Shown: positions 1-42,731 of the stretch, in pieces
Layout of the letters: each line of letters starts with the position of its first letter
How positions within the stretch are numbered: position 1 is the stretch's first letter
NCBI GenBank assembly: GCA_902775555.1
Contig: CACYMQ010000038.1
Location: 1-42,731, forward strand
Length of the DNA stretch: 42,731 nt
Source of the DNA: an uncultured Lachnospiraceae bacterium
Lineage (GTDB): Bacteria; Bacillota; Clostridia; Lachnospirales; Lachnospiraceae
Direction: 5' to 3'
Made by a program: the position numbers and the translations under genes
Notes under the pieces: model-generated
What the model was told of the DNA's origin: nothing
The model's input: only the letters and a program-made list of their open reading frames with translations
Databases searched by the model: none

Positions 1-2
1 AC

Positions 3-920
3 ATGTATTATCTCATCGGTAATACGCTGGAAGAAAGCACCAGAGAGGACTGCCTGAAGGGCGGCACTCCCTATGTGGCAGTTCTGACGATGGAGGAATG
101 GAAGTCGGAACAGGCCGGTTTTGACATGGGGATCGATCTGGAACTGGATACCCGGGGTATCATGAATACCAAGGCCGAAGTGAACTATGACTCGCTGACC
201 GGCACATTTCATATCCCAAACCGGCGGGATTTTGAGAAGGAAGAATGGCGGTTTGCCTTTGCCATGGACGAAAAGGGAATCGTATTCATAGATGACGGAG
301 GCTTTGCGGGACATCTGATCCGTAGGGTAAAGCGTGCCAAGAAATGGAAGATGCCCAGCCTGGAGCGCTTTGTGTATGATTTTCTGGAACAGATCATCTA
401 CCGTGATCTGGCGATCATGGAAGGGTTCGACCGGGAGCTGGACGAGATCGAAAGAGCCATCATGGAAGGGGAAGCTGAGAAGGGTCTGGAACGCCTGAAT
501 GATATCCGAAGCATCCTCAGGGATCTCCGGATCCATTATGATCAGCTTCTGGATCTGGGCCAGGAGCTGGAAGAAAATGAGAACGGATTCTTCAGTGAAG
601 AGAATATCCGATATTTCCACCTGTTTACGAACCGCATCACCAGACTCTATGATATCGCCACATCCCTTCGTGACTATACCATGCAGGTTCGAGATCTGTA
701 CCAGGCACAGTTGGATATCAAGCAGAACCGGATCATGACGGTCCTTACCGTTGTGACCACCATCTTCATGCCTCTGACACTGATCGCTGGCTGGTACGGT
801 ATGAACTTCCGATACATGCCGGAACTGGAATCCAGATGGGGATATCCCATCGTGATCGCAGTTAGTCTGCTCATCGCTATTGTCAGTCTGATCTTCTTTA
901 AAAAGAAAAAATGGCTGTAA
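3..920 (+). CDS. corA: CorA family divalent-cation (Mg2+/Co2+) transporter
   Basis: A 305-residue protein with the CorA plan: a mainly acidic, helical cytoplasmic domain (about residues 1-240) and two C-terminal membrane helices. The signature GMN tripeptide is at residues 266-268 (context YGMNF), in the periplasm-facing loop between the helices, and the chain ends in a basic tail (KKKKW). CorA proteins form homopentameric channels for magnesium and related divalent cations in the cytoplasmic membrane. The ATG lies at the very edge of the window, so its ribosome site cannot be seen. The N-terminus (MYYLIGNTL) looks natural, so the gene is probably complete, but a start further upstream cannot be excluded. 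The next gene begins about 50 bp downstream with no terminator between them. Confidence 0.9.
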   Translation: MYYLIGNTLEESTREDCLKGGTPYVAVLTMEEWKSEQAGFDMGIDLELDTRGIMNTKAEVNYDSLTGTFHIPNRRDFEKEEWRFAFAMDEKGIVFIDDGGFAGHLIRRVKRAKKWKMPSLERFVYDFLEQIIYRDLAIMEGFDRELDEIERAIMEGEAEKGLERLNDIRSILRDLRIHYDQLLDLGQELEENENGFFSEENIRYFHLFTNRITRLYDIATSLRDYTMQVRDLYQAQLDIKQNRIMTVLTVVTTIFMPLTLIAGWYGMNFRYMPELESRWGYPIVIAVSLLIAIVSLIFFKKKKWL

Positions 921-973
921 TTTTCGAACCCGGGATCATATCATACGACAGCATGAAGGGAAAGGATGGAGAG

Positions 974-2368
974 ATGAAGAAGGACAGAGTGAAAAAGAGT
1001 AAAAGGCTCCGGCTCGCTGCTGTGACCCTGACGCTGGCGCTTGCACTGACCGGCTGCGGAGGCAGTACGACGGAAACGGGCAGCACCGGGCAGACAGGCA
1101 GCAACGGACAGACAGGAAGCGCCGGACAGACAGTCACACCGGATCAGCCGGCACCTGCTTCAGCAGCAGTGAACCTTTCTGCAAATATTTCGAAGGTTGA
1201 CATCCCGGAGACACAAATGCCCGACAACCACCGGTCCGCGCTGGCAAAGGGGGGCATCGCACTCCTGAAGAAGACCGTCGAGATCATGGCGGACGGAACG
1301 GAAAATGTGCTGATCAGCCCCATTTCCCTGCAGATGGCGCTTGGAATGACAGCTTCCGGATCCGATGAGGGAAGTAAGACCCGTTCGGAGCTGATGGCAG
1401 TTCTGATGCCCGGTTCGGAGGGGGATCCCGCAGCCCTGAATGCGGAAATGGCAAGCCTGGCGGAGCATATGAAGAATTCAACGGACGTAGAGTGGAATGT
1501 GGCGAATTCCGTATGGGTGAATCAGGACGGAAATGTGAAACTGAAGGACAGCTTTCTTTCTACGGCTGCCAATTATTATAAGGCCGAACTGTTCTCGGTA
1601 CCTTTCAATGAAGCTGCGGTGAAGGCGATCAATGAATGGGTCAGCGGGAATACAAAGAATCGGATCCCCATGATCCTGGACCAGCTGGATCCGGATGCAA
1701 GGATCGCTCTTGTAAATGCGGTATGTTTCGATGCCGAGTGGGCGGAACCATATGAAAATGAACAGATCCTGGAGGATCAGACCTTCACGAATTCCGATGG
1801 ATCCAAGGTGAAGGTCACCATGCTTACCAGCAATGAATCCCGCGTCATTCAACTGGCCGGAGGGCTTGGCTTTGTCCGTCCCTACAAGGGAGGCCGGTAC
1901 AGCTTCGTCGGTATCCTTCCTCCGGAAGGGATGAGCACAGAAGACTATCTGCAGAAGATACTGGATGGTGGTGAGGATTTCGCCGATGCCTATCTGAATT
2001 CCCATACCACCAGAGACGTATATGTCAAGATCCCGGAATTTAAGACCGAGTTCGGTTCCAATATGGATAAGGTTCTGAAGGGCCTGGGGCTGAATGAAGC
2101 CTATTCCAACGGAGCAGCCTTCCATGAAATGGTTACGGAGGACAGTGAGGCTGTGAAGATCGGAACCGTGGAGCATAAAGCCATGATCGAGGTTGACCGG
2201 AACGGGACCAAGGCAGCGGCAGCTACGATGGTGGAGATGGATAAAGTCACTGCTGTTGAGATCACGGAGGAACCATATGTGGTCTATCTGGATCGCCCCT
2301 TCATCTATGCCATTGTGGATGATACCACGGGAGTTCCCGTATTTCTGGGGAGTCAGAACACTATGTAG
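974..2368 (+). CDS. Serpin-family protease inhibitor, predicted lipoprotein
   Basis: A 464-residue protein beginning with a basic n-region, a hydrophobic stretch and the lipobox LTGC, so it should be exported and lipid-anchored outside the membrane. A low-complexity Gly/Ser/Thr/Gln linker follows, then a full-length serpin fold (about 370 residues) with ISPISLQMALGM near its start. The reactive-loop hinge GTKAAAAT and the C-terminal DRPFIYAIVD block place it among inhibitory-type serpins: the short-side-chain hinge is needed for loop insertion. The residue attacked by the target protease cannot be fixed, because the loop after the hinge is about five residues longer than in alpha-1-antitrypsin. 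Two upstream in-frame ATGs (911, 953) lack ribosome sites; the chosen one follows GGATGGAG. Serpins in gut bacteria are thought to block host or competitor serine proteases; the target here is unknown. Confidence 0.9.
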   Translation: MKKDRVKKSKRLRLAAVTLTLALALTGCGGSTTETGSTGQTGSNGQTGSAGQTVTPDQPAPASAAVNLSANISKVDIPETQMPDNHRSALAKGGIALLKKTVEIMADGTENVLISPISLQMALGMTASGSDEGSKTRSELMAVLMPGSEGDPAALNAEMASLAEHMKNSTDVEWNVANSVWVNQDGNVKLKDSFLSTAANYYKAELFSVPFNEAAVKAINEWVSGNTKNRIPMILDQLDPDARIALVNAVCFDAEWAEPYENEQILEDQTFTNSDGSKVKVTMLTSNESRVIQLAGGLGFVRPYKGGRYSFVGILPPEGMSTEDYLQKILDGGEDFADAYLNSHTTRDVYVKIPEFKTEFGSNMDKVLKGLGLNEAYSNGAAFHEMVTEDSEAVKIGTVEHKAMIEVDRNGTKAAAATMVEMDKVTAVEITEEPYVVYLDRPFIYAIVDDTTGVPVFLGSQNTM

Positions 2369-2406
2369 AGTACGGCAATCGCCGGGTAAAGGGGAGGTGC
2401 ACGAAA

Positions 2407-3453
2407 ATGTTAAAGAAAAAGAAGTTGTTTTGTCTGCTGTTGGTTTTGTTCCTGATATCAAATGTGATCCTGAGCGGTTCCCCGTCGGAAGCTGCATCCG
2501 GAAAATGGAAGCGGGATAATAAGGGCTGGTGGTACAGCTATTCGGACGGAACGTATGCAAAGAGCAGTTGGAAGAATATCGGGGGTAAATGGTATCACTT
2601 CAATGCTGCCGGGTATATGCAGACCGGCTGGAAGAAACTTGGGGGCAAATGGTATTACCTCGGAAAGGACGGAGCCATGGCGACCGGCTGGAAGAAGATC
2701 GGTGGTAAATGGTATTTCCTTGGAAAAGAGGGGGCCATGGCGACCGGTTGGAGAAAGATCGGCAACAGGTGGTATCTGTTTGATGCATCCGGTGCGATGC
2801 AGACCGGATGGAAGAAGAACTCCGGGAAATGGTACTATTTTGCTTCCGACGGGCAGATGGTCATAAATAAGGATATCGGAGGAGGCCATATCGGTGCAGA
2901 TGGTGTATGGGTGGAGAATGGCCCGGGCAAGTATGATTGGGCGAAGAAGTATAAGGAGATCGCAATTCAGTATAATAAGGATGTCTGGGACGATCCTACC
3001 TATAGAACCGAGTACACCCTTTCCTATATTGATGGGGACGATATACCGGAACTGCTGATCCGTGCAAGTAAGCATGGAAGATATGTCGTACATACGTATT
3101 ACAACGGGAAGGTAGCTACTTACAAGACCGTTTCGGATTATATTGATGTTACCCAGAGAACAGGACTTATCCATTCCCCCTATGACTACAAGGGAATTGG
3201 AGAGGATGAAGTGTTGAAGGTTTCGAAGGGGAAGATCATACGTCTGGGCGGAGGTGAATATACTTATCCGTATTTCAATACGTCTGATCCGGAGGAGTAT
3301 TATTGGGAAGAGGTAAAAGTATCCAGGAGTACCTATATGAGCAAGTTAAAGAGTCTTTATCCCGTGAGAGATGATAAGAATTATCGCCTGGATGGTGTAT
3401 CCTACCTTTATGATGAATTCATTCAAAAGATGAATTCCTATCTGTCAAACTGA
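2407..3453 (+). CDS. Secreted protein with choline-binding-type cell-wall repeats
   Basis: 348 residues. An N-terminal signal peptide (KKKK then a leucine/valine-rich core) is followed at about residues 30-165 by six imperfect 20-residue aromatic repeats of the GWKKIGGKWYYL / GAMATGW type. These are the CW_binding/choline-binding repeats that attach proteins to choline or related groups on wall polymers. The C-terminal half (about 175-348) is a separate acidic domain with YIDGDDIPELLI, a pattern common in secreted Clostridia proteins of unknown function; no catalytic motif is recognised. GGGGAGGTG precedes the ATG at a good distance. The gene starts 38 bp after the serpin stop, so the two may be co-transcribed as surface proteins. 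Confidence 0.88.
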   Translation: MLKKKKLFCLLLVLFLISNVILSGSPSEAASGKWKRDNKGWWYSYSDGTYAKSSWKNIGGKWYHFNAAGYMQTGWKKLGGKWYYLGKDGAMATGWKKIGGKWYFLGKEGAMATGWRKIGNRWYLFDASGAMQTGWKKNSGKWYYFASDGQMVINKDIGGGHIGADGVWVENGPGKYDWAKKYKEIAIQYNKDVWDDPTYRTEYTLSYIDGDDIPELLIRASKHGRYVVHTYYNGKVATYKTVSDYIDVTQRTGLIHSPYDYKGIGEDEVLKVSKGKIIRLGGGEYTYPYFNTSDPEEYYWEEVKVSRSTYMSKLKSLYPVRDDKNYRLDGVSYLYDEFIQKMNSYLSN

Positions 3454-3476
3454 TCGAACCGGCTCCGGTCTGTTCA

Positions 3477-3505
3477 TTGCATCAGACTTCGGAAAGTGGT
3501 AGAAT
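3477..3505 (+). promoter_or_regulatory. Predicted sigma-A promoter of murI
   Basis: TTGCAT, a 17-nt spacer, then TAGAAT. The -10 ends only six bases before the murI ATG, so transcription would start at or next to the start codon. This would make the mRNA leaderless, fitting the weak ribosome site. Confidence 0.5.
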
Positions 3506-3511
3506 GTTGGC

Positions 3512-4324
3512 ATGAGAATCGGTATATTTGATTCCGGGATCGGCGGGCTTTCCGTGCTTCACGAGGCATACCACCGGCTGCCGGAACAGGAATATATATT
3601 TTATGCAGACACGGATCATGTGCCGTACGGAAAGCGGGATCCGAAGGAAATAGTCGGGTATGTGCGGGACAGCGCAAACTTCCTTAAGGAGCAGGGTGTC
3701 GACGCCATTGTGATCGCGTGCAACACCGCCACCAGCGTGGCCGTGCGGATCCTTCGTCAGGAAATGGATCTGCCGATCGTCGGTATGGAACCGGCGGTGA
3801 AACCTGCGGTGGAACAGACGGACCAGCGGAGAGTCCTTGTGATGGCTACGCCGGTGACCCTTCGGGAGTCGAAGCTGAAGTCCCTGATCGAGCGGGTGGA
3901 TGAGCACCACAGAGTGGATCTGCTTCCGATGCCGGAACTGGTCCGGTTTGCGGAAACAGAGCAGTTCGATACAGAAGAGCTGCGTGAGTATCTGAAAGCA
4001 CAGTTCGGAACCATACACCCGGAGAAATATTCGGCACTTGTGCTGGGCTGCACACATTTCAATTATTTCAAAGATCTGTATCGAGGGTTCTTCCCGGAGG
4101 ATACAGCGCTGCTTGACGGAAATGACGGAACGATACGCTATCTGGCGCATCTTCTTTCGCTGGATACCCGGGATGATGCGGGAGAATTCCACTTCGATAC
4201 AACAGAAGCGCTCCCGTCGGATACCACATTTTATATGTCCGGATCAAAGGTCACGGATCCCGGGACACTGGGGCATTTCATTCGCTTACTGAACCGGCTG
4301 GAGGAGATGCGGAAGATCCGCTGA
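3512..4324 (+). CDS. murI: Glutamate racemase
   Basis: 270 residues, the usual length for MurI, which converts L- to D-glutamate for peptidoglycan in the cytoplasm. The N-terminal FDSGIGGLSVL block and the two catalytic cysteines are visible: Cys70 in ACNTATS and Cys180 in LGCTHF. YADTDHVPYG (about residues 31-40) is the conserved substrate-pocket segment. No good Shine-Dalgarno sequence stands before the ATG; the nearest purine run (GGAAAG) is about 15 nt away. With the promoter so close, a leaderless transcript is plausible. The first repeat copy and a strong terminator follow the gene. Confidence 0.95.
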   Translation: MRIGIFDSGIGGLSVLHEAYHRLPEQEYIFYADTDHVPYGKRDPKEIVGYVRDSANFLKEQGVDAIVIACNTATSVAVRILRQEMDLPIVGMEPAVKPAVEQTDQRRVLVMATPVTLRESKLKSLIERVDEHHRVDLLPMPELVRFAETEQFDTEELREYLKAQFGTIHPEKYSALVLGCTHFNYFKDLYRGFFPEDTALLDGNDGTIRYLAHLLSLDTRDDAGEFHFDTTEALPSDTTFYMSGSKVTDPGTLGHFIRLLNRLEEMRKIR

Positions 4325-4332
4325 CCCACCAT

Positions 4333-4419
4333 GTCATCCTGAGCGGGCGCACGCGTGCCGGTGGCACGCGGTTTGTGCGCCGAGTATCGACCAAGCGGCA
4401 GCGCGAAGCGAAGGATCTT
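4333..4419 (+). repeat. Dispersed palindromic repeat, long form (copy 1)
   Basis: Starts GTCATCCTGAGC and ends GCGAAGCGAAGGATCTT, the two halves of a short palindromic element. Between them sits an insert whose outer GGCGCAC/GTGCGCC and inner GCGTGCC/GGCACGC arms form a 14-bp stem, followed by GAGTATCGACCAAGCGGCAG. The same long form recurs near 35.74 kb, and its 3' half near 15.11 kb. Confidence 0.85.
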
Positions 4420-4429
4420 AACAAAACGA

Positions 4430-4487
4430 CGAAACCTGCAACACCAGAGGCCCCTGCCTCAAAGTGTCCGGGTTTCGCCTTTTTTTA
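4430..4487. terminator. Nested-hairpin terminator between convergent genes
   Basis: CGAAACC pairs with GGTTTCG, enclosing ACAC/GTGT and GAGGC/GCCTC stems, followed by CCTTTTTTT on the plus strand. It closes the murI unit. The weaker T-rich side on the opposite strand may also serve the minus-strand cluster that ends 11 bp away. Confidence 0.75.
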
Positions 4488-4497
4488 CCAATTCCTC

Positions 4498-4902
4498 TCA
4501 ACCGGCCAGTATATCCGCCAGATAACCGATGACTCCGACTCCTGTTATGACGATGCCTGCAAACATCAGACCGGTCTGGAAGGGAGAAGCGGTTCCTGCA
4601 ATCTCGAAGATGCCTCGCAGCAAACTGCTTACGGTGAGAGCTGCCACACCGGAGTTATATGCATTCCAGGTGAAGCGCCCCGGCCGGGGGAGCTTTCGGA
4701 ACTTCCAAAGAAGCAGAACCGGCAGAACTCCCAGGATAAGCGGCCATAGAAACAGGAAGGTCATGAAAGGGGACCTGACATTGTGCGAGAACCGATCGTA
4801 GATGATGAAAATGATCAGACAGAAGGCACTGATCCCTGCGTAGAGGATCGTGGCCCGGCGCAGATTCGGCGCCTGTTTAGTAACCGATGTATACAATATC
4901 AC
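4498..4902 (-). CDS. Small four-helix membrane protein of unknown function
   Basis: 134 residues with four hydrophobic segments (about 18-35, 46-64, 84-103 and 111-130) separated by short basic or polar loops. No family was recognised. It starts with GTG, and an AAGGAG-like ribosome site (GGAAAGGAGC) lies at the right spacing upstream. That site is inside the 3' end of the preceding glycosidase gene, which it overlaps by 26 bp, so translational coupling is likely. Its position as last gene of a glycosyltransferase/glycosidase cluster suggests, as inference only, a role in cell-surface glycan handling. Confidence 0.7.
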   Translation of the reverse strand: MILYTSVTKQAPNLRRATILYAGISAFCLIIFIIYDRFSHNVRSPFMTFLFLWPLILGVLPVLLLWKFRKLPRPGRFTWNAYNSGVAALTVSSLLRGIFEIAGTASPFQTGLMFAGIVITGVGVIGYLADILAG

Positions 4903-6091
4903 TCACGCTCCTTTCCTTGACTTTATTTCCGTTCGTCGTCGGGTTATTGATGATCTCACCATTGAAGTACATGGTGGTGGATCCGCCACCATCCAGGTTG
5001 TAGGCCTGTTCGCAGCCCAGATCCTTCATTACCTCTGCCAGCTGCAGAAGGCTGAGCCCTTCGCTTTCGCTGGTACGTCCGTCGGAGACGACCATGACAT
5101 AATGCAGTGGGGAGATGCATCCGATGGCTGTCCGCGGGTTGCTGGTCATGGACTGCTTTACTTCCGTGCCTGCATCGACAGCGATCTCGCCGTCGATCAC
5201 AAGACCGGGTCCGAAGGAGTATACCTGCAGGGCACCGCGGTCCAGCAGTTCCTCTGCAGTTACCTCGCCTTCGGTGATGATCTCCATAGAGCCGTCTTCG
5301 TAGATCACAAGATCCTGAGCGGTCTGACTACGCATCGTGTTACGGTAAAGGATACCGTTCCGGATCACATAACCCGTGTCGCGGAATCCGTAATAATCAC
5401 CATTGATGGCGAGGATCGCGCCTACCCGGTCTGCGATGTCCGAGGTCTTTTCCTTCAGATTCCGTCCGAAGCTGTCATCCGCAAGTCCGGACTTCAGGGT
5501 TGCGATGGAAGAAAGCTGAATGTCTGCTATGTAGATCATTGTATCGTCACGATAACTCTGGGTGAGAGTGATCGTCATTGTTTTGTCCCGGTAAATGTAT
5601 CCGGTCTCGGTGGCGGTGATCTCCGCATCCAGAAGCTCTGCATCATTTTCGGAGATCCCGGCTATTTCTGTATCGCAGCCGGTATCGCCGGAGATGTCGT
5701 TATCCTCGCTGCCCCTGGTGTCACCGGTGCTCCTGTTGCTGCCTGATATCTCGCCGGCATCTGCTATGGTGTCACCCTTGGAGACGGAGCCTGTCTTAGT
5801 CTGGTCTCCGCTGTCCGTACGGTTCAGCAGGGAATCGATGGTGGTGGACTGATAGATCTCTGCCGCGGCACTCTGATCCACCTTTACAGTGTCATGAGGG
5901 ATCACAAATACATTTAACAGGGTAAATGTGGTATAGGCCGTCAGAAGACTTCCGTAGATCCACGCCCAGGTGTGCCGCTGCTTTCGGGGTTTTTCCGTGG
6001 GTGGTTCCATGCCGGGACCGGAAGAAGGAGGGTAAGTCATCATTCCGTCCGGTTCATAAGGTTGGCTGTACGGATTCCTGAAATCGTCCAT
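4877..6091 (-). CDS. Membrane-anchored phosphodiester glycosidase (NAGPA/DUF2233) protein
   Basis: 404 residues. A Pro-rich cytoplasmic N-terminus of about 38 residues is followed by one membrane anchor (about 40-62), an Asp/Ser/Thr-rich linker (about 75-130), then an extracellular NAGPA domain. Diagnostic motifs are AINGDYYGF and, near the C-terminus, YNLDGGGSTTMYFNG with a terminal NGNKVKERSVSD, as in phosphodiester glycosidases that split sugar-1-phosphate diesters. The ATG has a strong AAAGGAGGT site upstream; a longer in-frame reading lacks one. It overlaps the upstream glycosyltransferase gene by 38 bp and the downstream gene by 26 bp, so the three form a tight operon. Remodelling of a surface glycopolymer is the likely role; the substrate is unknown. 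Confidence 0.85.
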   Translation of the reverse strand: MDDFRNPYSQPYEPDGMMTYPPSSGPGMEPPTEKPRKQRHTWAWIYGSLLTAYTTFTLLNVFVIPHDTVKVDQSAAAEIYQSTTIDSLLNRTDSGDQTKTGSVSKGDTIADAGEISGSNRSTGDTRGSEDNDISGDTGCDTEIAGISENDAELLDAEITATETGYIYRDKTMTITLTQSYRDDTMIYIADIQLSSIATLKSGLADDSFGRNLKEKTSDIADRVGAILAINGDYYGFRDTGYVIRNGILYRNTMRSQTAQDLVIYEDGSMEIITEGEVTAEELLDRGALQVYSFGPGLVIDGEIAVDAGTEVKQSMTSNPRTAIGCISPLHYVMVVSDGRTSESEGLSLLQLAEVMKDLGCEQAYNLDGGGSTTMYFNGEIINNPTTNGNKVKERSVSDIVYIGY

Positions 6092-7142
6092 TTGCGACCT
6101 CCTTTCTTTGAAACACCCAGTGCTTCTGCACATAATAGCTGAAGAATGACAGGGATACGTCTACAAGGATCTTTGCAAGGAGCGTCTCCGTGAAAAGGGG
6201 TGCGATCAGTGCCACCAGAGCGGCGGACATTCCCATTTGCAGGAAGAAGAGCACCAGATAGCGGAAACCGCTTTTTCTTACCGACTCATTACTGTGGAAA
6301 CACCAGCTCCGGTTGAGCCCATAGTTCAGGATGCTGGAGAGGGTTCTTGCGATCACGGTTGCAACGGTGATGGCCGCAGCAGATGCAAGGGGCAGAAAGA
6401 GCATCAGGACCCAGAACAGCGCCAGATCCAGGACCGAGCTGATGAGGGAACTGCTGACGTATTTCAGAGGGCGGCTGTAGACCCGGATGGAATCCCGGAC
6501 CGGTCGGAAATGTGATCCCGCATTTCCATCCTCATATACGGTCTCGATGGGGATCTGGATCAGCGGAGCCTCCTTCACGCTGTCCTCCAGAAAATGCATC
6601 TCGTATTCATAACGATCTCCTGTGGTGGAAAGTGCCAGGTCATAGAGGCTGCGGGGGATACCCCGAAGACCCGTCTGGGTATCGGACAGCCGGACTCCGG
6701 TGGAGAACCGGAAGAAGGTTGCAGTGATCCGGTTGCCCATGCGGCTCTTCCAGGGAACCTCCGTCCCGGAGAAATCTCTAACGCCAAGGATTAGAGAGTC
6801 CGGATCCTGATGGAGCGCTTCGGTTACCCGGCAGATATCCCCCGGGAGATGCTGGCCGTCAGCATCTGCGGTGACTACGCCGATGTCATCGGGGAATCGT
6901 TCCATTGCTTCCCGGATCCCGGTTCGGAGGGCGGCTCCCTTGCCACGGTTTTCCGCGTGATGTAGAACAACGGCGCCCCATCTGGCGGCTTCTTCAAATA
7001 TGGGCAGGCAGGATGGATCGCTGCCGTCATCGACGATCAGTATATGCCGGAAGTCCAGATGACTGAGTACATGTACAAGACTGATCAGATGCACATTTGG
7101 CTGATATGCGGGTATCAGGATGGTTGTATTTGAATATGCCAT
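6054..7142 (-). CDS. Family 2 glycosyltransferase fused to a GtrA-like membrane domain
   Basis: 362 residues in two parts. Residues 1-220 are a GT2 (DPM1/polyprenol-phosphate type) domain with ILIPAYQPN, the nucleotide-binding IVDDGS, the metal-binding TADADGQH and the SDTQTGLRG block. Residues 225-350 have four hydrophobic helices ending in YYVQKHWVF, the GtrA-like pattern for flipping or helping to transfer polyprenol-linked sugars. Such fusions usually load a sugar onto a lipid carrier on the inner face and present it for transfer outside. It is the first gene of the three-gene minus-strand cluster and is divergent from the 57-residue gene, with 144 bp between them. Confidence 0.87.
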   Translation of the reverse strand: MAYSNTTILIPAYQPNVHLISLVHVLSHLDFRHILIVDDGSDPSCLPIFEEAARWGAVVLHHAENRGKGAALRTGIREAMERFPDDIGVVTADADGQHLPGDICRVTEALHQDPDSLILGVRDFSGTEVPWKSRMGNRITATFFRFSTGVRLSDTQTGLRGIPRSLYDLALSTTGDRYEYEMHFLEDSVKEAPLIQIPIETVYEDGNAGSHFRPVRDSIRVYSRPLKYVSSSLISSVLDLALFWVLMLFLPLASAAAITVATVIARTLSSILNYGLNRSWCFHSNESVRKSGFRYLVLFFLQMGMSAALVALIAPLFTETLLAKILVDVSLSFFSYYVQKHWVFQRKEVANGRFQESVQPTL

Positions 7143-7286
7143 AGGACTGCCTCCTTTTCTGTGTATTTTTCTCTCAGGTTTCTCTGAGTATAGGCGTGAA
7201 AACTGAAATCAATCTTAAAAAAGGGTAGTATATTTTTATGAAATGTGAGAAAATGGACATGATGACTTGAGAAACGGAGGCCTTGT

Positions 7287-7460
7287 ATGACAAGCTGTGA
7301 CACCTGCGCATACCTCACATATGATGAGGATTATGAGGATTATGTGTGCGATATCAATATGGATGAGGATGACTACAGCCGCTTTCTGGAAAGCAAGCGG
7401 AAGGAATGTCCGTTCTATCGTGACGGAGATGACTATAAGGTGGTAAGACACCAGATGTAA
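7287..7460 (+). CDS. Small acidic Cys-rich protein (DUF6472-like)
   Basis: 57 codons, starting MTSCDTCAYLTYDEDYEDYV and ending KVVRHQM. Four cysteines (4, 7, 21 and 41: a CxxC pair and two single ones) suggest a small metal site, probably zinc. The Asp/Glu/Tyr-rich body and the C-terminal CPFYRDGDDYKVVR match my recollection of the DUF6472 family, widespread in Lachnospiraceae; I could not run a search. GGAGG stands upstream of the ATG. The stop is 9 bp before the ThiG gene, whose own ribosome site GTAAGGAGC overlaps it, so the two are very probably co-transcribed. Function unknown. Confidence 0.8.
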   Translation: MTSCDTCAYLTYDEDYEDYVCDINMDEDDYSRFLESKRKECPFYRDGDDYKVVRHQM

Positions 7461-7469
7461 GGAGCTTAT

Positions 7470-8192
7470 ATGGAAGAATGGAAGATCGGACCTGAGACCT
7501 ATACCTCCCGGTTCTTTCTGGGGTCAGGAAAGACAGCTCATTATACGAAGGAACTGATCGACTCCGCCGTACAGCGGGCAGGAGCGGAAATGATCTCCGT
7601 AGCGGTGAAGACACTGGATACGGAGGACAGTCCTTTGTCCATGATCCCTGAGGGAATCCGTATCCTGCCGAATACGCTGGGGGCCCATTCCGTTGAGGAT
7701 GCGGTCCGGATGGCGCATATCGCAAAGGAGAAGGGGCTGGGCAACCGGATCAAGATCGAGATCATGACGGACAGCAGATATTTTCTGCCGGATCCGCATG
7801 CCACGGTGGATGCCACTGAGATCCTTGCAAAGGAAGGATTTCTGGTCTTTCCGTATTTTTATCCGGAGCTTCGTGTGGCAAAACAGCTGGTGCAGGCCGG
7901 CGCAGCCGCATTGATGCCATTGGCATCGCCCAGTGGATCGAACAAGGGACTTCAGACCCGGGATTTCATAGAGGATCTGATCCGGTATATCGATCTTCCC
8001 GTGATCGTTGACGCGGGGATCGGATGTCCGTCCCAGGCCTGTGAGGCCATGGAGCTGGGATGTGCCGGGGTTATGGCAAATACCGCACTTGTAACGGCGG
8101 AGAATCTGGGGCTTATGGCGGAAGCTTTCCGACTCGCCATCGCGGCGGGACATGCCGGATATCTCAGTCATCGTCATCCCGCTTCGAAATGA
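7470..8192 (+). CDS. thiG: Thiazole synthase ThiG (stand-alone)
   Basis: 240 residues, a complete TIM barrel of the ThiG family. The Schiff-base lysine is Lys95 in RIKIEI, followed by the conserved FLPDP, the phosphate-binding LASPSGS (usually GSP.GSG) and VIVDAGIGCPS. In the known pathway ThiG joins deoxyxylulose 5-phosphate, dehydroglycine and ThiS thiocarboxylate to make the thiazole phosphate of thiamine. None of the usual partners (thiS, thiH or thiO, thiE, thiC) lies nearby; the gene follows a Cys-rich small protein and precedes map. The partial E1-like gene at the right end looks like TcdA, not ThiF. The Gly-to-Ala and Gly-to-Asn changes in the phosphate loop are unusual, so a diverged role is possible. 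Confidence 0.85.
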   Translation: MEEWKIGPETYTSRFFLGSGKTAHYTKELIDSAVQRAGAEMISVAVKTLDTEDSPLSMIPEGIRILPNTLGAHSVEDAVRMAHIAKEKGLGNRIKIEIMTDSRYFLPDPHATVDATEILAKEGFLVFPYFYPELRVAKQLVQAGAAALMPLASPSGSNKGLQTRDFIEDLIRYIDLPVIVDAGIGCPSQACEAMELGCAGVMANTALVTAENLGLMAEAFRLAIAAGHAGYLSHRHPASK

Positions 8193-8251
8193 GGCGGATC
8201 ATAAAGTTAAGGGGAGTATCGGAGTAGAAAATACTCAGGAGGATAAGGAAA

Positions 8252-9124
8252 ATGATGAGGATCGGCAGAAATGATCCGTGTTGGTGCGGAAGCGGCCGGA
8301 AGTACAAGCAGTGTCATGAGGAGTTTGATCATAAGATCGAATACTTCAGGAAGCAGGGGCATATCGTGCCGGACCATTCCCTGATCAAGACACCGGAACA
8401 GATCGAGAAGATCAAAGAGAGCGCAAAGGTAAATGTGGAGGTCCTGGATGTGGTAGCCGAGAAGATCTGTGCGGGAATGAGCACGGAGGATATCGACCGC
8501 ATCGTGGCGGAGGTGACTGCGAAGCACGGCGCGATCCCGGCAACGCTGAACTATGAGGGATTTCCGAAGAGTGTATGCACATCCGTCAATGATGCGGTAT
8601 GTCATGGCATTCCCTCGCCGGACGAGATCCTGCAGGACGGGGATATCATCAATGTGGACTGCTCAACCATACTGAACGGTTATTTCTCGGATTCCTCCCG
8701 GATGTTCCTGATCGGAAATGTATCCGAAGAGAATCGGAAGCTGGTAGAGGTCGTTCGTGAAAGCGTATATAAGGGACTGGATGAAGTGAAGCCCTGGGGT
8801 TTCCTGGGAGATATGGGCCAGGCTGTCCATGAGCATATCAAGGCGCATGGGTATTCGGTGGTCCGGGAGATCGGAGGACATGGTGTCGGACTGGAATTCC
8901 ATGAAGAACCCTGGGTCGGATATACCTCCAAGAGGGGAACCGAGATGCTGCTGGTACCTGGTATGATGTTTACCATCGAGCCGATGGTCAATGCGGGAGG
9001 CCAGGAGATCTTTATCGATGAGGAAAATGACTGGACGGTTTACACGGAGGATGGCTCCATGTCCGCACAGTGGGAGATCCAGGTGCTCGTGACCGAGGAT
9101 GGTAACGAAGTGATCTCGTGGTAA
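8252..9124 (+). CDS. map: Type I methionine aminopeptidase with N-terminal SEC-C zinc motif
   Basis: 290 residues. The first 25 are a SEC-C motif (RNDPCWCGSGRKYKQCH), a small zinc site that is thought to recruit the enzyme to ribosomes. The rest is the pita-bread peptidase fold that removes initiator methionine from new proteins. Metal ligands are visible in order: Asp in NVDCST, Asp in FSDSS, His in GGHGVG, Glu in TIEPM and Glu in WEIQ. AGGAGGATAAGG precedes a double ATG. The gene ends just before a repeat array. Confidence 0.95.
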   Translation: MMRIGRNDPCWCGSGRKYKQCHEEFDHKIEYFRKQGHIVPDHSLIKTPEQIEKIKESAKVNVEVLDVVAEKICAGMSTEDIDRIVAEVTAKHGAIPATLNYEGFPKSVCTSVNDAVCHGIPSPDEILQDGDIINVDCSTILNGYFSDSSRMFLIGNVSEENRKLVEVVRESVYKGLDEVKPWGFLGDMGQAVHEHIKAHGYSVVREIGGHGVGLEFHEEPWVGYTSKRGTEMLLVPGMMFTIEPMVNAGGQEIFIDEENDWTVYTEDGSMSAQWEIQVLVTEDGNEVISW

Positions 9125-9156
9125 CGAGAAGAGACGGAGTGATACCCGGACATGGT

Positions 9157-9432
9157 AAAGATCCTTCGTCGCTACGCTCCTCAGGATGACATGCGGATGT
9201 CATTCTGAGCGAAGCTGATGTCATTCTGAGCGAAGCGAAGAATCTTTCGATGAACGAACGGGACGGTCCCGGAATCTGCAGAAGGTGGCAACTGATCGTT
9301 GCAGTCTGCGGATCCCGGGACCGTCCCCTTAATTATGTCATTCTGAGCGAAGCGAAGAATCTTTCCCTAAAGATCCTTCGTCGCTACGCTCCTCAGGATG
9401 ACATGCGGGTGTCATTCTGAGCAAGGCTGGTG
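9157..9432. repeat. Nested array of short palindromic repeats
   Basis: This fills most of the gap between the convergent map and HD-GYP genes. AAAGATCCTTCGTCGCTACG through TCAGGATGACATGCGG occurs twice (from 9157 and from 9369), each followed by GTCATTCTGAGC. Inside these, ATGTCATTCTGAGCGAAGCG running to AATCTTTC occurs as a direct repeat (near 9219 and 9336) on either side of a long hairpin. The arms are inverted relative to each other, as in composite REP-like elements. Confidence 0.85.
9260..9327. repeat. 68-bp imperfect hairpin inside the repeat array
   Basis: GGGACGGTCCCGG and the following ten bases pair with the 3' arm ending CCCGGGACCGTCCC, giving about 23 bp with one mismatch and one wobble. 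A second small hairpin GCAAC-TGATC-GTTGC sits at the tip. The unit is flanked by direct copies of the short repeat. It looks like a separate miniature element inserted into the array; the run CCCCTTAATT gives it little terminator character. Confidence 0.7.
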
Positions 9433-10695
9433 TCAGTCCGCCCGAAGGATCTCGGTAACCGACGGCTGGTCGGAGAGATGATAGAAGCGGAAGACGATGT
9501 TGATATCGGATACGATCTGCTGGTCGATCTCCCCGTTTACTGCCATTTCCTGCATGATCTCAATGGTCTTCTGGTGGCTGAAACCGTCCTTGTAGGGACG
9601 TACCTCCGTCAGTGCCTGGTAGATATCCACACAGGTCATGAGACGCTCTTCATGTGTCAGGTTCTTGGCAGACAGACCGAAGGGATAGCCATGGCCGTTC
9701 AGCTTCTCATGATGATGGGAAGCCCAGGCTGCGATATCGCTCATGCCTTTCAGATTTTTCAGGATCTCATGTGTATAGAAGGCATGGTTCTTCATGACCA
9801 GATATTCTTCATCCGTCAGCTTCGCAGGTTTTTTCAGGATGGAGTTGTTGATCATCAGCTTTCCGATGTCATGCAGGGCACCCGCCAGATAGTAACGGAT
9901 GGTCTTCTCCTGATTGAAATTGTAATGGATCGCCATCTTCTCGGCCTTGGTCGCAACACCGAGAGAATGCTTGCAGGTGTAGTGCGATTTGAAGTCGATG
10001 ATACGCGCGATCAGCGTGGCCAGATTGTGGACCTCCTGCGGAGTATACTCGTCCTCATGGTGCTTGATGGAGGAGCGAAGGAATCCGTCGATATTATCAA
10101 AGCCGAAGACCTTCATATGTTTTTTCTTAAAATACGAACAGAAGGGAATGGTGACTTCGGTGGAGAACAGGGTTCCGGTATTGGAACGGACATAATCCAG
10201 TATGGCTTCGTAGTTCTCCGCACTCTGATCCAGAAGGTTGAAATGTGTGTCGATCAGATCTCCCATATGGATGATCTGGGCCTTGATGGGAGTCCTCTGG
10301 CTGGTCCGATGGAAGGGCCCGGAACCGTCTGCATTTTCATGATGAAGCAGGATCACATCCCGGTTGTTGGTACGGAACGGAAGGAGCTTGGTGTTGATCT
10401 CACCGATGGTGCAGTGGCGGATCAGAAAATCCGTGATGCCATATGCCCGCCCGCCGTTATATTTTCTGTATTCGATCTCCTCCTGGTTGAACTCAGTCAG
10501 AGCATTATCGTGCAAAATGGAATAAGCCGCAATATCGATCAACTCGTTATCGGTCAGGCCGACGGCCTTGCCCGCGAGGATAGATAGTGCAGCAATTCGC
10601 TTGGAATGGCCTGGGGTGACACCGAGAAACTCACACTCGGCTGCATCCAGCCCGAGCGAAGCGGCATATAGGACTTCGTTCAGATTGATTTTCAT
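9433..10695 (-). CDS. HD-GYP protein with a second, degenerate N-terminal HD domain
   Basis: 420 residues, soluble. The C-terminal half is a canonical HD-GYP phosphodiesterase domain: HDIGK at 275-279 and HHEKLNGHGYP at 328-338, the signatures of enzymes that hydrolyse cyclic di-GMP or related dinucleotides. The N-terminal half repeats the plan in weaker form: GHSKRIA at 29-35, LHDNAL at 61-66 and HHENADGSGPF at 118-128, where GYP has become GPF. The protein therefore seems to be a tandem of two HD modules, the first perhaps regulatory. AAAGG lies before the ATG. It is convergent with map and divergent from the Y-family polymerase. The gene ends inside a repeat remnant that provides its TGA. 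Confidence 0.85.
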   Translation of the reverse strand: MKINLNEVLYAASLGLDAAECEFLGVTPGHSKRIAALSILAGKAVGLTDNELIDIAAYSILHDNALTEFNQEEIEYRKYNGGRAYGITDFLIRHCTIGEINTKLLPFRTNNRDVILLHHENADGSGPFHRTSQRTPIKAQIIHMGDLIDTHFNLLDQSAENYEAILDYVRSNTGTLFSTEVTIPFCSYFKKKHMKVFGFDNIDGFLRSSIKHHEDEYTPQEVHNLATLIARIIDFKSHYTCKHSLGVATKAEKMAIHYNFNQEKTIRYYLAGALHDIGKLMINNSILKKPAKLTDEEYLVMKNHAFYTHEILKNLKGMSDIAAWASHHHEKLNGHGYPFGLSAKNLTHEERLMTCVDIYQALTEVRPYKDGFSHQKTIEIMQEMAVNGEIDQQIVSDINIVFRFYHLSDQPSVTEILRAD

Positions 10696-10788
10696 GATAT
10701 GCCTTTACAAAATTCTTGCTTTTTTAGTAATAATCATACATATTTATGATAACGCAAGATAAGAAAACTGTAAAGAGAGATTTTGCCC

Positions 10789-12333
10789 ATGGCATCTGCG
10801 GAAAAAGAAAAGAAAAGTACATATATCTGCATCGATCTGAAGTCCTTTTATGCCTCCGTGGAATGCGTGGAACGAGGGATGGATCCGCTGGGAACAAACC
10901 TGGTGGTAGCGGATCCGACCAGGACGGAGAAGACCATTTGTCTTGCGGTGACACCGTCACTGAAAGCCTTTGGGATCCCGGGACGGGCACGCCTTTTTGA
11001 GGTGGTCGAACGGGTGAAGGAGGTAAATGATCACAGGAGGAAAGCCCTGAAGGGCGGAGAGTTCACCGGAAAGAGCACTGATGCGGAGGAGCTCCGGTCC
11101 GATCCGACACTGGAGCTGGCCTATGTGGTGGCACCGCCGCGGATGCGTAGATATATGGAGGTCAGCGGAAAGATCTACAGCATTTACCTGCAGTATGTGG
11201 CACCGGAGGATATCTTCCCATACTCCGTGGATGAGGTCTTCATAGACGTGACGTCCTACCTTCAGACCTACCGGATGACGGGGCGCCAGATGGCCATCCG
11301 TATGATCCGCGATGTGCTGAAACAGACAGGGATCACTGCTACGGCAGGGATCGGAACGAATCCTTATCTGGCGAAGATCGCGATGGATATCGTGGCAAAG
11401 CATATGCCGCCGGATGAGGACGGTGTGCGGATCGCGGAACTGGATGAGCACAGCTACAGAAGGCTGCTGTGGACGCACCAGCCCCTCACGGATTTCTGGA
11501 GGATCGGCGCGGCAACTGCAAGGAAGCTGCAGGCCAGAGGTCTCTTTACCATGGGAGATGTGGCCAGGTGCTCTCTGGAAAATGAGGATCTGCTCTATCA
11601 CATGTTCGGAATCAATGCGGAGCTTCTGATCGACCATGCCTGGGGCTATGAGCCCACGACCATGGAGGATATCAGGAACTATAAGCCAAGTGCCCATTCC
11701 GTGTCCTCCGGACAGGTGCTTTCCACTCCCTATACGGCGGAGAAAGCCCGGCTCGTCGTTCACGAGATGACGGATCTTCTGGTACTGGATCTGGTGGAGA
11801 AGGGACTTGTGACGGATCAGATGGTGCTTACCGTCGGATATGATATAGAGAACCTGACGAAGGAAGAAAATGCACGTAAATATCACGGTGAGGTCAAGAA
11901 GGATTATTACGGACGCATGGTTCCGAAACACGCGCACGGCAGTGTGAACCTGTCCGGTTATACCTCGTCCGGTCGGGAGATCATCGAAAAAATGCTGGAG
12001 CTTTATGACCGGATCGTGGACCCGTCGCTTACGGTACGACGGATGTATGTGGTCGCAAATCATGTACTGCCGGAGACGGATGCCCCCAGGGATGAGGATA
12101 AGGGAGAGGGCCGGCAGTTGGATCTCTTCGCGGACTTTACAAGTGAAGGGAAGAAGGAGCAGGCCAGAAAGGAACAGGAGCGGAAGGAACGAGACAAGGA
12201 GAAGAGTATCCAGAAGGCGGTACTGGACATTCAGAAGAAGTACGGGAAGAATGCCATGCTGAAAGGGATGAACCTGGAAGAGGGAGCTACATCCATGGAG
12301 AGGAACCGCCAGGTGGGAGGACATAAGGCTTAA
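10789..12333 (+). CDS. Y-family DNA polymerase (UmuC/UvrX-like)
   Basis: 514 residues. The palm carries IDLKSFYASVE (first metal aspartate and the steric-gate region) and YSVDEVFIDV (the catalytic SxDE pair, here SVDE). A helix-hairpin-helix region and little finger follow, and GRQLDLFADF places a textbook beta-clamp binding motif QLDLF at 443-447. The last 65 residues are a Lys/Glu-rich helical tail. Such enzymes copy damaged templates in the SOS response. The ATG was preferred over an in-frame TTG two codons earlier because GAGAGA is at a proper distance. A YolD-like gene follows after a repeat block, the usual pairing in Firmicutes. No LexA box was recognised. Confidence 0.92.
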   Translation: MASAEKEKKSTYICIDLKSFYASVECVERGMDPLGTNLVVADPTRTEKTICLAVTPSLKAFGIPGRARLFEVVERVKEVNDHRRKALKGGEFTGKSTDAEELRSDPTLELAYVVAPPRMRRYMEVSGKIYSIYLQYVAPEDIFPYSVDEVFIDVTSYLQTYRMTGRQMAIRMIRDVLKQTGITATAGIGTNPYLAKIAMDIVAKHMPPDEDGVRIAELDEHSYRRLLWTHQPLTDFWRIGAATARKLQARGLFTMGDVARCSLENEDLLYHMFGINAELLIDHAWGYEPTTMEDIRNYKPSAHSVSSGQVLSTPYTAEKARLVVHEMTDLLVLDLVEKGLVTDQMVLTVGYDIENLTKEENARKYHGEVKKDYYGRMVPKHAHGSVNLSGYTSSGREIIEKMLELYDRIVDPSLTVRRMYVVANHVLPETDAPRDEDKGEGRQLDLFADFTSEGKKEQARKEQERKERDKEKSIQKAVLDIQKKYGKNAMLKGMNLEEGATSMERNRQVGGHKA

Positions 12334-12416
12334 GATCCCTCGAAAAAGATCCTTCGCTTCGCTCAGGATGACAGGGCTGCGCCAGGATGACAGGGCTGCG
12401 CCAGGATGACAGGTAG
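12332..12416. repeat. Short palindromic repeat (inverted form) with a 19-bp tandem repeat
   Basis: AAGATCCTTCGCTTCGCTC with AGGATGAC is the inverted form of the dispersed element. Its end is amplified: AGGATGACAGGGCTGCGCC occurs twice in tandem (12365-12383 and 12384-12402) with a third partial copy. It lies between the polymerase and its YolD-like partner. Confidence 0.85.
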
Positions 12417-12431
12417 TACCACGGAGGGAAT

Positions 12432-12689
12432 ATGCAGGAGAAAGACAAACTTCATTGGCATCATGTGGTAGGCATGACGGAGGAGGAGATCCCCCAGGCC
12501 GCCAGAGATGCAGAAGAGAGATACGGAGATATCATAGATATGGAACATCCGGAACCGAAGAACCACCCCCGGATGAGCAGGGACGCCAGGGCTGCGCAGT
12601 TTGCGCCATTTGCCGCTCTCACCGGGTATGACAGGACGGTGGATGAAAGCGTGAAGGAAGTGCAGGAGGACTATCTGTCACGCCGCTGA
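12432..12689 (+). CDS. YolD-like protein
   Basis: 85 residues, acidic, no membrane segment. The block SRDARAAQFAPFAALTGYD (residues 55-73) is the hallmark of YolD-like proteins, which sit beside Y-family polymerases (UvrX, YqjW) in Firmicutes and phages. Their biochemical role is not established; the association suggests control of, or help to, translesion synthesis. GGAGGG lies just upstream of the ATG. The polymerase ends 98 bp earlier, with a repeat between, so co-transcription is likely but not shown. Confidence 0.85.
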   Translation: MQEKDKLHWHHVVGMTEEEIPQAARDAEERYGDIIDMEHPEPKNHPRMSRDARAAQFAPFAALTGYDRTVDESVKEVQEDYLSRR

Positions 12690-12710
12690 CCGGCGGTACA
12701 GAAAAAAAAC

Positions 12711-12739
12711 TTGCAAAGAGTCGGAAATGAATGTATGAT
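12711..12739 (+). promoter_or_regulatory. Sigma-A promoter of lon
   Basis: TTGCAA, a 17-nt spacer and TATGAT. The expected start site (about 12746) touches the first base of the CIRCE operator, an arrangement suited to repression. Confidence 0.75.
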
Positions 12740-12746
12740 GGTTTTG

Positions 12747-12773
12747 TTAGCACTTTAACTTAATGAGTGCTAA
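12747..12773 (+). promoter_or_regulatory. CIRCE operator (HrcA binding site) upstream of lon
   Basis: TTAGCACTT, nine bases, GAGTGCTAA: the CIRCE consensus TTAGCACTC-N9-GAGTGCTAA with one changed base (C to T at the inner end of the left arm). It lies 27 bp before the lon start and just downstream of the promoter. HrcA bound here would hold lon off until heat or misfolded protein titrates the GroE chaperonin. Confidence 0.88.
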
Positions 12774-12800
12774 AAACGGAAACAGAAATGAGGGATGTAT

Positions 12801-15098
12801 ATGATAGCTATTCCAATTCATGATACGATCCTGCTGCCCGATGTCACATTTTTCTTTAAAAAAGAGACCTTCGAGGAGTGGGAGGTGGAGAGCCTTTCCG
12901 CAGGAGATGAGATCGTCTTTGCTTTCCTGAAGGATGAACCGGATTATGAGAATACTCCGATCCCGACGAAGGAAGAGGATCTGATGGATCTGATCTATCC
13001 GGTGGGCGTGCGTGCCCGGATGGAGGCCATAGATAATGAAGGTAATCTGAAGATACGGACCAGAAACAGAGTCGATATCCTGAGCATCACGAGCTCTGAG
13101 GAAGGGATCGTGGAGGCTGAGGTGGCGGAACGACCGGACGTGCAGGATGTGACGCCGGAGGAACGGATCGAACGCTTTGAACAGCTGAAGAAGGATTATC
13201 TCAATTTCGTCAAGCTCTATCAGTGGGGACTGTGGGCAAGAGGCTTTATCCTGCAGTGGAAGAATATCTATGAGCTGGTCTGCACCATGGCGCCTTACTT
13301 CAGCATCACCTGGGATGAGAAGGTGGCGATCCTCATGGAGGACCGGGTATCCGAGCGGTACCGGCTGATCGAGCAGGCGGCCTACGAATTTATCGAGATG
13401 GCGAAGGTCCACAATGAGGCAGAGGACCGGCAGCAGAAGGAAAATGAGAATATTTACCGTGAAAATGCATTAAAGAAGCAGATTGAGATCCTTCAGAATG
13501 AACTGGATGAGATGCATCCGGAGAATATCTCCGATGTCCGGCAGTTCCAGAAGAAGATCGAGGAGTCGGGTATGAATGAGACCGCCCGCAAAGAGGCGGA
13601 CAAGGTTCTGAACCGTATGAAGCAGGAGGGACAGAACGGTCATGAGTACGGGATGCTCTATGACTATCTGGATTTCGTGACGACGCTGAACTGGAAGAAA
13701 CCGGAGGCGGCGGAGATCGACCTCGGTCATGCGGAGGAAGTGCTGAATGCGGATCATTACGGTCTGAAGAAGGTGAAGGAGAGGATCCTGCAGCAGCTTG
13801 CCGTTATGGCCCTGAAGAAGCAGCAGGCAGGCTCCATTCTGCTCTTCGTGGGTGCACCCGGTACCGGAAAGACCAGTATCGGCCAGAGCATCGCGAAGGC
13901 ACTGGGACGGGAATACGTCAGGATCAGTCTCGGCGGGATCCGCGATGAGGCGGAGATCCGGGGACACCGCAGGACCTATATCGGCGCGATGCCCGGAAGG
14001 ATCATGGAGGGTATGAAACGGAGCGGAGCCTCCAACCCGGTCATGGTGCTGGATGAGGTGGATAAGCTGGCGAAGGATTATGGCGGAGATCCGGCAAGCG
14101 CACTTCTTGAAGTGCTGGATCCCGAACAGAATTTCAGCTTCACCGATCATTATATGAATGTGCCCTATGACCTTTCAAATGTATTCTTTGTCTGCACGGC
14201 CAATCAGATCGATACGATCCCCGAGCCGCTCCTGAACCGGATGGAGATCATCGAATTCCCCGGTTATTCGGAACTGGAGAAGGAGAGTATCGCGAAGAAG
14301 CATCTGATCCCGCGGGCGTACGAGACCATGGGGATCAAGAAGAGCCAGCTGCGGATCTCGGATCCGGCGATACGGAAGGTGATCGCTGAGTATACCATGG
14401 AATCCGGTGTGCGCGGATTGAAGAAGCGGGTAGAGGGGATCTGCCGTCATGCGGCGGTACGCCTCGTAAAGGGGGAGAAGAAGCTCTCCGTGACACCTGC
14501 CAATCTGAAGGAATATATCGACGGCCGTGGGATCCATCGTGACAAGGTGGAGAAGAAGGCGGTTCCCGGTATCGTGACCGGACTTGCCTGGACAGCCGCG
14601 GGCGGTGAGATCCTTTACATCGAGACTAAGAAGGTGGGCGGCAGCGGGCAGGTGATCATCACCGGCCAGCTGGGAGATGTGATGAAGGAATCCGTCTCCA
14701 TCGCATTGTCCCTGGTGAAGGAAAGATTCCCGAAGGAGACAGAGGAACTGTCAAAGTACGACCTCCATATCCATGTTCCCGAAGGAGCGGTCCCGAAGGA
14801 CGGGCCTTCCGCCGGGATCACACTTACCACTGCTTTATCCTCCCTTTTTACGGGGAAGAAGGTGGCGCCGACCATCGCCATGACCGGAGAGGTATCCCTC
14901 CGGGGCGGAGTGATGCCCATCGGCGGACTTCCGGAGAAACTGATGGCAGCGGTACGTGCCGGAGTAAAGACCGTTTTCATTCCGAAGGAAAATGTGGAAG
15001 ATCTGGAGGATGTTGCCGAGGAAGTAAAGAAGGAGCTGGAGATCAAGCCGGTTTCCGCCGTATCCGAGGTCCTGAAAGCGGTAGGCATTACAGAATAG
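12801..15098 (+). CDS. lon: ATP-dependent protease Lon
   Basis: 765 residues, slightly short for bacterial LonA. A divergent N-terminal substrate-binding region is followed by a coiled-coil stretch (about 205-290), then the AAA+ module with Walker A GAPGTGKT and Walker B VMVLDEVDKL. The C-terminal peptidase carries its catalytic serine at 670 (PKDGPSAG) and the lysine at 713 (GGLPEKLMAA), the Ser-Lys dyad of Lon. It degrades misfolded and regulatory proteins in the cytoplasm. The start two codons inside the first ATG was chosen because the AGGGA ribosome site abuts the earlier ATG. A sigma-A promoter and CIRCE operator sit directly upstream, so heat-shock control by HrcA is predicted. Confidence 0.95.
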   Translation: MIAIPIHDTILLPDVTFFFKKETFEEWEVESLSAGDEIVFAFLKDEPDYENTPIPTKEEDLMDLIYPVGVRARMEAIDNEGNLKIRTRNRVDILSITSSEEGIVEAEVAERPDVQDVTPEERIERFEQLKKDYLNFVKLYQWGLWARGFILQWKNIYELVCTMAPYFSITWDEKVAILMEDRVSERYRLIEQAAYEFIEMAKVHNEAEDRQQKENENIYRENALKKQIEILQNELDEMHPENISDVRQFQKKIEESGMNETARKEADKVLNRMKQEGQNGHEYGMLYDYLDFVTTLNWKKPEAAEIDLGHAEEVLNADHYGLKKVKERILQQLAVMALKKQQAGSILLFVGAPGTGKTSIGQSIAKALGREYVRISLGGIRDEAEIRGHRRTYIGAMPGRIMEGMKRSGASNPVMVLDEVDKLAKDYGGDPASALLEVLDPEQNFSFTDHYMNVPYDLSNVFFVCTANQIDTIPEPLLNRMEIIEFPGYSELEKESIAKKHLIPRAYETMGIKKSQLRISDPAIRKVIAEYTMESGVRGLKKRVEGICRHAAVRLVKGEKKLSVTPANLKEYIDGRGIHRDKVEKKAVPGIVTGLAWTAAGGEILYIETKKVGGSGQVIITGQLGDVMKESVSIALSLVKERFPKETEELSKYDLHIHVPEGAVPKDGPSAGITLTTALSSLFTGKKVAPTIAMTGEVSLRGGVMPIGGLPEKLMAAVRAGVKTVFIPKENVEDLEDVAEEVKKELEIKPVSAVSEVLKAVGITE

Positions 15099-15108
15099 TT
15101 CACACAAG

Positions 15109-15163
15109 TCGCGGTTTGTGCGCCGAGTATCGACCAAGCGGCAGCGCGAAGCGAAGGATCTTT
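15109..15163 (+). repeat. Dispersed repeat, 3' half of the long form (copy)
   Basis: CGCGGTTTGTGCGCCGAGTA through CGAAGCGAAGGATCTTT matches the right-hand part of the copy at 4333-4419 almost exactly, but the GTCATCCTGAGC arm and most of the inner hairpin are absent. It is a truncated copy between lon and the EamA gene. Confidence 0.85.
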
Positions 15164-15212
15164 CAGGACGGGCCTCTGACCGGGGGCAAGAAATAGAAAC
15201 GGACACGGTAGA

Positions 15213-16037
15213 ATGAATAAGAAGTTGGCAACGGTTTATATCCTCCTCGCAGGGATCCTGTGGGGCTGTATGGGACTCTTCGTTCGTCCTCTGGACGGGA
15301 AGGGTCTTTCTTCCTGGGACATCGTCTTTATCAGGGCTTTGGGAACCGCTGTATTGCTCGGCCTCTATATCCTGGTCACGGACCGGAAGAGGTTCCGGCT
15401 TTCCATCGTTTTCTTCAATTATTGCTATTTTCGCGAGATCACACAGACCTCCCTGTCCGTAGCGGCAATCCTGCTGTACACGGCTCCGGCCTTTGTGATC
15501 CTGATGTCCGCAGTTCTCTTCCGGGAGAAGCTGACGAAGCGGAAACTTCTGGCGCTCTGCATGGCATTTACGGGCCTGGTCTTTGTCACGGGGGTGATCG
15601 GTGACGCGGGTCTTCTCAGCGGCGAAGCCATCCTGGTGGGACTCGGAGCGGGTCTTGGCTATGCGCTCTATTCGATCTTCGGGCGGTTTGCGCTGGAGCG
15701 GGGGTACGGTTCCATCACCATCAGCTTCTACACCTTTCTTTTTGCGTCCCTCGGGACTCTTTTCTTTGCGAGACCGGAGCAGGTGGTTTCCTCGGTTGGC
15801 TCCTGGAAGGACGCAGGACTGATCCTGATCTTCGTGCTGATCTCCACGGTGATCCCGTATATCACCTATACGGTGGGGCTGCGTTCCGTGGAAAACGGAA
15901 AGGCATCCATTATCGCATCCATCGAACCGGTGGTGGCCACACTGAACGGCATATGCTTCTTTGGAGAAAGCCTTTCTGTGGGAGAGTTAGTTTTATCAAA
16001 CCAAATGACAAAAAGCGCATTTCGTCGCTTGACTTAA
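15213..16037 (+). CDS. EamA (DMT) family transporter, apparently eroded
   Basis: 274 residues of a drug/metabolite-type transporter: WGCMGLFVRPL in the first helix, and two EamA repeats with helices up to the PVVATLNGICFFGESLS block. Two parts seem missing compared with the family. Between RKRFRL and SIVFFNYCYF about 14 residues of the third helix are absent (an in-frame gap), and after GESLSVGEL the last helix is replaced by the polar tail VLSNQMTKSAFRRLT. The pckA promoter overlaps its last codons. No clear ribosome site precedes the ATG. I infer a gene decaying after two deletions; it may be non-functional. Known members export amino acids or small metabolites; the substrate here is unknown. 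Confidence 0.7.
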   Translation: MNKKLATVYILLAGILWGCMGLFVRPLDGKGLSSWDIVFIRALGTAVLLGLYILVTDRKRFRLSIVFFNYCYFREITQTSLSVAAILLYTAPAFVILMSAVLFREKLTKRKLLALCMAFTGLVFVTGVIGDAGLLSGEAILVGLGAGLGYALYSIFGRFALERGYGSITISFYTFLFASLGTLFFARPEQVVSSVGSWKDAGLILIFVLISTVIPYITYTVGLRSVENGKASIIASIEPVVATLNGICFFGESLSVGELVLSNQMTKSAFRRLT

Positions 16038-16057
16038 GGCTTTTTACACTTTATACT
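16029..16057 (+). promoter_or_regulatory. Sigma-A promoter of pckA
   Basis: TTGACT, a 17-nt spacer and TATACT, a near-consensus match lying inside the end of the eroded EamA gene. The predicted start at about 16064 leaves a leader of about 108 nt before pckA. Confidence 0.72.
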
Positions 16058-16080
16058 ATATAAGGTTTTTACGAATCGTG

Positions 16081-16138
16081 ATCTGTCCGTAGAACAGGGC
16101 ATCCGCCTCACGGATGACCGGTATGGCGCGGGACGGAT
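16081..16138 (+). promoter_or_regulatory. Structured 5' leader of pckA
   Basis: ATCTGTCC pairs with GGACGGAT (eight pairs, one wobble), enclosing a second helix ATCCG-CCTCA-CGGAT and two unpaired purine- and GC-rich joints. This is a compact multibranch fold of 58 nt that ends about 20 nt before the ribosome site. No known riboswitch class was recognised. It could be a regulatory leader or simply a stabilising 5' structure. Confidence 0.45.
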
Positions 16139-16171
16139 TTCAATATTAAAAGAAAAGAGGTACAAGAGATC

Positions 16172-17788
16172 ATGGCAGTAGTTGACCTGAGCAAGTACGG
16201 CATTACAGACGTACAGGAAATCATTCACAATCCTTCTTTCGAGGATCTTTACAATTTCGAGATGGATCCTTCTCTGGAGGGCTTTGACAAGGGTGTCGAG
16301 ACAGAACTCGGCGCAGTAAATGTTATGACAGGTGTTTACACCGGCCGTTCCCCCAAAGACAAGTTCATCGTTATGGATGAGAACTCCAAGGACACCGTAT
16401 GGTGGAATACACCGGAGTATCCGAACGACAACCATGAAGCTTCTCAGGAAGCATGGGCTGCAGTTAAGGAGATCGCAAAGAAGGAGCTGTCCGGTAAGAA
16501 GCTTTTCGTTGTAGATGCTTTCTGCGGTGCAAATGAAGATACTCGTATGGCTGTCCGCTTCATCATGGAAGTTGCATGGCAGGCACATTTCATCAAGAAC
16601 ATGTTCATCCAGCCGACTGCTGAGGAGCTGGAGAAGTTCGAGCCGGATTTCGTGGTTTACAACGCATCCAAGGCTAAGGTAGAGAACTATAAGGAGCTGG
16701 GTCTCAATTCCGAGACAGCAGTTGTCTTCAACATCACAAGCCGTGAGCAGGTTATCATCAACACATGGTACGGCGGAGAGATGAAGAAGGGTATGTTCTC
16801 CATGATGAACTACTATCTGCCGCTGAAGGGCATCGCTTCCATGCACTGCTCCGCAAATACGGATATGGAAGGCAAGAACACAGCTATCTTCTTCGGTCTG
16901 TCCGGTACAGGTAAGACCACTCTTTCCACAGATCCGAAGCGTCTCCTCATCGGTGATGACGAGCATGGCTGGGATGATAACGGCGTCTTCAACTTCGAAG
17001 GCGGCTGCTATGCAAAGGTTATCAACCTTTCCAAGGAAAATGAGCCGGATATCTACAATGCCATTACACGTGACGCTCTTCTTGAGAACGTTACCGTAGA
17101 TGCAGCAGGCAAGATCGATTTCGATGATAAGAGCGTAACGGAGAATACCCGTGTATCCTATCCCATCGAGCACATCACAAATATCGCAAAGAAGGTCAAC
17201 GGAAAGTCTTCCGGACCGGATGCCGAGAATGTGATCTTCCTGTCCGCTGACGCTTTCGGCGTACTTCCGCCGGTATCCATCCTGACACCGGAGCAGACAC
17301 AGTACTACTTCCTGTCCGGATTTACTGCAAAGCTTGCAGGTACGGAGCGTGGTATCACAGAGCCCACACCGACCTTCTCCGCTTGCTTCGGCCAGGCATT
17401 CCTGGAGCTGCATCCCACAAAGTACGGCGAAGAGCTGGTTAAGAAGATGCAGAAGAACGGTGCCAAGGCTTACCTTGTAAATACAGGATGGAACGGAACA
17501 GGAAAGCGTATCTCCATTCCGGATACCCGTGGTATCATCGATGCGATCCTGAACGGTGACATCAAGAATGCTCCGACCAAGAAGATCCCGTTCTTCGATT
17601 TCGAAGTACCGACAGAGCTTCCGGGTGTTTCCACAGAGATCCTTGATCCCCGTGACACCTATGCAGATGTTGCAGAGTGGGAAGAGAAGGCAAAGGATCT
17701 GGCAGGACGTTTCATCAAGAACTTCAAGAAGTATGAGACAAATGAAGCCGGCAAGGCCCTGGTAGCAGCAGGCCCGAAGCTTGACTGA
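16172..17788 (+). CDS. pckA: Phosphoenolpyruvate carboxykinase (ATP)
   Basis: 538 residues, full length for the ATP-type enzyme that interconverts oxaloacetate and phosphoenolpyruvate. Visible motifs are [11 protein letters not shown] (57-67), the substrate-binding [11 protein letters not shown]-loop (241-250), the metal-site LIGDDEHGW, and the C-terminal [12 protein letters not shown]. In anaerobes the enzyme often runs toward oxaloacetate, conserving ATP. Codon use differs from the neighbours, with more GTT, GCT, AAC and GGT; that pattern suits very high expression rather than recent transfer. It has its own strong promoter, a structured leader and an intrinsic terminator, so it is a single-gene unit. 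Confidence 0.96.
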
Positions 17789-17810
17789 TCGAAAGATCCC
17801 ATAAAGAGAG

Positions 17811-17846
17811 AAAGCTGTATCGCCCGATATGCGATGCAGCTTTTTC
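17811..17846 (+). terminator. Intrinsic terminator of pckA
   Basis: AAAGCTGTATCGC, a short loop, GCGATGCAGC and TTTTT: an 11-bp stem with one internal mismatch and a T-run, starting 22 bp after the pckA stop. Confidence 0.85.
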
Positions 17847-17939
17847 TTGTCATGGCACGGAAAAAGAGGGAACGTCAGGTTTGACAGACAGGGACTCCCG
17901 TCCTATACTGTTGACCTGTCGGAGGTAGAAGAGCAGATC

Positions 17940-19295
17940 ATGGAGGAAAGAGAAGGATTTAATAATCGGCTTGGTTTTATCCTGGTCAGTGCAGGATGTG
18001 CCATAGGGATCGGAAATGTCTGGCGTTTTCCTTATATGGTAGGAGAGAACGGCGGTGCTGTTTTTGTTCTTTTTTATCTGATCTTCCTGGTACTTATGGG
18101 AGTGCCCGTGCTTACCATGGAACTGGCTGTGGGCCGTGCCAGCGGCTTGACGGTCATGCAGGGGATGAAGAAGCTGGAGAAGCCGGGCCATAAATGGCAT
18201 ATGCATGGATGGGTCTGCGTGATCGGTTCGGCCCTGCTCATGATGTATTATACAACCGTGTCAGGCTGGATGCTGGCATATTTCTGGAAATTCCTGAAAG
18301 GGGATTTTGAAAATATCGGAGCGGAGGAGCTCGGGAAGAGCTTTGACCGTCTGACCGGGGATACCGGAATGATGCTGATCTTCGTGGCCATCGTGGTCGT
18401 ATTGGGATTTCTGGTCCTTAGCTTCGGAGTACAGAAAGGACTGGAAGCAGTCAATAAATTCATGATGATCGGACTCTTCGGACTGATCCTGGCATTGGTG
18501 GTGAACAGTATCCTGCTGAAGGGCAGCGGGGAAGGGATAAAGTTTTATCTTCTTCCGGATTTCGAAAGGGCAGCTGCCAGCGGATGGATACATGTGATCT
18601 CGCAGTCCATGACCCAGGCCTTCTTTACCCTCAGCGTGGGGATCGGAACCATGGAAATCTTCGGCAGTTACATGAGTAAGGACCGCACGATCACGGGAGA
18701 ATCCATCCGTATCATCGGGCTGGATACCTTTGTAGCACTGATGGCGGGACTTATCATTTTCCCGGCATGCTTCTCCTACGGTGTGGAACCGGATCAGGGT
18801 CCTTCTCTGATCTTTGAAACTCTTCCCAGGATCTTCGTGGATATGGAAGGAGGCAGGATCTGGGGAGCTCTGTTCTTCCTCTTTATGGTCTTCGCCAGCT
18901 TCTCCACGGTCACTGCGGTATGTGAGAATCTGGTCCGCACATTTATGGACAATCTCGGTTGGTCAAGGATCCGGTCTGTCATAGCGAATTTCTTCCTGAT
19001 CCTGTTCGGCAGTGTGCCCTGTGTTCTGGGGTTCAGTATCTGGAAGGATGTGGAAGTGGGAGGCATGAATGTTCTCTCCCTGGAGGATTTTATCGTAAGC
19101 AATATCCTGCTTCCCGGCGGGTCGCTGGTATTTGCGTGCTTCTGCTGCTGGAAGTTCGGATGGGGTGCGGAGAAATATCTGGAAGAGACAAATACGGGAA
19201 AGGGGATCAGAATGTCCCCAAAACTGATCCCCTACTTTAAGTATGTATTACCGCTTCTGATCCTCTTTATTCTGATCAAAAGTATTTTTCAATAA
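17940..19295 (+). CDS. Sodium-dependent transporter, NSS (SNF) family
   Basis: 451 residues with about eleven hydrophobic helices. The N-terminal GCAIGIGNVWRFPYMVGENGG is the neurotransmitter:sodium symporter signature, which forms part of the sodium and substrate sites in the first unwound helix. Bacterial relatives (MhsT, TnaT, LeuT) take up hydrophobic or aromatic amino acids with sodium; the substrate here cannot be read. The ATG was chosen because the conserved core begins right after it and GGAGG lies 13 nt upstream, a little far. It runs convergent with galK, only 21 bp separating the stops, with no obvious terminator. Confidence 0.9.
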   Translation: MEEREGFNNRLGFILVSAGCAIGIGNVWRFPYMVGENGGAVFVLFYLIFLVLMGVPVLTMELAVGRASGLTVMQGMKKLEKPGHKWHMHGWVCVIGSALLMMYYTTVSGWMLAYFWKFLKGDFENIGAEELGKSFDRLTGDTGMMLIFVAIVVVLGFLVLSFGVQKGLEAVNKFMMIGLFGLILALVVNSILLKGSGEGIKFYLLPDFERAAASGWIHVISQSMTQAFFTLSVGIGTMEIFGSYMSKDRTITGESIRIIGLDTFVALMAGLIIFPACFSYGVEPDQGPSLIFETLPRIFVDMEGGRIWGALFFLFMVFASFSTVTAVCENLVRTFMDNLGWSRIRSVIANFFLILFGSVPCVLGFSIWKDVEVGGMNVLSLEDFIVSNILLPGGSLVFACFCCWKFGWGAEKYLEETNTGKGIRMSPKLIPYFKYVLPLLILFILIKSIFQ

Positions 19296-19316
19296 GCTTT
19301 CACCCGGAATAAACGG

Positions 19317-20636
19317 TTAAAGCACCCGGATCCCTCCGTATTTCCGGATCTTTAATACCATACAGGAGCCCTCTCCGAAGAGTGCATCCATGGCTGTACG
19401 ATAGGTGTCGGTCTTGTCCTCGGGGACGAAGGCCTGGATGGTTCCGGCAAAGCCGCCGCCATGAACACGGACGACACCTGTGTCCATCAGGCTGATATCT
19501 CCGGAGGACAGCCCCAGAACGGATTCACTGACAGCAAGAGCTATGGACATGTTCTGATGCCCGATGTCATGTGTCGTATATACATTTTGAAGAAATTTAT
19601 AGGACGAATCACCTGAAGCCCTTACGGCCCGCAGGAAGGAACGGATATCGCCGGTTCGAAGTGCAGTGGACTCTGCCTCGACCCGGCGGTTTTCTTTATA
19701 GAAATGCAGGGCGCGGAGAACCGGCCGGTCTCCGAGTTTCTCACGGAGTTCGGGGATGGCGCGGATCATTTCCTCTTCGGGAACCTCCCGGAGGACGTCC
19801 TTCCCGAAGTACGACGCCACGGCTTTCATTTCCGCGGGAACAGCCGCATAGTCTGCAGTCAGATCCGCATGGGATCCCTTGGTGTCGGTGATGCAGAGGC
19901 GGTAGCCGGCCCGGTCCAGGTCGAAGTCGATCCGTTCGATCCTTGGCTCCTCCGGATCCTCGAAGTCCATGTGGCACAGGCTTCCTACGGAACAGGCCAT
20001 CTGATCCATCAGACCGCAGGGCTTTCCGAAGTAGACGTTCTCCGCGTATTGTCCGATCTTTGCGATGGTTATGTCATCGCAGGCCATTTCATTGTAAAGC
20101 CCGTTCAGGATCGCTCCGATCAGAGTTTCGAACGCAGCGGAAGAGGAGAGCCCGGAACCACCCAGGACCTCACTCGTGATATAGGCTTTGAAGCCGCCGA
20201 CCTTGTATCCCCTTGCTGCAAATCCGGCAGCCACTCCCCGGATCAGACCGGCAGTGGTGCCTTCCTCTTCCGGAAGAGGTGAAAGCGAAGATGAGTTCTC
20301 CGGAAGGACCAGTCGGATCTCGGGATATCCGGCGGATACGACCCGGATCTCCGGATCCTCCGATGGCGTTGCAACAGCGATGGCATCGTCATTGATGGAG
20401 GCGGCAAGCACTTCTCCATGCTGGTGATCGGTATGGTTTCCGCCGATCTCCGTTCTGCCGGGGGCGCTGAAGATCCCGGCCGGGAGATCCCCGTAGAGTG
20501 AGCGAAAGGAGTTCAGGGCATCCAGGTACCGTGCCACTTCTCCATTGATCCTCGACGGCTCACGGTAGATATCCAGCAGCTTCCTCCGGAATTCTTCCGA
20601 CTCTATGGTTTTCTGTAAGATAGCGATCGTCTGCAT
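19317..20636 (-). CDS. galK: Galactokinase
   Basis: 439 residues of the GHMP kinase family. The N-terminal galactokinase block appears as GRTEIGGNHTDHQHG (usually GRVNLIGEHTDY), the phosphate-binding motif as GGSGLSSSAAFE, and the third GHMP motif near the C-terminus as VHGGGFAGT. It phosphorylates galactose to galactose 1-phosphate, the first step of the Leloir pathway; galT and galE are not in the window. The ATG with GCGGAGGAC upstream was preferred over an ATG 18 codons earlier. The Glu-to-Asn change in the signature is seen, to my knowledge, in a clostridial subgroup of the family, so a related sugar substrate cannot be excluded. Confidence 0.88.
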   Translation of the reverse strand: MQTIAILQKTIESEEFRRKLLDIYREPSRINGEVARYLDALNSFRSLYGDLPAGIFSAPGRTEIGGNHTDHQHGEVLAASINDDAIAVATPSEDPEIRVVSAGYPEIRLVLPENSSSLSPLPEEEGTTAGLIRGVAAGFAARGYKVGGFKAYITSEVLGGSGLSSSAAFETLIGAILNGLYNEMACDDITIAKIGQYAENVYFGKPCGLMDQMACSVGSLCHMDFEDPEEPRIERIDFDLDRAGYRLCITDTKGSHADLTADYAAVPAEMKAVASYFGKDVLREVPEEEMIRAIPELREKLGDRPVLRALHFYKENRRVEAESTALRTGDIRSFLRAVRASGDSSYKFLQNVYTTHDIGHQNMSIALAVSESVLGLSSGDISLMDTGVVRVHGGGFAGTIQAFVPEDKTDTYRTAMDALFGEGSCMVLKIRKYGGIRVL

Positions 20637-20689
20637 AGGGTGTCCTCCGCATTCTTTTTGTCTTTGTTTTTTTCGATATATCTGATGCA

Positions 20690-20718
20690 ACTATAGCACG
20701 GATCCGTAGAAAAGTTAA
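20690..20718 (-). promoter_or_regulatory. Predicted galK promoter
   Basis: Read on the minus strand: TTAACT, a 17-nt spacer and TATAGT, about 54 bp before the chosen galK start. Confidence 0.55.
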
Positions 20719-20739
20719 TCCTGCTCCTTGCTTTTTTTG

Positions 20740-20761
20740 TATACATTGGTGAAAATGTATA
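20740..20761. promoter_or_regulatory. Perfect inverted repeat between galK and the EAL gene
   Basis: TATACATT, six bases, AATGTATA: two perfect 8-bp arms. It is about 20 bp upstream of the galK -35 box and 54 bp upstream of the -35 of the divergent promoter. The size and symmetry suit a dimeric regulator, more likely an activator given its position. No regulator gene is nearby. Confidence 0.5.
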
Positions 20762-20814
20762 GTTTGCAATTTCATTTTTGTAGTGAATTTATACGAATAT
20801 CATTGTGCAGAATG

Positions 20815-20843
20815 TAGATTTGTTTATGCAAATGTGATACAAT
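20815..20843 (+). promoter_or_regulatory. Possible promoter of the EAL/MoxR operon
   Basis: TAGATT, a 17-nt spacer and TACAAT. The -10 is good and the -35 poor. A leader of about 70 nt with GCCCA/TGGGC arms would follow before the ribosome site AAAGGAGG. Confidence 0.4.
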
Positions 20844-20921
20844 ACTGTTAGGTAAGTGCGCCCATCTGAGAGGGTGGGCCGGGACATGAGATCATGATGA
20901 AAAAGAAAGGAGGAAGAAGGT

Positions 20922-22814
20922 ATGCCGGTACATATACAAACCTGTGGACTTGTACTCGATATATTGTTGATCTATTTCTTCCTCCGGCATGAAACCGTAG
21001 GACTCTTCAGCGAACGGATCTTCCGTCTTGCTCTGGTGGTCAATACGGTTTGTGTGATTCTTGATATTCTTTCCGTATTCGGGATCGTTCTTCATGATGT
21101 TCTTCCGGAATTTGTGGTACTGGGAGTGTGCAAGCTCTATCTTGTATCGCTTCTGGGCAGTGCATTTATCGGATTCCTGTACACCAGCAATGATGTTCAG
21201 CATCTTCGTGAAGACGAGGTATTCAATCGCGTCATCCGTATCATCTGCGGACTCGGAGCTTTCTTTATCCTGGTTTTACCCATCGATTATTATCATGAAG
21301 GCAATATCGTTTACTCCTATGGATTGTCAACGGGAGTTACCTATATCTTTGCTCCTGTCTTCATCGTCGGATCCCTGATCATGACATTTACCCACGGAAG
21401 GTATATGAATGCAGGCAGAAGAAATGTGATCCGTGCATGGATGTCCCTGGAGATCCTTGCGGCAACATTACAGTTCATCTTCCCGCAGCTCCTTCTGGTG
21501 GGCTTCGGTTCCTCCATGGGACTCTTCATCCTCTATTGTGAGCTGGAAAGCCCGGAGGTGTATCTGGACCGTACAACAGGTGTGTTCTCCTCGGATACAC
21601 TGATCCTCTATCTGAAGCAGATGTTCGTGGAGAGCAGAAAGTTCGTGGGGATCATGATCTGCACGGAGGATGACTGGAAGATGGATAATGAGCAGGAGAC
21701 CAGGATCCTTCTGGAGATCACCGAGTACCTGCATTCCTTTAAAAATGCAAAGCTGTTCCGGTATTCGGGAAATGATTTCATGCTGATCTATGATAGTGAG
21801 GAACATGAGAAGGATCAGATAGAGAGTGCCATCAATCTGGATGTGATCAAGGAACGGTTCCAGAAGCCCTTTAACGGAAATATGACCATTGACGCCAAGT
21901 TCCTCTATATCCCGGATGCGCGGATCGCTACGGATTATGACGAATATCTGGAGATCTGCAGGATCAATAAGGATGAGATGGACAGGAACGAGACCAGCAG
22001 GCTTCTGGATGATAAGGCAGCGAGCGATATCCGTCAGCAGAGATGGGTCAAGGGAGAGATCGTAAGTGCACTTGCCGAGGACCGGGTGCAGGTACATTTT
22101 CAACCAATCTGGTCCATTGAGGAGCAGAGGTTTGTATCAGCGGAAGCACTGGCCAGGATCGTCAGTTCGGAAGGCAAGCTGATCATGCCCGGACTCTTCA
22201 TTCCGGTGGCGGAGGAGTATGGTCTGATCGATCAGATCGGGGAAAGAGTATTCGAGATCACCTGTCGGACCTTCCGTGAGAAGGCATTGAGAGACATGGG
22301 TATTGAGTACCTGGAGGTGAATCTTTCGGTAGCACAGTGTGAGAACAGAAAGCTTTCGGAGATCTACAATAAGATCATGGAAAAGGAAGAGATCGAACCG
22401 GCCATGATCAATCTGGAGATCACGGAAAGCTCTACTTTGCATTACAGAAATATACTGCTCGAGAATATGAATGCCCTGGGGCGGATGGGCTGCAGCTTCT
22501 CGCTGGATGACTTCGGTACCGGTGAGAGCAACCTGAACTATATCGTAGACATGCCGGTTCAGATCGTAAAGTTTGACCGTTCCATGGTACAGGATTACTT
22601 CGTGAATGAAAGGGCGAAGACCGTCATGCGCGCTACGGTTTCCATGATCAAGGAGATCGGGCTGAAGATCGTGGCGGAGGGAGTCGAAACTAAGGAACAA
22701 CTTGACGCAATGGAGGAATTGGGTGTAGATTATATCCAGGGTTATTACTTCTCCAAGCCACTAGCTGAGAAGGATTTCCTGAATTTCCTCACAGTTAAAA
22801 ATCAGGTTGCATGA
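20922..22814 (+). CDS. Membrane-bound EAL protein with degenerate GGDEF domain
   Basis: 630 residues. The first 207 form about seven membrane helices, a likely sensor. Residues 215-370 resemble a GGDEF domain, but the signature is SGNDF (282-286), so cyclase activity is unlikely. Residues 375-630 are an EAL domain with its catalytic set intact: EAL at 408-410, NLEITES, LDDFGTG, KFDRSM, VAEGVET and QGYYFSKP. EAL enzymes cleave cyclic di-GMP to pGpG. A strong AAAGGAGGAAG site precedes the ATG. The MoxR gene starts 19 bp after its stop, so it is probably the first gene of that operon. This links cyclic di-GMP to the envelope-associated MoxR/VWA system (inference). Confidence 0.9.
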   Translation: MPVHIQTCGLVLDILLIYFFLRHETVGLFSERIFRLALVVNTVCVILDILSVFGIVLHDVLPEFVVLGVCKLYLVSLLGSAFIGFLYTSNDVQHLREDEVFNRVIRIICGLGAFFILVLPIDYYHEGNIVYSYGLSTGVTYIFAPVFIVGSLIMTFTHGRYMNAGRRNVIRAWMSLEILAATLQFIFPQLLLVGFGSSMGLFILYCELESPEVYLDRTTGVFSSDTLILYLKQMFVESRKFVGIMICTEDDWKMDNEQETRILLEITEYLHSFKNAKLFRYSGNDFMLIYDSEEHEKDQIESAINLDVIKERFQKPFNGNMTIDAKFLYIPDARIATDYDEYLEICRINKDEMDRNETSRLLDDKAASDIRQQRWVKGEIVSALAEDRVQVHFQPIWSIEEQRFVSAEALARIVSSEGKLIMPGLFIPVAEEYGLIDQIGERVFEITCRTFREKALRDMGIEYLEVNLSVAQCENRKLSEIYNKIMEKEEIEPAMINLEITESSTLHYRNILLENMNALGRMGCSFSLDDFGTGESNLNYIVDMPVQIVKFDRSMVQDYFVNERAKTVMRATVSMIKEIGLKIVAEGVETKEQLDAMEELGVDYIQGYYFSKPLAEKDFLNFLTVKNQVA

Positions 22815-22833
22815 CCGAAGTAAGGAGTAAGAA

Positions 22834-23826
22834 GTGGAACAGCAGAATAATATTCTACAGGAAGAGTTTGACGAATCCCAGGAGATCATAGGGAAACTGT
22901 CAGGCTACTACGATTCGAAGGTCGTAGGTCAGAGAATGATGAAATTTGCACTGGTGGCAGCTGTTATGGCAGACGGACACATCCTTGTGGAGTCCGTGCC
23001 GGGTCTCGCGAAGACCACAGCTGCCAAGGCCATTTCCGATGCAGTGGCCGGGAAGTTCTCCCGGATCCAGTGTACGCCGGATCTCCTTCCCAGTGATATC
23101 ATAGGTACGCAGATTTATAATCAGTCTTCCGGACGGTTCGAGACGATCCTCGGACCGGTCTTTGCGAATTTCGTCCTGCTGGACGAGATCAACCGCTCCA
23201 GCGCCAAGACACAGAGTGCCATGCTGGAGGCCATGCAGGAACGGCATGTCACCATCGGCGGTGTGACATATGAGATGCCGGAGGACGTGTTCATCGTTAT
23301 CGCAACCCAGAACCCCATCGAGCAGGAGGGAACCTACCTTTTGTCCGAGGCGCAGACGGATCGTTTCCTGATCAAGGAGAAGATCACCTATCCTTCGCCC
23401 GAGGAGGAGGCCGAGATCCTGAACCGCATCGAGAGCGGGGCTATGGAGAAGTCTCCTGCGGTCCTTACGATCCAGGATGTGGACCGGTTGCAGGCGATCA
23501 CAGAGAAAGTCTATGTGGATCCTTCCATAAAGAAATATATCTCCTACATCGTAGATGCCACAAGACATGTGGATACGGTGCTTCCGGAGGAACTGGCACG
23601 GTACGTACGTATGGGTGCAAGCCCCCGTGCGTCCATCGCATTCCTTAAGATCGCGAAGGCAGTTGCCCTTCTGTACGGACGCACCTACGTAACTCCGGAT
23701 GACGTGAAGGCGCTCCGGCATCAGGTGTTGCGTCACAGGGTGGAGCTGAACTATGCGGCTATAGCGGATGATGTCTCCGTAGAGACCATCATTGATAAGA
23801 TTTTCGGCAGCATACGTACACCGTAA
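22834..23826 (+). CDS. MoxR-family AAA+ ATPase (first module)
   Basis: 330 residues. Walker A is ESVPGLAKTT (residues 53-62; Ala replaces the usual Gly before Lys), Walker B FVLLDEINR, sensor 1 VIATQNPIEQEGTY, and the arginine region MGASPRAS. These are the MoxR marks. MoxR ATPases act as chaperones that load or remodel von Willebrand factor A partners; two such partners are encoded downstream. It starts with GTG after TAAGGAG. The unit continues with DUF58, DUF4381-like, VWA, VWA and TPR genes, the order of Bat-type operons. Confidence 0.93.
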   Translation: MEQQNNILQEEFDESQEIIGKLSGYYDSKVVGQRMMKFALVAAVMADGHILVESVPGLAKTTAAKAISDAVAGKFSRIQCTPDLLPSDIIGTQIYNQSSGRFETILGPVFANFVLLDEINRSSAKTQSAMLEAMQERHVTIGGVTYEMPEDVFIVIATQNPIEQEGTYLLSEAQTDRFLIKEKITYPSPEEEAEILNRIESGAMEKSPAVLTIQDVDRLQAITEKVYVDPSIKKYISYIVDATRHVDTVLPEELARYVRMGASPRASIAFLKIAKAVALLYGRTYVTPDDVKALRHQVLRHRVELNYAAIADDVSVETIIDKIFGSIRTP

Positions 23827-23842
23827 GGCAGGAGATACGGAT

Positions 23843-24709
23843 ATGGATTACGATTTTCTGTCCAGGATCAGGGCAAATCTGACACTCTATTCCAAAAAGA
23901 AAACTGCAAATCTGCTGGACGGAGGATTCCGCTCGATCTTTCGGGGGCGGAGTCTTGATTTTGATGACCTGAGAGAGTATACCTATGGTGACAATGTCCG
24001 TGATATCGACTGGAAATCATCCTCCAAGACGGGGAAGACCCTGGTCCGGCGCTATATCGCCGAGCGTAAGCACAATATCCTTCTGGTTGGAGATTCCGGT
24101 ACCAAGATGGTTGCCGATACCCGGAGCGGAGAACCCAAGGAGAGGCTGGCTGTTATGACGCTGGGCTCTTTGGCGTATCTGGCAAACCGGCACGGGGATG
24201 ATTTTGCGGTACTTATGAACCGTGGAAAGGGAATGGATTTCAGCTTCTTTAAATCGGGAGAAGTCCATTTTGAACGGATCGTGAGACGATATGAGACCAC
24301 CATCGGACAGTCCCACAGAAAGGATCTCGGGGCACTGTTAAACTATGTGGCGGATCATTTCCGTAGACGGATGCTGATCTTCGTGGTGACGGATATGGAG
24401 GGAGTGTCCCATATCGATGACCGTCTGCTGAAGAAGCTGACGGTACAGAGCGATGTGATGATCCTCGTTATATCGGATGCGTATCTCACGGGAGATAATG
24501 CCTACGATGTGGAGGAACGTGATTATGAGCCGGATTTCCTGCAGAGATCCAAACGCCTCGGACGGCTGGAGCGGCAGGAGAGAGAGGCAAGGCGCGCGGA
24601 GTTTGAGATACTCTGCAAGCGATATGAGGTCGGATATACGGTGATCGACAGGGAAAATGAGATGATCGACCGTATCGCCGAGCTGTTGGAAGAACACAAG
24701 GGAGCATAA
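23843..24709 (+). CDS. DUF58 domain protein
   Basis: 288 residues, soluble. GRSLDFDDLREYTYGDNVRD followed by IDWKSSSKTG (about residues 35-65) is the DUF58 core, always found next to MoxR ATPases; the rest resembles a VWA-like Rossmann fold lacking a full metal site. The C-terminal 60 residues are charged and probably helical. AGGAG precedes the ATG, which lies 16 bp after the MoxR stop; a longer in-frame start inside MoxR has no ribosome site. The molecular role of DUF58 is not settled; adaptor or partner of MoxR is the usual suggestion. Confidence 0.88.
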   Translation: MDYDFLSRIRANLTLYSKKKTANLLDGGFRSIFRGRSLDFDDLREYTYGDNVRDIDWKSSSKTGKTLVRRYIAERKHNILLVGDSGTKMVADTRSGEPKERLAVMTLGSLAYLANRHGDDFAVLMNRGKGMDFSFFKSGEVHFERIVRRYETTIGQSHRKDLGALLNYVADHFRRRMLIFVVTDMEGVSHIDDRLLKKLTVQSDVMILVISDAYLTGDNAYDVEERDYEPDFLQRSKRLGRLERQEREARRAEFEILCKRYEVGYTVIDRENEMIDRIAELLEEHKGA

Positions 24710-24712
24710 GGG

Positions 24713-25195
24713 ATGGTTACATCAGTTGAATTACAAGATCCAATGTCATACTATCTCTTCTGGCTGATCATGGTGATCCTTGCGGTGGTAGTGGCATTCT
24801 TCCTGCAGCTCTTCTTCCGGATCCGGCTGAAGGACCGGTTGAGGAGAAAGAGAGAGAAGACGCCGAAGGTACATCCGCCGAAGAAGAAACCCCTGCCTGT
24901 GCTGAAGTGGGAATATCTGCAAAGGCTTGATCATCTGGAGCGGGGGATCCATGCCGGGGCCTATGACAAGCGTACTGCTTATCAGGAGCTTTCCATGCTG
25001 ATCCGTTCCTTTGTGACGGACGCAACGGGGATCAAAGTGCAGAACTTCTCCCTGCTGGAGATCCGAAGAGTCGGTATTCCGGGGCTGACAGCTCTGGTAC
25101 AGGAGTATTATGAGCCGGAATTCGCGCGGCAGTCCATGGCGGACATCCGTGCATCCCTGTTCCGGACCAGAAAGGCGATTGAATTATGGAGTTGA
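24713..25195 (+). CDS. Membrane protein of the DUF4381 type
   Basis: 160 residues with a single hydrophobic helix (about 13-35), a very basic cytoplasmic stretch (RLKDRLRRKREKTPK) and a helical domain (about 65-160) with the pattern YQELSMLIRSFVTDATGI, typical of DUF4381 proteins in MoxR/Bat operons. The gene begins 3 bp after the DUF58 stop and overlaps the next gene by 10 bp, so its product is probably made in step with the VWA proteins. Family assignment is from context and pattern, not from a search. Confidence 0.75.
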   Translation: MVTSVELQDPMSYYLFWLIMVILAVVVAFFLQLFFRIRLKDRLRRKREKTPKVHPPKKKPLPVLKWEYLQRLDHLERGIHAGAYDKRTAYQELSMLIRSFVTDATGIKVQNFSLLEIRRVGIPGLTALVQEYYEPEFARQSMADIRASLFRTRKAIELWS

Positions 25196-26256
25196 AATAT
25201 CCCATATTTCTCTATATAGGAATCCCCGTGATCATCGCGGGGCTGGTCGCCATGCACATTTTCTTCAAAAAGAGGAAGTACAACGGAGGAAAGCGTGTGG
25301 CCAACACCCGTTTCTTCCGCCACCTCAGTGAATACGAAGGACAGAAACGGCTGCGGCAGGTGCTGGCGGTGGTGCTGGAGATCTGCATGATCGGGAGTCT
25401 GATCGCGATGCTTTTCCTTGCGGCGCGGCCCTATCGGACGGAAACCACCCGCAATGGCGTGAAGAAGAGGGATATCTTCCTGTGCATGGATGTATCCTAT
25501 TCCATCTGTTATCTGAATTATGATCTGGTAGACAGTCTGGAGAAGGTTGTGGCAGGTCTGAAGGGAGACCGTTTCGGCATCCTGATCTTCAATACGTCCT
25601 CCGTACTGTATGTACCCATGACGGATGATTATGATTTTATCTGTCAGAAGCTGGATTCGCTGAAGGAATATTTCCTGATGCAGCAGAAGTATCAGGATAT
25701 GGATATCAATTACGATGAGGATTTTTCGAAGATGCGGGAGATCCTGGATTATTATGATGCGGGAACGCTGGTGAATAACTATACGAAGGGAAGCTCCCTC
25801 ATCGGAGAGGGACTTGCCAGCTGCGTTTACAGCTTCCCGAGACTGGACGGGGAGGAACGAACGCGCCTGATCATCATGGCGACGGATAATGCGGAGATGT
25901 CTCTGTCCACACCGCTTGTCGAGCTGGACGGGGCGATCGATCTCTGCCTGAAGAATCATATCAAGATCTTCGGTCTTTTCCCGGATCAGGAAACCTATGA
26001 TAAGGGCAATTACCGGGATTATTCGGCGGATATGAAGGCATTCAAGGAAGGCGTGGAACGGACGGAAGGAACCTTCTACCAGCAGTCCAAATCGCTCACC
26101 GTGGAGGACATCGTTGCCGATATACAGAGGCAGGAAGCCCTGGAGGTGGATGAACTGATCATAACGAAGGAGATCGATCAGCCGGAGGTATTTGCCGTGG
26201 CTCTTCTGGTCTTTCTGACTTTAGGCTTTGGAGCAGGAGTGGTACTGAGATCATGA
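25186..26256 (+). CDS. Membrane-anchored VWA domain protein (BatA-like)
   Basis: 356 residues. Two helices near the N-terminus (about 7-27 and 59-80) are followed by a VWA domain and a last helix at about 333-352. The metal-ion-dependent adhesion site reads DVSYS (102-106, DxSxS), with the later parts in YTKGSSLIGEGL and ATDNAE. Between them sits an Asp/Tyr-rich insertion (about 165-195). This is the BatA plan: membrane segments with a VWA domain that binds a partner through a divalent metal and is acted on by MoxR. The start overlaps the preceding gene, and the stop overlaps the next start as ATGA. Confidence 0.88.
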   Translation: MELKYPIFLYIGIPVIIAGLVAMHIFFKKRKYNGGKRVANTRFFRHLSEYEGQKRLRQVLAVVLEICMIGSLIAMLFLAARPYRTETTRNGVKKRDIFLCMDVSYSICYLNYDLVDSLEKVVAGLKGDRFGILIFNTSSVLYVPMTDDYDFICQKLDSLKEYFLMQQKYQDMDINYDEDFSKMREILDYYDAGTLVNNYTKGSSLIGEGLASCVYSFPRLDGEERTRLIIMATDNAEMSLSTPLVELDGAIDLCLKNHIKIFGLFPDQETYDKGNYRDYSADMKAFKEGVERTEGTFYQQSKSLTVEDIVADIQRQEALEVDELIITKEIDQPEVFAVALLVFLTLGFGAGVVLRS

Positions 26257-27218
26257 CGACGAACCCGATCCTATCAAACTACATCGTGATACCGGTTCTG
26301 GCAGTGGTACTGGCGGGCCTTCTTGTGACAGTCTTCCGGAGGCGCGATAAGATATGGAGCAAGCTCCTGTCCGTCCTGCGTCTGGTGCTGATCCTCGGTC
26401 TGGCTTTTATGATCAATCTCAGACCCTCGGTGAAGAGATACAATGCGGAGATCGAGCTGAAGAACATAGACGTACTCTTCGTAGTGGACACCACCATCAG
26501 TATGTGGGCGGAGGATTACGGAAGCGGTCAGGTCCGGATGGACGGGGTCCAGGAGACCTGTGATTATATCCTGCAGGAACTGGCAGGGAGCAATTTCGCG
26601 CTGATCCGGTTCGATAACCGTGCGCAGATCCTTGCGCCGTTTACCCAGGATTCCCGGAGTGTCTCGGATGCCTTCTCCACCATCAAGCAGCCGGATACCT
26701 ACTATGCAAGGGGAAGCTCATTAAATGTTCCCGTCTCGGATATGAAGGAGCTCCTTATCTCCTCTTCCAAGAAGGAAGAGAGAAAGACGGTGGTCTTCTT
26801 CATCAGTGACGGAGAGATCACGGACGATTCCACGCTTCAGAGTTATGCCGAACTGGAGCAGTATGTGGACGGCGGAGCGGTGCTGTCCTTCGGAACGAAG
26901 GAAGGCGGTAAGATGCAGGCAAGCTCCGGGTATTCGCGCAAGTATATACAGGATCCGGAAACCCGAAGTGACGCGATATCGAAGGTCAACGAGGAGAATC
27001 TGGAGAAGATCGCGAAGGATCTTCAGATCGGGTACATGAATGTCAGGTCGAAAGAGGATGTCATCGGAGAACTGGAATCCATCAAGAGCGGAAGCAGTAT
27101 CCGTATGGAAGAGGCGGAAATGGTCACCTATGAGGATATCACCTGGATCCTCGGCATTGTGGGAGCCGCACTGCTGATCTGGGAAGTGATATGCATCGTT
27201 CTTCAGCGGAAGCTGTAG
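26253..27218 (+). CDS. Second membrane-anchored VWA protein (BatA/BatB-like)
   Basis: 321 residues: two N-terminal helices (about 10-28 and 38-55), a VWA domain with an intact metal site DTTIS (79-83), ARGSS and FISDGE, then a C-terminal helix (about 296-316). It pairs with the preceding VWA gene, with which it shares a 4-bp ATGA overlap. In characterised Bat systems the two VWA proteins form a membrane complex with a TPR partner, encoded here by the next gene. The last codons, stop and following ribosome site lie in a 37-bp tandem duplication that leaves the protein itself intact. Confidence 0.87.
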   Translation: MTTNPILSNYIVIPVLAVVLAGLLVTVFRRRDKIWSKLLSVLRLVLILGLAFMINLRPSVKRYNAEIELKNIDVLFVVDTTISMWAEDYGSGQVRMDGVQETCDYILQELAGSNFALIRFDNRAQILAPFTQDSRSVSDAFSTIKQPDTYYARGSSLNVPVSDMKELLISSSKKEERKTVVFFISDGEITDDSTLQSYAELEQYVDGGAVLSFGTKEGGKMQASSGYSRKYIQDPETRSDAISKVNEENLEKIAKDLQIGYMNVRSKEDVIGELESIKSGSSIRMEEAEMVTYEDITWILGIVGAALLIWEVICIVLQRKL

Positions 27219-27259
27219 TGAGGTGATATGCATCGTTCTTCAGCGGAAGCTGTAGTGAG
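27186..27259 (+). repeat. Exact 37-bp tandem duplication at a gene junction
   Basis: The 37-bp unit starting GTGATATGCATCGTTCTTCA and ending AGCTGTAGTGAG is present twice (27186-27222 and 27223-27259). It contains the end of the second VWA gene, its stop, and the GTGAGG ribosome site for the TPR gene. The second copy creates a spurious 11-codon reading frame but alters neither neighbouring protein. Confidence 0.95.
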
Positions 27260-27267
27260 GTAATGAT

Positions 27268-28155
27268 ATGGCGAAAAAAGATACGAAAGTAAAAAAGGTG
27301 AAGGATGCTCCCGGGAAGGAAGTAAAGAATGAGAAGGCTGCATCTGCCCGGCCGAAGAAGCATCGCATCAAAAATGCGCGGCTCTTCATGTTCTGGATGG
27401 ATCTGGCAGGTGTTCTTCTTCTGGCTTTCGCACTCTATATGGGGATCCGTTATTTCATGAATACGAAGTTTCTGTCGGCTTATAAGGCGGGGAATTACGA
27501 GACGGAGATCGAGGAGGATCTTACGAAGATGAACCTCATCGAAAGCTATCTGCCGTATTATAATCTCGGAAATGTGGCTTATAAGAACGGAGAGTATAAC
27601 CGCGCCATCGCTTATTATAAGCAGGCGCTGGAGAAGGAGCCGCCGAAATATAAGGAGTGCCCGATCCGTGTGAACCTGGCGCTGGCTATGATACAGAAGA
27701 TCGATTTTAATGATCTTTCCACGGAGAAGAAGCTGCAGAATGCGATCCAGACCCTGAGAGCGGCCAGAGTCGTGCTGACTTCCCACGGCTGTGCGGATCC
27801 TGTGGGAGAGGACGGACATGACCCCGAGGCGGAGCAGCTGAAGAAGGACATCGATAAGATGCTGGAACAGCTGGAGAATCCGCCGGACCAGGATCAGGAT
27901 CAAAACCAGGACCAGAATCAGAATCAGGATCAACAGGACCAGCAGGACCAGCAGGATCAGAATCAGAATCAGGATCAGCAGGAAACCGAGCAGGAACGTA
28001 AGCTCCGTGAGCAGCTGGAACAGCAGCAGAGGGAAGCTCTTCAGGAGCGTGCGGAGACCCAGCAGCAACAGGATGCCCAGAACCCACAGAATAATCCGGA
28101 CCAGCAGCAACAGGATGGCGGTGGCGGCTGGAATTACGACGGAAAAACCTGGTAG
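27268..28155 (+). CDS. Membrane-anchored TPR protein with Gln/Asp/Asn-rich tail (BatC-like)
   Basis: 295 residues. A basic N-terminus (about 35 residues rich in Lys) and one helix (about 43-62) precede tetratricopeptide-like repeats; YYNLGNVAYKNGEYNRAIAY is clear. After residue 205 the sequence becomes a low-complexity run of Asp, Gln and Asn, then Gln/Glu/Arg, ending GGGGWNYDGKTW. The position after two VWA genes is that of BatC, the TPR protein of Bat complexes. The low-complexity DNA is made of CAG/GAT/AAC-type triplets in hexamer-like repeats, so length variation between strains is likely. A strong terminator follows. Confidence 0.85.
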   Translation: MAKKDTKVKKVKDAPGKEVKNEKAASARPKKHRIKNARLFMFWMDLAGVLLLAFALYMGIRYFMNTKFLSAYKAGNYETEIEEDLTKMNLIESYLPYYNLGNVAYKNGEYNRAIAYYKQALEKEPPKYKECPIRVNLALAMIQKIDFNDLSTEKKLQNAIQTLRAARVVLTSHGCADPVGEDGHDPEAEQLKKDIDKMLEQLENPPDQDQDQNQDQNQNQDQQDQQDQQDQNQNQDQQETEQERKLREQLEQQQREALQERAETQQQQDAQNPQNNPDQQQQDGGGGWNYDGKTW

Positions 28156-28191
28156 GTGAGAGAAAAAGATAAGGATGACATGAAGAAACGA

Positions 28192-28222
28192 AGCCCCGGA
28201 CGAAACCGTCCGGGGCTGGTTT
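28192..28222. terminator. Bidirectional terminator between the TPR gene and pyk
   Basis: AGCCCCGGAC and GTCCGGGGCT form a 10-bp perfect stem with loop GAAACC, followed by GGTTTTT. The convergent pyruvate kinase gene ends 16 bp further on. On the other strand the flank is less T-rich, so it acts best on the plus strand. Confidence 0.88.
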
Positions 28223-28237
28223 TTGGTACAAATATCC

Positions 28238-29653
28238 TCACTCAATGCATTCTACCTTTATGATATTCGTATTTCCGCTGTGTCCGTCCATCAGACCGCC
28301 GGTGAGTACCACATTGTCCCCCGGCTTTAAGCCGAGAACGCGGGTGGCCTCCCGGATGGAATTGGAGAACATGGATTCCATGGAATCATAGATGCCGCAG
28401 AGCATGGGCGTTACGCCCCAGCTCAGGTTCAGCTTCCTCCATACCTTCTCGGAGGTGGTCATGCCGATGATGTCCACCGGGCAGCGGAAGCGGCTGACCA
28501 TGCGGGCGGTACGGCCCGACAGGGAATTGACGATGATGCATTTTGCATTTACATCGATGGCCATGGAGCAGGTGGAGTGGGAAACCGCATCCAGGTTGTT
28601 CCGGATCTCCACATCCAGTGCCTTGAAGCGCTTCTCGTAATGGATTGTAGCCTCGGTGGCCTCCACGGTCTGGATCATGGTCTTCAGGGCCTCAACGGGA
28701 TATTTGCCCGAAGCGGTCTCACCGGAGAGCATGACTGCGGAGGTTCCGTCATAGACTGCATTTGCCACGTCGGACACCTCTGCCCGGGTGGGGCGGGGTT
28801 TCTCGATCATGGATTCCAGCATTTCCGTCGCCGTGATCACACGGGTGCCTAGCATACGGCATTTTGTGATGAGGTGCTTCTGGATCGCGGGAACCTCTAC
28901 CGCAGGGATCTCCACGCCCAGATCTCCCCGGGCGATCATGATACCGTCTGCGATCTCACAGATCTCATCGATATGATCCACGCCGGAACGGTTCTCGATC
29001 TTGGCGATGATATCCACATCCTTGCCTCCGTTTTCGTCCAGGAAGCTGCGAAGAGACTGCACATCCTCCCTGGTGGATACGAAGGAGGCCGCCACATATT
29101 CGATGCCCTGGCTGATACCGAAGAGAAGGTCGGATTTATCCTGCTCGCTGAGGAATACCTGGTTCAGCACCTTGTTGGGGAAGTTCATGGATTTTCGGTC
29201 GGACAGGACGCCGCCTGAGAGACATTTGCAGACAGCCTCGGTGCCGTTCAGATCCGTTACCTCAAAGATGACCAGACCGTTATTCACCAGGATCCGGTCA
29301 CCGACGGAAAGGTCTTCCACCAGGTGCTCATAGCTTACGGAGACTCTGTCCTTCGTGCCTTCCACATCCTCCGTGGTAAAAATGAAGGTGTCTCCTTCAC
29401 CGATCTCCACTTTATGATCACGGAAGGTCCGGATGCGGTATTCGGGTCCTTTTGTGTCAAGCATAATGGCGATGGGCAGGCACAGCTTGGTGCGGACTTT
29501 CTTGATAAGATCGAATTTCTTTTTATGTTCCTCATGGGTTCCATGGGAGAAATTCAACCTTGCCACATTCAGGCCGGCACGGCAGAGCTCGGTTAAAGTC
29601 TGCTCATTTTCACTGGCGGGACCGATGGTTGCGATTACCTTTGTTTTACGCAT
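28238..29653 (-). CDS. pyk: Pyruvate kinase
   Basis: 471 residues, the short form without the extra C-terminal PEP-utiliser domain found in many Bacilli. KVIATIGPAS opens the barrel, IAKIENRSG holds the catalytic lysine, and IMIARGDLGVEIP carries the metal ligands and the ARGDLG signature; the B domain lies at about 70-170. It makes pyruvate and ATP from phosphoenolpyruvate in glycolysis. GCAGGAGGT precedes the chosen ATG; an upstream in-frame ATG has no such site. It has its own promoter and splits the two MoxR clusters, lying on the other strand. Confidence 0.96.
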   Translation of the reverse strand: MRKTKVIATIGPASENEQTLTELCRAGLNVARLNFSHGTHEEHKKKFDLIKKVRTKLCLPIAIMLDTKGPEYRIRTFRDHKVEIGEGDTFIFTTEDVEGTKDRVSVSYEHLVEDLSVGDRILVNNGLVIFEVTDLNGTEAVCKCLSGGVLSDRKSMNFPNKVLNQVFLSEQDKSDLLFGISQGIEYVAASFVSTREDVQSLRSFLDENGGKDVDIIAKIENRSGVDHIDEICEIADGIMIARGDLGVEIPAVEVPAIQKHLITKCRMLGTRVITATEMLESMIEKPRPTRAEVSDVANAVYDGTSAVMLSGETASGKYPVEALKTMIQTVEATEATIHYEKRFKALDVEIRNNLDAVSHSTCSMAIDVNAKCIIVNSLSGRTARMVSRFRCPVDIIGMTTSEKVWRKLNLSWGVTPMLCGIYDSMESMFSNSIREATRVLGLKPGDNVVLTGGLMDGHSGNTNIIKVECIE

Positions 29654-29711
29654 GGAACTACCTCCTGCTTCTGATTCTTCATACGGATAAAGGGTAGGAA
29701 CCCTATACAGA

Positions 29712-29740
29712 ACTATATCATGAGAAAGGGCATTTTTCAA
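29712..29740 (-). promoter_or_regulatory. Sigma-A promoter of pyk
   Basis: On the minus strand: TTGAAA, a 17-nt spacer and TATAGT, giving a leader of about 50 nt. From here to the second MoxR gene (about 210 bp) I see only AT-rich sequence with a paired ATGCAT motif near 29810-29826 and a weak -10-like TAAAAT at 29843. Confidence 0.7.
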
Positions 29741-29952
29741 GAAACAGCAGAGAGGGAGGCGCCGGGTATCTGTAATGATGTTTTTTTCGATTTAATTCGG
29801 ATGGGAATGCATAAAACTAATGCATAGATCTCTGAAAAATGATAAAATGGTATGGCAGATTATATGAGTCCGGAGGATATAGGAGCAGCGGAAGTTCGGC
29901 TGCCTGAAGCCTGCAGACCGGACGTGAACATCGACAGGAAATGAGGAATACT

Positions 29953-30885
29953 ATGGCAGATGTACAGAAGATCCAGTTGGTCCAGGATAATGTGAACAAG
30001 GTCATCAAAGGAAAGGAACACGTGGTCCGGAAGGTGCTTGCGGCGGTGATCGCAGGCGGACACATCCTGATGGAGGATATCCCGGGAGTCGGCAAGACCA
30101 CGCTGGCCACAGCTTTTGCAAGAGCATTGTCCCTGGATTATAAACGTGTTCAGTTCACACCGGACGTGCTTCCCAGTGATATCCTCGGATTCTCCATGTA
30201 CAATAGTGCGACCAAGGAATTCGAATACCGGCCGGGTTCGGTCTTCTGTAATCTGTTCCTGGCGGATGAGATCAATCGAACATCCCCGAAGACCCAGTCG
30301 GCACTTCTGGAGGTCATGGAAGAGGGAACGGCTACGGTGGACGGTGTGACAAGAAGACTCCCGGATCCTTTTGTTGTTATCGCAACGGAGAATCCTTACG
30401 GATCGTCGGGAACCCAGCTTCTCCCCGAATCCCAACTGGACCGGTTCATGGTCTGCCTGTCCATGGGATATCCTGAGCATTCGGATGCGGTCATGATCCT
30501 GAAAGGAAATGCGCTGAATCCCATTTCCACGGTGGAGGCAGTGCTGAATGTGCAGGAGATCATCGATCTTCGGAAGGAATCAAATGACCTTTTTGTAAGG
30601 GATGAGATCTATGAATATATCGTAAATCTGGTGGAGGCCACAAGACAGTCCGAACTCTTCTCCATGGGAGCCAGCCCCCGCGGAACCATCGCGATGCTGA
30701 GAATGGCAAAGGCCATGGCTGTGATCGAAGGGCGGGACTATGTGACTGCCGGAGATGTGCAGGCGGTGACCAGGGAGACTCTGGGACACAGAGTAAAGCT
30801 GGGACAGCGGACCAGAGCACAGGGGATCAATATGGACGGGGCACTTCGCCTCCTGCTGGAGTCCGTTCCGGCACCCCGCATCTGA
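29953..30885 (+). CDS. MoxR-family AAA+ ATPase (second module)
   Basis: 310 residues with Walker A EDIPGVGKTT (41-50), Walker B LFLADEINR, sensor 1 VIATENPYGSSGTQ and MGASPRGT. Unlike the first MoxR in the window it keeps the classical GVGKTT and ENP motifs, so it belongs to another branch of the family, the one paired with DUF58 and transglutaminase genes. GAGGAA lies at good distance from the chosen ATG; an ATG four codons earlier abuts its own purine run. The next gene starts 55 bp downstream. Confidence 0.92.
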   Translation: MADVQKIQLVQDNVNKVIKGKEHVVRKVLAAVIAGGHILMEDIPGVGKTTLATAFARALSLDYKRVQFTPDVLPSDILGFSMYNSATKEFEYRPGSVFCNLFLADEINRTSPKTQSALLEVMEEGTATVDGVTRRLPDPFVVIATENPYGSSGTQLLPESQLDRFMVCLSMGYPEHSDAVMILKGNALNPISTVEAVLNVQEIIDLRKESNDLFVRDEIYEYIVNLVEATRQSELFSMGASPRGTIAMLRMAKAMAVIEGRDYVTAGDVQAVTRETLGHRVKLGQRTRAQGINMDGALRLLLESVPAPRI

Positions 30886-30940
30886 AACGGGATGCGCCAT
30901 GAGAACAGCTGTGTATTTGCTATAAAGGAATTTCCGATAC

Positions 30941-31978
30941 GTGAAGACAAGAATCCATCCAACGAGAATAATTGCATATCTGGTACAGCTTGCATTGGTG
31001 ATCTTTCTGTTCTGGTTCCTGAGAAGCCATTTCTTTCTGATGCTGCTGGCCATCATGGCGGTGGTCCCGGTATTATCCCTGATCTCGGTATTTATCCTTC
31101 GGAGCAAGGTGGATGTGACCCTGGTCGCTCCGGAAAGGGAGCAGTCGAAGGATGAGCCCGGGTATCTTCGCCTTCTGGTAAAAAATCCCACCTGGCTGAT
31201 GTCTTTTGATGCAAATATGATGTTGCAGACAGAGAATACATTTTATGAGAACAAGTCATCTGTCCGAATCTCGGTACCTATCCAGATGCATTCGACTTAT
31301 GAGAAAATGCTGCCTCTCAGATATTCCATGAACGGGCTGTACCGTTATACCCTTGACGGTTTTGCCATGCGGGATCTTCTGGGAGTGGTTTCTCTGTCCA
31401 AAAAGGTTCAGACCGTGACGGAGGTGACGGTTTATCCAGCGTCGGAGGGTGGAGTGGCAGGAAATCTTACGGATATGTCCAGAGGTATGACCGAAAGTGA
31501 GGAGACCATGAAACGCGGTCATGATTTTTCGGACGTTTCCGATGTGCGGGAATATATCCCGGGAGACAAGCTGATGTCGATCCACTGGAAACTGTCGGCC
31601 AAGAGAGATATCCTGATGGTAAAGGACAGAGTGTCCATGTCGGATCAGCAGATGGTGATCCTGACGGAGCTTTCGGGAGAGGATGAGGAGATCGACGAGG
31701 TTCTGTCCATGACCTTCAGTGTGTGCCGGGCCTTCATCAGGGAACAGATCTATATCCGCCTGATGTGGTGGAGCGCGGGACGCTATGCCTTCGAGGAACG
31801 CCAGATCGTAAGTATGGAGTCTTTAAAGACGGCCTTCTCCGATCTGTATTATGACAAGATCTATAAGGAGACAGAGACGCGGGCGCTGATGCGGAGCATC
31901 CGTCCGGAACTCAAGGCTTACGTACATATTTCATGCAGAAACGGAGAAGCGGATGCCGAAGTTGTCGAACAGGACTAA
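30941..31978 (+). CDS. DUF58 domain protein with two N-terminal membrane helices
   Basis: 345 residues. A helical hairpin in the membrane (about 10-52) is followed by a beta-rich part and a DUF58 core: FSDVSDVREYIPGDKLMSIH then WKLSAKRD. It differs from the earlier DUF58 gene, which lacks membrane segments. It starts with GTG after AAAGGA. Its 3' end overlaps the transglutaminase start by 26 bp. In MoxR-DUF58-transglutaminase clusters these proteins are thought to act together at the envelope. Confidence 0.87.
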   Translation: MKTRIHPTRIIAYLVQLALVIFLFWFLRSHFFLMLLAIMAVVPVLSLISVFILRSKVDVTLVAPEREQSKDEPGYLRLLVKNPTWLMSFDANMMLQTENTFYENKSSVRISVPIQMHSTYEKMLPLRYSMNGLYRYTLDGFAMRDLLGVVSLSKKVQTVTEVTVYPASEGGVAGNLTDMSRGMTESEETMKRGHDFSDVSDVREYIPGDKLMSIHWKLSAKRDILMVKDRVSMSDQQMVILTELSGEDEEIDEVLSMTFSVCRAFIREQIYIRLMWWSAGRYAFEERQIVSMESLKTAFSDLYYDKIYKETETRALMRSIRPELKAYVHISCRNGEADAEVVEQD

Positions 31979-34439
31979 AATGAATAAGGCTGAAAAGAAG
32001 GCGGCAAAGGAAGAGCGAAAGAGGATCCGCATTTCCGCGTGGAGAGACGAGGATACCCGTGAGCTTCCCCTCTGTAAGGGCGTCACCATCGACGAGTCCG
32101 TTTACCAGATCTCGGAGAACCGGTACTGGACCCTGCTCATCAAGGGCATCGTGGTATACCTTATAACTGCGGGCGGTTTCGGGAGTTATCTCACCATGAT
32201 GGAGATCCCTTTTTCGGAGCTGATCTTTCACACTGTGATCCTGGTCACTGCCATACTCTGTGCGTGTCTCTATCACAGTTGGAAATCGGAGAACCTGGGG
32301 TATCTGATCTTCTTTACCCTGTACGCAGCGATGCTGTTCCTGTTCCGGGACTATATCAACAGTGGTTTCTACGCCATCGTCAATGAGACAAATGAATGGA
32401 TCTCCGCCTATTTCAAGACGGAAGGAACCCAGCATTACAACGAACGGATCGCCAACCGGTATGCGGCCGTAACGGTAGCGGTAACCCTGATCGGTATCGC
32501 GGTCAACATCCTGCTCAATAACTATATCCTACGCCGTGCCCGTTATATGATCGCGGCAGGGATGGGAGTGACCCTGAACCTGGTGGGGCTCTACATGAAT
32601 AAGGAACCCTCACTGATGTATTCCCTGATGCTCATCGCCGGTCTTTGCATGACCTATGTGCTGAAATGCGGAAGGCATTTTTACCTGAGCCGGAATGATC
32701 ATATCTTCAAGCGGAAGAAATGGGGACTGTCCTACGGCCATGATCAGAAATCGCTTCGTCAGGGCATGATCCTTGTCCTGCTGCTGGTGCTGATCATCGC
32801 GAATGTGGTGAACATGATCCGTCCCCGTGACCAGTACATTTTCTATCGCGAGGACAGCTCGCTGAAGATCACCACCAAGGATCAGATCCAGAATCTGATG
32901 ATCCTCGGACTTGCAGGCTTCTGGAACTGGTACCCGAACAACGGCGGTCTTGCCAGCGGACAACTGGGGGGCGTGTCCGATATCCGTCTGGACTATCAGC
33001 CGGACCTGAATATCACATTTACGCCCTATGGTTATGAAACCGTATATGTAAAGAATCTGATCGGAAGAGACTATATCCCGTATGAAAACTACTGGGTTCA
33101 GCCGGAGAATTACGAGGATCCGGAGGAAGAAAACCTGTATGAGACAGAGGCACTGAAAAAGGCCTTTGAGGAGGGGAAGGAAGGATCGGCCAAAGGCACC
33201 ATGATCCTGAGGAATGTAGGAGCACTTGCCCAGACCTATCATCCCTATTATACGGAAATGGAACCCGGTCCGCTCTGGCAGAAAAAGGATCAGACCTTTG
33301 AGTATTATCCGCTGCTGAACGAAGACCTTCTGGTGCAGGAATCAAGAAAACCTGACGAGGGATATCTGGTGGTGCCGGAGGAGAACCGGCATGCGGTCAA
33401 TGATCTGGTATTTGAAGCGGGCCTCTCCCAAAAGGATGATCCGGAGCTGACGGTACAGAAGCTGGCTGCCTATTACCAGAGGGAGATCCCGTATACCATA
33501 CGTCCGGGGGCGACTCCGAGACGGGACGACTTCGTGAATTTCTTCCTGACAAGCAACAGGAAAGGCTACTGCGCACATTTTGCCAGTGCAGCGGTACTGG
33601 CCTTCCGTTCGGTGGGGATCCCTGCCAGATACTGTGAGGGCTATGCCGTATCCTATGACCAGATCTTGTCAAGAGGTGAACTGGTAGAAGGCGAAGAGAA
33701 TAATTATGACAAATATTACAGCGGATACAGTGCCCTCGGGCGGACGGCACTGGTCAGTGTAAATGCCACGGATGCAAATGCCCATGCATGGGTGGAGATC
33801 TACGTGGACAAGAAGGGCTGGGTGATCGCGGAGGTGACCCCGTCTTCTTCACTGGATGAAGATGAGGATTTCGGCTCCTTCTGGGAGAACTTCAACGGAC
33901 TCTTCGGAGACGGGGATGTAGACAATGCTGCAAACTACGATGGTGGCGGCGGCTTCCGGATCTCCATCGATGACGGCGTCATGAAAGTGATCGCCTTCGT
34001 GCTGATCGGTCTTCTGGTACTTGCGGCCATGATCTTCATGGGATTCCGGCTGGCACCGGTATTCCGTTACCACAGAGATTACAGGAACGGAAACTGGTCC
34101 GATAAACTGGTTCTCTATTACAGCAGAGCGATGCGGCGAAGAAAGAAAGACAAAGAACTGCGATCTATGGTAAACTATAGAGAGCAGATGGAATGTCTGT
34201 ATGACCGGAGGCGGGCGGCAGATGTTCCGGATACGGAGCTGATGACCTATACCAAGCCTGCGTCCGTGGACGGACGAAGAGTGGATTCGCCGGAAATGGA
34301 AGAACTGCTCAAAACCCTGGAACAGGCAGGCTTCTCAAAACAGGAGATAGGCGAGGATACATTTAACATATCAAAACAGCGGCTGGACGAGCTTCTGAAG
34401 AAGGTGAGTCAGAAAGGAGTTTTGAAGGATGAGAAGTGA
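31953..34439 (+). CDS. Large membrane protein with transglutaminase-like domain (TgpA type)
   Basis: 828 residues. At least six helices lie in the N-terminal third (about 60-290), followed by a large extracellular region, a transglutaminase-like core (about 490-640), a final helix (about 660-683) and a cytoplasmic charged tail. Catalytic Cys540 sits in KGYCAHFASA and His611 in NAHAWVEIY; the third residue is Glu627 in AEVTPSS, where most relatives have Asp (DPTP). Such proteins are thought to act as envelope cysteine proteases or cross-linking enzymes; the substrate is unknown. A second start at 31980, directly after the DUF58 stop and preceded by AGGA, is equally possible and would shorten the protein by nine residues. 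Confidence 0.88.
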   Translation: MPKLSNRTKMNKAEKKAAKEERKRIRISAWRDEDTRELPLCKGVTIDESVYQISENRYWTLLIKGIVVYLITAGGFGSYLTMMEIPFSELIFHTVILVTAILCACLYHSWKSENLGYLIFFTLYAAMLFLFRDYINSGFYAIVNETNEWISAYFKTEGTQHYNERIANRYAAVTVAVTLIGIAVNILLNNYILRRARYMIAAGMGVTLNLVGLYMNKEPSLMYSLMLIAGLCMTYVLKCGRHFYLSRNDHIFKRKKWGLSYGHDQKSLRQGMILVLLLVLIIANVVNMIRPRDQYIFYREDSSLKITTKDQIQNLMILGLAGFWNWYPNNGGLASGQLGGVSDIRLDYQPDLNITFTPYGYETVYVKNLIGRDYIPYENYWVQPENYEDPEEENLYETEALKKAFEEGKEGSAKGTMILRNVGALAQTYHPYYTEMEPGPLWQKKDQTFEYYPLLNEDLLVQESRKPDEGYLVVPEENRHAVNDLVFEAGLSQKDDPELTVQKLAAYYQREIPYTIRPGATPRRDDFVNFFLTSNRKGYCAHFASAAVLAFRSVGIPARYCEGYAVSYDQILSRGELVEGEENNYDKYYSGYSALGRTALVSVNATDANAHAWVEIYVDKKGWVIAEVTPSSSLDEDEDFGSFWENFNGLFGDGDVDNAANYDGGGGFRISIDDGVMKVIAFVLIGLLVLAAMIFMGFRLAPVFRYHRDYRNGNWSDKLVLYYSRAMRRRKKDKELRSMVNYREQMECLYDRRRAADVPDTELMTYTKPASVDGRRVDSPEMEELLKTLEQAGFSKQEIGEDTFNISKQRLDELLKKVSQKGVLKDEK

Positions 34440-35067
34440 GCGATCCGAAAGAGCGGAGCGTCGGAGGATATGGTGGGCAGGCCTGAACCAGATGACCCGT
34501 ACCATCATACTGATCGCGGTAGCGGTGGTACTGATCATGGGAGGTGTATGGCTGAAGACCTTCCTGTTCGGAAAGGGCGAACCGAAGATCACGACGGACT
34601 ACATAACGGGAAAGCTGGAGGTTGCCAGTGAACTGACCACGGCTGAGCTGACCTATACCGGCCTGGTGAAATTCGAAGACGGTTCCATTCCCTTTCTGAC
34701 GAAGAAGGGATTTACCATGAAATATACCGCTACGGTCAAAGCCGGGATCGATTTCTCCAAGATCGAAGTGGATGTAAACAGCAAGACCGTGGTGGTTACG
34801 ATCCCGGAGACGGAGATCCAGTCCGTAAATGTGGATTCGAATTCCATTGACTTTTATGATGAGAGCCATGCACTGTTCAACTGGAGCAGTAAGGACGATG
34901 TGACGACTGCGATCCAGGCAGCAGAGAATGATGTGTCGCAGAATGCGGATACGGAATCCCTGAAGACCAAGTCCTCCGAACAGACGGAGAAACTGGTCCG
35001 CGGACTGCTGGAGGATGTCATCGGAGACAGAGAATTGGTGATCAAACGCAAGGCTGCGACACAATGA
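34429..35067 (+). CDS. DUF4230 domain membrane-anchored protein
   Basis: 212 residues: a very basic N-terminus (RSERSERAERRR), one helix (about 23-43), then an extracellular domain of mixed strands and helices with FTMKYTATVKAGIDFSKI and VVVTIPETEIQSV, as in DUF4230 proteins. The function of the family is unknown. It overlaps the transglutaminase gene by 11 bp and is the last gene of the second MoxR operon; no terminator is evident directly after it, and the promoter of the candidate RNA begins 62 bp downstream. Confidence 0.82.
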   Translation: MRSERSERAERRRIWWAGLNQMTRTIILIAVAVVLIMGGVWLKTFLFGKGEPKITTDYITGKLEVASELTTAELTYTGLVKFEDGSIPFLTKKGFTMKYTATVKAGIDFSKIEVDVNSKTVVVTIPETEIQSVNVDSNSIDFYDESHALFNWSSKDDVTTAIQAAENDVSQNADTESLKTKSSEQTEKLVRGLLEDVIGDRELVIKRKAATQ

Positions 35068-35129
35068 CGGAACTGTCTGACAATTTAGACAATTTCGGAT
35101 AAATAATTCGAAAAATGTTCATTTTCATA

Positions 35130-35158
35130 TTGACATGTCGCGCAAATTAGACTATAAT
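35130..35158 (+). promoter_or_regulatory. Full-consensus sigma-A promoter for a non-coding region
   Basis: TTGACA, 17 nt, TATAAT: both hexamers match the consensus exactly at ideal spacing, the strongest promoter seen in the window. The predicted start is about 35165. The 62 bp before it are AT-rich with repeated CAATTTAGACAATTT-like segments; no gene follows for almost 800 bp. Confidence 0.9.
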
Positions 35159-35164
35159 GAATTT

Positions 35165-35684
35165 ACACTTAAGTAGAAGTTATCACTGCAGCGACACTGC
35201 AGTTTCTACCCCGATGGTGCGGGGTAAATATATAAGGAAAGGACGGTAGATGGGAAGCCGGAACGGTTTCGGATGCAGTCTTCGGTGGCCGGAGATGGAG
35301 AAAGAGGCTTACATTTTCCAAAGAAATATTTATATAGATTAGGATCGGAAAGCCAATCCGGAACATTCTTCCAGCGAAACAGAGAATAGAATGCATAAGA
35401 TCTATGATCGCAACCTGAAGATGTGGCAACCTGATCATACCTGTTTGAACGTCCTGGAAACCCGGGAGATACAGACGTCATAGAATGGAAATGCTGTATA
35501 GATGTATCATGTAGAAACAGCAGAAGGCGTGATTGATATCACAAGTGGTACGGGAACGTAAGGTAAGGGTTGAACGTGATGAATAGGCGGACCTGCCCGT
35601 TGGCGTAGGCCTGGTGGGAACGCAGAACAACTTCATATGATTTTTCACGGAGGGCTCCACCCGAGATGGATGCCCTCCGTTTTT
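35165..35684 (+). ncRNA. Candidate large structured non-coding RNA, class not identified
   Basis: About 520 nt from a perfect promoter to a strong intrinsic terminator, with no plus-strand reading frame beyond about 31 codons. Local helices follow one another: GTAGAA/TTCTAC enclosing CTGCAG/CTGCAG (35173-35209); CCCCG/CGGGG (35209-35224); GGAGAA/TTTTCC (35297-35319); GGATCGG/CCAATCC (35342-35359); CATTCT/AGAATG (35364-35393); TATGATC/GATCATA (35403-35439, enclosing a repeated GCAACCTGA); TCCTGG/CCGGGA (35452-35467); TGCTGT/ACAGCA (35492-35522); GTGAT/ATCAC (35529-35542); and CCTGCC/GGC..AGG (35592-35609). GAAGTT near the 5' end (35176-35181) can pair with AACTTC near the 3' end (35629-35634). 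It does not look like RNase P, tmRNA, 6S or SRP RNA. OLE, GOLLD and ROOL are of similar size, but I cannot match them from memory. Confidence 0.7.
35647..35684. terminator. Strong terminator of the candidate RNA
   Basis: ACGGAGGGC/GCCCTCCGT (9 bp) plus TCCA/TGGA with one bulged base, loop CCCGAGA, then TTTT. A TTTTT run also precedes the stem, so on the other strand it has an A/T-rich flank but no gene to serve. Confidence 0.9.
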
Positions 35685-35718
35685 CATGCGTATTCACCCA
35701 CGGCACATGTTATCCTTC

Positions 35719-35878
35719 CATGTCATCCTTCCATGTCATCCTGAGCGGGCGCACGCGTGCCGGTGGCACGCAGTTCGTGCGCCGAGTATCGACCAAGCGG
35801 CAGCGCGACGCGAAGGATCTTTACCGGAAGGATCTTTACCGATAAGCTTCCTCGTCGCTATGCGCCTCGGAATGACAA
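35719..35878 (+). repeat. Dispersed palindromic repeat, long form (copy) plus inverted unit
   Basis: Two CCTTCCATGTCAT steps lead into the long form GTCATCCTGAGCGGGCGCAC... that matches the copy at 4333-4419 with few changes (GCAGTTCG for GCGGTTTG). GGATCTTTACCG then repeats, followed by an inverted-type unit CTCGTCGCTATGCGCCTCGG and AATGACA. The region lies between the candidate RNA and the VanZ-like gene. A weak -10 (TACAAT, near 35905) may start the latter. Confidence 0.85.
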
Positions 35879-35945
35879 CACTATGCATCCCGGAGAGACT
35901 GTGGTACAATAAGTCGTTGGATTTCAAAGATAGGAATACGGGACC

Positions 35946-36461
35946 ATGGAAGCAGACGTAAAAGCAGAAAAGAAAAAAACAGTCTTTATTATATTTCGTA
36001 TCCTGCTCATTCTCTGGATGATCGTCATCTTCCTTTTTTCTGCAGCAGACGGAAATGAATCATCCGAAACCAGCGGATGGGTCGGAAGGATGATCGGATC
36101 ATTCCTTCATTCCGATTTCGAGGAGTGGACGGAGGAAGAACAGAAGGCATACGCACAGAAGATTGAGTATCCCATAAGAAAAGCAGCCCATGCAACGGAA
36201 TACGCCGTGCTTGCGCTGCTGTTCTTTGGTGCGATCGATCTGAAGGGCAGAAAGAGATATCTATGCGCCTGGGCAGGTGCGGCGCTCTACGCCTGTACCG
36301 ACGAATTACACCAGCTCTTTGTCCCGGGGCGGGCCGGAAGCGTGATCGATGTCTGTATAGACAGCTCCGGAGCGCTGGTGGGTCTGCTCATCCTGTGGGG
36401 GATCCTTTCGCTCCGCCGCAGGCTCCGTGCTAAATCATCCGAAGCACCCGTGTCATCCTGA
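35946..36461 (+). CDS. VanZ-like family membrane protein
   Basis: 171 residues with four hydrophobic helices (about 14-32, 75-95, 102-115 and 134-150). The VanZ marks are present: FLFSAADG after the first helix, RKAAHATEYAVLALL, and CTDELHQLFVPGRAGSVIDV, then DSSGALVG. VanZ confers low-level teicoplanin resistance by an unknown mechanism, but most VanZ-like proteins have no known role in resistance. TAGGAA precedes the ATG. The stop codon and last residues (APVSS) are encoded by the start of a dispersed repeat copy, so the C-terminus may have been set by repeat insertion. Confidence 0.86.
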   Translation: MEADVKAEKKKTVFIIFRILLILWMIVIFLFSAADGNESSETSGWVGRMIGSFLHSDFEEWTEEEQKAYAQKIEYPIRKAAHATEYAVLALLFFGAIDLKGRKRYLCAWAGAALYACTDELHQLFVPGRAGSVIDVCIDSSGALVGLLILWGILSLRRRLRAKSSEAPVSS

Positions 36462-36542
36462 GCAAAGCGAAGGATCTTTACCGATAAGATTCCTCGTCGC
36501 TATGCGCCTCGGAATGACAAGCATGTGTCATCCTGAGCGGTA
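36451..36542 (+). repeat. Dispersed palindromic repeat, short form plus inverted unit
   Basis: GTCATCCTGAGCAAAGCGAA through GGATCTTTACCGATAAGATT, then TCCTCGTCGCTATGCGCCTC and GGAATGACA, and a second partial GTCATCCTGAGCGG. The first TGA inside GTCATCCTGAGC ends the VanZ-like gene. The remnant at the other side abuts the stop of the DUF6062 gene. Confidence 0.85.
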
Positions 36543-37268
36543 TCAGTCTCCGTCGACGATCTCGGAATTCACCTTCGTTATGGCTCTCGGAAGTGCATCT
36601 CGGGAGTTGTTCCAGGGCTTATCCGCATTCCGGTGGTCGAACTTATCGATGAACCAGGAGGTGTCCGAATTGACCCTCTCCAGATTCTCAAAGAATACCT
36701 TGTTCAGAACGTCATACAGCTGATCCGCATCGGCTTTCCCGAGTCTTTTCCCTGCCTCCTCATAGAGGCGGCCGTAATGCGACAGGCAGAACCCCTTACA
36801 TTCTTCCACCTTAGCCTTGAAATCCGGATCCTTCTTCCAAAGATAGAAGAAGGTATCGATATACCGGTCAAATACGGGCGTGATCCGCTGACAGACAAAG
36901 CAGGTGCTTTCTACAGTGTGGATCAGTTTCACGACAGGAGCTTCTCCTGTTTTTTTTGACAGAAAACCGCCCCGCTCACCCGGGCCCTGATCGGCTGCAC
37001 TTTTCAGATCCTTCAGAAGCTTGTTCATATGCGTGTTCATCATAAGTGCCAGACCCAGACGGTTCTTTCTTGCATAAAGCTGCCGCACATGTACGGAGCA
37101 GAAGCCCAGGCGGTCCGTGACCTCCCGGTTGTCATCCTCCATATAGCTGGGACCGAGAGTGAATTCGATCGCGGAATTCTCGATGGAGTGGAACATTTCA
37201 CAAAACGGGCACTCCGAGTCTCCTTCGAATGCCTCATTGACGGGGATGGTAAAAAGCTGTTCTGCCAT
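36543..37268 (-). CDS. DUF6062 family protein, Cys-rich
   Basis: 241 residues, soluble. Two halves each hold a CxxC pair and a Cys-x2-His: CPFCEMF (about residue 20) with LGFCSVHVRQLY (about 54-65), and CFVCQRI (about 121) with KGFCLSHYGRLY. The symmetry suggests a duplicated metal-binding (probably zinc) module. This fits the pattern I know as DUF6062, common in Lachnospiraceae and without known function. AGGAGGC stands five bases from the ATG. It is divergent from the amino-acid ABC operon, with 174 bp between them, and converges on the VanZ-like gene across a repeat. Confidence 0.8.
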   Translation of the reverse strand: MAEQLFTIPVNEAFEGDSECPFCEMFHSIENSAIEFTLGPSYMEDDNREVTDRLGFCSVHVRQLYARKNRLGLALMMNTHMNKLLKDLKSAADQGPGERGGFLSKKTGEAPVVKLIHTVESTCFVCQRITPVFDRYIDTFFYLWKKDPDFKAKVEECKGFCLSHYGRLYEEAGKRLGKADADQLYDVLNKVFFENLERVNSDTSWFIDKFDHRNADKPWNNSRDALPRAITKVNSEIVDGD

Positions 37269-37357
37269 GCGTGCCTCCTGTTACGCCTTCCGCAGATTCC
37301 CGGATATCACCGAAGCCGGGAAAGAAGGGGTAGTATTTTTATTCCGAGTATTATAAA

Positions 37358-37372
37358 ATAGAAACGTTTCCT
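37358..37372. promoter_or_regulatory. cre-like palindrome between divergent genes
   Basis: ATAGAAACGTTTCCT contains the 10-bp perfect palindrome GAAACGTTTC and fits the CcpA site pattern WTGNAANCGNWNNCW at all but one position. It lies just upstream of a TATAAT -10 (37350-37355, minus strand) for the DUF6062 gene and about 70 bp before the ABC operon. It may be a catabolite-control site or chance. Confidence 0.3.
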
Positions 37373-37442
37373 CTTGTCTATCATACAATAATCCTGGTAA
37401 GTCAGGCAACGGGAAAATCATCTGCCGAAAAGAGGAGGAATG

Positions 37443-39041
37443 ATGAAACTGACAGTAAAGAAGATGCTGATCTTCATGCTCATGGTTCTGGGAATGCTGG
37501 GGCTTACAGCCTGTGGCAGGGAGGTTCCGGAGAACCGCGTGTACAGCGTGGATGATCTGGGCGGAAAGAAGATCGGTGTACAGCTGGGTACAACGGGAGA
37601 TATCTATGTATCTGATCTGGAAGAAGAGGCTCCCGGTACCGTGATCGAACGATACAACAAAGGCGCAGACGCCGTAGCTTCCCTGAAACAGGGCAAGATT
37701 GACTGTGTTGTCATAGACGAACAGCCGGCAAAGGCCTATCTGGACGTAAATCCGGAGCTTCGGATCCTGGATGAGGAATTTACGCTGGAAGAGTATGCTG
37801 CCGTGATCGCCAAAGGAAATGAAGAGCTTCTTTCCAAGGTAAATGATGCACTGGAGGAGCTTCGGAAGGATGGAACCCTTCAGAAGATCATTGACGCCTA
37901 TATTTCGAAGGACGAAGTGAAGGAAACGAAGAAAGAAGAGACCGAAGACGCAGAAGAAGCAGGCAAAACGGATGACACGGAAGAGAAGGGTGATCAGAAG
38001 GAGCAGGATGAAAGCCTGCCCTTCAGCTACGAACAGAAGGTGACCACCGGTGAAAAACTGGTCATGGCTACCAATGCGCAGTTCCCGCCGTACGAATTCT
38101 ATCAGGGCGGAGAGATCTCCGGTATCGACGTGGATATCGCAAAAGCCATAGCGGATAAGCTGGGGCGCGTTCTTGTCATCGAGGATATGGAGTTTGACTC
38201 CATAATCAATGCAGTCAGTTCGGGCAAGGCGGATATCGGGCTTGCCGGCTTTACGGTTACGGATGAAAGAAAAAAGCAGATCAACTTCTCCGAACCCTAT
38301 ACCACCTCCAAACAGGTGGTGATCGTCCGGGATGATGAGGCGATCAGGGAAGCGGACAGTCTGAAGACCAAACTCTATAATAACTTTATCAAGGATGACC
38401 GGTGGATCTATCTGGTGGAGGGTCTGCTCAATACGATCCTTATTACGATCGTTGCGATCCTGATCGGTATCACCATGGGCTTCCTTCTGGCTTTGGTACG
38501 TGTGGCCCATGACAGGAACGGATCCTTCAAGATCCTGAACTTCTTTGCAAAACTCTATGTGACCATTATCCGTGGTACACCCATGATGGTCCAGCTTCTG
38601 ATCATATACTTTGTAATTTTCGAATCGGTAAATGTCAGCAAGATCCTTGTGGCGATCATTGCCTTCGGACTGAATTCCGCCGCTTACCTATGCGAGGTGA
38701 TCCGGTCCGGTATCATGTCCATCGACCGGGGACAGTTTGAGGCCGGACAGAGTCTGGGTCTGTCCTATTCCGTTATGATGAAGAGCATCATTCTTCCCCA
38801 GGCACTGAAGAACGTTCTTCCGGCGATCGGAAATGAATTCATAGCGCTGCTGAAGGAGACTTCCATTGCGGGCTATATCGGTTTGCAGGATCTGACCAAG
38901 GGCGGGGATATCATACGAAGCATTACCTATGAACCCCTGCTTCCGCTGCTGGCAGTGGCGTTGGTATATCTCATCCTTGTCAGCCTTCTGTCTGCCCTGG
39001 TATCAAAACTGGAAAGGAGGCTGAAGAAGAATGAACGGTAA
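37443..39041 (+). CDS. Amino-acid ABC transporter: permuted binding domain fused to permease
   Basis: 532 residues. A lipobox (LTAC, Cys near residue 25) comes first. Residues 34-155 match the second lobe and C-terminal helices of a family-3 solute-binding protein ([19 protein letters not shown] ... [11 protein letters not shown]). An acidic linker (156-200) follows, and then residues 206-305 match its first lobe ([15 protein letters not shown] ... [13 protein letters not shown]). The usual order is lobe 1, lobe 2, so the binding domain is circularly permuted. Residues 325-525 form a polar-amino-acid permease with about five helices and the EAA-type loop EAGQSLGLS. The second of two adjacent ATGs was preferred because AGGAGG lies 4 nt before it but only 1 nt before the first. 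It overlaps the ATPase gene. Likely import of a polar amino acid. Confidence 0.9.
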
Positions 39042-39822
39042 TCCGGATAAGTATAAATACAGGAAAGAACATAAGACAATCTCGGAGGAAGTCCTTCTTT
39101 CGGTAAGGGATCTTAGAAAATCCTTTGACGGAAATGAGGTTCTCCGGGGTATCAGCCTCGATATCCACCGGGGAGAAGTGATCTCCGTGATAGGACCCTC
39201 CGGCTGCGGAAAATCCACACTGATCCGCTCCATGAACCTGCTGGAGACGCCGGACAGCGGAAGTATCATATTTGAAGGAGAGGAGCTGACCGGCAAGAAA
39301 TTAAAGGAACAGAACCGGATCCGGGAGCGGATCGGAATGGTGTTCCAGCAGTTCAATCTGTTTAAGAATATGACGGTTCGTGATAATATAGTATTGGCGC
39401 CGGTGAAGCTCGGACTCATGAGCAGGAAGGAAGCAGAAGCTACGGCGATGAAGCTTTTGGATCAGGTGGGACTGGCAGATAAGGCAAACAATTATCCGGC
39501 CCAGCTCTCAGGCGGACAGCAGCAGAGAGTGGCCATTGCCCGTTCACTGGCGATGAAACCGGATGTGATGCTGTTCGATGAACCCACATCCGCTCTGGAT
39601 CCTGAGATGGTAGGAGAGGTGCTGAGGATCATGAAGGATCTGGCATCGGAAGGAATGACCATGGTGATCGTGACACATGAGATGGGATTTGCCATGGGGG
39701 TATCCGACCGCGTGCTCTTCATAGATGAAGGGCAGATCGGAGCGGAGGGGACTCCGGACGAGATCTTCTCAGATCCGAAGAATCAGAGGCTGAAGGCCTT
39801 TATCAGCCGGGTGCTCCGGTAA
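39031..39822 (+). CDS. Amino-acid ABC transporter ATP-binding protein (GlnQ-like)
   Basis: 263 residues. Walker [11 protein letters not shown]-loop FQQFNLF, signature LSGGQQQR, Walker [14 protein letters not shown] and the switch histidine in VTHEMGFA are all intact. The pattern is that of the polar amino acid uptake family, and it forms the motor for the fused binding-protein/permease encoded just upstream, with which it overlaps by 11 bp. A GGAAAGGAGG site lies before the ATG. An extra N-terminal stretch of about 20 charged residues precedes the ATPase core. Confidence 0.94.
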
Positions 39823-39861
39823 AGCCGGAACGGATGAGTTTTTATTTCGAGGTGAAACACT

Positions 39862-40667
39862 ATGCTACGATCAAGAAAAGAGAAGTGGGCCGTGGTGACG
39901 GGTGCCAGCAGCGGCATCGGTCTGGAATTTGCAAAGCAGCTTGCCCGTCAGGGCTATCCCCTGCTGCTGGTGGCAAGGCGGAGAAAGCGGCTCTTCTATG
40001 TGGAATGGAAGATGCGTGAGGCCGGAGTGAAATGCGAGGCTCTGGTCGCTGATCTTGCCGGGGAGGATGGGAGAAAGAAGCTGGAGAGATGGATGGGGCA
40101 GTTGCCGGGGAGGATGGGAGAAAGAAGCTGGAGAGATGGATGGGGCAGCATGAGGTGGAAGTGTTCATCAATAATGCAGGCTTCGGACTCGCCGGTTCAT
40201 TTTCCGGGACAGACCTGTCACGGGAGCAGGAAATGATCGACCTCAATGTCTATACGCTGCACACGCTTATGAAGACGGCTCTGCAGGCCATGAAGCAGAC
40301 AGGAGGAGGATATATCCTGAATGTAGCCTCCTCCGCCGGACTTTTCCCGGGAGGCCCGTATATGGCCACGTATTATGCAACAAAAGCCTATGTTGCTTCC
40401 CTGACCCAGGGAGTTGCAGAGGAGCTTCGCCTTGAGGGAAGCAGCATGTATGTGGGATGCCTTTGCCCCGGACCGGTCAATACGGAGTTCAATAAGGTTG
40501 CAGAGGTGCAGTTCGCACTGAAGGGGATCACGCCGGAACGCTGTGTCCGGGCTGCGCTGAAGGGCATGAAACGCCGTAAGACGGTCATCGTTCCCACGCT
40601 GACCATGAAGGCGGCGGTGCTGGCCGTTGCAGGGCAGCAGAGAAAGAAGCTGCAGGGCGATGCATAA
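39862..40667 (+). pseudogene. Short-chain dehydrogenase/reductase broken by a 47-bp tandem duplication
   Basis: The first part reads MLRSRKEKWAVVTGASSGIG (the NAD(P)-binding TGxxxGxG motif) and continues to GRKKLERWMGQ. An exact second copy of 47 bp then shifts the frame, and the first-frame product ends in unrelated sequence after 124 residues. The remainder (EVEVFINNAGFG, the catalytic NVASSAG and YYATK) lies in another frame and reaches 40667. Removing one copy restores one 252-residue reductase with all catalytic motifs, the usual family length. GAGGTG precedes the start. Because both copies are identical, the event is recent and could revert by slippage. An ATG inside the duplication might start a fragment lacking the cofactor site. 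Confidence 0.9.
40055..40148 (+). repeat. Exact 47-bp tandem duplication inside the SDR gene
   Basis: The unit beginning TTGCCGGGGAGGATGGGAGA and ending GGATGGGGCAG is present at 40055-40101 and again at 40102-40148 with no differences. As 47 is not a multiple of three, the frame shifts. Each unit is G-rich on this strand. Confidence 0.97.
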
Positions 40668-40736
40668 GGGAGTCCGACCGCTTTCCCACCGGACAGGCGG
40701 TCAGCTTCCAGAAAAAGAAAGGGAAGGAAAATCAAG

Positions 40737-42413
40737 ATGAAAAGTAAAAGTTTGATCAAGACGATCAGTGTCAGTCTGATCCTTCTTGGGGTGATCGCGC
40801 TGATCGCGTTTACCTTGTGTACGGAGGTGGAATTCGGACCGGACTATCAGAGCAAGTACTATGCAACCTGGATTTCGCTGCTGCCGCCGGTGATCGCCAT
40901 CCTGCTTGCGCTTGTCACAAAGGAGGTTTATTCCTCACTTTTCCTTGGGATTATCAGTGGAGCGCTTCTTTATTCGCGCTTCGACCTTGAGCTGGCGTTT
41001 CAGACCATGCTTTTCGGGAAAACGCCTGACGGGGACGCTGCGGGGATGATCCCGAAGCTTTCGGATTCCTGGAATGCGGGGATCCTGGTGTTCCTGGTGA
41101 TCCTGGGGATTCTGGTGTCTCTGATGAATAAAAGCGGCGGCTCCGCGGCCTTCGGACGTTGGGCTTCGAAGCACATAAAGACACGGATCGGCGCGCAGAT
41201 GGCAACCATCGTCCTGGGTATGCTGATCTTTGTGGATGACTATTTCAATTGTCTTACGGTAGGAAGCGTAATGCGTCCCGTGACCGACGGACACAAGGTA
41301 TCCCGGGCAAAGCTGGCTTACCTGATCGATGCAACGGCTGCGCCGATCTGTATCATTGCCCCCATCAGCTCCTGGGCGGCGGCAGTCACCTCCTCTGTTC
41401 CGAATGACGCGGGGATTAACGGCTTCCAGGTCTTCCTGAAGACGATTCCCTACAATTTCTATGCGATCCTGACCATCGTTATGCTGGTCTATATCACGGT
41501 GCGGCGGGTGGATTACGGTCCGATGAAGAAGCATGAGCTGAATGCCATTCGGGGGGATCTTTTTACCACAGGGCCTGTAGAAGGAACAGAGGAAGAAGAG
41601 GCAAATCCCAGAGGCAGGGTGCTGGATCTGCTCCTTCCGGTAGTCGTGCTGATCGCTGCCTGCATCATGGGCATGGTCTATACCGGCGGCTTTTTTGCAG
41701 GGGAGAGCTTTGTGGATGCCTTTGCAAATGCGGATGCTTCGGTGGGGCTGGTATACGGTGCATTTATCGCACTGCTCTTTACCTTCTTCTACTACATGTA
41801 TCGGAATATCATCACCTTTAAGGAATTCATGGCATGTATCCCCAAGGGCTTTATTGCCATGGTATCCCCGATCCTGATCCTGGTCCTGGCATGGACGCTG
41901 TCCGGGATGACCGGTCTTCTTGGGGCAAATGTATTTGTGGCTGAGGCGGTCGGCGGATCCGCGTCAGCATTTCATGCCCTGCTTCCGGCCCTTGTATTTC
42001 TGGTCGGGCTGGGACTGGCGTTTGCAACCGGTACCTCCTGGGGAACCTTCGGGATCCTGATCCCCATCGTTCTGGGCGTCTTCCCCAGCGGGGAAATGAT
42101 GGTGATTTCCATTGCGGCCTGTCTTGCGGGTGCTGTCTGCGGTGATCATTGCTCCCCGATCTCGGATACGACGATCATGGCCTCCGCCGGTGCGCGGTCG
42201 GATCATGTCAACCATGTATCGACACAGCTTCCGTACGCACTTACCGTTGCGGCTGTATCGCTGGTGACCTATATCATTGCCGGGTATTCGGAAAATGCAT
42301 GGATCAGCCTTCCTGTCGGTATCGTCCTGATGATCGGAACCCTGTTTGTGATCGAGAAGATCGTCGGACGGGAGAAGGAGGATACGGCGGACAGGAAAGC
42401 CGAGGAGGCCTGA
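40737..42413 (+). CDS. NhaC-family Na+/H+ antiporter
   Basis: 558 residues with about twelve hydrophobic helices. The NhaC-type blocks are FVDDYFNCLTVGSVMRPVTD (about 165-185, with acidic residues inside a helix), ISSWAAAVTSS and the C-terminal GTSWGTFGI ... GDHCSPISDTTIMASAG. Members exchange sodium for protons, some exchanging amino or organic acids, at the cytoplasmic membrane. The first helix precedes the polar segment CTEVEFGPDY, probably outside. AAGGAAAATCAAG precedes the ATG at a loose spacing. The SDR fragment ends 69 bp upstream; a GACCGC/GCGGTC hairpin without a T-run lies between. Confidence 0.9.
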   Translation: MKSKSLIKTISVSLILLGVIALIAFTLCTEVEFGPDYQSKYYATWISLLPPVIAILLALVTKEVYSSLFLGIISGALLYSRFDLELAFQTMLFGKTPDGDAAGMIPKLSDSWNAGILVFLVILGILVSLMNKSGGSAAFGRWASKHIKTRIGAQMATIVLGMLIFVDDYFNCLTVGSVMRPVTDGHKVSRAKLAYLIDATAAPICIIAPISSWAAAVTSSVPNDAGINGFQVFLKTIPYNFYAILTIVMLVYITVRRVDYGPMKKHELNAIRGDLFTTGPVEGTEEEEANPRGRVLDLLLPVVVLIAACIMGMVYTGGFFAGESFVDAFANADASVGLVYGAFIALLFTFFYYMYRNIITFKEFMACIPKGFIAMVSPILILVLAWTLSGMTGLLGANVFVAEAVGGSASAFHALLPALVFLVGLGLAFATGTSWGTFGILIPIVLGVFPSGEMMVISIAACLAGAVCGDHCSPISDTTIMASAGARSDHVNHVSTQLPYALTVAAVSLVTYIIAGYSENAWISLPVGIVLMIGTLFVIEKIVGREKEDTADRKAEEA

Positions 42414-42524
42414 GGAGGCTGTGCCCCGAAGAAGCGTACAGAGGAAGAAGCCTTTCGTGGGGCGGGGCATGGAAGTCCTCCGGCAGAAATGCAGGAGGAG
42501 CGGATAGAGAAAGGAACAGTCCGG

Positions 42525-42731
42525 ATGACAGACGAAAGCAGGAATGGCCTGATACGGACCGAATGGCTGCTCGGCAAAGAGGCGATGCGCCGGCTGGCGG
42601 ACAGCCGGGTGGCGGTCTTTGGTGTCGGAGGGGTGGGCGGTTATGTGGTGGAAGCGCTGGCCCGTTCCGGGGTGGGTGCGCTAGACATCTGCGACAAGGA
42701 CCGGGTGGATATCACAAACCTGAACCGTCAG
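42525..42731 (+). CDS. E1-like adenylating enzyme, probably TcdA, partial
   Basis: Only the first 69 codons are inside the window. RTEWLLGKEAMRRLADSRVA leads into FGVGGVGGYVVEALARSG, the nucleotide-binding GxGGxG of ThiF/MoeB/TcdA enzymes, and DKDRVDITNLNRQ, their ATP-contacting segment. The RxEWLLG-type opening is typical of TcdA, which cyclises threonylcarbamoyladenosine in tRNA, rather than of ThiF. AAAGGAA precedes the ATG. The 111 bp before it hold CCTCC/GGAGG and GCCCC/GGGGC arms but no clear terminator. Confidence 0.8.
   Translation, partial: MTDESRNGLIRTEWLLGKEAMRRLADSRVAVFGVGGVGGYVVEALARSGVGALDICDKDRVDITNLNRQ

What the first reader, a model, noticed from the sequence alone, without database searches (positions are those of the whole stretch)
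35130..35684. Candidate large structured non-coding RNA under a perfect promoter
A consensus TTGACA-17-TATAAT promoter drives about 520 nt that contain no convincing gene, at least ten local hairpins and possible 5'-3' pairing, and end in a 13-bp terminator. Independent transcription units of this size without a protein are rare and usually belong to ornate RNA classes such as OLE, GOLLD or ROOL. I could not match it to any of them. It sits right after a MoxR/transglutaminase/DUF4230 operon.
Basis: partly seen in the sequence, partly recalled or inferred. Interest (0 to 1): 0.85.

Follow-up and report, generated by a model that had tools for sequence, protein, structure and literature searches.

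The report
Unknown large structured bacterial RNA
A group of related gut bacteria carries a roughly 360 to 630 letter RNA gene that seems to make no protein, folds into a conserved shape and matches no catalogued RNA, which suggests an RNA family whose job is still unknown.

Summary
The observation mostly holds. A perfect TTGACA-17-TATAAT promoter (35130-35158) and a 13-pair terminator (35648-35684) bracket about 520 nt without a conserved gene-like frame or an Rfam match. Relatives show that it is a gene. Of 61 genomes of the genus, 11 carry the RNA core, one carries its first ~150 nt up to a contig end, and one carries only the promoter at a contig end. These 13 are exactly the genomes whose DUF4230 neighbour is at least 63% identical. 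The other 48 gave no match, and in samples of 397 family and 391 class genomes only the window's own matched. Helices are kept while sequence changes; one 29-nt hairpin is nearly invariant. Length varies from 359 to 633 nt, and two of eight class I RNAs lack a whole domain. The promoter is unusually conserved, with a palindrome 54-55 bp upstream of the -35. The gene follows DUF4230 throughout, but in two species the next gene downstream differs, so a leader is unlikely. The proposed 5'-3' pairing is not supported. Most likely: a trans-acting structural RNA, comparable in kind but not related to OLE or ROOL. Transcription and function are inferred.

The parts
35075..35083 (+). GTCWGACAA element, palindromic GTC-W-GAC, 55 bp upstream of the -35 (54-55 bp in relatives); probable regulator site
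   Evidence: Seen upstream of all 12 RNA promoters read, one of them (G024) as GACTGACAA. Pattern GTCWGACAA-N38..58-TTGACATG: 12 of 61 genomes, 11 of them at this locus, reversed control 0 of 61.
35130..35158 (+). Promoter TTGACA-N17-TATAAT; the -35 overlaps the palindrome GACATGTC and the spacer is conserved (TGTCRNRCAAW)
   Evidence: 12/12 here. Of 12 promoters read, 9 have TATAAT and 11 have TTGACA. Single match of the promoter pattern in own genome.
35165..35684 (+). The RNA gene, about 520 nt, ends inferred from promoter and terminator
35185..35203 (+). Helix P1 (hairpin)
   Evidence: 8 class I sequences 95% paired, 0 of 1000 shuffles as high; double changes not beyond shuffles (306 of 1000).
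35207..35226 (+). Helix P2 (hairpin UACCCC/GGGGUA), followed by AAAUA and a purine tract
   Evidence: Register shifts in the alignment lower it to 75% paired; UACCCC/GGGGUA versus UGCCUC/GAGGCA was read by eye.
35245..35259 (+). P3 arm, 5' strand (GGUA...GCC)
   Evidence: Pairs with 35425-35441; GGUA/UACC nearly invariant, so weak evidence by itself.
35260..35424 (+). Optional domain with helices OD1 (35266-35274 with 35356-35364) and OD2 (35278-35296)
   Evidence: Present in 6 of 8 class I RNAs, missing in G002 and G036.
35425..35441 (+). P3 arm, 3' strand (GGC...UACC)
35449..35559 (+). Core arm P4 with helices Pb (35468-35472 / 35536-35540) and Pc (35475-35479 / 35526-35530)
   Evidence: Model R1; covariation over 11 RNAs. 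Class II has AAGU/ACUU where class I has mostly CGU/ACG at the P4 base, read by eye.
35493..35521 (+). P5, nearly invariant 29-nt hairpin GCUGUAUAGAnnnnAUCAUGUAGAAACAGC (class I form)
   Evidence: Stem identical in 11 of 11; used for the collection scan.
35590..35620 (+). P6 hairpin (CUGCC...GGUGG)
   Evidence: True partners pair at 81 of 88 positions against 70.5 for swapped partners, 0 of 5000 permutations.
35627..35640 (+). Conserved segment ACAACUUCAUAAGA (window: ACAACUUCAUAUGA), perhaps single-stranded
   Evidence: Class I alignment A5; no supported 5' partner.
35648..35684 (+). Intrinsic terminator; stem covaries while loop CCCGAGA is kept in 10 of 11
34429..35067 (+). DUF4230 protein gene, upstream neighbour in every carrier (not part of the RNA)
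   Evidence: PF14014, E = 1.1e-27; genus search.
35946..36461 (+). VanZ-like membrane protein gene, usual but not invariant downstream neighbour (not part of the RNA)
   Evidence: PF04892; found downstream in 9 of the 11 genomes with a complete RNA, window included, not in G019 and G058.

Best explanation
This is an independent gene for a large structured non-coding RNA, inherited vertically by one clade of Lachnospiraceae that lives largely in the rumen. Shown by sequence comparison: a strong, very conserved promoter, a terminator, conserved helices with compensating changes, no frame common to the relatives, one copy at a fixed chromosomal place, and presence in every member of the clade whose assembly lets it be checked. 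Inferred: it is transcribed strongly and controlled by a dedicated regulator that binds the two palindromes. The RNA then acts in trans as a folded particle. The nearly invariant P5 hairpin, the P4 core and the conserved ACAACUUCAUAAGA segment would be its binding surface for a protein or another RNA, and the optional domain a peripheral attachment that can be lost.
For: Homologues. Core model R1 in 11 of 61 genus genomes; the remaining two of the 13 genomes with DUF4230 at >=63% identity have the RNA's first ~150 nt (G010) or its promoter (G018) at a contig end. Helices in class I: 89 pairs, 92.8% of 665 cells paired, 19 pairs with double changes versus 10.3 in shuffles, 0 of 1000; sliding the partners drops paired cells from 617 to 220-286. 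Core over 11 RNAs: 5 double-change pairs versus 0.7, reached by 1 of 500 shuffles. The three class II species form one branch of the DUF4230 tree, support 96/92. A different gene lies downstream in 2 of 11. No shared frame.
Against: No transcript or partner was seen. Seven of the 19 double-change pairs are in the terminator, and taken one by one only the terminator helix exceeds shuffles for double changes. Helices P3a, P3c, OD2, OD3, P4b, P4c, Pc and P5 have no double change within class I. The helices were proposed from the same alignment on which they were counted. Only 11 complete sequences exist here. Two short frames share a start codon in 6 of 11 RNAs. The DUF4230 tree does not prove one origin: the branch with all carriers is open (90/80) and holds three non-carriers. 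The regulator is a guess from two palindromes. Trans action is inferred mainly from the RNA having its own terminator and from the different downstream gene in two species.
Confidence: 0.55

Rival explanations
1. A base-pairing regulatory RNA: the conserved terminator loop CCCGAGA (or the P5 loop) is a seed that pairs with target messages, and the rest is a stabilising scaffold.
For: The terminator loop is identical in 10 of 11 RNAs while its stem changes by compensation. A C-rich loop as seed is recalled from other Gram-positive small RNAs and was not tested here.
Against: A long, multi-helix fold with an invariant internal core is more than a seed RNA needs. G035 has another loop (GAUUGAA).
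Confidence: 0.2
2. An RNA-only homo-oligomer like OLE, ROOL or GOLLD, held together by loop-loop and A-minor contacts.
For: Similar size, conserved unpaired stretches and a length-variable domain, as reported for the linkers of ROOL and GOLLD (passages of PMC12286853).
Against: No match to any Rfam family. The one loop contact scanned for, of the terminator loop, showed no covarying partner: the optional-domain strand GUUUCGG can pair with it, but RNAs without that domain keep the loop.
Confidence: 0.12
3. A cis-acting leader or attenuator for the VanZ-like gene: P6 strand GGUGG could switch to the terminator's 5' strand as an antiterminator.
For: The strand can pair at 5-8 of 8 positions with the terminator in 10 of 11 RNAs. 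The VanZ-like gene follows in 9 of 11.
Against: The alternative pairing does not covary: 66 pairs versus 64.9 for swapped partners, 1909 of 5000 permutations as high. The next gene differs in G019 and G058. A script found the VanZ start in 5 of 11 genomes; in four of these a TATAAT-like box lies just before the start codon, so the gene probably has its own promoter.
Confidence: 0.05
4. A messenger, or a dual-function RNA, for a small protein.
For: Two plus-strand frames start at the same ATG in the six class I RNAs that have the optional domain: one of 24-31 aa (window start 35391) and one of 18-94 aa (window start 35273). Frames of up to 98 aa occur in single relatives.
Against: The first frame runs through the conserved core in one phase in three RNAs and in another phase in the other three; the second varies fivefold in length; neither has a ribosome-binding site in the 20 bases before it by eye, and both are missing in the five other RNAs. 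Minus-strand frames are broken or shifted in most relatives.
Confidence: 0.06

Closest known systems
ROOL and GOLLD RNAs
   Same: Large (hundreds of nt), complex fold, no protein, function unknown; ROOL is also rumen-derived (passages).
   Different: No Rfam match. ROOL and GOLLD lie in phages and prophages, often near tRNA islands (passages); this one has a fixed chromosomal place, no tRNA in the window, and no match in phage, plasmid or viral collections.
OLE RNA
   Same: About 600 nt in OLE, Gram-positive anaerobes, conserved nucleotides in an intricate fold (abstract starts in the listing).
   Different: No Rfam match; OLE is found in many Gram-positive species (listing), this RNA was seen in one clade. 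OLE's protein partners were not looked for.
raiA RNA
   Same: A non-coding RNA of unknown function in Firmicutes (recalled).
   Different: No match of model RF03072 (209 positions) in 61 genus genomes, though the control genomes were silent too.
6S RNA and RNase P RNA
   Same: Housekeeping-like: single copy, chromosomal, kept by all checkable members of the clade.
   Different: The genome has ordinary copies of both elsewhere, and this place matches neither model.

Membership tests
ROOL / GOLLD / OLE (that these are in the Rfam library is recalled) | Match to the family covariance model | tested here: not met
   No match at gathering score, none of these with E up to 10 in 701 bases, none with E up to 1 in 10 related loci.
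ROOL / GOLLD | Phage or prophage location, often near tRNA genes | tested here: not met
   0 tRNAs in the window; 0 matches in viral contigs, phages and plasmids; place next to DUF4230 in all carriers.
ROOL / GOLLD / OLE | Homo-oligomer formation | not testable with these tools
   Needs purified RNA; only the terminator loop was scanned for a covarying contact, without success.
raiA RNA | Match to RF03072 | tested here: inconclusive
   0 of 61 genus genomes, but the control search found nothing in 14 known genomes; no Rfam match of any kind in the window.
6S RNA | Match to RF00013 | tested here: not met
   No match at this place; ordinary 6S at G000:C57, E = 2.2e-11.
RNase P RNA | Match to RF00010 | tested here: not met
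   No match at this place; ordinary copy at G000:C33, E = 1.2e-105.
Independent large structured ncRNA (general kind) | Own promoter and terminator | tested here: met
   sequence only, no transcript.
Independent large structured ncRNA (general kind) | Base pairs kept through compensating changes | tested here: met
   R-scape not available.
Independent large structured ncRNA (general kind) | No conserved protein frame | tested here: met
   No frame shared by the 11 RNAs; two short frames share only a start codon in 6 of 11.
CsrA-sponge RNA (CsrB type) | Excess of GGA motifs | tested here: not met
   No RNA of 11 exceeds shuffles at 5%; the nearest, G060, is reached by 14 of 200.
cis-acting attenuator | Alternative pairing that disrupts the terminator, supported by covariation | tested here: not met
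   66 versus 64.9 pairs for swapped partners.

The most novel reading that the evidence does not exclude
A previously undescribed class of ornate RNA, unrelated to OLE, ROOL or GOLLD, that arose and became fixed within one clade of a bacterial genus, works as an RNA particle (alone or with protein), and is switched by its own dedicated regulator. It would be a case in which a large, complex RNA machine appeared recently enough for its origin and the gain and loss of its domains to be followed species by species.
Probability: 0.3. Interest if true: 0.85.

Novelty: new variant of a known kind. Interest (0 to 1): 0.62.

Why it matters
Few large structured bacterial RNAs without known function have been described, and the best known are widespread or carried by phages (recall, and passages). 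This one was found, as far as searched, only in 13 species of a single genus (two of them cut off by contig ends), sits at one chromosomal place, and varies in domain content between close relatives. One carrier, Lachnospiraceae bacterium AC2029, is a named taxon with a single-contig genome and one of the shortest forms (373 nt), which would make biochemical work practical. It would allow a test of how a large RNA fold arises and what it is kept for.

Tried and rejected
Coding: no frame is shared by the 11 RNAs; two short frames that keep a start codon in 6 of 11 were looked at again and judged unlikely. Known RNA families: only sub-threshold matches, to a CRISPR repeat family, a plant-virus pseudoknot, human and microRNA families and, outside the RNA, Clostridiales-1. 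Diverged 6S or RNase P: rejected, ordinary copies elsewhere. raiA: 0 of 61, but the control was silent. Antiterminator switch between P6 and the terminator: rejected for lack of covariation. Contact of the terminator loop with the optional domain: possible in 6 of 6 RNAs that have the domain, but the loop is also kept in those without it, so left unexplained. 5'-3' pairing: not supported in the 7 of 11 RNAs that the pattern caught. CsrA sponge: no GGA excess. Mobile element: no match in 50,697 phage and 72,556 plasmid records or, for the core pattern, in viral contigs. Wider distribution: R1 in 1 of 299 and R2 in 1 of 397 family genomes, R2 in 1 of 391 class genomes, each time only the window's own genome. 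These samples overlap, used strict filters and scored about a dozen candidates a genome, so remote relatives could be missed. Hidden RNA in the same slot of non-carriers: 15 of the 17 fetched loci were read, 12 show a small acidic membrane-protein gene (one cut by the contig end) and 3 show other genes; R1 found none in 14 such loci. Pattern scan of genome contigs gave 11 hits, 10 being carriers and one a Vibrio contig taken as chance. Literature: six full-text searches listed no paper describing this RNA; most subscription journals and all supplements were out of reach. Papers: PMC12286853, PMC8040213 and PMC11109978 seen as passages; the others as listings with the start of the abstract.

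Full report
What was checked. The stretch 35130-35684 was read directly. The promoter is a perfect consensus, TTGACA with a 17-nt spacer and TATAAT. From the expected start at 35165 to the end of the terminator's U tract at 35684 is 520 nt. The fold is more stable than dinucleotide shuffles (z = -2.41, 0 of 100). With the terminator removed, 11 of 11 RNAs still have negative z-scores, from -0.69 to -3.62. The upstream genes are a TPR protein, a MoxR-type AAA ATPase, DUF58, transglutaminase and DUF4230; the next gene downstream is VanZ-like.

Not a known RNA. cmscan of the whole window against Rfam 15 gave nothing at gathering score. A permissive scan of 701 bases gave three matches, all far below their cut-offs and all on the minus strand. 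The same scan of ten related loci gave four sub-threshold matches, none inside the RNA by their coordinates; the best, Clostridiales-1, lies just downstream of the RNA in L027. Ordinary 6S RNA (G000:C57) and RNase P RNA (G000:C33) are present elsewhere in the genome, so this is not a diverged copy of either.

Who has it. A BLASTN search found relatives in 11 of 99 related genomes, all in the same genus and counting the window's own. A covariance model of the core, R1, found 11 of 61 genus genomes. It added one diverged species, G034, that was not among the sequences it was built from (E = 2.7e-8), and it missed G010, whose contig ends about 150 nt into the RNA. G018's contig ends just after the promoter. 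A search with the neighbouring DUF4230 protein found it in 51 of 61 genus genomes; exactly 13 have it at 63% identity or more (the next is 51%), and these are the 11 carriers plus G010 and G018. In a tree of 30 DUF4230 proteins the 12 RNA carriers and G018 lie in one branch, but that branch is open (90/80) and also takes in three non-carriers on a long branch, so one origin is likely but not proven. Models R1 and R2 found no other carrier in overlapping samples of 299 and 397 family genomes and 391 class genomes. A pattern made from the P5 hairpin hit 11 contigs in genome contigs: ten carriers titled Lachnospiraceae, Eubacterium or Clostridiales, three of them titled from rumen or omasum and one being AC2029, and one Vibrio contig taken as chance. 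Phage, plasmid and viral collections gave nothing.

Same slot in non-carriers. Of 17 fetched loci from genus members without the RNA, 15 were read: 12 have a small acidic membrane protein gene after DUF4230 and 3 have other genes. R1 finds nothing convincing in 14 such loci; its only matches outside the carriers' RNAs were two chance-level ones, E = 1.4 in the window and 1.5 in L034. So the slot is not hiding a recognisable copy.

Anatomy. Two classes exist. Class I is the window, G002, G060, G037, G024, G016, G035 and G036; class II is G019, G058 and G034, which form one branch of the DUF4230 tree (96/92). Complete RNAs are 359 to 633 nt long. In class I the order is P1 and P2 hairpins, an A/G-rich linker, arm P3 whose far end carries an optional domain, the core arm P4 with Pb, Pc and hairpin P5, then P6, the conserved segment ACAACUUCAUAAGA, and the terminator. 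G002 and G036 lack the optional domain. G036 lies inside a branch whose other two members with complete RNAs, G016 and G035, have the domain, so at least that loss looks secondary.

Comparative support. On the sequence-only alignment of the eight class I RNAs, 89 pairs in 17 helices are 92.8% paired over 665 cells; 19 pairs show double changes against 10.3 in shuffles (0 of 1000), and sliding the partners by one or two columns lowers paired cells from 617 to 220-286. Seven of the 19 are in the terminator. Taken alone, only the terminator exceeds shuffling for double changes (9 of 1000); P1, P6a and the terminator exceed it for paired cells (0 of 1000 each), P3b, P6b and P2 less strongly (16, 24 and 42 of 1000). 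On the core of all 11 RNAs, 16 pairs are 97.2% paired, with 5 double-change pairs against 0.7 (1 of 500 shuffles) and 0-2 in slid versions. Helix Pb has four of the five. P6 partners pair better than swapped partners, 81 against 70.5, 0 of 5000 permutations. Helices P3a, P3c, OD2, OD3, P4b, P4c, Pc and P5 show no double change within class I and are neither supported nor refuted by that test. The helices were proposed from the same alignments, which favours them to some degree.

Coding. No frame is shared by the 11 RNAs. On re-checking, two short plus-strand frames start at the same ATG in the six class I RNAs with the optional domain. One (24-31 aa) reads the conserved core in one phase in the window, G016 and G035 and in another in G060, G037 and G024; the other is 18 to 94 aa long. 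Neither is preceded by a ribosome-binding site by eye, and both are missing in the other five RNAs. I raised the small-protein rival from 0.04 to 0.06 for this.

Promoter. Besides the hexamers, the spacer is conserved (TGTC, then RCAAW, in all 12 promoters read) and a GTCWGACAA element sits 54-55 bp upstream, as GACTGACAA in one. Nine of the 12 have TATAAT and 11 have TTGACA. The exact combined pattern occurs in 12 of 61 genus genomes, 11 of them at this locus, with 0 for the reversed control; G024 and G058 miss it by one base each. The shorter promoter pattern has 17 matches in 15 genomes, 11 of them at this locus and one in the window's own genome; its reversed control has one match in 61 genomes. 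This points to a dedicated regulator, which is an inference.

Context. DUF4230 is the upstream neighbour in all 12 carriers that have RNA sequence. The VanZ-like gene follows in 9 of the 11 genomes with a complete RNA; in G019 another membrane-protein-like frame follows, and in G058 what looks like threonyl-tRNA synthetase, named from recall of its sequence. The start of VanZ was found by script in 5 of 11 genomes; in four a TATAAT-like box lies directly before the start codon, while in the window a TACAAT lies further upstream. The RNA is therefore more likely a trans-acting product than a leader.

Mechanism. The most likely reading is an RNA that works as a folded particle, probably with protein, whose most constrained surface is P5 with the P4 core. 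A seed-type regulator acting through the terminator loop CCCGAGA (10 of 11) is the main rival, and an RNA-only oligomer the next. None of these steps has been shown.

Literature. Passages of PMC12286853 describe ROOL and GOLLD as phage-borne, often near tRNA islands, and forming RNA cages. Candidate RNAs of the human microbiome set in PMC8040213 are 27-219 bases long (passage), shorter than this one. PMC11109978 calls the smtA motif a large RNA of unknown function (passage). Six searches gave no description of this RNA.

Noticed in passing
window 35734-35840 and 36451-36540, also 4332-4423, 9154-9422, 12342-12373: A dispersed repeat with TGTCATCCTGAGC and GCGAAGGATCTTTACC: 12 and 7 matches (1 and 2 mismatches allowed) against 0.14 and 0.01 expected. 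One copy lies between the RNA's terminator and the VanZ-like gene.
   Followed up: partly
L041-L057, after the DUF4230 gene: Genus members without the RNA mostly (12 of 15 loci read) carry a small membrane protein with an acidic tail in the same slot, often followed by what looks like a response regulator.
   Followed up: partly
window 35266-35272 and terminator loop 35660-35667: The optional-domain strand GUUUCGG is complementary to the terminator loop in 6 of 6 RNAs with the domain, yet RNAs without the domain keep the loop.
   Followed up: partly
window 35391-35480 and 35273-35386: Two short frames keep their ATG in the six class I RNAs with the optional domain, though not their length or phase.
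   Followed up: partly
L012, downstream of the RNA (G058): A threonyl-tRNA synthetase-like gene, not the VanZ-like gene, lies downstream of the RNA (name recalled from the sequence).
   Followed up: no
upstream of VanZ-like genes in L060, L068, L064, L027: TATAAT-like boxes lie only a few bases before the VanZ start codon, suggesting leaderless messages.
   Followed up: no
L027:1869-1982: Sub-threshold match to Clostridiales-1 RNA (30 bits, gathering 48) just downstream of the RNA's terminator.
   Followed up: no
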